From Litorilinea aerophila (lineage in GTDB: Bacteria > Chloroflexota > Anaerolineae > Caldilineales > Caldilineaceae), in the NCBI GenBank assembly GCA_945897075.1, contig CAMDEX010000041.1, forward strand, positions 1 through 32,885: a stretch of DNA of 32,885 nucleotides, given 5' to 3'. Position 1 is the first letter of the stretch. Every line of letters begins with the position of its first letter. Of the stretch, positions 1-32,885 are shown piece by piece. Below the pieces are notes generated by a model that saw nothing but the letters and a program-made list of their open reading frames with translations, made no database searches and had not been told where the DNA came from. The position numbers and the translations under genes are program-made.

Positions 1-18
1 TGCCGTCATTCGTAACAT
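1..18 (-). CDS. Start of a divergent gene (partial)
   Basis: Only the first six codons (MLRMTA) lie in the window. The call rests on an ATG read leftward from base 18 with a good AAGGAG ribosome-binding site (complement of 25-30) six bases upstream. The product cannot be identified. It would be transcribed divergently from the binding-protein gene at 262, so bases 19-261 would hold both promoters. Confidence 0.45.
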
Positions 19-165
19 TGCTATCTCCTTCTACTCATATTGAGGCCGCTGCATCGCTCCACAGCTCTGAGTTCCCTTTGACCACCCGCACAAATCCCCT
101 CCTTTTGTGCCTTCTTTTCTTCCCTCCACCCCATATTGAGAATTGCTGAGGTCGAGAAAAGCTGT

Positions 166-194
166 TTGCGTATTGTTGCAGACTGTGGTAGAGT
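166..194 (+). promoter_or_regulatory. Weak sigma70-like promoter candidate
   Basis: TTGCGT (166-171), a 17-base spacer and TAGAGT (189-194) lie 67 bases before the start codon of the binding-protein gene. The -10 matches the consensus at four of six positions. It is the best pair seen in the divergent gap, but it is weak and unproven. Confidence 0.25.
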
Positions 195-261
195 TTCGGC
201 GATTGCTTGGTCAGCTACCTTTTTTGCCTTTGAACCCCAGTTATTACCCAGGAGGATGTCA

Positions 262-1998
262 ATGAAGAACCACAAACGCAGTACGACGAATCAACCGATC
301 TCTCGACGCACATTCCTGCAGATTGTAGGCACGAGTGCGGGTGCCGCCATCTTGGCCGCCTGCGCGCCGCCTACGGTCGCGCCCAGTGCTGCGCCCGCTG
401 CTGCGCCCGCTGCTGCGCCAACCGCTGCCCCCGTGGCCGAAGCCGCTGTACCCGCCAGCGCCGAAAACGGTATGCTGCGTCCGGGTGGTACGCCCAAGCG
501 CGGCGGCACCCTGCGCACCGCCTTTGGCGTGACAACCGCCCACTATGACATCCACCAAGGTGGCTCAGGGTCTGTGTTGACGCACATGTACAACAATCTG
601 GTGCGTCTCAACTTGGTAGACGGTTTGAAGACGATGGTCGGCGATCTGGCCACCAGTTGGGAGATGGCAGCCGACGGCCTCGCCTACACCTTCCACCTGC
701 GCGAGGGCGTCAAGTTCCACGACGGTGCGACATTTAGCGCCGATGACGTGGTGGCTACCTTCAGCCGCATTATCAGCCCGCCCGAAGGCGTCGTCATTCC
801 TGCCAGGGCCAATTACTCGATGGTCTCCGGCGTGGAGGCGATAGATCCGATGACGGTAAAGTTCACGCTCAGTTCACCCCGCGCCTATTTCATGAATTTG
901 CTGGCTGACCCCGCCATGGTCATCTATTCCAAGGCGACGTTGGAGGCCAACAAAAATGACCTGCGCGAGGTGCAGTTGGCACCGGGGACGGGGGCCTTTA
1001 AGTTTGTCGAATACAAGACCGCCGAGAAGTGGACGCTGGAGCGCAACCCCGACTACTGGGACAGCGAGCTGCCCTATCTCGACAAGATTGAGCTGCTCCA
1101 TGTGCCGGCGTGGTCGGATCGAGGCAGCGCAGTACTCACCGACCAGGCCGATATCTCGTGGAATGTCTCGTTTGAGACGTGGAGCGAAGGGGAAAAGCGC
1201 CCTGACGATGTACAGGTGAAAAAGCTGGCCAACTTTGGGGCCTATTGGGTGCTGATCAACACCAAGAAGGAACCCTTTGGCGATCCGCGTGTGCGCCGCG
1301 CCATCAACCTGGGCGTCAGCCGCCAGAACATCATCAAAGCCTTTGGCACGCAAGAGCAGATCAACCTGACGCGCTGGATGCCCTATGGCGACGCCCATGC
1401 CACCCCGCCCGAAGAGATCGCCAAACTGCCCGGTTATCGCGAGGACAAAACGGCCGACATTGAAGAGGCCAAGCAGCTCCTGGCCGATGCCGGCTTCCCG
1501 GACGGGATCAAGGATGTGGAACTCCTGGCGGCCAGCGGGCCACAGGCAGACTTGTTGGCCACCGCTTTCCAGGATATGCTCAAACGCAATCTCAACATCG
1601 AGACCACAATCCGGGTCATTGAGCGCGCCCAGCTACCCGAGGAAGAGAAGGCTGGCAATTTCACCCTGGTGATTGATACGCCAGCTGGCCCCAACATTTC
1701 AGACTTTTCGCCACTTGCCAACCTCGGCTGGCGCACGGGCGGCTCATCAAACTGGGGCGGCTACTCCAACCCGGACTTTGACAAGCTGCTCGACCAGGTT
1801 GACGTTGAGGTTGACCCGGCCAAGCGCCATGAACTGATCAGCCAGGCCATGGATCTGCTCGATCAGGATCCCCCGTGGTTTTTGATCGGCTTCACCTATC
1901 ACCTGCCCATGTGGCGCACCACGCTCAAAGGCACCGGCCTCGATCTGCGCACCTTTGCCCAGTGGGGCCGCTTCGAAACCACCTGGATCGATCAATAA
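262..1998 (+). CDS. ABC transporter substrate-binding lipoprotein, family 5 (peptide/oligosaccharide type)
   Basis: This 578-aa protein should capture a ligand outside the cytoplasmic membrane and deliver it to the two permeases that follow. The N-terminus has a twin-arginine signal (SRRTFLQ) and a lipobox (LAAC), so it is probably a Tat-exported lipoprotein, followed by an Ala/Pro linker. The rest has SBP_bac_5 features: GGTLRTAFG near the start of the mature domain, then YTFHLREGVKFHDGATFSADD. An upstream in-frame ATG at 136 is rejected because GGAGG (251-255) sits six bases before the ATG at 262 and the Tat signal then lies at the N-terminus; the ATG at 256 touches the GGAGG. Family members bind peptides, but in Chloroflexota many bind oligosaccharides or nickel-like ligands, so the substrate is open. 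No ATPase gene follows. Confidence 0.93.
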   Translation: MKNHKRSTTNQPISRRTFLQIVGTSAGAAILAACAPPTVAPSAAPAAAPAAAPTAAPVAEAAVPASAENGMLRPGGTPKRGGTLRTAFGVTTAHYDIHQGGSGSVLTHMYNNLVRLNLVDGLKTMVGDLATSWEMAADGLAYTFHLREGVKFHDGATFSADDVVATFSRIISPPEGVVIPARANYSMVSGVEAIDPMTVKFTLSSPRAYFMNLLADPAMVIYSKATLEANKNDLREVQLAPGTGAFKFVEYKTAEKWTLERNPDYWDSELPYLDKIELLHVPAWSDRGSAVLTDQADISWNVSFETWSEGEKRPDDVQVKKLANFGAYWVLINTKKEPFGDPRVRRAINLGVSRQNIIKAFGTQEQINLTRWMPYGDAHATPPEEIAKLPGYREDKTADIEEAKQLLADAGFPDGIKDVELLAASGPQADLLATAFQDMLKRNLNIETTIRVIERAQLPEEEKAGNFTLVIDTPAGPNISDFSPLANLGWRTGGSSNWGGYSNPDFDKLLDQVDVEVDPAKRHELISQAMDLLDQDPPWFLIGFTYHLPMWRTTLKGTGLDLRTFAQWGRFETTWIDQ

Positions 1999-2001
1999 AC
2001 T

Positions 2002-2066
2002 TGACAGGGTGACAGGGTGAATGTCACCCTGTCACCCCGTCACCCCGTCACCCCGTCACCCTGTCA
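2002..2066 (+). repeat. GTCACCC hairpin between binding protein and permease genes
   Basis: Arms 2002-2020 and 2024-2043 pair over 19 bp with one mismatch around a 3-base loop, followed by more GTCACCCC units to 2066. The hairpin begins right after the stop of the binding-protein gene. A related element occupies the equivalent gap at 27410-27472. A strong hairpin here could protect the upstream message end or reduce read-through into the permeases. Confidence 0.85.
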
Positions 2067-2073
2067 GCCAACT

Positions 2074-3033
2074 ATGTCTCGATACATCTTACGTCGCCTC
2101 CTGATTGCCATCCCCACCCTGATCGGTGTCACGATCCTGATCTTTTTGGCTATGCGCGTGCTGCCCGGTGATCCGCTGGCCGTGGTAGTGAGTGAATCTG
2201 CCGGCAGACAGGTATTGAGCGAGGCAGAGCTTGCCAGCCTGCGCGCCAGTCTGGGCTTGGATCGGCCCTACTATGTGCAATATCTCCAGTGGATGGGCGA
2301 AGTGGTGAGCGGAGAACTCGGCTCTTCGTTTTGGACCAAAGAGCCGATCCGCGATCTGATCCTGCGCCGCGGGCCGATTACGGCAGAAATTGCACTGTTC
2401 GCCGTACTCTTCTCCTGGTTGGTCGGTGTACCCATCGGTATGTTGAGCGCGTTGTGGCGCAACTCCCGCCTAGATTATCTGCTGCGCATGGGGATTACGG
2501 TCTTTATCGCCGTGCCCAGCTTTTGGCTCGGCCTGTTGACCATACTCTTTACTGTACTGGTCTTGAGTTGGCGACCACCGCTGTCAATTGTACAACTGTG
2601 GGAAGACCCGCTGACCAACCTCTCTATGACCCTTCTGCCCGCATTGGCTGTCGGTTTGGGTCTGGCGGCCGGGCAAGCGCGTATGACCCGCTCGGCTGCG
2701 CTGGAGGTACTCTATGAGGACTATATCCGCACCGCGCGCGCCAAGGGGCTGAACGAGAAGCTGGTTATGTGGCGACATGTCTTCAAGAACGCAATGTTGC
2801 CAGTGATCACTACATCGGGGTTGGCGCTGGGTGGTCTGTTGGGTGGTGCTGTCTCGGTAGAGCGCGCCTTTGGCGTGCCTGGGTTGGGCGCGCTGCTCGT
2901 ACAGGCGCTCAACGATCGCGATTGGATGATGATCCAGAATCTGGTGCTGATTTACGGGCTGATCTTTGTTGTGATCAACCTGCTGATTGACCTGAGTTAC
3001 GCCTGGGTTGACCCGCGCATTCGCTATGAGTGA
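2074..3033 (+). CDS. Dpp/Opp-type ABC transporter permease, DppB-like
   Basis: This 319-aa inner-membrane protein forms half of the translocation channel for the binding protein at 262. It starts MSRYILRRLLIAIPTL, the typical DppB N-terminal membrane helix, followed by FLAMRVLPGDPL, and has about six membrane segments. The EAA-type cytoplasmic loop is visible as DYIRTARAKGLNEKLVMWRH. The end (DLSYAWVDPRIRYE) is also typical. An in-frame ATG at 2017 would add 19 residues encoded by the GTCACCC repeat, so the ATG at 2074 is preferred, although no clear ribosome-binding site precedes it. The next permease starts six bases after the stop. Confidence 0.92.
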   Translation: MSRYILRRLLIAIPTLIGVTILIFLAMRVLPGDPLAVVVSESAGRQVLSEAELASLRASLGLDRPYYVQYLQWMGEVVSGELGSSFWTKEPIRDLILRRGPITAEIALFAVLFSWLVGVPIGMLSALWRNSRLDYLLRMGITVFIAVPSFWLGLLTILFTVLVLSWRPPLSIVQLWEDPLTNLSMTLLPALAVGLGLAAGQARMTRSAALEVLYEDYIRTARAKGLNEKLVMWRHVFKNAMLPVITTSGLALGGLLGGAVSVERAFGVPGLGALLVQALNDRDWMMIQNLVLIYGLIFVVINLLIDLSYAWVDPRIRYE

Positions 3034-3039
3034 TAGGCA

Positions 3040-3972
3040 ATGAGTAGACAAAGCCCGATCCTTGCACCAAAAACTTCTGTTTTGCCTGTTGATCAGGCGC
3101 TTGCCGCCCCTGGCCGCCTGGGCCGCCTTGTCAGTTCGTATCGCCGCTTCCTGCGTACCTCGCCGATTGGCGCGCTGGCCGCGCTCGTTTGGGTTCTGCT
3201 GATTTTTATGGCGCTCTTTGCTCCCACCTTAGCGCCCTATGATCCGCAAGAGGCTGACTATAGCGCCATCCGCCAGGCACCTTCCGCGGCCCATCTGTTG
3301 GGGGCCGATGACTTGGGGCGCGATGTGTTGAGCCGCATCATCTTTGGCGCACGCATTACGCTGCTGGTGAGTATCACCTCGGTGCTGATTGGCGATCTGA
3401 TCGGCTTTGTGTGGGGCGTGGCCAGCGGCTATCTGGGCAGGCGTTTTGATCTGATCAGCCAGCGGATACTGGACATCCTCTTTTCCTTTCCCGCCTTGAT
3501 TCTGGCTTTGCTGCTTCTCGTAGCGATTGGGGCTGGGCTGCCCACTGTGATCATTGCGATTGCCGTTACACGCATCCCCAGTTCAACGCGCGTGATCCGT
3601 TCGGTGGTGCTTTCGATCAAAGAGACGGCATACGTGGAAGCGGCACGCGCCGTGGGTGTGCCGACCTGGCGGCTGATGCTGCGCCACATTGCGCCCCAGT
3701 GTATCGCCCCGCTGACGGTGATCGCCACGCTCAATCTAGGCTCGGCGATCTTTGCCGAATCCGCGCTGAGTTTCTTGGGATTGGGCATCCCGCCGCCAGC
3801 GCCTAGCTGGGGGAATATGTTGGGCGGCGTCCTGGCCGCCAGTTTTCGCCCCTCGTGGTGGCTGGTGATCTTTCCTGGGCTGGCGATTACGTTTGCCATT
3901 ATGTCTGCCAATCTAATCGGCGATGCGCTGCGCGATTTTCTCGATCCGAAATTGCGGCGCAGGCTAGAGTAA
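3040..3972 (+). CDS. Dpp/Opp-type ABC transporter permease, DppC-like
   Basis: This 310-aa protein is the second channel subunit, paired with the DppB-like protein six bases upstream. A long N-terminal tail precedes the first membrane helix (IGALAALVWVLLIFMALFAP). HLLGADDLGRDVLSRIIFGAR is the conserved DppC signature, and the EAA loop appears as AYVEAARAVGVPTWRLMLRH. The C-terminus LIGDALRDFLDPKLRR is typical. Such operons usually continue with DppD and DppF ATPases, but here the next gene is a toxin-antitoxin pair, so the ATPase must come from elsewhere. Confidence 0.93.
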   Translation: MSRQSPILAPKTSVLPVDQALAAPGRLGRLVSSYRRFLRTSPIGALAALVWVLLIFMALFAPTLAPYDPQEADYSAIRQAPSAAHLLGADDLGRDVLSRIIFGARITLLVSITSVLIGDLIGFVWGVASGYLGRRFDLISQRILDILFSFPALILALLLLVAIGAGLPTVIIAIAVTRIPSSTRVIRSVVLSIKETAYVEAARAVGVPTWRLMLRHIAPQCIAPLTVIATLNLGSAIFAESALSFLGLGIPPPAPSWGNMLGGVLAASFRPSWWLVIFPGLAITFAIMSANLIGDALRDFLDPKLRRRLE

Positions 3973-4012
3973 ACAAGCAATGCTACCAAGTCAATCAAAA
4001 TGCTTTTTCCGA

Positions 4013-4040
4013 CTGACCGGATCGTTCCATAGCCGGTCAG
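4013..4040. promoter_or_regulatory. Inverted repeat before vapBC promoter (operator or terminator)
   Basis: CTGACCGG (4013-4020) and CCGGTCAG (4033-4040) form perfect 8-bp arms separated by 12 bases. The right arm ends one base before the -35 box at 4042. That position suits an operator for antitoxin autoregulation, but it could equally end transcription from the permease operon. There is no long T-run, which weakens the terminator reading. Confidence 0.5.
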
Positions 4041-4041
4041 A

Positions 4042-4070
4042 TTGATGTTTTATCTGAAATACGTTATCAT
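4042..4070 (+). promoter_or_regulatory. Sigma70-type promoter for the first vapBC pair
   Basis: TTGATG (4042-4047), an exact 17-base spacer and TATCAT (4065-4070) give four and five consensus matches. The predicted start of transcription near 4077 leaves about 50 bases of leader before the antitoxin ATG at 4127. This supports 4127 over the upstream in-frame codon at 4070, which overlaps the -10 box. Confidence 0.6.
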
Positions 4071-4126
4071 TGGCACTAGCGATGGTTTATGAATTTGACA
4101 GATTAAATTTTTACGGAGAAGAAGCC

Positions 4127-4375
4127 ATGTTTGCGATTCGGCAAATTCAAGCAGTGAAGTTCGGTGTAGTCACCATTGCTTTACCGGCAGCTTTTCAGGC
4201 AAAGCGCGTAGAAATCATCGTCTTGCCCATAGATGATCTAGATAATGAAATTCAGCAACCCCACCAGGCATTACAAAGCGTATTGTTGGCTGCACCTACC
4301 CTAACCGACGACGAACTAAGCGAATACGAGAACGTCCAGGAGTGGATGAATCAATGGCACGCGATAGACTTTTGA
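4127..4375 (+). CDS. VapB-like antitoxin of a PIN toxin-antitoxin pair
   Basis: This 82-aa protein is a presumed antitoxin. Its N-terminal half (VVTIALPAAFQAKRVEIIVLP) resembles short beta-hairpin antitoxins, and an acidic C-terminal tail (TLTDDELSEYENVQEWMNQW) could wrap the toxin. GGAG at 4115-4118, eight bases upstream, fixes the start; a longer in-frame reading from 4070 is rejected. Its last codons overlap the toxin gene by 22 bases, so translation is probably coupled. The family is assigned mostly from position and size. Confidence 0.7.
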   Translation: MFAIRQIQAVKFGVVTIALPAAFQAKRVEIIVLPIDDLDNEIQQPHQALQSVLLAAPTLTDDELSEYENVQEWMNQWHAIDF

Positions 4376-4749
4376 TTGATACGACAATTCTGATTGACCA
4401 CCTACGTAAACCTCAAAAAGACAGAACGCTCTTTTATCGGCTTTCTTTGCGCTTTGATTATGTCATAGCGGTTGTCACTGAATTTGAATTTTCCGTTGGA
4501 TCTTCTCCGAAAAACCACGATTTTGTCACAGCTTTGCTGACCCAAATACCCGTTCTTGTTTTGGATTCAGCCTGCATACAAACATCTGTCGAAATTTATC
4601 AGCGTCTAAAAGCAAGCAATCAACTTATCCCTCTGCCTGACATTTTTATTGCAGCTACTGCAATCACGCATAACCTGCCGTTGCTTACACTAAATCAAAA
4701 GCATTTCGCTCGGATTATCCAATTGAAACTTTACCAAGAGGGAGATTAA
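4354..4749 (+). CDS. PIN-domain ribonuclease toxin, VapC-like
   Basis: This 131-aa protein is a predicted Mg-dependent RNase that would be held inactive by the antitoxin just upstream. The PIN acidic residues are visible: D9 in LLIDTT, E43/E45 in VTEFEF, and D96 in LPDIFIAATA; the usual fourth acid near the C-terminus is replaced by Asn in TLNQKHF. The length fits VapC. An in-frame GTG at 4342 is possible, but AGGAG at 4338-4342 serves the ATG at 4354 better. The coding region is visibly more AT-rich than its neighbours, which fits horizontal transfer. Confidence 0.85.
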   Translation: MARDRLLIDTTILIDHLRKPQKDRTLFYRLSLRFDYVIAVVTEFEFSVGSSPKNHDFVTALLTQIPVLVLDSACIQTSVEIYQRLKASNQLIPLPDIFIAATAITHNLPLLTLNQKHFARIIQLKLYQEGD

Positions 4750-4756
4750 TCAACCA

Positions 4757-5413
4757 ATGGCATTACCTGTCTACGACTTCCGCACCGATGTACGCAACAT
4801 TCTGGTTACGCCCGAAATCCGCTCGCGCTTTCTCAAATTTGAAGTAGGCGCAGTGGCCCAGCGCCACTCCCACGATCTGGGCCACGAGATCTTTCTGATC
4901 CTCTCTGGCCGTTGCGAGTTTGAGATTGACGGCGAAAAGGCCGAATTGGGGCCGGGCCAGATGTGCATTGCGCTCGCCAACCAGCACCACCAGGTGCGTG
5001 TACTGGGCGACGAACCCATGACAATGTATCTTTCCGTCACGCCCCACATCCAGCCCACCCATACGATGTGGAGCAATGACGGCTGGGGGGACAACACACA
5101 GAAGTTGCCGCCCCGCTTTGTCAGCAACACCTCTTACGACGTACCGGTGGACAACACGACACCCACCGCCGATCTCATAGCCCGCCACGTGGCTGGAGCC
5201 GACGGCGTGGCTGCTGCCGTGCAGGCCAATACCCAACAGCAGCACGACCTGGCCGTGGCCTATCAACAAGCCATCGCCAGTGGCGACAAAGAGGCCGCCA
5301 TCCAGGCGCGCCACGCCATGTGGGCTGCCCTCTCCCAGGTTTTCCAGAGCGTAGCTGCCTGGGGTCAGGTCTGGAACGAGTTTGCTGCGCGCACAGTGGA
5401 TGAGACGCAATAG
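4757..5413 (+). CDS. Cupin-domain protein
   Basis: This 218-aa protein has one cupin beta-barrel in its N-terminal half. Motif 1 is exact: G31-x5-H37-x-H39-x4-E44-x6-G51. Motif 2 follows with LGPGQMCIALANQHHQ, so a bound metal is likely. The C-terminal third is Ala/Gln-rich and helical. Family members are small-molecule dioxygenases, isomerases or ligand sensors, and nothing here chooses among them. The start has GGAG 12 bases upstream and lies only seven bases after the toxin stop. The oxidoreductase and LarA-like genes downstream suggest a role in sugar-acid metabolism (inference). Confidence 0.8.
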   Translation: MALPVYDFRTDVRNILVTPEIRSRFLKFEVGAVAQRHSHDLGHEIFLILSGRCEFEIDGEKAELGPGQMCIALANQHHQVRVLGDEPMTMYLSVTPHIQPTHTMWSNDGWGDNTQKLPPRFVSNTSYDVPVDNTTPTADLIARHVAGADGVAAAVQANTQQQHDLAVAYQQAIASGDKEAAIQARHAMWAALSQVFQSVAAWGQVWNEFAARTVDETQ

Positions 5414-5610
5414 TGAGCAGTGATCAGTGATGGGAAACTGCCCTGAAAAATAGAACGCGGACGACGCGGATTGAGCTGATTAGCGCGGACAAAAAATCTG
5501 CGTAAATCTGTTGTTTCTGCGAAATCTGCGTTCTGCTTTTCATCCTCCGTGGCGTACGACGGTGCGTCAAGAACTGATAACTGTTCACTACCAAGTACCA
5601 ATTACCCAAT
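5414..5610. repeat. Intergenic mosaic of short repeats
   Basis: No gene is visible. The first part has CAGTGATCAGTGATGG and the last part GAACTGATAACTGTTCACTA, which are partly complementary motifs built on AGTGA/TCACT. Between them lies a tract rich in GCGGA and ATCTGCG words (5459-5535; several in the forms GACGCGGATT and AATCTGCG), which can fold back on itself. It looks like dispersed intergenic repeat DNA rather than a promoter region, although the promoter of the next gene may hide in it. Confidence 0.55.
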
Positions 5611-5634
5611 ATCCATTCTCCAGGAGTATTTTTT

Positions 5635-6708
5635 ATGCCCCCCATCAAAATCGGTGTCATCGGCTGCGGCGCGATTGCCCAAGTCCACCACATGCCCAAT
5701 CTGACTGATCTGCCTCAGCTTTTCCAGGTCACAGCCGTCTGTGATGTTTCAGAAGGCGCGGTCAATTATATCGGCGACCGTTTCCACGTAGCCCAGCGCT
5801 TCACCAACTACCGCGATCTGCTGGCAACGGATGTGGAAGCCGTCCTCCTCTGCCAGAGCGACCCCAAAACGCAGGTAGCTATTGATTCCTTTGACGCGGG
5901 CAAGCACGTTTTTATCGAGAAACCGGTCTGCTATTCCCTTCAAGAGATGGACGCCATCCTGGCCGCGCAGCAGCGGGCAGGCACAGTGGGCCAGGCTGGC
6001 TATATGAAGGTTTACGACCCGGCCTTTGAGGTAGCCAAGCAGGAGGTGGACGGGATGGAGAACATCCGCTTTGTCCAGATCAACCACCTGCACCCGGACA
6101 ACAGCCTGCACCTCAAGCAATTTCATCTGGAACGTTTCAACGACATCCCCGCCGAGGCCAAAGCCGCGGTGGAGGCGGCGCGCAAAGCCGCGGTGCTTGA
6201 GGCCATCGGTGAGGTGACACCCGCGGTCACCCTGGCCTTTCACCTGCTTTGCGGTTCGATGATCCACGACCTCTACGGCCTGCGCGCCATGATGGGGATG
6301 CCAGAGCGGGTGGTCAGCACGGAAATCTGGCAGGAGGGGCGGGCCGTGACCATCACATTGGCCTATCCCAACGGCGCGCGTTGTGTGGCCTCCTGGGTGG
6401 ACCTCACCAACCTGTGGGATTTCAAGGAGACACTGGAAATCTACAGCGACGACAAGCGGGTGATCGTCTCCTACCCGACCGGTTTCTCGCGGGGTATTCT
6501 CTCCACCGTCACTGTCCAGGCCACAGACGCCAACGGTATGGCCTATCGCAAGGAGCCGGCGGTGGACTGGGAGAGCGCCTTCGTGCGCGAGATGCGCCAT
6601 TTTTACAAAGCCATCCGGGAAGGTATCCCCAGCCGCACACCCCTCACCGACGCCCGCCTGGATGTGGGGCTGATCATTCAAATGATCGAGCGCTATTTGG
6701 GGAAATAG
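5635..6708 (+). CDS. Gfo/Idh/MocA-family NAD(P)-dependent oxidoreductase
   Basis: This 357-aa cytoplasmic enzyme should oxidise or reduce a sugar, inositol or sugar-acid hydroxyl with NAD(P). The N-terminal Rossmann fold starts IGVIGCGAIAQVHH. The family's lysine motif is seen as FIEKPV (E95-K96-P97), with the nicotinamide-side GKHVFIEKP context. The C-terminal alpha/beta domain contains HLLCGSMIHDLYGLRAMMG, where the His residues may be catalytic. The length is normal. AGGAG at 5622-5626, eight bases upstream, supports the start. A LarA-like gene follows after a duplicated palindromic repeat, so co-transcription is uncertain. The substrate is unknown. Confidence 0.9.
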   Translation: MPPIKIGVIGCGAIAQVHHMPNLTDLPQLFQVTAVCDVSEGAVNYIGDRFHVAQRFTNYRDLLATDVEAVLLCQSDPKTQVAIDSFDAGKHVFIEKPVCYSLQEMDAILAAQQRAGTVGQAGYMKVYDPAFEVAKQEVDGMENIRFVQINHLHPDNSLHLKQFHLERFNDIPAEAKAAVEAARKAAVLEAIGEVTPAVTLAFHLLCGSMIHDLYGLRAMMGMPERVVSTEIWQEGRAVTITLAYPNGARCVASWVDLTNLWDFKETLEIYSDDKRVIVSYPTGFSRGILSTVTVQATDANGMAYRKEPAVDWESAFVREMRHFYKAIREGIPSRTPLTDARLDVGLIIQMIERYLGK

Positions 6709-6855
6709 GACGGAAACGACTTGAACCACAAAGGCACAAAGACACGAAGGAAGAAATCAAATTTTTCTTTGTGGCTTCGTGTCTTTGTGGTGTTGGTAAT
6801 AGGACGGAAACGACCTGAACCACAAAGACACGAAGGAAGAAATCAAATTTTTCTT
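6705..6855. repeat. Duplicated CACAAAG-type palindromic repeat
   Basis: A unit beginning ATAGGACGGAAACGAC occurs at 6705-6769 and again at 6799-6855, 94 bp apart; the second copy lacks nine bases. Between them, CTTCGTGTCTTTGTGG (6775-6790) pairs perfectly with 6820-6835 and over 15 bp with 6735-6749, so two alternative hairpins are possible. The first copy includes the stop codon of the oxidoreductase gene. No gene is needed here: an open frame from 6721 runs through the repeat into the next gene, but it is not supported as a start. Confidence 0.85.
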
Positions 6856-6876
6856 AGCCAGACAGAGGTGAACCCC

Positions 6877-8229
6877 ATGCCCACATCCTACAAACCCTTT
6901 CCCGTAGACTGGAATGGCACGCAGCGCGTCCTGTGCATTCCGCAATCCAATCTGAGCGCCGAAATCCGTATGACCGATTTCCCCGCTGTGCCGGACCCCT
7001 GGCTGACGATACAGACAGCCCTGGAAAACCCGATTGACGCTCTACCGATGGCCGACACGCTGCGTCCGGGGAACAAAGTCGTCGTCATGACCGGGGATCG
7101 TTTCACCGACGAACTATTGGGTACACGGGGCGGATTGGGCCATAAGCTGCTGGACTACCTCAACGGCCTGGGCGTGCCCGATGGGGACGTCACTTTCGTC
7201 TATGCGCCGGGCAGCCATCCCACCCCCCAGTGGAAGCAACGCTTTGGCCCCAGCCTGATGGGCCGGGTGCGCTGCATCGTGCATGACTGCTTCGACGAGT
7301 CCAGCCTGACCTATCTGGGCGTCACCAGCCAGTGGACGCCGGTCTGGATCAACCGGGAGGTGGCGGAGGCCGACTACCGCCTCGGTGTTGGCGAGATCAG
7401 CCCCAACCTGCAGGGCGGCTGGTGTGGCGGCGGCAAAATGATCCTGCCCGGTGTGGCTGGCTGGGACACCATCCAACAGAACCACTACGGGGTGGTCAAG
7501 GAGGTCAATCCCCTGGGGCTGACTGACGGCAACCACATGCGCCGGGATATGGAAGAGGCTGCGGGCATGGCCCATCTGGAGATGAAAGTGGACGTGCTGG
7601 TGGACAGCCGGGCACGCGTGGTGGACGCCTACGCCGGCCACTTTGTCGCGGAGCATCGCCGGGCCATCCAAGAGCGGGGGCGGGCCATCTGGATGACCAA
7701 AATGGATCCCGCGGATATCTACGTACTCTACCCCGGCGAGGGCTTTGAGCGCCATCTCTCCTCTGCCTTTTTTATCCGTATGGAGGGGGCAGAGTTGGGC
7801 GTCAAAGAAGATGGCGTCATCATCCTGGCCCTCTCGGCCGCGGGCGGCTGGGCACCGGACCAATCCAGCGGCCACGCGCGGGAGATGACCCCAGAGGAGG
7901 TGCGCGACATCTTCAAAGCAGGCACCGAGGAAATGGCGCGCCAGATGGTGCGGCGCGCGGTCAATGTGCGCACGGTTTCTTCCCTCTACACCGCGCGCCG
8001 GGTGTTGGAACGGCGCAAGGTCTTTCTGGTCTGCGACGGCATTTCTGCCCAGGAGGCCCAGGAATACGGCTTTGCCTATTGCACGGCCAACTTTGACGAA
8101 GCGCTGGCCCTGGCCCTGGTCGACCGCGGCCCGGATGCCCAAATTGCCGTCAACCGGGTCTCCGCCGCGGTTACCGACCCGCCAGGGCGACCCGTGGCCT
8201 GGCGCGCCATGCCCTGGCGCGAGGGGTAG
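6877..8229 (+). CDS. LarA-like (DUF2088) nickel-pincer racemase/epimerase homologue with altered catalytic site
   Basis: This 450-aa protein resembles lactate racemase LarA, which uses a covalently tethered nickel-pincer nucleotide to racemise 2-hydroxy acids. From family knowledge of L. plantarum LarA (H108, H174, K184, H200), equivalents can be placed: H114 in APGSHPT, K187 in WCGGGKMILPG, and H203 in QQNH, with identical spacing of 16 between the last two. The second catalytic His is replaced by N177 in ISPNLQGG, exactly 10 before the Lys. Cofactor binding therefore looks retained, but classic two-base racemisation does not. The start at 6877 has AGAGGTGA upstream; an in-frame ATG at 6721 runs through repeat DNA and is rejected. 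LarB, LarC and LarE are not in the window. It may act on a sugar acid, given the neighbours (inference). Confidence 0.85.
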   Translation: MPTSYKPFPVDWNGTQRVLCIPQSNLSAEIRMTDFPAVPDPWLTIQTALENPIDALPMADTLRPGNKVVVMTGDRFTDELLGTRGGLGHKLLDYLNGLGVPDGDVTFVYAPGSHPTPQWKQRFGPSLMGRVRCIVHDCFDESSLTYLGVTSQWTPVWINREVAEADYRLGVGEISPNLQGGWCGGGKMILPGVAGWDTIQQNHYGVVKEVNPLGLTDGNHMRRDMEEAAGMAHLEMKVDVLVDSRARVVDAYAGHFVAEHRRAIQERGRAIWMTKMDPADIYVLYPGEGFERHLSSAFFIRMEGAELGVKEDGVIILALSAAGGWAPDQSSGHAREMTPEEVRDIFKAGTEEMARQMVRRAVNVRTVSSLYTARRVLERRKVFLVCDGISAQEAQEYGFAYCTANFDEALALALVDRGPDAQIAVNRVSAAVTDPPGRPVAWRAMPWREG

Positions 8230-8258
8230 ATGGGGGGGAGGATCGCCACTACAAATGA

Positions 8259-8363
8259 TTGGAACAGCCGATGGGAGACGAAGGTCCCGCCCAGTTTGCC
8301 GACCATCGGTACATCAACAACTTCATGCTGTGGGGTGGCGCTTCTGCTCGTTGGTTTGGATGA
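8259..8363 (+). pseudogene. Fragment of an enolase-superfamily (mandelate racemase-like) gene
   Basis: These 35 codons read LEQPMGDEGPAQFADHRY and then end in MLWGG plus a short tail and TGA. They match the core of the intact gene at 24165 (FEQPMGDEGPAQFDDYRR ... VMLWGGE), which contains a metal-binding Glu. No start codon or remainder is present, and an in-frame stop lies immediately upstream. It appears to be a relic of a second gene copy that once followed the LarA-like gene. Confidence 0.75.
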
Positions 8364-8379
8364 GTTGACCGCATAAAAA

Positions 8380-8690
8380 TCACCCCGTCGCCTGCAGCCG
8401 ATAGTGCTGCGGCGATACCCCCGCGATGCACTTACACTGGCCAGACCTGTCAGGTGCGCAAATAAAGTTCTCGCTGATTTCCAGACTGCTTCCCCTGCGC
8501 ACCTGACAGGTCTGGCCCGCACGACGACCAAGACCCTTAAAGGCTTTCGATAACGCAAACCCTGTGCCATAGCCCACCGTCTCGGCAATCCGCTCAATAC
8601 TCTCCTCGGTGCGCACCAATAATTCCACCGCCTTTTGAATGCGCACTTTGGTCACATCGTTCGCTGGCGTATACCTCACAAAACGAGATA
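8380..8690 (-). pseudogene. Truncated AraC-type DNA-binding domain with an internal insertion
   Basis: Read leftward, the frame gives ISRFVRYTPANDVTKVR, then ELLVRTEESIERIAETVGYG and FALSKAFK, then 35 extra codons, then IAGVSPQHYRLQATG and stop. Without the extra codons this is a standard AraC C-terminal double helix-turn-helix. The N-terminal ligand-binding part is absent: the frame abuts the stop of the ATPase gene at 8698. The insert (8431-8535) keeps the frame open. The fragment may be expressed as about 99 aa, but it is more likely a decaying gene. Confidence 0.75.
8431..8535. repeat. In-frame palindromic element inside the AraC fragment
   Basis: This is a 105-bp insert (35 codons) flanked by AAG triplets on the coding strand. 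It contains perfect 22-bp arms, 8439-8460 and 8496-8517 (core CAGACCTGTCAGGTGCGC), around a 35-base spacer. The boundary was set by comparison with the uninterrupted AraC tail at 10126-10191. It resembles a small mobile palindrome of the kind that can insert into coding sequence without breaking the frame. Confidence 0.75.
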
Positions 8691-8697
8691 TGGTTGA

Positions 8698-9876
8698 TCA
8701 ACCAAATAACAGCCCAGATAACAGATCGGCCATGCTACGTAGACCAATCACCTCGACACCTTCTGACAGGGGATAGCGGTCTTGTCCAGAATAGACCACA
8801 AAGGCGCGTGTCGGCTTTAGATCGGTACGCGCTATGTGAAAGCCTTTTTCCAAATTGGGGGCAAGCCCGCGTTTGATCTCAATCGCCCATAATTCCCCAT
8901 TTGGCAACTCCAGCAAGAGATCGATCTCCACACCTGTCGCAGTGCGATAAAAGGAAAATTTTGTGTGTGCTGGTGCTGCTATCATCAAATTTTCAACGAC
9001 AAAGCCCTCCCAACTCATCCCAACCACCGGATGCCCTGCCAGCCCGTTCAGGTCAACAATACCAAGCAGCGCATGAACCAAACCACTGTCACGCACATAG
9101 GTCTTGGGTGACTTGACCAAGCGTTTGCCAAGATTGCTGTAAAAGGGCGGCAGACGGCGGACAAGCAACAGGTCAGCCAATAGATCGATATAACGGGTGA
9201 CGGTCTGGCTGCTGATTGAGAGGGCCGATGCCAGACTCGACTCGTTGAGCAAGGCACCTTGATTGTGTGCCAGCATCGTCCATAGCCGTTCAAGCGTTTG
9301 CGCCGGAATGCGCGGGCCGAATTGAGGAATCTCGCGTTCCAGATAGGTGCGAATAAAATCCTTGCGCCAGTCGAGACTATGGCGATCATTGGCCGCCAGA
9401 AAACTATCTGGAAAACCACCACGTATCCACAACGTGTTGAGGTCAGCCGGGCTAGGGTTGATTTCACGAATATCAAATGGCCCCATATCGACATAGGCAA
9501 TGCGACCCGCTAAACTTTCGCCCGATTGTTGCAAAAGCTCAAGCGAAGCCGAGCCGAGAACAAGAAACCGCCCATTCCGCTGACCACTTTGCCGCCTCTT
9601 GTCGATCAAACTGCGCAACGTTTGAAAGAGATTAGGGACACGGTGAATCTCGTCCAAAATGACCAACCGCTCCTCATAGGCACTCAGGAAGAGCAACGGA
9701 TCGGTCAATTTGTTGCGATCCGCCGAATTTTCAAGATCGAGATAGAGCGACGGGCGCGTTTCGGCAATCGATAGGGCAAGGGTTGTCTTGCCAACTTGCC
9801 GCGCTCCGATCAGGGCAACGGCAGATTGGCGGGCAAGGGCTTGGTTGACGAGAGAAAGGGCTTGGCGTTGAATCAT
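8698..9876 (-). CDS. AAA-type ATPase with C-terminal DUF4143 domain
   Basis: This 392-aa protein has an N-terminal P-loop ATPase: Walker A is GARQVGKTT (residues 24-32) and Walker B is LVILDEI (71-77), with a sensor-like FLVLGSASLELL. A winged-helix stretch around SLASALSISSQTVTRYIDLL follows. The C-terminal DUF4143 part contains VEIDLLLE and WAIEIKRG, a spacing like that of PD-(D/E)xK nuclease folds. These proteins are common, mobile and of uncertain role; some links to defence or toxin-antitoxin behaviour have been proposed. No ribosome-binding site precedes the ATG, and the promoter position predicts a leaderless message. It is flanked by AraC relics, so it may be an acquired gene. Confidence 0.9.
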   Translation of the reverse strand: MIQRQALSLVNQALARQSAVALIGARQVGKTTLALSIAETRPSLYLDLENSADRNKLTDPLLFLSAYEERLVILDEIHRVPNLFQTLRSLIDKRRQSGQRNGRFLVLGSASLELLQQSGESLAGRIAYVDMGPFDIREINPSPADLNTLWIRGGFPDSFLAANDRHSLDWRKDFIRTYLEREIPQFGPRIPAQTLERLWTMLAHNQGALLNESSLASALSISSQTVTRYIDLLADLLLVRRLPPFYSNLGKRLVKSPKTYVRDSGLVHALLGIVDLNGLAGHPVVGMSWEGFVVENLMIAAPAHTKFSFYRTATGVEIDLLLELPNGELWAIEIKRGLAPNLEKGFHIARTDLKPTRAFVVYSGQDRYPLSEGVEVIGLRSMADLLSGLLFG

Positions 9877-9882
9877 GCTTGT

Positions 9883-9911
9883 ATTTTATCCATGATGTGG
9901 AAGAATTGCAA
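9883..9911 (-). promoter_or_regulatory. Promoter of the DUF4143 ATPase gene, probably leaderless
   Basis: On the minus strand, TTGCAA (9906-9911), a 17-base spacer and TAAAAT (9883-9888) fit sigma70 well. Transcription starting about seven bases after the -10 box would begin at or next to the A of the start codon at 9876, which explains the missing ribosome-binding site. Confidence 0.6.
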
Positions 9912-9918
9912 AAAACCC

Positions 9919-10072
9919 TCTTAGAGCCTGAATTATTCAACAGGCTCTTGGCTAACCACAGAATACACGAAACACACGGAAGGGAAGACAAAAGGAAATT
10001 TTCCGTGTGTTTCGTGTATTCCGTGGTTGTTGGTTTGCGTCGCTCGTGTCTGAATTATTCAACAGCCTCTTA
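9919..10072. repeat. Composite palindromic element with 28-bp arms and direct-repeat ends
   Basis: The core hairpin has arms 9954-9981 and 10001-10028, matching at 27 of 28 positions, with a 19-base loop. It is bracketed by direct repeats of CTGAATTATTCAACAGGCTC type at 9928-9949 and 10050-10071 (the second reads CAGCCTC). The left repeat is itself a small palindrome (AGAGCCTG...CAGGCTCT). The ends resemble the GAGGCTGTTGAA termini of some insertion sequences. There is no transposase, so this is probably a non-autonomous element or relic. Confidence 0.75.
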
Positions 10073-10125
10073 GGATTAGCAGAAACTCTTCTGAATCGTG
10101 TCGCGAGCATGGCTGGTTATTAAAA

Positions 10126-10197
10126 TCACCCGGCCGCCTGCAGCCGATAGTGCTGCGGCGACAGCCCGGCGATGCGCTTAAAGGCTTTAAGAGCCGC
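10126..10197 (-). pseudogene. Second AraC tail relic
   Basis: Read leftward, about 23 codons give AALKAFKRIAGLSPQHYRLQ then AAG and stop, closely matching the end of the AraC fragment at 8380 but without its insert. Upstream of it the frame loses similarity. The DUF4143 gene therefore lies between two AraC tails in the same orientation. Confidence 0.7.
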
Positions 10198-10298
10198 ACA
10201 TCAGCAGATGAAAGGTCGCCCCGCGCTTGGTCGGATAGTTGATATTTCAAGTCCCCGGCACTTTTCGTCAAAAAGCGATGGCTTGCGGCCTTCATCTG

Positions 10299-10307
10299 TG
10301 TTATAAT
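10299..10307 (+). promoter_or_regulatory. Extended -10 promoter for the LysM-like lipoprotein gene
   Basis: TGTTATAAT is a perfect extended -10 element (TGnTATAAT). No convincing -35 box is seen, which is normal for this promoter class. It would give a leader of about 65 bases before the ATG at 10380. Confidence 0.55.
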
Positions 10308-10379
10308 CCTTTCGCAAAGCCCAATCTCGTGTAGCCATCGGCCAGTATAGCCACTTCCTACCCCTTTGCAGAGAGCCGC

Positions 10380-11018
10380 ATGACCATCCGCATCCATCTG
10401 TTCTTCTTTTTTCTGTTGCTGATCGCGCTGGCTGGCTGCGGGTCTGCCCCTGTGCCGACGCCCGCGCCCGCGCCCGCGCCCGCGCCAACTACCCAATCCG
10501 CGGCGCTGCCCGCGCCACCGGACTCGGCCATCCCCACCCCGCCCGACACCGCAGACGAAGAGTTGCTCACCGGCCCAGGCGAAGGCACCCCGGATGTCTA
10601 CGTGGCACGGGCAGCGCTTGCCAAAGCTGATCTGGCCGCTTTTCTCAAAACCACGACCACGCAACTGGAGCGGCTCAACCCGAACCTGCCCGACCCCATC
10701 CCCGCCGACACGCTGCTGACTGTGCCCCTGGATTATATCACCGGGGAGGGCGAGACGCTGGACGCGGTGGCCGCGCGTACGGGGCTGGCCGCGGCCATTC
10801 TGCGCCTCGCCAATCCGACAGTCGGCAGCCAGGCGATTCTGCCCGCCGCGACGCGTCTGTTGATGCCCCGCCTCTTTGTGGTCTACCAGCCCACGCCACT
10901 GGCGGAAATCGCCGCCCTTCTGACGACAACCCCAGAAACGCTGCTCGCCTTCAACCCGGAATGGGCCGGGGTGGAGACGATTCCCGCGGATGGTGTGCTG
11001 GTTGTGCCGTTCAAGTGA
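10380..11018 (+). CDS. LysM-like lipoprotein
   Basis: This 212-aa protein has a lipoprotein signal (LLLIALAGCGS) and a Pro/Ala linker made of repeated CCCGCG hexamers. Three LysM-like units follow: one with FLKTTTTQLERLNPNLPDP, one with GEGETLDAVAARTGL...LRLANP, and one with PLAEIAALLTTTPETLLAFN. The G-x-T/L-x-x-I-A and L-x-x-x-N-P patterns are typical of LysM, which binds peptidoglycan glycans. Each unit is divergent, so binding is inferred. It opens the envelope gene block; the protease gene downstream has its own promoter-like box. Confidence 0.75.
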   Translation: MTIRIHLFFFFLLLIALAGCGSAPVPTPAPAPAPAPTTQSAALPAPPDSAIPTPPDTADEELLTGPGEGTPDVYVARAALAKADLAAFLKTTTTQLERLNPNLPDPIPADTLLTVPLDYITGEGETLDAVAARTGLAAAILRLANPTVGSQAILPAATRLLMPRLFVVYQPTPLAEIAALLTTTPETLLAFNPEWAGVETIPADGVLVVPFK

Positions 11019-11047
11019 GCGACGTTTCCCTTTTCTTCAACTTGGGT

Positions 11048-11084
11048 TATAATCGCCGTAGGTCGGACTGCCAGTCCGACCTAC
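11048..11084 (+). promoter_or_regulatory. TATAAT box followed by a perfect palindrome (leader hairpin)
   Basis: TATAAT (11048-11053) is a perfect -10 box with a weak TTTCCC 17 bases upstream (11025-11030). Almost immediately downstream, 11058-11084 forms a perfect 12-bp stem (GTAGGTCGGACT with its complement) around a 3-base loop. If transcription starts near 11060, the hairpin would form at the very 5' end of the protease message, or the palindrome is a dispersed repeat that landed there. Confidence 0.5.
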
Positions 11085-11110
11085 AAACCCACCCCCAGCG
11101 GGATTCTGCG

Positions 11111-12835
11111 ATGAAGCCCACCTATTCCATCCGAACAGTCGTCTTTGCTGCCATTGCCCTGGCCCTTCTGGCCGGGATTGTGACGCGCCAGGCCGCGGCC
11201 CAGGCCCGCATAGACCTGGACGTGAAGCGGGCGGTAGTGCGTATTGTGCCGGAGCGCTGCTTTGGCGGGACGAGTTGCCGGCCCCAGAACGACCAGCCGG
11301 GCAGCGGTGTCATTGTCCACCCCAGCGGGCTGATTCTGACTGCCTGGCATGTACTCTCGGCGGACAAAGATTTTCAGCAGGAAAACTATTGGGATGATTT
11401 TGTGATCGAGATGATCGACGAGGACGACGGCGTGCCGCCTGTGCCCCGCTACCGGGCCAGAATTGTGGCAACCCGGCCGGATATGGACCTGGCGCTTCTG
11501 CGTATCGACCGCGACTCAAATGGGCAAGCGGTGACAGACGAAGCACTGGCAGCCTTGCCCTGGCTGGCTGTCTACGAGGGGTTGAGCAATCAATTGGAAT
11601 CGGGCAACACCCAACTGCACATTTTGGGCTATCCCAAACCGCCTCTGCCCACCGACCCGACGACTCTTTCTACCAATCAGAATTTGAGTCTGAACCGGCG
11701 CAACCGGCCTGCTGCGGAGTTGGAAGTGCAATTGCCCTTTGACAAAGGCTACAGCGGTGGCCCCGCCCTGACCCAGCGCGAGGGCGCGTTGCAGGTGACG
11801 GGCATTGTGCTGGCATCGGTGGGCAACCGCACAAAGCTGCGCGATTTGAGCGTCGCTTTCCGGGAATTCGATTGGGTGGCCGCGCAACAGCAGGTCTATG
11901 CGGACAATATCTTCGTGACCCAAACCGCGGCAAATGGGATGCCCTTCATTCAATTTGACGCCGATGTACAGGCATTGGGGTTGGAGAACGTCCCCCTGCA
12001 ATTTCAGATCAGCTTTTTTGAAGCAAATAGCCACCTACCCTGGCAACCTGCGGTTGTGGACCTGCCCCAATTCGACAATCGCCAGGTCTACTGGCTGGAA
12101 AATCTACGCCCGGATCGTCCTGTCTACCACCGCACTTTGCGGGTTCTGATTCCTATGGGCGGCGTAGATATCCCGCCCGATCAATTGGCCTTTCGTCTGA
12201 AACTGGCACGGGAAGATGATTCCGTCCAACTGTGGAGCGACAACCGCTGGTATCAGGCCCAGCCCGGCGCGGTTGCACCGAGCGACCCACCTGCAACCAC
12301 ATCTACTCGGACACCGACGCACACGCCTACCCGCCGTTTACCGACATCAACGCATACGGCGACGCAGCAAGTGACGGCAACCCCTACAAACTCACCTTCG
12401 CCGACGCGAGAGCCACTCACAAACACACTTACTCCGACTCCGACATATACGCGGATATTGCTTCCGCCAACCAGTACGCCGACTCAAATACCGACACCTA
12501 CGCCTTTGCCAGTCTATGAGCCATACGTGATCATCGATAGCCATAGATATGAAGTCTCGGCAACCGGCACGATTGAGTTCAATGCCCAGGCACAAACACT
12601 ACTCCGTATCGAAATTGTCCTGCAAGACCCCATAGGAAATAACCTGTCGCCCGGATTGGCTACCTATCAATGGACGTTTGCCCCTGCGGACCCGGAAAAC
12701 GCCGAGCGAGTAGGCACGGGCAACAATGTGCTGAACTATACTGTCCCTAGCGATCGACGGGCACAGTTGGTAATTGTCGTAGTTGAGACAGCTGGCTTCC
12801 GAAAAGAGGTCCACATTCGAATTCTAATCGGCTGA
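11111..12835 (+). CDS. Secreted trypsin-like serine protease with Thr/Pro linker and C-terminal Ig-like domain
   Basis: This 574-aa protein has a signal peptide (cleavage expected near AAAQA, residue 31). The chymotrypsin-fold protease domain has a visible triad: H80 in LTAWHVL, D126 in DMDLALLRID, and S215 in KGYSGGPAL. A beta-rich middle region (about 275-390) and a long Thr/Pro linker follow. The last 105 residues contain YQWTFAP, GTGNNVLNYTVP and LVIVVVETAG, the same pattern as the Ig/PKD-like domain of the four lipoproteins downstream. The start at 11111 gives a proper signal peptide; a longer frame from 10961 overlaps the previous gene and is rejected. It may process or be displayed with the lipoproteins (inference). 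Confidence 0.88.
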   Translation: MKPTYSIRTVVFAAIALALLAGIVTRQAAAQARIDLDVKRAVVRIVPERCFGGTSCRPQNDQPGSGVIVHPSGLILTAWHVLSADKDFQQENYWDDFVIEMIDEDDGVPPVPRYRARIVATRPDMDLALLRIDRDSNGQAVTDEALAALPWLAVYEGLSNQLESGNTQLHILGYPKPPLPTDPTTLSTNQNLSLNRRNRPAAELEVQLPFDKGYSGGPALTQREGALQVTGIVLASVGNRTKLRDLSVAFREFDWVAAQQQVYADNIFVTQTAANGMPFIQFDADVQALGLENVPLQFQISFFEANSHLPWQPAVVDLPQFDNRQVYWLENLRPDRPVYHRTLRVLIPMGGVDIPPDQLAFRLKLAREDDSVQLWSDNRWYQAQPGAVAPSDPPATTSTRTPTHTPTRRLPTSTHTATQQVTATPTNSPSPTREPLTNTLTPTPTYTRILLPPTSTPTQIPTPTPLPVYEPYVIIDSHRYEVSATGTIEFNAQAQTLLRIEIVLQDPIGNNLSPGLATYQWTFAPADPENAERVGTGNNVLNYTVPSDRRAQLVIVVVETAGFRKEVHIRILIG

Positions 12836-12889
12836 ACTCGCGACCGCTGATGCAAAGGCATAGGCGATCAAACAGATGAGGGAGAAAAT

Positions 12890-13756
12890 ATGTTCCAGGT
12901 CATTCGGTTCGATCGTGTAGGCATCGTTCTTTGTGCTGGCGTACTGGCTCTTTTTCTAAACGCATGTGTTGCCGGACAACCTCTGGCCCTGGCACCGGCT
13001 GCTGCACCCACTCCGATCGTCGGTGAACCGGTTGTTAGCGTATCCCAACCAGTTGAACCCGGCGAACGGATCGGTATTTCAGTCAGGGTTGACAGTGTTC
13101 CCGGAGTTGCGATCATTTACGAATGGTCCGTCTTTGCGGGAACGATTCTCGAAGGGCAAGGTACGAATGCCATCACCTACGAAGCACCTGCTGAACCGGA
13201 CACATATGGTATTCGGGTGAAGGTCAGTACTCAAGATGCGATAATCGAACGCAGTTCGTTTGTCACGGTGCTTGAAGTACAAACGCTTGAATCTATACCA
13301 GCGAGCATACCAACCGCGGCATTAACACCGGTCAATACACCGACACAGTTGTCTGTAGCTACACCAATTCCTGACGTAATCGCAACACGAGCTACACCGC
13401 AACCGAGTTTTTCTGGGTACTGTTTTGGAATATGCTGGCAATATGACGAAGGTGCCCGGACGATGACGTGGATAGGTCCAATAGATGGTCGAGAAGACAT
13501 TTGGCAAGGTGATTCAACCTCTTTGAGCAGAATTCGCAGCGGTTGGACAGCTATTTTTGGACCTGTCAGCGTGCCTGGAGAAATTGAGGCATGTATACTT
13601 ATTCTCAGTGGTCAAATGATATTCAATACCTGTGATGGTATGAAGTCTCCATATCCGGCTGAAGCTAACAGACTTTATCAAGCCACTTCAGAAAATCCAG
13701 ATGTTGGAGGCTTTCGCTGGAAACCGGCAAAAGGATACGGGTATCGGGCAAATTAA
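12890..13756 (+). CDS. Lipoprotein paralogue 1: Ig/PKD-like stalk with unique tip
   Basis: This 288-aa lipoprotein has its lipobox LNAC with the lipid Cys at residue 26. The shared domain spans about residues 45-130: EPVVSVSQPVEPGERIGISV, then IIYEWSV, GQGTNAITYEAP and ERSSFVTV. A Thr/Pro linker follows, then a unique tip of about 110 residues with Cys pairs (GYCFGICWQ, EACILIL, NTCDGM). GAGGGAG just upstream supports the start. It lies 54 bases after the protease gene. The tip is not recognised. Confidence 0.85.
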   Translation: MFQVIRFDRVGIVLCAGVLALFLNACVAGQPLALAPAAAPTPIVGEPVVSVSQPVEPGERIGISVRVDSVPGVAIIYEWSVFAGTILEGQGTNAITYEAPAEPDTYGIRVKVSTQDAIIERSSFVTVLEVQTLESIPASIPTAALTPVNTPTQLSVATPIPDVIATRATPQPSFSGYCFGICWQYDEGARTMTWIGPIDGREDIWQGDSTSLSRIRSGWTAIFGPVSVPGEIEACILILSGQMIFNTCDGMKSPYPAEANRLYQATSENPDVGGFRWKPAKGYGYRAN

Positions 13757-13795
13757 CCACGGATGGCGATTCAATTATTTTCCAGGAGCGAAGCG

Positions 13796-15073
13796 ATGTT
13801 GCACTTTGTCCACGATTTCCAATTCAGGAATGCCCTATTTATCGGAATTTTGCTGTTGGTTTCGACAGGTTGTGTTCCAGTGCAACCTGTTGTACAGATG
13901 TCAACAGCAGTACCTACTCCTACAGTAACACCCACTCCTACAATAGCACCCACTCCTGTTGTCAACGAACCCGTTGTCAGCGTACCCCAACCCGTTAATC
14001 CGGGCGAGCAGATCGGCATCTCGATCAGAGTGGATAGCGTTGCCGGTGTAGAGCTTTCCTACGAGTGGAGTGTACTGGAAGGACAAGGCGAAATTTTGGC
14101 AGGCCAGGGCACAAATGCTATCACCTACGAACCTCCTGTAGAACCGGGGACATACGGGATTCGGGTCAAAGTCACGACAACAAATGCGGTTATAGAACGC
14201 AGTACGTTTGTCACCGTACTAAGCCCTGATATTCCCGCTCCTTTATCAATGATCACGCCCTCTGCCACATTGACCCATAGCGTCAATGTCAATGAGACCA
14301 TCCAACCGACAGTTGTAGTCACACCGGCATCATTATCTACTTTTTGTCCTGATACAATTGCCCGAGATACGATTTCGACATGGGATATCGGTGCCACAGA
14401 GATAGACAACGTTCAGCCATATTTGGATGCTTTCGAAAGCCACCGCAAGAGAGGCGGTGGTTTCGTAAAAGGGGATACTATTCCAGTTGGGGTTATTATC
14501 ACTACAGACTTCGGGAATGGGCAGAGTGAAGCGTGGGAAATATATCCAGTAAAACCGATAATCCATTTTCGAAGTTGGGGTCTCTTTGAAGTAACACGTA
14601 GCTTTTCCGCTCCATCTGAAGGTTCTTGCATTACCATATCGCCACCCACAGACACACTGACAACCGTCCCCTTAGCTGATGAAGTTACCATCTGTGGCGA
14701 TGCCGCGTTTGCCGAGGGTCTAGCGACCTCTGATCCGCTTTTCTCGAGTCCGAACGGATACGTGTCGGGTTGGATTACCTCAGATCCTGCGACCGTAACT
14801 TTACCTGACGGCGATACTAGGGTTTTCGAGTTCCAGTATGTCTTGATTGTCGAGGATTTACCGTTTGTGCAAGTGACAGGGGTGGTACGTCATGCCGGCA
14901 AGGCAAATACTGGTGGTTGCTGGTATCCATCAAGCCTGTCGCAGTACATTTTTGAAGACGCCAAGCAGGATTTTTGCGTGAAGAAAACAGGCGGCAATGT
15001 GGCTGTCTTCTATCGAGTCAGTGCATCCGGTTTCGAGGAACTAGGCACAACTGCAACCATTTCGTGCCCATGA
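13796..15073 (+). CDS. Lipoprotein paralogue 2: Ig/PKD-like stalk with long double tip
   Basis: At 425 aa this is the longest of the four. The lipid Cys is residue 26 (VSTGC). A TPT-repeat linker leads to the shared domain (about 58-142; SYEWSVLEGQG, GQGTNAITYEPP, ERSTFVTV). The C-terminal part appears to hold two beta-rich modules: one around TWDIGATEIDNVQPYLDAFE and one from about 290 with VTICGDAAFAEGLA...CWYPSSLSQ...DFCVKK. Neither is recognised. AGGAG seven bases upstream selects the ATG at 13796 over 13763. The gap from paralogue 1 is 39 bases. Confidence 0.85.
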   Translation: MLHFVHDFQFRNALFIGILLLVSTGCVPVQPVVQMSTAVPTPTVTPTPTIAPTPVVNEPVVSVPQPVNPGEQIGISIRVDSVAGVELSYEWSVLEGQGEILAGQGTNAITYEPPVEPGTYGIRVKVTTTNAVIERSTFVTVLSPDIPAPLSMITPSATLTHSVNVNETIQPTVVVTPASLSTFCPDTIARDTISTWDIGATEIDNVQPYLDAFESHRKRGGGFVKGDTIPVGVIITTDFGNGQSEAWEIYPVKPIIHFRSWGLFEVTRSFSAPSEGSCITISPPTDTLTTVPLADEVTICGDAAFAEGLATSDPLFSSPNGYVSGWITSDPATVTLPDGDTRVFEFQYVLIVEDLPFVQVTGVVRHAGKANTGGCWYPSSLSQYIFEDAKQDFCVKKTGGNVAVFYRVSASGFEELGTTATISCP

Positions 15074-15130
15074 ACTGAGTTGATCACATCGGAATTATCG
15101 GCTGACGTTCGGTATTCTAAAGGGGGCGCA

Positions 15131-16075
15131 ATGTTTACTTCTGTTTACCTGTGGTGCTTCAGGACTTTCCTTCTCTTGGCGTTTCTAGGGATGTTGGCGG
15201 CAGGATGCACCATTGGACAACCACTTGCGACGATGCCCACTTCGGCACCAACTCCTGTCGTCAGTGAGCCAGCGATCAGTGTGCCGCTGCCAGTCGAACC
15301 AGGCGAACAAATAGGCGTCTCGATACGGGTCGATAGCGTTGCCGGTATGGACATTGCTTACGAGTGGATTCCATCAGAAGGCACAGGAACGATCCTGCAA
15401 GGCCAGGGCACCAATGCGATTACGTATCAGGCTCCTGCTGAACCCGGCACGTACAGCATACGGGCCAAAGTTACAACTGCTGACGCCGTTATCGAACGCA
15501 GTACATTTATCACTGTCCACGAAGTGGAAACGCCTAGAGCTATGTCCGCTGATACGCCCACTGCGGCATCAACTTTGATACCTACTATCCTCACACCAAC
15601 TGCCTCCTCAATCACGGCAGAGGCACCTACGCCGATTTCCACCAAGCAAGTATCGCCTGAAAATGATGCGGGACCAGTTCGGGAACACCAAACTGTGGCT
15701 ATTGGTTCAGGACCCCTGATGACAGCAACATTCTCCGATGGCCTTGCTCCGTACACTGAGACAGAGTTGGGTGCCAATTACTACCGTATTCAGCGTATCC
15801 GACTTCAAGAGAATCCAGATGGGTGTGACACATCCATTTATGACACAAACAAAGTGTGGTTTGGCTCGGGAGTTCGAACTTCGATCACCGTCAACGATGT
15901 GCCAATTGCAGAATTGAAGGTAGCAACAGGCAAGCACGGCTACATTTTTGACTGGCCGATCCGCGTTGGCGACAAAATATGTGTCACCGATCCTCATCCT
16001 GCTGGTTTTGCGATAGTTTTTGGTCCAGATATGTTTTATCACTACGATAGCTACTGTTATCGGGGACAATGTTGA
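15131..16075 (+). CDS. Lipoprotein paralogue 3: Ig/PKD-like stalk with unique tip
   Basis: This 314-aa lipoprotein has its lipid Cys at residue 26 (LAAGC). The shared domain (about 45-130) includes AYEWIPSEG, GQGTNAITYQAPAEPGTYSI and ERSTFITV. After a Thr/Pro/Ala linker comes a tip of about 135 residues containing NYYRIQRIRLQENPDGCDTS, FDWPIRVGDKICVTDPHP and a final YCYRGQC; it is beta-rich, with four Cys. It is not recognised. An AAAGGGGG stretch precedes the ATG at 15131, and a reading from 15080 would spoil the signal peptide. Confidence 0.85.
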   Translation: MFTSVYLWCFRTFLLLAFLGMLAAGCTIGQPLATMPTSAPTPVVSEPAISVPLPVEPGEQIGVSIRVDSVAGMDIAYEWIPSEGTGTILQGQGTNAITYQAPAEPGTYSIRAKVTTADAVIERSTFITVHEVETPRAMSADTPTAASTLIPTILTPTASSITAEAPTPISTKQVSPENDAGPVREHQTVAIGSGPLMTATFSDGLAPYTETELGANYYRIQRIRLQENPDGCDTSIYDTNKVWFGSGVRTSITVNDVPIAELKVATGKHGYIFDWPIRVGDKICVTDPHPAGFAIVFGPDMFYHYDSYCYRGQC

Positions 16076-16112
16076 TGTCATCGTAGCAGAACATCGAATA
16101 AAGGAGGAAGCA

Positions 16113-16931
16113 ATGTTTCACGTTACCCATATATTTCGAGTGTCCATCATTTTACTGGCCGGAACACTGCTGGTGGCATTGACCGCATGTGTAGCCGGCC
16201 AGCCTATGGCGCTGGCACCCATTACAGCGCCCACGCCTGTCGTGAGCGAACCTGTCATCAGCGTGCCCCAACCTGTGAATCCTGGCGAGCTGATCGGTGT
16301 CTCAATCCGAGTGGATAGCGTTGCTGGTGTGATTATCACCTATGAGTGGACTCCGCCTGTCGATAGAGGAGCGATCTTGGATGGCCAGGGCACCAATGCG
16401 ATTACGTATCAGACTCCTGCTGAACCCGGAACATATAGTATAGGGGCCAAAGTCATCACTGCCAATGCGGTCATTGAACGCAGTGTTTTCGTCACTGTGC
16501 GCGAGACGAATGCTTCCACACCTCCACTGGCTACGGCTTTACCAACCAAAGCGCCTGTATTGCCAACACCGGTGCTGCCAAAGTTAGTACAAAGAACTGA
16601 CATTCTGCCTAATGGCGAAGTCGCATCTCCCGAATCGCTTGCCAGATTTGTTGGTGGCGATCCTGTGTATTGGACGAAGCGAGGTCCGGTAGTATGGGGA
16701 TATTGGGACAAAGGTCACAATGCAACATTTCGCCACCCTGGTGGTAATACCATATTGACTTATTGGGCAGGATTTCCCGATCCGAGAAATGCCGGTGATT
16801 GTCAAATGGTCATTCCCGAAGCCGATAGTTTGACTAGATATGTGAAGTGTCCCCCTGAAACAGCAGCAGAATTTGAGGCGGATGGGGTAGGAATTCATCT
16901 GATCGACTACACGGGATATTTTCCAAGATAA
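16113..16931 (+). CDS. Lipoprotein paralogue 4: Ig/PKD-like stalk with unique tip
   Basis: This 272-aa lipoprotein has its lipid Cys at residue 26 (LTAC). The shared domain (about 45-130) includes TYEWTPP, GQGTNAITYQTPAEPGTYSI and ERSVFVTV. The tip (about 160-272) has VYWTKRGPVVWGYWDKGHNA, DCQMVIPEADS and a Trp/Tyr-rich composition that could suit ligand binding; it has two Cys. It is not recognised. AAGGAGG at 16101-16107 selects the ATG at 16113. Its stalk DNA is nearly identical to that of paralogue 3 over the GQGTNAITY region. Confidence 0.85.
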   Translation: MFHVTHIFRVSIILLAGTLLVALTACVAGQPMALAPITAPTPVVSEPVISVPQPVNPGELIGVSIRVDSVAGVIITYEWTPPVDRGAILDGQGTNAITYQTPAEPGTYSIGAKVITANAVIERSVFVTVRETNASTPPLATALPTKAPVLPTPVLPKLVQRTDILPNGEVASPESLARFVGGDPVYWTKRGPVVWGYWDKGHNATFRHPGGNTILTYWAGFPDPRNAGDCQMVIPEADSLTRYVKCPPETAAEFEADGVGIHLIDYTGYFPR

Positions 16932-17081
16932 CCTCAGCGGGTGAGACATTTGGTCGTTCTCACGCCGGGTGTGGGCTGCAAATACTTTGACTGGGTTGAG
17001 TTTGTAGGTTCACTATATGAGTCATTGACTTATGAATGATCATGGTTTCGTTCATAATGGGAAACAGGGCGGGGGTGAAAT

Positions 17082-18896
17082 GTGCCCGACGACAGTAAAA
17101 ACCGTACCACTTCTTACCAATCCGCCCAAGAAGTCCAGGGCAATCAACAGAATATAAGCGGCGGCGATATAGACGGCCCGGTGGTGAGCGGCAATGTGGG
17201 GCAGATTGGTGACATCACTACCACCACTACCAGCACTACCACACACAATTACAATCTCTTCCCCCCATTGACCCGCCGCCAATGGATAAGCGCCGGGCTG
17301 GCTTTTCTCGTTTTGTTCCTGTGTCTTGCCGTCTACGCCACTCGCACCCTCTGGCTACCCCAACCCCATTGCCCCGCAAACCAAACCTGCCTGATCATCG
17401 CCGCCTTTGGCCCCGCCAACGAACCCAAAGCCATCGAAATCACCACTGCCCTGGAACAGGAATTGCGCCAGGTATTGGACGCAGCCGGCGCAGCCGACGT
17501 GGCGATTGTGCAGGTGCGCGAGGTGGCCGACAGTCAGGCTGCCAGAGCCGTGGCCGCCGAGGAAGGCGCACTGCTGGTTATCTGGGGCACAGTCTTTCCA
17601 GCGGAAGGCAAGACCCGCATCTATTTTGAACTGGCCGACCGCCTGGGCGTGGGCGAGAGCGGGCAGATTCGCCCCTACCGGGCCGAGCCTCTGCGCTACG
17701 ACCCGGTGGCCGAACGCATCGAATGTACAGCCTGCATTGACATCGCGGGCGAAGTGACCCGGCGCACCCACGTCATCGCCTGGTTTGCCCTGGGGCTGGC
17801 CCGTTACGCAGCGGGTCAACCCGAAGCAGCCCAACCTAACTTTCTGGCCGCGCTCTTCTGCGCGGGGGAAGAGGTGGATGGGGCTTTGCTTCCCGTCCGT
17901 CCCGACTGCACGCCGTCTGCCGCTCCCGACCCCAGCCAGACGGCGCTGATCCGCTACTATCTGGGCAAGTCTTTTGTCCTGCAAGGGGAGTACCGTCAGG
18001 GCATCGCCGCCTTGACCGCCGCTGCCCAGGCCAACCCCAACGACCCCGCGGCCTGGATTGCCATCGGCGAAGCCTACACCAACTGGTACGGCGACGCACT
18101 TCCCAACCCGCCCGCGGCCCAGGACGCTTTTACCAAAGCCGCAACAGCCGCCCACGCCCTCTCCCCGGTCGTCTTCGCAACGCAGCGCGCCTTTGCCTTG
18201 GGGCTGATCTACGAGTTGCAGGGCGATCCCGCTGCGGCTGCCTCTGCATACGCGGCGGTCATCGCAGGCTTTGCCGCCGACGATCCTGGCGCGTATGTCT
18301 CTCTAGTGGCCCTGGCCCGCGCCCAGACGCAGGCTGATCAACGGGACGAGGCAGAAGCAAATCTGCGCAAGACCACAGACCTGCTGCTCAACGCGCCCTG
18401 GGCATATTTGGCACTGGCCCGTCTGCTGGCGGATGACCGGGCGGCGGCAGAGGCGCTCATCGAACAGGCGCGGGCGGCTGCGCCCACCGAAGCCTACATC
18501 GCCATCACCCAAGCCGAATTGTGCGCGGGTTGGGGGGATCGGGCGTGCGCCGAGGAAGCCTACACAGCGGCGTTGGCCCTGCGCCCCAATTCCGGTTGGC
18601 TGTACAGCCGGGTGGGGGATTTCTATTTGCCCACAGATCCGCCCGTAGCCGGGCAAAGCTGGGAAGAGGCCGAACGCCACTACCGCAAAGCTGTGGAATT
18701 GCGCCCGGCAGACCCGTGGGTACACCAGCGGCTGGGCTATGTGCTGCTCAATCTGCAAAAGAACGCCGAGGCGGCCGCCGAATACGAGACGGCCATCGCC
18801 CTCCTCCCCGATGACCTGCCGCCGGGCGAACTGGCCTGCACCCTCGCCCTGGCCCAGGAGCGCGCCCATCTGCCGGTCACCGCGGCGTGTCCGTAG
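17082..18896 (+). CDS. Membrane-anchored TPR protein with TolB/CsgG-like domain
   Basis: This 604-aa protein starts at GTG with GGGGGTGA just upstream. Residues 1-65 are polar and Gly/Asn/Thr-rich (QGNQQNISGGDIDGPVVSGN, then a Thr run). One membrane helix follows (about 67-90, WISAGLAFLVLFLCLAVYAT). The segment after it, with LIIAAFGPANEPKAIEIT, ALEQELRQVL and EEGALLVIWGTVFPAEGKTR, resembles the TolB/CsgG-like alpha/beta domain found before TPRs in some signalling proteins. The rest is TPR repeats, the clearest being ERHYRKAVELRPADPWVHQR. Its last 85 codons recur at 20323-20578 beside a kinase gene. It is a likely scaffold or sensor, with function unknown. Confidence 0.85.
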   Translation: MPDDSKNRTTSYQSAQEVQGNQQNISGGDIDGPVVSGNVGQIGDITTTTTSTTTHNYNLFPPLTRRQWISAGLAFLVLFLCLAVYATRTLWLPQPHCPANQTCLIIAAFGPANEPKAIEITTALEQELRQVLDAAGAADVAIVQVREVADSQAARAVAAEEGALLVIWGTVFPAEGKTRIYFELADRLGVGESGQIRPYRAEPLRYDPVAERIECTACIDIAGEVTRRTHVIAWFALGLARYAAGQPEAAQPNFLAALFCAGEEVDGALLPVRPDCTPSAAPDPSQTALIRYYLGKSFVLQGEYRQGIAALTAAAQANPNDPAAWIAIGEAYTNWYGDALPNPPAAQDAFTKAATAAHALSPVVFATQRAFALGLIYELQGDPAAAASAYAAVIAGFAADDPGAYVSLVALARAQTQADQRDEAEANLRKTTDLLLNAPWAYLALARLLADDRAAAEALIEQARAAAPTEAYIAITQAELCAGWGDRACAEEAYTAALALRPNSGWLYSRVGDFYLPTDPPVAGQSWEEAERHYRKAVELRPADPWVHQRLGYVLLNLQKNAEAAAEYETAIALLPDDLPPGELACTLALAQERAHLPVTAACP

Positions 18897-18900
18897 CTGG

Positions 18901-19052
18901 GTAGGTTGGGTGAATCCCTCGCCTGCAACAACCTTTGTTCCGTCAATGGCGCAGGGATTCACCCAACACTGACAAATTCGGTGGGCTGTTGAGTTCTTGC
19001 CGCACACGCTCCAGGACGGGTCAACTTTTCCGGCGGCAAGAACCCAACCTAC
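18901..19052. repeat. Nested palindromes after the TPR gene
   Basis: Three nested or adjacent stems are visible: 18905-18919 with 18953-18967 (15 bp, GTTGGGTGAATCCCT), 18993-19003 with 19033-19043 (11 bp, GTTCTTGCCGC), and an outer pair 18901-18910 with 19043-19052 (GTAGGTTGGG). No gene lies between 18897 and 19193. The arrangement suggests a small non-autonomous element, possibly with one element inside another. Confidence 0.75.
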
Positions 19053-19147
19053 GATTGGAGGCGTGGGGGCACCCGGCAGAGAGCGAGCGTATTTCTACAA
19101 GGGTTTGCGCCGACGGCGCAGAAGATGGGCGAGGGCAAGAAAACCTG

Positions 19148-19156
19148 TGGTATACT
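19148..19156 (+). promoter_or_regulatory. Extended -10 promoter for the second vapBC pair
   Basis: TGGTATACT matches TGnTATAnT, with no clear -35 box. Transcription would start near 19163, about 30 bases before the antitoxin ATG. Confidence 0.45.
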
Positions 19157-19193
19157 GCTGTCATAGCCCATTCTGATGAATTTGGAGGTAGAA

Positions 19194-19433
19194 ATGATTG
19201 CGCAAACAATTACAGTTGACGAGGCCGGACGCATTACTTTGCCTGAAACAATCCTTCGTGCTTTGCGTTTGCAGCCCAAGCTAGAGGTGGTGATCGAATT
19301 GGTTGAGGGCGGGGCCGTCATAAAGCCCAAGCATCCCAAGACCCCAATTACCGAACGGATTGCGGCGATGAACCTGCCAGTCGCTCACTGGAAACAGATG
19401 GAGCACGAAATTGAAGCGGGGCGGTTAGAGTGA
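19194..19433 (+). CDS. AbrB/MazE-type antitoxin, VapB-like
   Basis: This 79-aa antitoxin has an N-terminal swapped-hairpin DNA-binding domain: TITVDEAGRITLPETILRAL is the classic AbrB/MazE pattern. The C-terminal part (ITERIAAMNLPVAHWKQMEH) should bind the toxin. GGAGG at 19184-19188 selects the ATG at 19194 over one at 19176. Its stop TGA shares one base with the toxin ATG. A 36-bp stretch of this gene (19343-19378) is repeated exactly at 20278-20313. Confidence 0.85.
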   Translation: MIAQTITVDEAGRITLPETILRALRLQPKLEVVIELVEGGAVIKPKHPKTPITERIAAMNLPVAHWKQMEHEIEAGRLE

Positions 19434-19867
19434 TGGCAGATATCATCTTTCTCGATACCAATATTTTCATGTATGCAGCCGGCGCATCACATCCTTACAA
19501 AGAGCCTTGTGTACGGATTTTGTCCGATATAGAGAGTGGGGCTTTGGTAGCTGCTATCAATACTGAAGTCTTCCAAGAGCTACTCTATCGCTATAGCCAT
19601 ATCAAACTGGCTGATAAGGGTGTGCGGCTGTGTCGGGAAATTTTGAACTATTCCCTTACCATTTTGCCCGTGACAGAAGCCGATATTCGACTTGCAATCG
19701 AGCTATTTGATGCCCACCGCGCGAAGGGATTGGGGCCACGGGACGCGATTCACGCCGCGACTATGCAAAACAATGATATTTCTCGGCTGATGAGTACCGA
19801 TACGGATTTCCGATACCTGAGTTTTATTACTCGTATAGACCCATTGGATTACACATCTCAGTGTTAG
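19433..19867 (+). CDS. PIN-domain ribonuclease toxin, VapC-like
   Basis: This 144-aa protein is a predicted RNase toxin paired with the AbrB-type antitoxin upstream. PIN residues are D8 (FLDTN), E45 (NTEVFQEL), D104 (GPRDAIHAAT) and D123/D125 (STDTDF), so the active site looks complete, unlike that of the first pair. The start overlaps the antitoxin stop (TGATG), which implies coupled translation. Confidence 0.88.
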   Translation: MADIIFLDTNIFMYAAGASHPYKEPCVRILSDIESGALVAAINTEVFQELLYRYSHIKLADKGVRLCREILNYSLTILPVTEADIRLAIELFDAHRAKGLGPRDAIHAATMQNNDISRLMSTDTDFRYLSFITRIDPLDYTSQC

Positions 19868-19915
19868 CCCGCATCCATCCCGTCCACGGGCGGACACGGG
19901 GATCAAGCAGATCTC

Positions 19916-19924
19916 TGATATACT
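19916..19924 (+). promoter_or_regulatory. Extended -10 promoter candidate
   Basis: TGATATACT fits an extended -10 box 20 bases before the small ORF at 19945. The implied leader would be only about 14 bases and would begin at the ribosome-binding site. Confidence 0.35.
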
Positions 19925-19944
19925 CCCAACGGAGGGAAACTTGA

Positions 19945-20202
19945 ATGAGTGTAACCACAGCCACGTATACCAAGCCCGGCACAATTGTTCGTGAAGGCTG
20001 GAAGGCGCTTGTCGAGCAATTGGGCATTCAAAAAGCGACTCAGTTCGTCGTCCTGCTCGAGCGGGGAAAAGGCGATTCTGCGCAAGAAATAGCTGACTAT
20101 TGGGGAGACGCCAGCATAGATGAAATCCACAACCGGGTGACAGCGTGGAAGGTGAAACGGCAATTCACAGATCATCCAACTGGGCTTCGGGCTGTCGTTT
20201 GA
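19945..20202 (+). CDS. Small conserved-looking protein, possibly antitoxin-like
   Basis: This 85-aa protein contains VREGWKALVEQLGIQKATQF followed by VLLERGKGDS. The pattern R-x-G-x-x-A-L-x-x-x-L-G...A-x-x-F-x-x-x-x-x-x-G-x-G-D recalls a small uncharacterised family often found beside toxin-like genes in cyanobacteria and Chloroflexota (from memory, not searched). GGAGG at 19931-19935 gives a good start. No partner gene follows: the next 100 bases lead into a chimeric relic. Confidence 0.6.
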   Translation: MSVTTATYTKPGTIVREGWKALVEQLGIQKATQFVVLLERGKGDSAQEIADYWGDASIDEIHNRVTAWKVKRQFTDHPTGLRAVV

Positions 20203-20277
20203 CCCATAAAGGCCACACAACAACAGGAACAACAACCTGGGGTGCGCCAAGCACTCTCAGCCCCACAACTCTCTCTG

Positions 20278-20313
20278 CCCAATTACCGAACGGATTGCGG
20301 CGATGAACCTGCC
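20278..20313 (+). repeat. Exact 36-bp copy of part of the AbrB-type antitoxin gene
   Basis: These 36 bases are identical to 19343-19378, which code for the ITERIAAMNLP region of the antitoxin. They supply the ATG and first codons of the truncated TPR frame that follows, so they mark a recombination junction. Confidence 0.9.
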
Positions 20314-20578
20314 CGTCACTACGCCTGTGGCCGGGCAAAGCTGGCAAGAAGCGGAACGCCACTACCGCAAGGCTGTGGAATTGCGTCCAGCGGACCCGTG
20401 GGTTCACCAACGGCTGGGCTATGTGCTGCTCAAATTGGAGAGAAACGCCGAGGCCGTAGACGAATACGCAGCGGCCATCGCTCTCCTCCCCGACGACCTG
20501 CCGCCGGGCGAACTGGCCTGCACCCTCGCCCTGGCCCAGGAACGGGCCGATCTGCCTGTCACAGCGGAATGTCAATGA
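20303..20578 (+). pseudogene. Truncated TPR gene tail fused to an antitoxin scrap, coupled to the kinase gene
   Basis: This 91-codon frame begins MNLPV (antitoxin-derived) and from about 20323 repeats the last 85 residues of the TPR protein at 17082, for example ERHYRKAVELRPADPWVHQR and LLPDDLPPGELACTLALAQE, with scattered differences. The stop TGA overlaps the kinase ATG (ATGA), which is characteristic of an ancestral operon. It may still be translated to drive kinase translation, but as a protein it is a relic. Confidence 0.8.
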
Positions 20579-22794
20579 ATCACCCATCGCCCCGCCCCGC
20601 CGCCGACAACGAATTTCTGGCCCAGGTGCGTATTCCTCTCCAGGCTGTGATCGCCGGGCTGGCTCTGGTTGGCGGGCTGGTTGGGGTTGTGGGCGGCACA
20701 CCCCAACACATTGCGTCCAGCCTGCCACTCTCTCTGCTGATCCTTGCCCTGGCCGGCATGATCTGGCTGATCGCGGCCTGGCGTGAGGCTGTGGGTGTGT
20801 GGGCTGTGCTTGCGGGCCTGACGCTTACAGTTTTGCTTTTGCGTTTCTGGTTGCCCTGGGAGGGGGCGCTCGTTCTGCTGGCGATCCCCGCCACCCTCGG
20901 CCTGGTTCTTCTGGGCGACCGGGCCGGGCTGACAGTGACGGGGTTCTGTACGCTGTTGATTGGGGGGCTGTACGCCGCTGCCCAGGGCTATCTAGCCCTG
21001 GGCAGCGACGTATTGGCTACGGAGCGTCTGCCAACCCAGGAAGTGCTCCTGGCGCTGGCTGTCGTCTGGCTGGTGGCGTTGGTTTATTGGGCCAGTTTAC
21101 GCTCGATTGTCCAGTTGGCTGACTGGGCGTGGCACCACTACTTGGGCGCACAGGGCACACTGGACGAGATGCGCACCAACCGCGCCCAACTGCACCAGAC
21201 CCTGGACGATCTGGCCCACGCCAACCGGCAGCTTGATCTGATGAACCGGCGGCTGGCCGCGGCGCAGATGGCCGCGGAGGAAGCACACAAGACGAAGGCC
21301 GCCTTCGTGGCCAATGTCAGCCACGAGTTTCGCACACCCCTGAATATGATTATCGGCCTCTCCGATCTGCTGGTGGAGGCTCCCCACGTCTACGGTGCCC
21401 CACTGCCCGTTGAACTGCTGGAAGATTTGGAGATTGTGCGGCGCAACACCCAACATCTGCTGGCAATGGTCAACGATGTGTTGGATCTGAGCCAGATTGA
21501 GGCCAACCGGTTGGCCCTGCACAGGGAGCTGGTGGGGCTGGCCGAGGTGGTGGAGCGGGCCGCGGGGGTAGTGCGCCCTCTGTTGGACAAGAAGACGGTG
21601 GCGCTACTGTTAGAGATGCCGTCTGATCTGCCCGCTGTCTATTGCGACAGCAACCGGGTGCGCCAGGTGCTGGTCAACCTGCTCAGCAACGCGGCCCGCC
21701 ACACCGAACAGGGCAGCGTATGCGTGCAGGTGCGTCACGACGACCATTCGCTGACCGTCTGTGTGCGCGACACCGGGCCGGGTATTGCGGCGGAGGATGC
21801 CGCGCACATCTTCGAGCCATTCTACCGGGGCACCTTTGGGGCGCGGCGCAACGAAAACGGCAGTGGTCTGGGACTGAGCATCAGCAGACAGTTTATCGAG
21901 ATGCACAATGGCCGTATGTGGTTGGAGAGCCGTTTGGGCGAGGGCAGCGCCTTCTTTTTTAGCCTGCCCATCACTGCTATTGCCATGCCCAACGATGGCG
22001 CGGAGCGCTGGATTCTGGAGGAGTGGCAGTGGCACGAACGTTTGCAGCCCACCCAACTGGGACAGAATCTGGTAAAGCCCAGAGTCGTCATCTGTGATGC
22101 CAACCCGGACCTCTACGACGCATTTCACCGCTTCAACGATCAGACCGAGTATATGCGGGTAGAGACTCTGGCTGGGGTGGCCGAGGCTGTGGCGGAGTTT
22201 CCCGTGCAAACACTGATTTTGAATGATGCCTCGCCTCGACTCCTGCTGACCACCCTGGCCGAAGCCCACCAAAAATGGCCCGACCTGCCGGTGATCGGGT
22301 GTAGCTTACCGCCCCGGCTCGGCCACGCTTTGGCCGCGGGCGCATCGGGTCAACTGCTCAAGCCTATCACCCGCGCAGAACTGGCATCGGTCATCAGCCA
22401 GATAGGGCCGGCCACAGTGCTGGTGGTGGACGACGACGCGGACACCCGCCGTCTATTTTCCCGGATGCTGCTTGCGATTGATGAAAATTTGCGGGTAGTC
22501 ACCGCAGCGGACGGGCAGGGGGCGCTGGCGCAGATGCGCACGGAAGAGCCAGATCTGGTGCTGCTGGATGTGATGTTGCCGGATATGGATGGCTGGCAGG
22601 TACTCGCCGCCAAAGCAGAGGACGACGATCTGCGCCCGATCCCGGTCTATCTTCTCTCCGCCCAAGACCCCAGCAACGAGCCTCTCTCCAGCCAGATTCT
22701 GATTGCAGCCGCGGGCGAACGTACACCTTTCTACAAATTTCTGCGCTGCGCCCAGGTCATTCCTCTGATTCTGGGCCAACCGGACGTAGATTAA
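20575..22794 (+). CDS. Membrane hybrid histidine kinase with two C-terminal receiver-like domains
   Basis: This 739-aa sensor kinase has about six membrane helices in residues 15-175, a coiled coil (about 195-240), an H-box (FVANVSHEFRTP, phospho-His H250), and an HATPase domain with N-box NLLSNAARH (N372), DTGPGIA and GSGLGLS. The first receiver-like domain (about 510-610) keeps LLKPI but only part of the acidic pocket (VVICDANPD, TLILNDASP). The second (about 615-700) has VLVVDDDAD and LVLLDVMLPDMDGW (D665) but lacks the usual Lys-Pro. The start is at the ATGA overlap with the TPR relic; an ATG at 20569 is an alternative. The signal is unknown. Its 3' end overlaps the convergent regulator by 38 bases. 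Confidence 0.9.
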   Translation: MNHPSPRPAADNEFLAQVRIPLQAVIAGLALVGGLVGVVGGTPQHIASSLPLSLLILALAGMIWLIAAWREAVGVWAVLAGLTLTVLLLRFWLPWEGALVLLAIPATLGLVLLGDRAGLTVTGFCTLLIGGLYAAAQGYLALGSDVLATERLPTQEVLLALAVVWLVALVYWASLRSIVQLADWAWHHYLGAQGTLDEMRTNRAQLHQTLDDLAHANRQLDLMNRRLAAAQMAAEEAHKTKAAFVANVSHEFRTPLNMIIGLSDLLVEAPHVYGAPLPVELLEDLEIVRRNTQHLLAMVNDVLDLSQIEANRLALHRELVGLAEVVERAAGVVRPLLDKKTVALLLEMPSDLPAVYCDSNRVRQVLVNLLSNAARHTEQGSVCVQVRHDDHSLTVCVRDTGPGIAAEDAAHIFEPFYRGTFGARRNENGSGLGLSISRQFIEMHNGRMWLESRLGEGSAFFFSLPITAIAMPNDGAERWILEEWQWHERLQPTQLGQNLVKPRVVICDANPDLYDAFHRFNDQTEYMRVETLAGVAEAVAEFPVQTLILNDASPRLLLTTLAEAHQKWPDLPVIGCSLPPRLGHALAAGASGQLLKPITRAELASVISQIGPATVLVVDDDADTRRLFSRMLLAIDENLRVVTAADGQGALAQMRTEEPDLVLLDVMLPDMDGWQVLAAKAEDDDLRPIPVYLLSAQDPSNEPLSSQILIAAAGERTPFYKFLRCAQVIPLILGQPDVD

Positions 22795-23965
22795 TACCGG
22801 TCGTGGCAAGCGCAGCATTTAGCGCCTGTAGAAGAGTGCTGCGCCCCACCGGCTTTCGAATATAGCCGGTGGCGCCCAGGGCGTGGGCCAACTCTTCTTC
22901 CTGGATGACCGAGCAGACCAGAATCGGCAGCGTGCGGCCCAGGGGGTGTTGGCGTAGATGGGTGAGCAGCTCCCAGCCGTCGGCGCTGGGCAACATCACA
23001 TCCAAGACGACGACATCGGGCCGCACTTCTTCCAGCGTTTCCAAGAGCAATTCCCCGTCGGTCAGGGCGATGATCTGGTAGCGGGTGTTCGCCACATAGC
23101 GCCGATAGAAGTGGATCAGGTCTTCGTTGTCGTCCACCACCAGCACGCGGATGGGGGGCGCGGGGAGCAGGCCCAAATCGAGTGTGGTCTGGTCTGCACC
23201 CGCCTGGATGGCAATGCTGCCGCCGAATTCATCCAGCAACTCCTGCACCAACGGGTCTCCGGCCAGGTGTTGCAGGGGGGCATGGCTGCCGGCGAGTCGG
23301 ATGCGCACCCGTTCGTTGCCGGGCGCGGCGCTGATTTCGATCACGCCAGTGGTCAGATGGCGCGCCCACTCTGTGACGATCCGCACAAGAAGCTGGCGCA
23401 GCCCGGTGGCCTGTGCCGCAACAGCCAGACCCGGCGGCAACTCACCCACCCCCAGCGTGACCCCGGATTTCGCCAGTACAGGTGTGAGCAGTTCCACCAC
23501 CCGCTGAATCATCTGGCTGGCGTCGGCTGTGGCAGAGGGTGCGCCTCGTTGCAGTGCGGTCAGTTCCTCCCGCAGTTGGGTAGACCATTCGTCCGGGTTC
23601 GCGGATGATTCTGGTCGCAGGGCCTCTTCCCAGAGCAGACGGGCCAGGGCCTGCACTGCGTCGTTCTGTTCCCGGCGCAGGTGGCGGGCGGTGATGTGGA
23701 GCTTTTCGGCGACGTTTTCCTGGGTTTCGTTATGGATGTAGCGCAGGAAAAGCACCTGATGCAGACGCTTGCCCCGCTCGGGCGCGGGAGCGCCGGGGGC
23801 TGGCTGTAAACGGTGGATGGCCTGGCGCAGGGATTCGGCCCAATCACTCGTGGGGGCAGAGAGACCGAGGCGCTGATAAAGTTCCGGTCCAGGCCGGAAC
23901 GCGGGATCGTTCAGGTGGTTGAGCGCGGTCTGCAAAAGCTCTACAAAAGTCTCATAGCCTGACAT
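22757..23965 (-). CDS. Regulator with sigma-region-4-like HTH, degenerate HATPase and C-terminal receiver
   Basis: This 402-aa protein has an unusual domain order. Residues 64-112 (RGKRLHQVLFLRYIHNETQE, then KLHITARHLRREQ) look like a sigma70 region-4 type HTH. Residues about 150-267 align in style with a kinase dimer-interface/HATPase (QRVVELLTPVLAKSGVTL, RQLLVRIVTEWARHL), but the N-box Asn and glycine-rich ATP lid are missing, so it probably does not hydrolyse ATP. Residues about 272-388 form a complete receiver: D278/D279, phospho-acceptor D322 (VVLDVMLPSADGW) and K371 (RKP). It is a likely partner of the convergent kinase. No strong ribosome-binding site is seen at the ATG; the promoter is at 24039-24067. 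Confidence 0.85.
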   Translation of the reverse strand: MSGYETFVELLQTALNHLNDPAFRPGPELYQRLGLSAPTSDWAESLRQAIHRLQPAPGAPAPERGKRLHQVLFLRYIHNETQENVAEKLHITARHLRREQNDAVQALARLLWEEALRPESSANPDEWSTQLREELTALQRGAPSATADASQMIQRVVELLTPVLAKSGVTLGVGELPPGLAVAAQATGLRQLLVRIVTEWARHLTTGVIEISAAPGNERVRIRLAGSHAPLQHLAGDPLVQELLDEFGGSIAIQAGADQTTLDLGLLPAPPIRVLVVDDNEDLIHFYRRYVANTRYQIIALTDGELLLETLEEVRPDVVVLDVMLPSADGWELLTHLRQHPLGRTLPILVCSVIQEEELAHALGATGYIRKPVGRSTLLQALNAALATTGINLRPVGPESEE

Positions 23966-24038
23966 GTCCGCTTTGTGTCCGTTCCCTGTCCTTGAATACA
24001 GTCGTCTTCATCAGTATACTTATCCTACACCTCACGCC

Positions 24039-24067
24039 ATTGTAGCACGCAGCTATTGAGTGGTCAA
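24039..24067 (-). promoter_or_regulatory. Strong sigma70-type promoter of the regulator gene
   Basis: On the minus strand, TTGACC (24062-24067), an exact 17-base spacer and TACAAT (24039-24044) give five of six matches in each box. Transcription would start near 24032, leaving a leader of about 65 bases. It is the best promoter in the window. Confidence 0.7.
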
Positions 24068-24164
24068 TCTGCCACAAGATTCCCACCGGATCGGCGCACA
24101 ATCCGTTTCTGTCCCATTCTTTCTATCTATTTCACCCGCTGCATCCGTGCAGGAGTCCGCGCCT

Positions 24165-25433
24165 ATGCCCGGCCAAGCCATATACGGTAGCTTCATGCAC
24201 CTGCTCGAAGGCGTTCAGCGTCAGCCCCTTCGGGTCACCGATGTCAAGAGCACCCGGCTGACCTACCAGCCCGCGGACGGCAAATTTGTCCACGAGTGTG
24301 GCCCTGTTGTGTTGACCAAATATGACATCGCTGTTGTGGAGGTCTTCACGGATCAGGGGCTGGTAGGCATCGGGCCTGCGAATGTCAATGATGCGGACGA
24401 CTACAGCCATCTGATCGGCCAGAACCCCTTCGATGTGGAATTGCTGGGACTCGCTCCGGGGCTGGATGTGGCCTGCTGGGACCTGATCGGCAAAGCCACG
24501 GGCAAGCCGGTCTATCAACTGCTGGCGATGGACAACGAACCGAACCCCCGTGTCCACGTTTATGCCAGTGGCGGAGTACACTGGACCTATTACGACAAGG
24601 GCGACGGTCAACCCTATGGCGCAGATGCGCTGATTGAAGAGGCCCTGCGCTACAAGGCGATGGGTTTCGACACTTTCAAATGGCGGCCCGGCACGGACTG
24701 GGAAGAGGCCGAGATCAACCCGCAAAAATTGGGCGACATTTGTCGTCAACTGCGCGAGGCGGTCGGCCCGGACTTCAAACTGGGATTGGAGAAGAAGGGG
24801 TACGATTCGTGGACCCTGGAAGAGTGTCTGGAAATTGCGCCGATCATCAACGATTTGGGTTTCTACTTCTTTGAGCAGCCGATGGGGGACGAAGGGCCAG
24901 CCCAGTTTGACGACTATCGGCGCATCAAAGAAGTGATGCCCAATGTAATGCTCTGGGGCGGCGAGCGCTTTCGGTCACTAGCCGAAGCCCGCCCGTGGCT
25001 GGAGCAGCACATCTACGACGCGGTGCAGACCGACGCTTATTACATCGGCCTGACTGCCAACTGGTATCTGGCCCGCACAGCGGCCTTCTACGGCGTCAAG
25101 CAGGTTCCCCACAACTGGAGTTCCAGCCTGGGCACAATGTGCAACACCCATCTGGTGGCGGCTGTGCCTAACGGCCATATGTGCGAGTTCTTTCTTTACG
25201 ATAATCCCTTCCGGGAGGGGCTATTTGTGGAACCCTACCGCCCGGTGAATGGCACTATCACCCTGACCGACAAACCCGGTTTTGGCATGGAATTGCTGCC
25301 TGATCTGGAAAAGCGCTTCCCCTACATTCCCGGCTCGATGGTCCAACCCAATCCCCGTTTCCCCCACGCCTGGGCACGCGCGCAGGCACGCGAGGCAGAG
25401 GTGAATGCCCGCTATGGGAGTGGGATCAGATAA
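24165..25433 (+). CDS. Enolase-superfamily enzyme, mandelate racemase/sugar-acid dehydratase type
   Basis: This 422-aa cytoplasmic enzyme belongs to a superfamily that abstracts a proton alpha to a carboxylate using Mg2+, often dehydrating sugar acids. The N-terminal capping domain ends near CWDLIGKATGKPVYQLL. Barrel motifs include FKWRPG (about 170), metal-ligand candidates in LGLEKKG (about 207), FFEQPMGDEG (about 235) and WGGERFRS (about 265), and a His in VPHNWSSSLG (about 315). The first ligand is Glu in an unusual LEKKG context rather than the D-A-N of mandelate racemase. AGGAG nine bases upstream selects the ATG at 24165. It precedes a transport cluster, which may supply its substrate. 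A fragment of a paralogue is at 8259. Confidence 0.88.
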   Translation: MPGQAIYGSFMHLLEGVQRQPLRVTDVKSTRLTYQPADGKFVHECGPVVLTKYDIAVVEVFTDQGLVGIGPANVNDADDYSHLIGQNPFDVELLGLAPGLDVACWDLIGKATGKPVYQLLAMDNEPNPRVHVYASGGVHWTYYDKGDGQPYGADALIEEALRYKAMGFDTFKWRPGTDWEEAEINPQKLGDICRQLREAVGPDFKLGLEKKGYDSWTLEECLEIAPIINDLGFYFFEQPMGDEGPAQFDDYRRIKEVMPNVMLWGGERFRSLAEARPWLEQHIYDAVQTDAYYIGLTANWYLARTAAFYGVKQVPHNWSSSLGTMCNTHLVAAVPNGHMCEFFLYDNPFREGLFVEPYRPVNGTITLTDKPGFGMELLPDLEKRFPYIPGSMVQPNPRFPHAWARAQAREAEVNARYGSGIR

Positions 25434-25630
25434 GTTCGACAGCTTGTCCGCGGATGCTGCGCTGGGTAGGTATCGTTTTTTAGAACGCGTCAGATTAAGA
25501 TTGATACTATCTGAATGTTCTTCGTAGGGTGTGAGCGAAATCGGGCTTCTTGTGCCTCCCCCATAACGAGAGGTCCGATTGAACTGCCTTTGTGTGTGTT
25601 TTCCTATTTTCAGATCAGGAGGAATTTGCT

Positions 25631-27400
25631 ATGCAGAATCGAGTAAGCCGAAGAGATTTCCTGCGCGGTGCAAGTCTGGTGGCGTTTGGTGTGGCTACCA
25701 GCTCTCTGCTGGCCGCCTGTCCGGCTGTGCCACCGGCTGTCCCAGCGCCGGCCGCGCCCGGCAACCAGGCGGCTGCGGAAACAGTGAAGAACGCGTTGGG
25801 CAAAGAGTTCCCAGCAGATGCCTTGCCCCTCGATCAACAGTTTTGGCGCGAGGGTGTCGGTCAAACTGGCGGCGGCTTCGGCCACATTATGGAATCGCTC
25901 TACAACCGTGCCTTTGAGCATGGCGGGGGCGCAGAAACGCTCACCTCACTTGACAACGATTTTAACGTGATTGGTATCGGTGCTGAAAGCTGGAAGGCAT
26001 CGGATGACGGCGCTTACTGGGACTTTGCACTGCGCAAGGAATTGCAGTTTAGCGATGGTTCGCCGATCACTGCCCACGACTGGGTTTACACCATGCAGTA
26101 TTCGCTCAGCCATAACTACGACTTTGGCTGGTACTACTTCGACATCAAGAATGCCCAAAAGGTTTTGTCTGGCGAAGCCAAACCCGAAGAGTTGGGCATG
26201 GAAGCGGTGGACGATCACACCCTGCGCGTCTATACCGAATCACCGGTCGCCTATCTGCCCGCCGTCTTTAGTTGGTTTATGGTGGCAAAGAAGGGCATCT
26301 GGGAAGATGTGGGCGAGAATTGGGCGCTAGATCCAGCTCGTTATATCTCCTCTGGGCCATTCAAGTTGACCGAGTTCAATCGCGACATCAATCACAAATG
26401 GGAATTGAACACCAATTATAAGGGCGTGCGCCGGCCCTATTTCACCGAAATTCGTGAAGAGACCATGCCCAGCGGTCTGGCCGCCTATATTGCCGGTGAC
26501 ATCCCTGGCTATGGCGTTGGCCCCACCACGCCGCCGGCCGAATTGCAGATCATTGAAGCCAACCCGGTGTTAAAATCCGAAATGGCGCAAGGTATTGCCA
26601 CGGGTACCGACTACATCGGTTTCAACACCACCGGCAAATTTGCTCCGCTCGACAACCCGGATGTGCGGCTGGCGCTCTGCAAAGCCATTGACAAAGACAC
26701 TCTGGTGCAGGAGATCTTCCGTGGGTATTCCTATACGGGCTGGGGTTTGATTCCGACCGGTTTCCCCAATAATCAGGACGATGCCATCAAGACGCTTGAC
26801 CCCAATGTCTATGACCCGGAAAGAGCGCGTGAATTGTTGGCCGCGGCTGGTTTCCCCGATGGGAAGGATTTCCCCACTTTTGAAATGTATATCCGTCAAC
26901 CGAGTGATACCGATTTGGCCTTATGCGAAGCCATGCAGGCGCGTTGGAAGGAAAACCTCAATATCACCGTTGAGTTACGTCCTTCGGACTTCCAATCCTT
27001 CACCAGCAGTCTGAAGGAGAACGCGCCAATCTACTATGTGAATTACAATATGGACTATCTGGACCCAGCGACCTTTATGAATGTTTGGCGCTCGAGCGGG
27101 CGACATCCCCATAGCGACACCTCCTGGGACGAATTTTACACGGCGGCCAACTCAATCTTGAATGATCCGGCCAAGCGCTTTGAACTCCTGCGCGAGGCAG
27201 AAAAGCGCCTGATCGAAGGCACCGCCTGGTTCTTTATGAAACACAACTTCGGTATTGGTCTCTCACCTTGCAACCTTAAGGGCGAATGGGCAACCCCCAA
27301 CAAGAACGGCTTTGTCTTCAAAGGCGGCCCTCCTGGCGTACCCAATGCGCGTGAAGGCGTCTATTGGGCCGAGGCAAGTTGTCGGGCAGGGGTGGCTTAA
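25631..27400 (+). CDS. ABC transporter substrate-binding lipoprotein, family 5
   Basis: This 589-aa binding protein has a Tat signal (SRRDFLRG) and lipobox (LLAAC), then a short Ala/Pro linker. SBP_bac_5 features include WDFALRKELQFSDGSPITAH and, later, DNPDVRLALCKAIDKDTLVQ and YDPERARELLAAAGFPDGKD. AGGAGG at 25617-25622, eight bases upstream, selects the ATG at 25631. It pairs with the Dpp-type permeases downstream across a GTCACCC hairpin. The gap before it (25434-25630) holds no gene and no convincing promoter, so co-transcription with the enolase-superfamily gene is possible. Confidence 0.93.
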   Translation: MQNRVSRRDFLRGASLVAFGVATSSLLAACPAVPPAVPAPAAPGNQAAAETVKNALGKEFPADALPLDQQFWREGVGQTGGGFGHIMESLYNRAFEHGGGAETLTSLDNDFNVIGIGAESWKASDDGAYWDFALRKELQFSDGSPITAHDWVYTMQYSLSHNYDFGWYYFDIKNAQKVLSGEAKPEELGMEAVDDHTLRVYTESPVAYLPAVFSWFMVAKKGIWEDVGENWALDPARYISSGPFKLTEFNRDINHKWELNTNYKGVRRPYFTEIREETMPSGLAAYIAGDIPGYGVGPTTPPAELQIIEANPVLKSEMAQGIATGTDYIGFNTTGKFAPLDNPDVRLALCKAIDKDTLVQEIFRGYSYTGWGLIPTGFPNNQDDAIKTLDPNVYDPERARELLAAAGFPDGKDFPTFEMYIRQPSDTDLALCEAMQARWKENLNITVELRPSDFQSFTSSLKENAPIYYVNYNMDYLDPATFMNVWRSSGRHPHSDTSWDEFYTAANSILNDPAKRFELLREAEKRLIEGTAWFFMKHNFGIGLSPCNLKGEWATPNKNGFVFKGGPPGVPNAREGVYWAEASCRAGVA

Positions 27401-27409
27401 TGTAGACAA

Positions 27410-27472
27410 GGTGAGGGGGTGACAGGGTGAAGTTACACAACCAAGTCACCCCCTCACCCTGTCACCCTGTCA
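27410..27472 (+). repeat. GTCACCC hairpin between binding protein and permease genes (second copy)
   Basis: GGTGAGGGGGTGA (27410-27422) pairs with 27446-27458 (13 bp), and TGACAGGGTGA (27420-27430) can pair with 27462-27472. The element starts ten bases after the binding-protein stop and ends just before the permease start, the same position as the element at 2002-2066. Confidence 0.8.
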
Positions 27473-27489
27473 TAGAATAAAGGTTGTCT

Positions 27490-28425
27490 ATGCTTGAATA
27501 CGCCGTCCGCCGCGTGCTTGGTATTCTGTTTACACTGCTGCTGCTCTCGATCTTCACCTTTGCACTTTCGCGCACGGTGCCGGGCGGGCCGTGGCTGCAA
27601 GGTGCCGAGATACCCATGAGCGAAAAGCAAATTGAGCAGTTCAAGGCCAAATATGGACTAGATAAACCGGTCTGGCAGCAATACCTGGTCTGGTTGCGCA
27701 ATGCGCTGATGCTCGACTTTGGCACCCCCTTTTCCGCGCCGGAAAAGTCGGTGACCGCGATCATTCGCGATCTGTTACCCTACAGCGCGCTGGTTGGGGG
27801 GCTGGCTGCAACCTTTGCCGTGACGATCGGCATTACGATTGGCTTGATTGCCGCCAACCGCGCCAATTCCTGGTTTGATCATGGGGTGACGATCTTTTCG
27901 GTTGGCTTTGGCGTTATTCCCAGCTTTGTGTTGGGCTTTATTCTGGTCTACATCTTTGCCGCCAGGCTGCGTTGGTTGCCTGCCGGTGGCTGGGGCGGGC
28001 CGGATCATCTGATCTTGCCGGTGGTGGCCTATGGGCTGCCGGCGGTGGGTGGGGTGGCGCGCTGGACCCGCCAGTGTGTATTGGAGGGCTTCCAGTCCGA
28101 TTATGTGCGCACGGCCAAAGCCAAAGGGCTGGGTGGGCGGGCGATCATGGTGCGCCATGTGTTGCGCAACGCGTTGATCCCGATGGTCACCTCCTTTTTG
28201 CCCATGTTTCCGGGCATGATGACTGGTTCAATCTTCATCGAAAAGGTTTTTGGGCTACCAGGATTGGGCAGTTGGTTTGTGCTATCGAGTACCAATCGCG
28301 ATTATCCCATGGTTTTGGGCATCACTATCTTTTGGGCGGTGATCATCATGACAACCTACCTGATTACCGACCTGCTCTACGGGTTGATCGATCCACGGGT
28401 GCGTGTGGCAGGAGGCAAACGATGA
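27490..28425 (+). CDS. Dpp/Opp-type ABC transporter permease, DppB-like
   Basis: This 311-aa membrane subunit starts MLEYAVRRVLGILFTLLLLS and continues FALSRTVPGGPW, the usual DppB layout. The EAA loop is DYVRTAKAKGLGGRAIMVRH, and the end is YGLIDPRVRV. AAAGG lies shortly before the ATG at 27490; a TTG at 27484 is an alternative. The last four bases (ATGA) contain the start of the next gene, so the two are coupled. Confidence 0.92.
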   Translation: MLEYAVRRVLGILFTLLLLSIFTFALSRTVPGGPWLQGAEIPMSEKQIEQFKAKYGLDKPVWQQYLVWLRNALMLDFGTPFSAPEKSVTAIIRDLLPYSALVGGLAATFAVTIGITIGLIAANRANSWFDHGVTIFSVGFGVIPSFVLGFILVYIFAARLRWLPAGGWGGPDHLILPVVAYGLPAVGGVARWTRQCVLEGFQSDYVRTAKAKGLGGRAIMVRHVLRNALIPMVTSFLPMFPGMMTGSIFIEKVFGLPGLGSWFVLSSTNRDYPMVLGITIFWAVIIMTTYLITDLLYGLIDPRVRVAGGKR

Positions 28426-29318
28426 GTGCAACTGCCGCATCCGGTTCAACTGCCAACAGCCAGAAACCCATCAAGGAGATTAGCTATTGGCAACGCGCCT
28501 GGTGGCGTTTTCGACGGAATAAACTGGCGATTTTTGGGCTTTGTTGGGCACTGTTTGTGCTTTTTATTGCGCTCTTTGTCCCCTATTTGACACCCTATGA
28601 CTATCAGAAGATCAATCCTGAGAATGGCTTGGCCAGCCCTAGCGCCGAGCATTGGATGGGCACTGACAACCTGGGGCGCGACCTGGCGACGCGCATTATG
28701 TATGGCACGCGTCCTATGTTTCTGGTTGGCGTGGTGACGCAGCTCATCGGGTTGGCGATTGGTGTGCCGCTGGGGTTGATCGCGGCTTACCGGGGCGGCT
28801 TTTTCGACTGGCTGATCACGCGGCTGATCGATATGTTTTCAGCGCTGCCCTGGTATTTAATTGTCCTCTATCTGGTAATGGTGTTGGAGCCAAGCTTACG
28901 CAACCTGATGCTCGCCATGAGCATTACGGGCTGGGTTGGTTCATGCCGCCTGATCCGCGGGATGACTTTTTCGGTCCGCGAGCGAGATTATGTTACGGCC
29001 GCCATCTCGCTAGGCGTTCCCCAAGCCCGTATCATCGTCCGCCATGTCTTGCCCCAGGTCGCGCCCTTGATTCTGTGGGGTTTTGCTGCCGGCATCCCGA
29101 CGGCGGTCTTTGCTGAAGCCGGTCTCAGCTTTATTGGAATGGGTATCCGCCCGCCCACACCCAGTTGGGGGCGCATGTTGGGGGAAGCGGGCCAATATAT
29201 CGGCTACTGGCCCCACATGTTTTTCTTTCCGGCAACGATGATCTCGCTCACTATCCTGGCCTTTCAAGGGCTGGCCGACGGGCTGCGCGACGCGCTGGAT
29301 GTAAGCGTAAGTACGTAG
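28422..29318 (+). CDS. Dpp/Opp-type ABC transporter permease, DppC-like
   Basis: This 298-aa membrane subunit has a cytoplasmic N-tail, the first helix (LAIFGLCWALFVLFIALFVP), the DppC signature WMGTDNLGRDLATRIMYGTR, and the EAA loop DYVTAAISLGVPQARIIVRH. It ends LADGLRDALDV. GGAGG (28411-28415) precedes the ATG, which overlaps the previous stop. No ATPase follows; a CUT1-type permease gene comes next. Confidence 0.93.
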   Translation: MSATAASGSTANSQKPIKEISYWQRAWWRFRRNKLAIFGLCWALFVLFIALFVPYLTPYDYQKINPENGLASPSAEHWMGTDNLGRDLATRIMYGTRPMFLVGVVTQLIGLAIGVPLGLIAAYRGGFFDWLITRLIDMFSALPWYLIVLYLVMVLEPSLRNLMLAMSITGWVGSCRLIRGMTFSVRERDYVTAAISLGVPQARIIVRHVLPQVAPLILWGFAAGIPTAVFAEAGLSFIGMGIRPPTPSWGRMLGEAGQYIGYWPHMFFFPATMISLTILAFQGLADGLRDALDVSVST

Positions 29319-29382
29319 CACGGATGACTTGGGCAGACTCCGTCGGTTTCTCATGTCTGCACCGCACAAGGAGAGTGGCGAC

Positions 29383-30285
29383 ATGCGCCAGTTGCGAAAA
29401 AATTTCCCTTTTCTGTTGATGGCGGCACCGGGCTTTTTGTTGCTGCTGGTCTTCAGCTATCTGCCCATGTTTGGTGTGGTGATCGCCTTCAAGAACTATC
29501 GTGCGGCGCAGGGCATCTGGGGCAGTGCGTGGATCGGCTTCAAGAATTTTGAGTTTCTGGTGCGCACACCCGACCTGCAGCGCATCACCACCAACACGAT
29601 TTTTCTCAACACCCTCTTCATCCTGACTGGCTTGATCGGCGCGATTGGTCTGGCGCTGTTGCTCAACGAAGTACGTGTGAAGCTGGCTGCCCGTATCTAC
29701 CAGACCGTCATCTTCTTCCCGTTTATTATCTCCTGGGTCATCGTCGGTTACTTCTCCTTTGCCCTGCTCAACTACGAAAACGGATTGGTCAATGGTGTGG
29801 TGCGCGGCCTGGGCATCGAACCCATCTCCTGGTACAACTCGCCCGAGCAATGGCCGGCGATTCTGACGATTACCAATCTCTGGAAAGGGGTAGGCTATGG
29901 CAGCGTGATCTATCTGGCGGCGATGTTGGGCATCAACCAGGAGTTTTACGAGGCTGCCATGCTGGACGGTGCCAACAAGCTCCAGCAGATTCGCTATATC
30001 ACCCTGCCCTTCCTCATCCCCGTCGTGATCATCGTTATGCTGCTGGCAATCGGCAAGATCTTCTATGCCGATTTTGGTATGTTCTATTATGTCACCAGGG
30101 ACAGCAAGCTGCTCTACCCCACAACAGACGTGATTGATACCTACGTTTTTCGCGCTCTGCGTGTCAACGCTGATATCGGCATGGCCGCCGCCACCGGGCT
30201 GTATCAGTCGGTGATCGGTTTTGCGCTGGTCATCTTTTCCAACTGGGTTGTCAAACGAATCGATCCGGATCGATCACTCTTCTAG
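29383..30285 (+). CDS. CUT1-type carbohydrate ABC transporter permease, LplB-like
   Basis: This 300-aa protein is one of two channel subunits for a sugar importer. It starts with a membrane helix (FPFLLMAAPGFLLLLVFSYL) and the typical PMFGVVIAFKNYR. The EAA loop is EFYEAAMLDGANKLQQIRYI, and the end NWVVKRIDPDRSLF is characteristic of LplB/YteP permeases for uronate-containing oligosaccharides. AAGGAG nine bases upstream selects the ATG at 29383; earlier ATG and TTG codons are alternatives. Confidence 0.9.
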   Translation: MRQLRKNFPFLLMAAPGFLLLLVFSYLPMFGVVIAFKNYRAAQGIWGSAWIGFKNFEFLVRTPDLQRITTNTIFLNTLFILTGLIGAIGLALLLNEVRVKLAARIYQTVIFFPFIISWVIVGYFSFALLNYENGLVNGVVRGLGIEPISWYNSPEQWPAILTITNLWKGVGYGSVIYLAAMLGINQEFYEAAMLDGANKLQQIRYITLPFLIPVVIIVMLLAIGKIFYADFGMFYYVTRDSKLLYPTTDVIDTYVFRALRVNADIGMAAATGLYQSVIGFALVIFSNWVVKRIDPDRSLF

Positions 30286-30310
30286 TTTTGCCGAGGTTGA
30301 CAGACGAAAC

Positions 30311-31234
30311 GTGACCACCTACCGCGTCTCTCCCCAATCCTATAGGCCACCTGGCTGGTTTGCCCGCAATCGGGGGCAAATTGCGCTGAATATCGGGCTG
30401 GCTCTGATTACCTTTTTGTTTTTGGTGCCGCTCTGGGTGGTAGTTTCTGCATCTTTCACCGATGAAGCGGTCCTGACCAAAGAGGGCTTTGGGCTGTGGC
30501 CGGCTCAGTTCAGTTCCAGCGCATACACCTTTATTCTGCAAAACCCGACGCAGATCATCGATGCTTTTGGTGTCACTCTGCTCGTCACCACAATTGGCAC
30601 ACTGGCGTCGTTGCTCATCAACTCCCTGATGGCCTATTCCCTGGCCCGCACCGATTTCAGTTGGCGGCGCACCCTCAGCTTCATCATCTTTTTTACAATG
30701 CTTTTCAACGGCGGTCTGGTGCCCTCCTATATTCTGATTACCCAATATCTCAAGCTGCGCGACACATTGGCCGTTTTGATTGTCCCTATGCTCATGGCGC
30801 CCTGGCACATCTTTCTGCTGCGCACCTATTTCAGCACGCTCTCCAAAGAGTTCATCGACTCGGCCAAGTTGGACGGTGCCAATGAGTGGCAAATCTATTG
30901 GCGTATCGTCATGCCCCTCTCCACGCCAGCCCTGGCAACCATCTCTCTTTTTACAATTCTGGGATACTGGAATGATTGGTGGCTGGCCCTGCTCTACATC
31001 AACGAGACTGCACTCTATCCGCTGCAATATCTGCTTTTTGCGATTCTGCGCAATGCGGAGTTTTTGACCACAAACGCCAATTCATCCGCCATGCTTGGCT
31101 CGGTACAGGTTCCCCTGCAAACCGTGCGTATGGCAATGGCTGTGATTGCGCTTACGCCTGTGGCGATTGCCTTTGTCAGTCTGCAACAGTACTTCGTCCG
31201 TGGTCTTACCATCGGTGGTATCAAAGGCGAGTAG
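30311..31234 (+). CDS. CUT1-type carbohydrate ABC transporter permease, YtcP-like
   Basis: This 307-aa second channel subunit has a first helix NIGLALITFLFLVPLWVVVS and then SFTDEAVLTKEGFGLWP, typical of YtcP. The EAA loop is EFIDSAKLDGANEWQIYWRI. The end FVRGLTIGGIKGE is a family hallmark. The start is uncertain: GTG at 30311 leaves a 25-base gap after the previous stop and is preferred, although its ribosome-binding site is weak; a reading from 30221 would overlap the upstream gene. Confidence 0.88.
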   Translation: MTTYRVSPQSYRPPGWFARNRGQIALNIGLALITFLFLVPLWVVVSASFTDEAVLTKEGFGLWPAQFSSSAYTFILQNPTQIIDAFGVTLLVTTIGTLASLLINSLMAYSLARTDFSWRRTLSFIIFFTMLFNGGLVPSYILITQYLKLRDTLAVLIVPMLMAPWHIFLLRTYFSTLSKEFIDSAKLDGANEWQIYWRIVMPLSTPALATISLFTILGYWNDWWLALLYINETALYPLQYLLFAILRNAEFLTTNANSSAMLGSVQVPLQTVRMAMAVIALTPVAIAFVSLQQYFVRGLTIGGIKGE

Positions 31235-31243
31235 GCGGACAGC

Positions 31244-31288
31244 GTGGGTGGAAGGTAGTGCGCACTACCTTCCTTTCACTCTACCCAC
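31244..31288. repeat. Perfect palindrome between permease and binding-protein genes
   Basis: GGAAGGTAGTGC (31250-31261) is followed directly by its exact complement (31262-31273), a 24-bp perfect palindrome. Outer arms GTGGGT (31244-31249) and ACCCAC (31283-31288) extend it. It could act as an attenuator or processing hairpin that sets binding-protein levels, or bind a dimeric repressor. Confidence 0.7.
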
Positions 31289-31345
31289 TATCCTCATTTT
31301 TGTGTACGGATGCTTTTCATTTCTTTCACAAGGAGAAACCAAACC

Positions 31346-32845
31346 ATGAACAGGCTGTACAAACTTCTATCCATCATTGCTCTGCTCAGCCTGGTGCTGA
31401 CTGCCTGTGTGGCTCCGCCCCCAGTGCAAGCGCCAGCCGAGGGGAGCGCATCCGTCGCCGCGGATGCACCCGCGGTGACTGTCACCTACACCTACCCGAA
31501 CACAGTCTTCAAGGACGTGCAACTGGTAGAGGATGCCCTGAACGAACTTCTCGTTCCTATCGCCAACGCCAAGATCGATCTCAATCCCATCGACTGGGGC
31601 GCTTTTGACGAGAAGATGAAACTGGGCTTTGCCGCTGGCGAAGAGTGCGACATTGTATTCACCGCACCCTGGATCAACAACTACCTGCTCAACATCGCCA
31701 ATGGCAACCTCCTGCCGCTGGATGAGTTGCTGCTCGACTATGCGCCCGGTCTGTGGGCCAGCATGCCCGAGACCACCTGGGATGCAGCCCGTGTGGATGG
31801 CAAAATCTATGGCGTGATCAACCAGCAGATCTTTGTCAAGCCCTTTGGCCTCTATGTGCGCAGAGACCTGGCCGACAAATATGGCCTGGATGTCTACGCT
31901 CTCAAATCCTATGATGAACTGGAACCCTTCCTCCAGACCATCCTGGAGAAGGAGCCGGATGTGCTCCCGCTGGGCGGAGCCAGTACGTGGACTGACGAGG
32001 GTGTTGGCTTTGATCCAATCGTCGGCCAGGGAGTGCCGGCGGTGATTCGCTTCGACGACAAAGAGATGACTGTCTTCAACGCCGCCGCCTCGCCGGAATT
32101 TCAGGAATCCATCGAGCGGGCGCGCCGCTGGTATCTGGCTGGCTATGCTCCCAAAGAGCAAATCGCCAGTGACGATGCCCAGGCCATGTGGAAAGCGGGC
32201 CGATTTGCCGTCAGCGGTCTGGTCGGCGTTGTCAAGCCCGGCGGCGAAATCGAAAGCGAGCAGCGTTTTGGGCAGCCGGTCTATGCCCAATCCATTGGAC
32301 CGGTCTTCCTCACCACCGCCGGCACAACAGCCACCACCAACGCCATTTGCAGCACTTCCAAGAATCCAGAAGCTGCCATGCGTGTTCTGGAAGCGCTGAA
32401 CACCAATGTGGAGGTCTACAACACCCTGTCCAAGGGCATTGAAGGCAAACATTGGGAATGGGCGGACGAGGCGAGCAAAGTGATCAAGCCCGGCCCCAAC
32501 AACGCCGACTACAACCCCAACACCGACTGGGAGTTTGGCAACCAATTCCTGGCCTACTACATCGACGCCAAACAGGCCGAGATCAATGCGTGGGAAGCCA
32601 CCTACAAGCTCAACACCGAGTCGCCGCCTTCGACCGCCATGGGCTTCAACTTCAACGCCGAGCCGGTGAAGACCGAACTGGCCAATCTGTCCGCCGTTGC
32701 TGGCGAGTTGATGCCCCCCCTGACCGCTGGCCTGGTGGATCCCGCCACGGCGCTGCCCGCCTATCTGGAACGGCTGGAACAGGCCGGCCTCCAGACGGTG
32801 ATTGACGAAGCCCAACGGCAGTTGAACGAGTGGGCGGGTAAGTAA
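31346..32845 (+). CDS. CUT1-type substrate-binding lipoprotein, LipO-like
   Basis: This 499-aa lipoprotein has a lipobox (LVLTAC) and an Ala/Pro linker. Sugar-binding (SBP_bac_1 type) features include LGFAAGEECDIVFTAPWINN and, further on, DGKIYGVINQQIFVKPFGLY. The C-terminal 120 residues (for example PPSTAMGFNFNAEPVKTELA) match the DUF3502-type end of LipO proteins that work with LplB/YtcP permeases. AAGGAG ten bases upstream supports the start. The order permease-permease-binding protein is usual for this subfamily. The 40 bases after the stop hold only GGTGGAAGGTGG-like repeats. Confidence 0.92.
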   Translation: MNRLYKLLSIIALLSLVLTACVAPPPVQAPAEGSASVAADAPAVTVTYTYPNTVFKDVQLVEDALNELLVPIANAKIDLNPIDWGAFDEKMKLGFAAGEECDIVFTAPWINNYLLNIANGNLLPLDELLLDYAPGLWASMPETTWDAARVDGKIYGVINQQIFVKPFGLYVRRDLADKYGLDVYALKSYDELEPFLQTILEKEPDVLPLGGASTWTDEGVGFDPIVGQGVPAVIRFDDKEMTVFNAAASPEFQESIERARRWYLAGYAPKEQIASDDAQAMWKAGRFAVSGLVGVVKPGGEIESEQRFGQPVYAQSIGPVFLTTAGTTATTNAICSTSKNPEAAMRVLEALNTNVEVYNTLSKGIEGKHWEWADEASKVIKPGPNNADYNPNTDWEFGNQFLAYYIDAKQAEINAWEATYKLNTESPPSTAMGFNFNAEPVKTELANLSAVAGELMPPLTAGLVDPATALPAYLERLEQAGLQTVIDEAQRQLNEWAGK

Positions 32846-32885
32846 GAGTTGCAGGTGGAAGGTGGCAGGTGGTATGTGACGTACC

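Follow-up and report, generated by a model that had tools for sequence, protein, structure and literature searches.

Tandem lipoproteins of Litorilinea aerophila combine one Ig/PKD-like stalk with tips that probably belong to a Chloroflexota-wide pool of exchangeable modules

Introduction

Four neighbouring genes of Litorilinea aerophila encode lipoproteins that begin alike and end differently, and the question is how such a run of genes acquired its unlike ends and what these ends may do. An initial annotation, made from the sequence, described the four proteins as one conserved anchor and stalk carrying four unrelated, Cys-bearing tips, and recognised no known system in them. The observation of the four lipoproteins is real and goes beyond chance. 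Modular surface proteins are a kind already known; new here are several uncharacterised module families. The window that was analysed (32,885 nucleotides) is a complete contig of the 6.4 Mb draft genome from which it comes (G000). Contamination of this source genome is listed as 8.8%, in spite of which we assign the contig to it because the flanking genes are syntenic with those of congeners. The comparison genomes, designated here by G numbers, are drafts of varied quality.

Results

The four lipoprotein genes

When translation starts are placed at the signal peptides, four head-to-tail genes are obtained on the forward strand: lipoprotein 1 (12890..13756; 288 aa), lipoprotein 2 (13796..15073; 425 aa), lipoprotein 3 (15131..16075; 314 aa), and lipoprotein 4 (16113..16931; 272 aa). 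Lipoprotein 1 consists of a signal peptide, Cys26, a stalk, a Thr/Pro linker, and tip 1; the other three have the same anchor and stalk, and carry tips 2a and 2b, tip 3, and tip 4, respectively. The intergenic gaps measure 39, 57, and 37 bases, and Cys26 is found in four of four proteins, in agreement with the lipid Cys at residue 26 and the gaps of 37-57 bases first described. Judged from sequence, the signal peptide and Cys26 present in all four predict extracellular, surface-anchored proteins. By the usual lipobox rule three of the four fit, and lipoprotein 1 is atypical in having Asn at position -2 (ALFLNAC). The G+C content of the genes is 49-51%, against 57% for the window, and the stretch between them is free of mobile elements.

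The shared stalk

The stalks, all on the forward strand, comprise about 87 residues and occupy positions 13022..13282 in lipoprotein 1 (delimited by alignment, model, and fold matches), and, by stalk alignment, 13958-14221, 15260-15523, and 16242-16505 in lipoproteins 2, 3, and 4. About 50 of the 88 columns in the alignment of the four are invariant, with a mean column identity of 79% and a lineage-specific signature, GQGTNAITY...ERSxFVTV. Their Pfam scores lie under the curated cut-offs (PKD_6, 23.1 versus 25 bits; PKD, 21.1 versus 23.5). The AlphaFold model is a beta-sandwich (pLDDT 89) whose structural neighbours in the PDB are Ig/PKD domains; superposed on the ColG PKD domain (4tn9) it gives a Z of 9.1 and an rmsd of 2.5 over 79 residues. 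The stalk is accordingly predicted to have an Ig/PKD-type fold, and the earlier description of a shared Ig/PKD-like domain followed by a Thr/Pro linker is borne out.

Synonymous divergence among the stalks approaches or reaches saturation (dS at least 1.5), and a dN/dS of about 0.09-0.15 shows that purifying selection on them is strong. Since dS is so high, the stalks are old paralogues rather than fresh duplicates, and therefore the array is not being rapidly re-assembled at present. A profile built from the four stalks matches only four places in the source genome, all in the array, and finds no match in 45 family relatives; a 100-genome set contributed one weak match, from its class genomes. 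In 84,980 genomes scanned, the matches were all short (35-64%), lay in Bacteroidota and others, and resemble generic PKD domains. As far as sampled, the stalk thus appears private to this lineage. With four copies in its genome and none in the 45 family genomes, it is ruled out as the anchor of a genome-wide repertoire.

The tips

The tips, again on the forward strand, are tip 1 (13406..13753), modules 2a (14342..14647) and 2b (14669..15070), tip 3 (15650..16072), which bears the motif ...GPDxxYHYDSYCYRGxC, and tip 4 (16587..16928). Tips 1, 2, 3, and 4 contain 4, 6, 4, and 2 Cys residues. After removal of the linkers none of the ten pairs scores clearly above shuffled sequence; the best pair is 2b and 4, with 29 of 1000 shuffles reaching its score, which is not significant for ten pairs. 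An apparent homology between the tips of lipoproteins 1 and 3 (0 of 300 shuffles) came from the Thr/Pro linker and disappeared with it. Tip 2 is counted as two modules because each half is found alone elsewhere. The description of four unrelated, Cys-bearing tips therefore stands as to their unrelatedness and is amended as to their number.

Searches of Pfam, NCBIfam, and PADLOC returned no family match, toxin families included, for any of the tips, and profile searches of the PDB with tips 3 and 2a gave nothing credible, in keeping with the original failure to recognise a known system. By Pfam and NCBIfam no tip contains a known adhesive domain; a novel one may be present. A match of tip 3 to a gamma-tubulin complex protein covers only 22 residues and was discarded, and a single-sequence structure model of this tip (pLDDT 36) is too low in confidence for use. 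An enzymatic, inhibitory, or structural role is conceivable for some of the tips. As products of a diversity-generating retroelement (DGR) acting within the window the tips were rejected, there being no significant match in it to the RT, Avd, or TR of a sister species (G005, see below). A scan for promoters and terminators found sites no more numerous than in shuffled sequence.

Relatives of the tips in other Chloroflexota

All window tip families (1, 2a, 2b, 3, and 4) recur in other Chloroflexota, never on the window stalk. Tip 1 has a relative of about 50% identity in a genome of the same family (G015), where it is held by a transmembrane helix and a Thr/Pro linker. Relatives of 2a are found in secreted beta-helix proteins (G176 and G015), on transmembrane anchors (G217 and G724), and in a secreted protein of Ca. 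Chlorohelix with an LGFP-like stalk. For 2b, a lipoprotein of G065 carries a relative of 58% identity on an 'NCGG' stalk, and a frame-broken copy exists in G174. Tip 3 has a relative within its own genome (G000:C2), in another lipoprotein that also contains a PASTA domain, and others on different anchors in G221, G688, G120, G189, and Ca. Chlorohelix; its identity to relatives across the phylum is 41-58%, and none is detectable to its array neighbours. Several of the tip 3 relatives carry a common 'NCGG' domain, which is without Pfam match and whose kinship rests on a shuffle test; the weakest such link is that of G120. The carriers of the 'NCGG' stalk in the 2b and 3 families are lipoproteins or a transmembrane protein. 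Tip 4 has a relative of 55% identity on a transmembrane anchor in G602. Most of the relatives elsewhere occur as single genes whose neighbourhoods share no system.

The distribution is patchy. Searches of six congeners gave no match to any tip, and at E<=1e-4 matches occur in 11 of 396 class genomes, the own genome counted. In 249 class genomes no relatives of tips 1 or 4 were found; those given above came from the full family sample (tip 1) and the phylum sample (tip 4). Viral contigs searched with tips 2a, 3, and 4 yielded no relative, and in the plasmid search only a plasmid of Ca. Chlorohelix matched. A weak match of tip 3 in G075 lies within the repeat-rich region of a surface protein and was left out of the count. 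Such patchiness, together with the change of anchors, is what module exchange predicts, and the proposed design of a conserved anchor with a variable tip gains from every tip family having been seen on other anchors.

A second array on a Ca. Chlorohelix plasmid

Plasmid NZ_CP128401.1 of Ca. Chlorohelix allophototropha encodes four secreted proteins, OZ401_RS23120, RS23125, RS23130, and RS23140, the last separated from the other three by a kinase gene. Their LGFP-like stalks are 90-96% identical (dS 0.3-0.8) and their four tips are mutually unrelated; one of these belongs to window family 3 and one to window family 2a. The LGFP-like stalk, for which there are 55 matching places in the Ca. Chlorohelix genome, is unrelated to that of the window, and the two arrays are independent. 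The neighbours on the plasmid are Ser/Thr kinases, a PP2C phosphatase, and a kinase-FGE protein. Near-identical stalks with dissimilar tips are hard to reconcile with gradual divergence; different tips would have been joined onto copies of one stalk, or the stalks would have undergone gene conversion once such tips had been joined. The anchor-and-tip design first described thus recurs in a four-member array on an unrelated stalk, with two tip families in common.

The locus in congeners

A conserved chassis, all on the forward strand, surrounds the array, which occupies a variable slot in it. The first chassis gene encodes a LysM-domain lipoprotein (10380..11018; Pfam LysM, E 1.7e-4), whose orthologues adjoin the next gene with 66-86% identity in G005, G002, and G006, and 35% in G010. 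This next gene encodes a secreted trypsin-like protease (11111..12835; Trypsin_2, E 1.7e-12) with the catalytic motifs TAWHV, DMDLALL, and GYSGGP, a Thr/Pro linker, and an Ig/PKD-like C-terminal tip, and ends 54 bases upstream of the gene of lipoprotein 1. A remote kinship of its C-terminal domain with the stalk is possible, for which the evidence is suggestive only: in the best pair 1 of 1000 shuffles reaches the score, but the hhalign probability is only 17%. The downstream border of the slot, identified by the window scan and by comparison with congeners, is a membrane protein with TPR repeats (17082..18896), the G010 orthologue of which has an N-terminal TIR domain. The LysM lipoprotein, the secreted trypsin, and the membrane TPR protein are kept together in G005, G002, and G006; a more distant version of this chassis is found in G010.

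The trypsins of G000, G005, G002, and G006 align up to about residue 384 and part ways in the linker. The tip that follows is PKD-like in G000, FGE in G005, an unmatched domain in G002, and a repeated Ig-like region in G006; G010 has SH3 and FGE. On this sequence comparison, turnover of the C-terminal tip of the neighbouring trypsin is shown across four congeneric genomes. The slot between trypsin and TPR protein contains the four lipoproteins in G000, a DGR and a DUF559 gene in G005, a DUF559-like gene (by similarity to that of G005) in G002, and nothing recognised in G006. The G005 DGR (RVT_1, E 4e-19; bAvd, E 1.6e-20; FGE target, E 2.7e-63) appears complete and intact: between its TR and VR, 17 of 17 mismatches fall at TR adenines, and 1.7 kb separate the TR from the VR, which is part of the FGE tip. 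It belongs to a sister species, and its target is the trypsin tip, not the lipoproteins. The four lipoproteins are present in G000 only. In the comparison of relatives that had been suggested as a check, an unchanged set of the four proteins was found in no relative, so that this refuting outcome did not occur; none carries the window stalk, for which reason no turnover or swap of tips on that stalk was observed.

Discussion

Exchangeable tips on a conserved stalk

On balance, the four genes probably encode surface-anchored lipoproteins in which stalk and linker display exchangeable tips drawn from a Chloroflexota-wide pool. Modular exchange of the tips, as read from the comparisons, is well supported. 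The lineage-specific Ig/PKD-like stalk and the flexible Thr/Pro linker would expose the C-terminal modules on the cell surface, and arrays of this kind probably arise by duplication of the anchor and stalk, with new tips joined at the linker. That the tips are receptors or binders, with a ligand and signalling, is plausible; their targets may be external, such as phage, competitors, polymers, or the surfaces of kin. The lipoproteins, the trypsin, and the membrane TPR protein (sometimes with TIR) could then constitute one surface recognition locus. More speculatively, and with appreciably less confidence, we propose that a combinatorial repertoire of extracellular recognition modules spans the Chloroflexota, its members being exchanged between stalk families to form tandem arrays, domain exchange and DGR mutation being alternative routes to receptor diversity at one immune-like or self-recognition locus.

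A more specific role, as the sensor of an anti-phage or allorecognition conflict system in which the trypsin would act as proteolytic switch, with transduction left to the TPR/TIR membrane protein, seems to us doubtful. It draws on the DGR that diversifies the FGE tip of the trypsin at the same locus in G005, on the TIR domain of the G010 orthologue, on the weak matches of the window trypsin to PADLOC protease models, and on the presence of trypsin, TIR, and DGR-associated FGE tips in proposed conflict systems (PMC10907252, PMC7159879). Against this, no STAND, MoxR/vWA, VMAP, or EAD was seen among that part of the window's ORFs which was scanned; the trypsin is secreted; relatives of the tips have no consistent link to defence genes; and the four lipoproteins are confined to one genome.

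The four proteins could also be ordinary accessory paralogues, derived from one duplicated gene, whose C-terminal halves diverged beyond recognition while taking up unrelated housekeeping or nutrient-binding roles, with no exchange of tips. Saturated or nearly saturated stalk dS would have left time enough for this, and the intergenic stretches contain no mobile element. We consider this improbable, and already largely refuted by the occurrence of the same tips on other anchors; moreover the tips are conserved families (41-58% identity across the phylum for tip 3, against nothing with its array neighbours), and in Ca. Chlorohelix stalks of 90-96% identity bear unrelated tips. Least likely are SitA-like polymorphic toxins, with tips delivered to neighbouring cells as toxin domains: the conserved lipoprotein N-terminus, unrelated C-termini, and common domain pool match the architecture reported for SitA and other polymorphic toxins (PMC5562445), but such toxins are made unlikely by the lack of immunity genes within the array or immediately behind it, where there are only gaps of 37-57 bases and then the TPR protein. 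The tips match nothing in Pfam, NCBIfam, or PADLOC, toxin families among them, and their relatives include secreted beta-helix and transmembrane-anchored proteins without evident partner genes.

The locus adds to the known modular surface proteins five uncharacterised extracellular module families (1, 2a, 2b, 3, and 4) that occur on differing anchors across the phylum without match in the family libraries searched, and independent arrays on two unrelated stalks. Should the tips be binders, they would make up a naturally occurring set of small, interchangeable surface domains. The corresponding slot of the sister species holds an apparently intact DGR that mutates a protease tip, so that domain exchange and targeted hypermutation, as means of diversifying surface recognition, can be compared directly at this locus.

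Comparison with known systems

In its predicted beta-sandwich and its Z of about 9 to a collagenase PKD domain, the stalk resembles the PKD/Ig-like stalk domains (PF00801, PF19408; ColG PKD, 4tn9, 2y72); it differs from the Pfam PKD families in scoring below their curated cut-offs and in its own signature.

SitA of myxobacteria joins a conserved lipoprotein N-terminus to unrelated C-termini from a common domain pool (PMC5562445); each toxin gene is followed directly by its cognate immunity gene. The window proteins share with it the common lipoprotein anchor, the unrelated C-termini, and a domain pool found also in other forms of delivery; they differ in having neither immunity genes nor a known toxin domain, and in forming one run of four genes without partner genes.

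Systems diversified by DGRs, with FGE tips, trypsin, and TIR, have been proposed as conflict systems of multicellular bacteria (PMC10907252, PMC7159879). Common to these FGE/CLec sensors and our locus are the diversified FGE tip of the G005 trypsin at the orthologous position and the TIR-TPR protein beside the trypsin in G010. The window itself differs in being without RT, Avd, and TR, in a lipoprotein diversity that would come from exchange of whole modules, and in a trypsin that is secreted, with no NTPase switch seen among the window genes scanned.

The fibrillar adhesin-like proteins, for which a single stalk domain is allowed (PMC8286594, PMC9210967), differ from the window proteins in that the latter are short, with one stalk domain and no known adhesive domain, and stand four in tandem with one stalk and unrelated tips outside Pfam. 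In their extracellular surface anchor, their Ig-like stalk followed by a terminal region, and their shuffling of stalk and tip domains, the two are alike.

Genomic context of the lipoprotein genes

Within window positions 10900-18900 the G+C content falls along the trypsin gene from about 62% to 53%, stays near 50% throughout the four lipoprotein genes, and rises again to 65% in the TPR gene. The region is bordered on either side by a PIN-domain gene (window 4342-4749 and 19430-19867), both of which are probably parts of toxin-antitoxin modules.

The counterpart of this TPR gene in the related genome G010 (locus L049, contig C491, 3211-5679, reverse strand) encodes a fusion in which a transmembrane segment links a TIR domain with the TPR region; in the window orthologue (17082-18896) that region is preceded by a different N-terminus. 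A complete diversity-generating retroelement, comprising RT, bAvd and TR/VR, is present in genome G005 (L046, contig C23, 71000-90000, reverse strand). It diversifies a secreted trypsin at its FGE tip, and all 17 changes between TR and VR fall at TR adenines.

Tips and stalks at other loci

Tip 3 recurs within the window's own genome, in a further lipoprotein on contig C2 (L083, 7806-9233) that combines it with the 'NCGG' stalk and a PASTA domain. This stalk, for which our analysis gave no Pfam match, is shared by the proteins at L083, L084, L085, L086 and L144, each with tip 3 or tip 2b, and is spread over several Chloroflexota families. Upstream of the tip 3 lipoprotein gene in genome G120 lie repeat-unit ORFs (L085, 1-2430) that look like a candidate CRISPR array. 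Genome G326 holds a degraded tip 3 protein copy with several stops (L104, 7724-8760), close to a DUF559-like gene.

The LGFP-like stalk occurs at 55 places in the Ca. Chlorohelix genome. A second cluster of such proteins lies at 330-360 kb on its plasmid (L140, L141); here the C-termini are long NHL-like repeat domains, and transposase-like genes are interspersed among the stalk genes.
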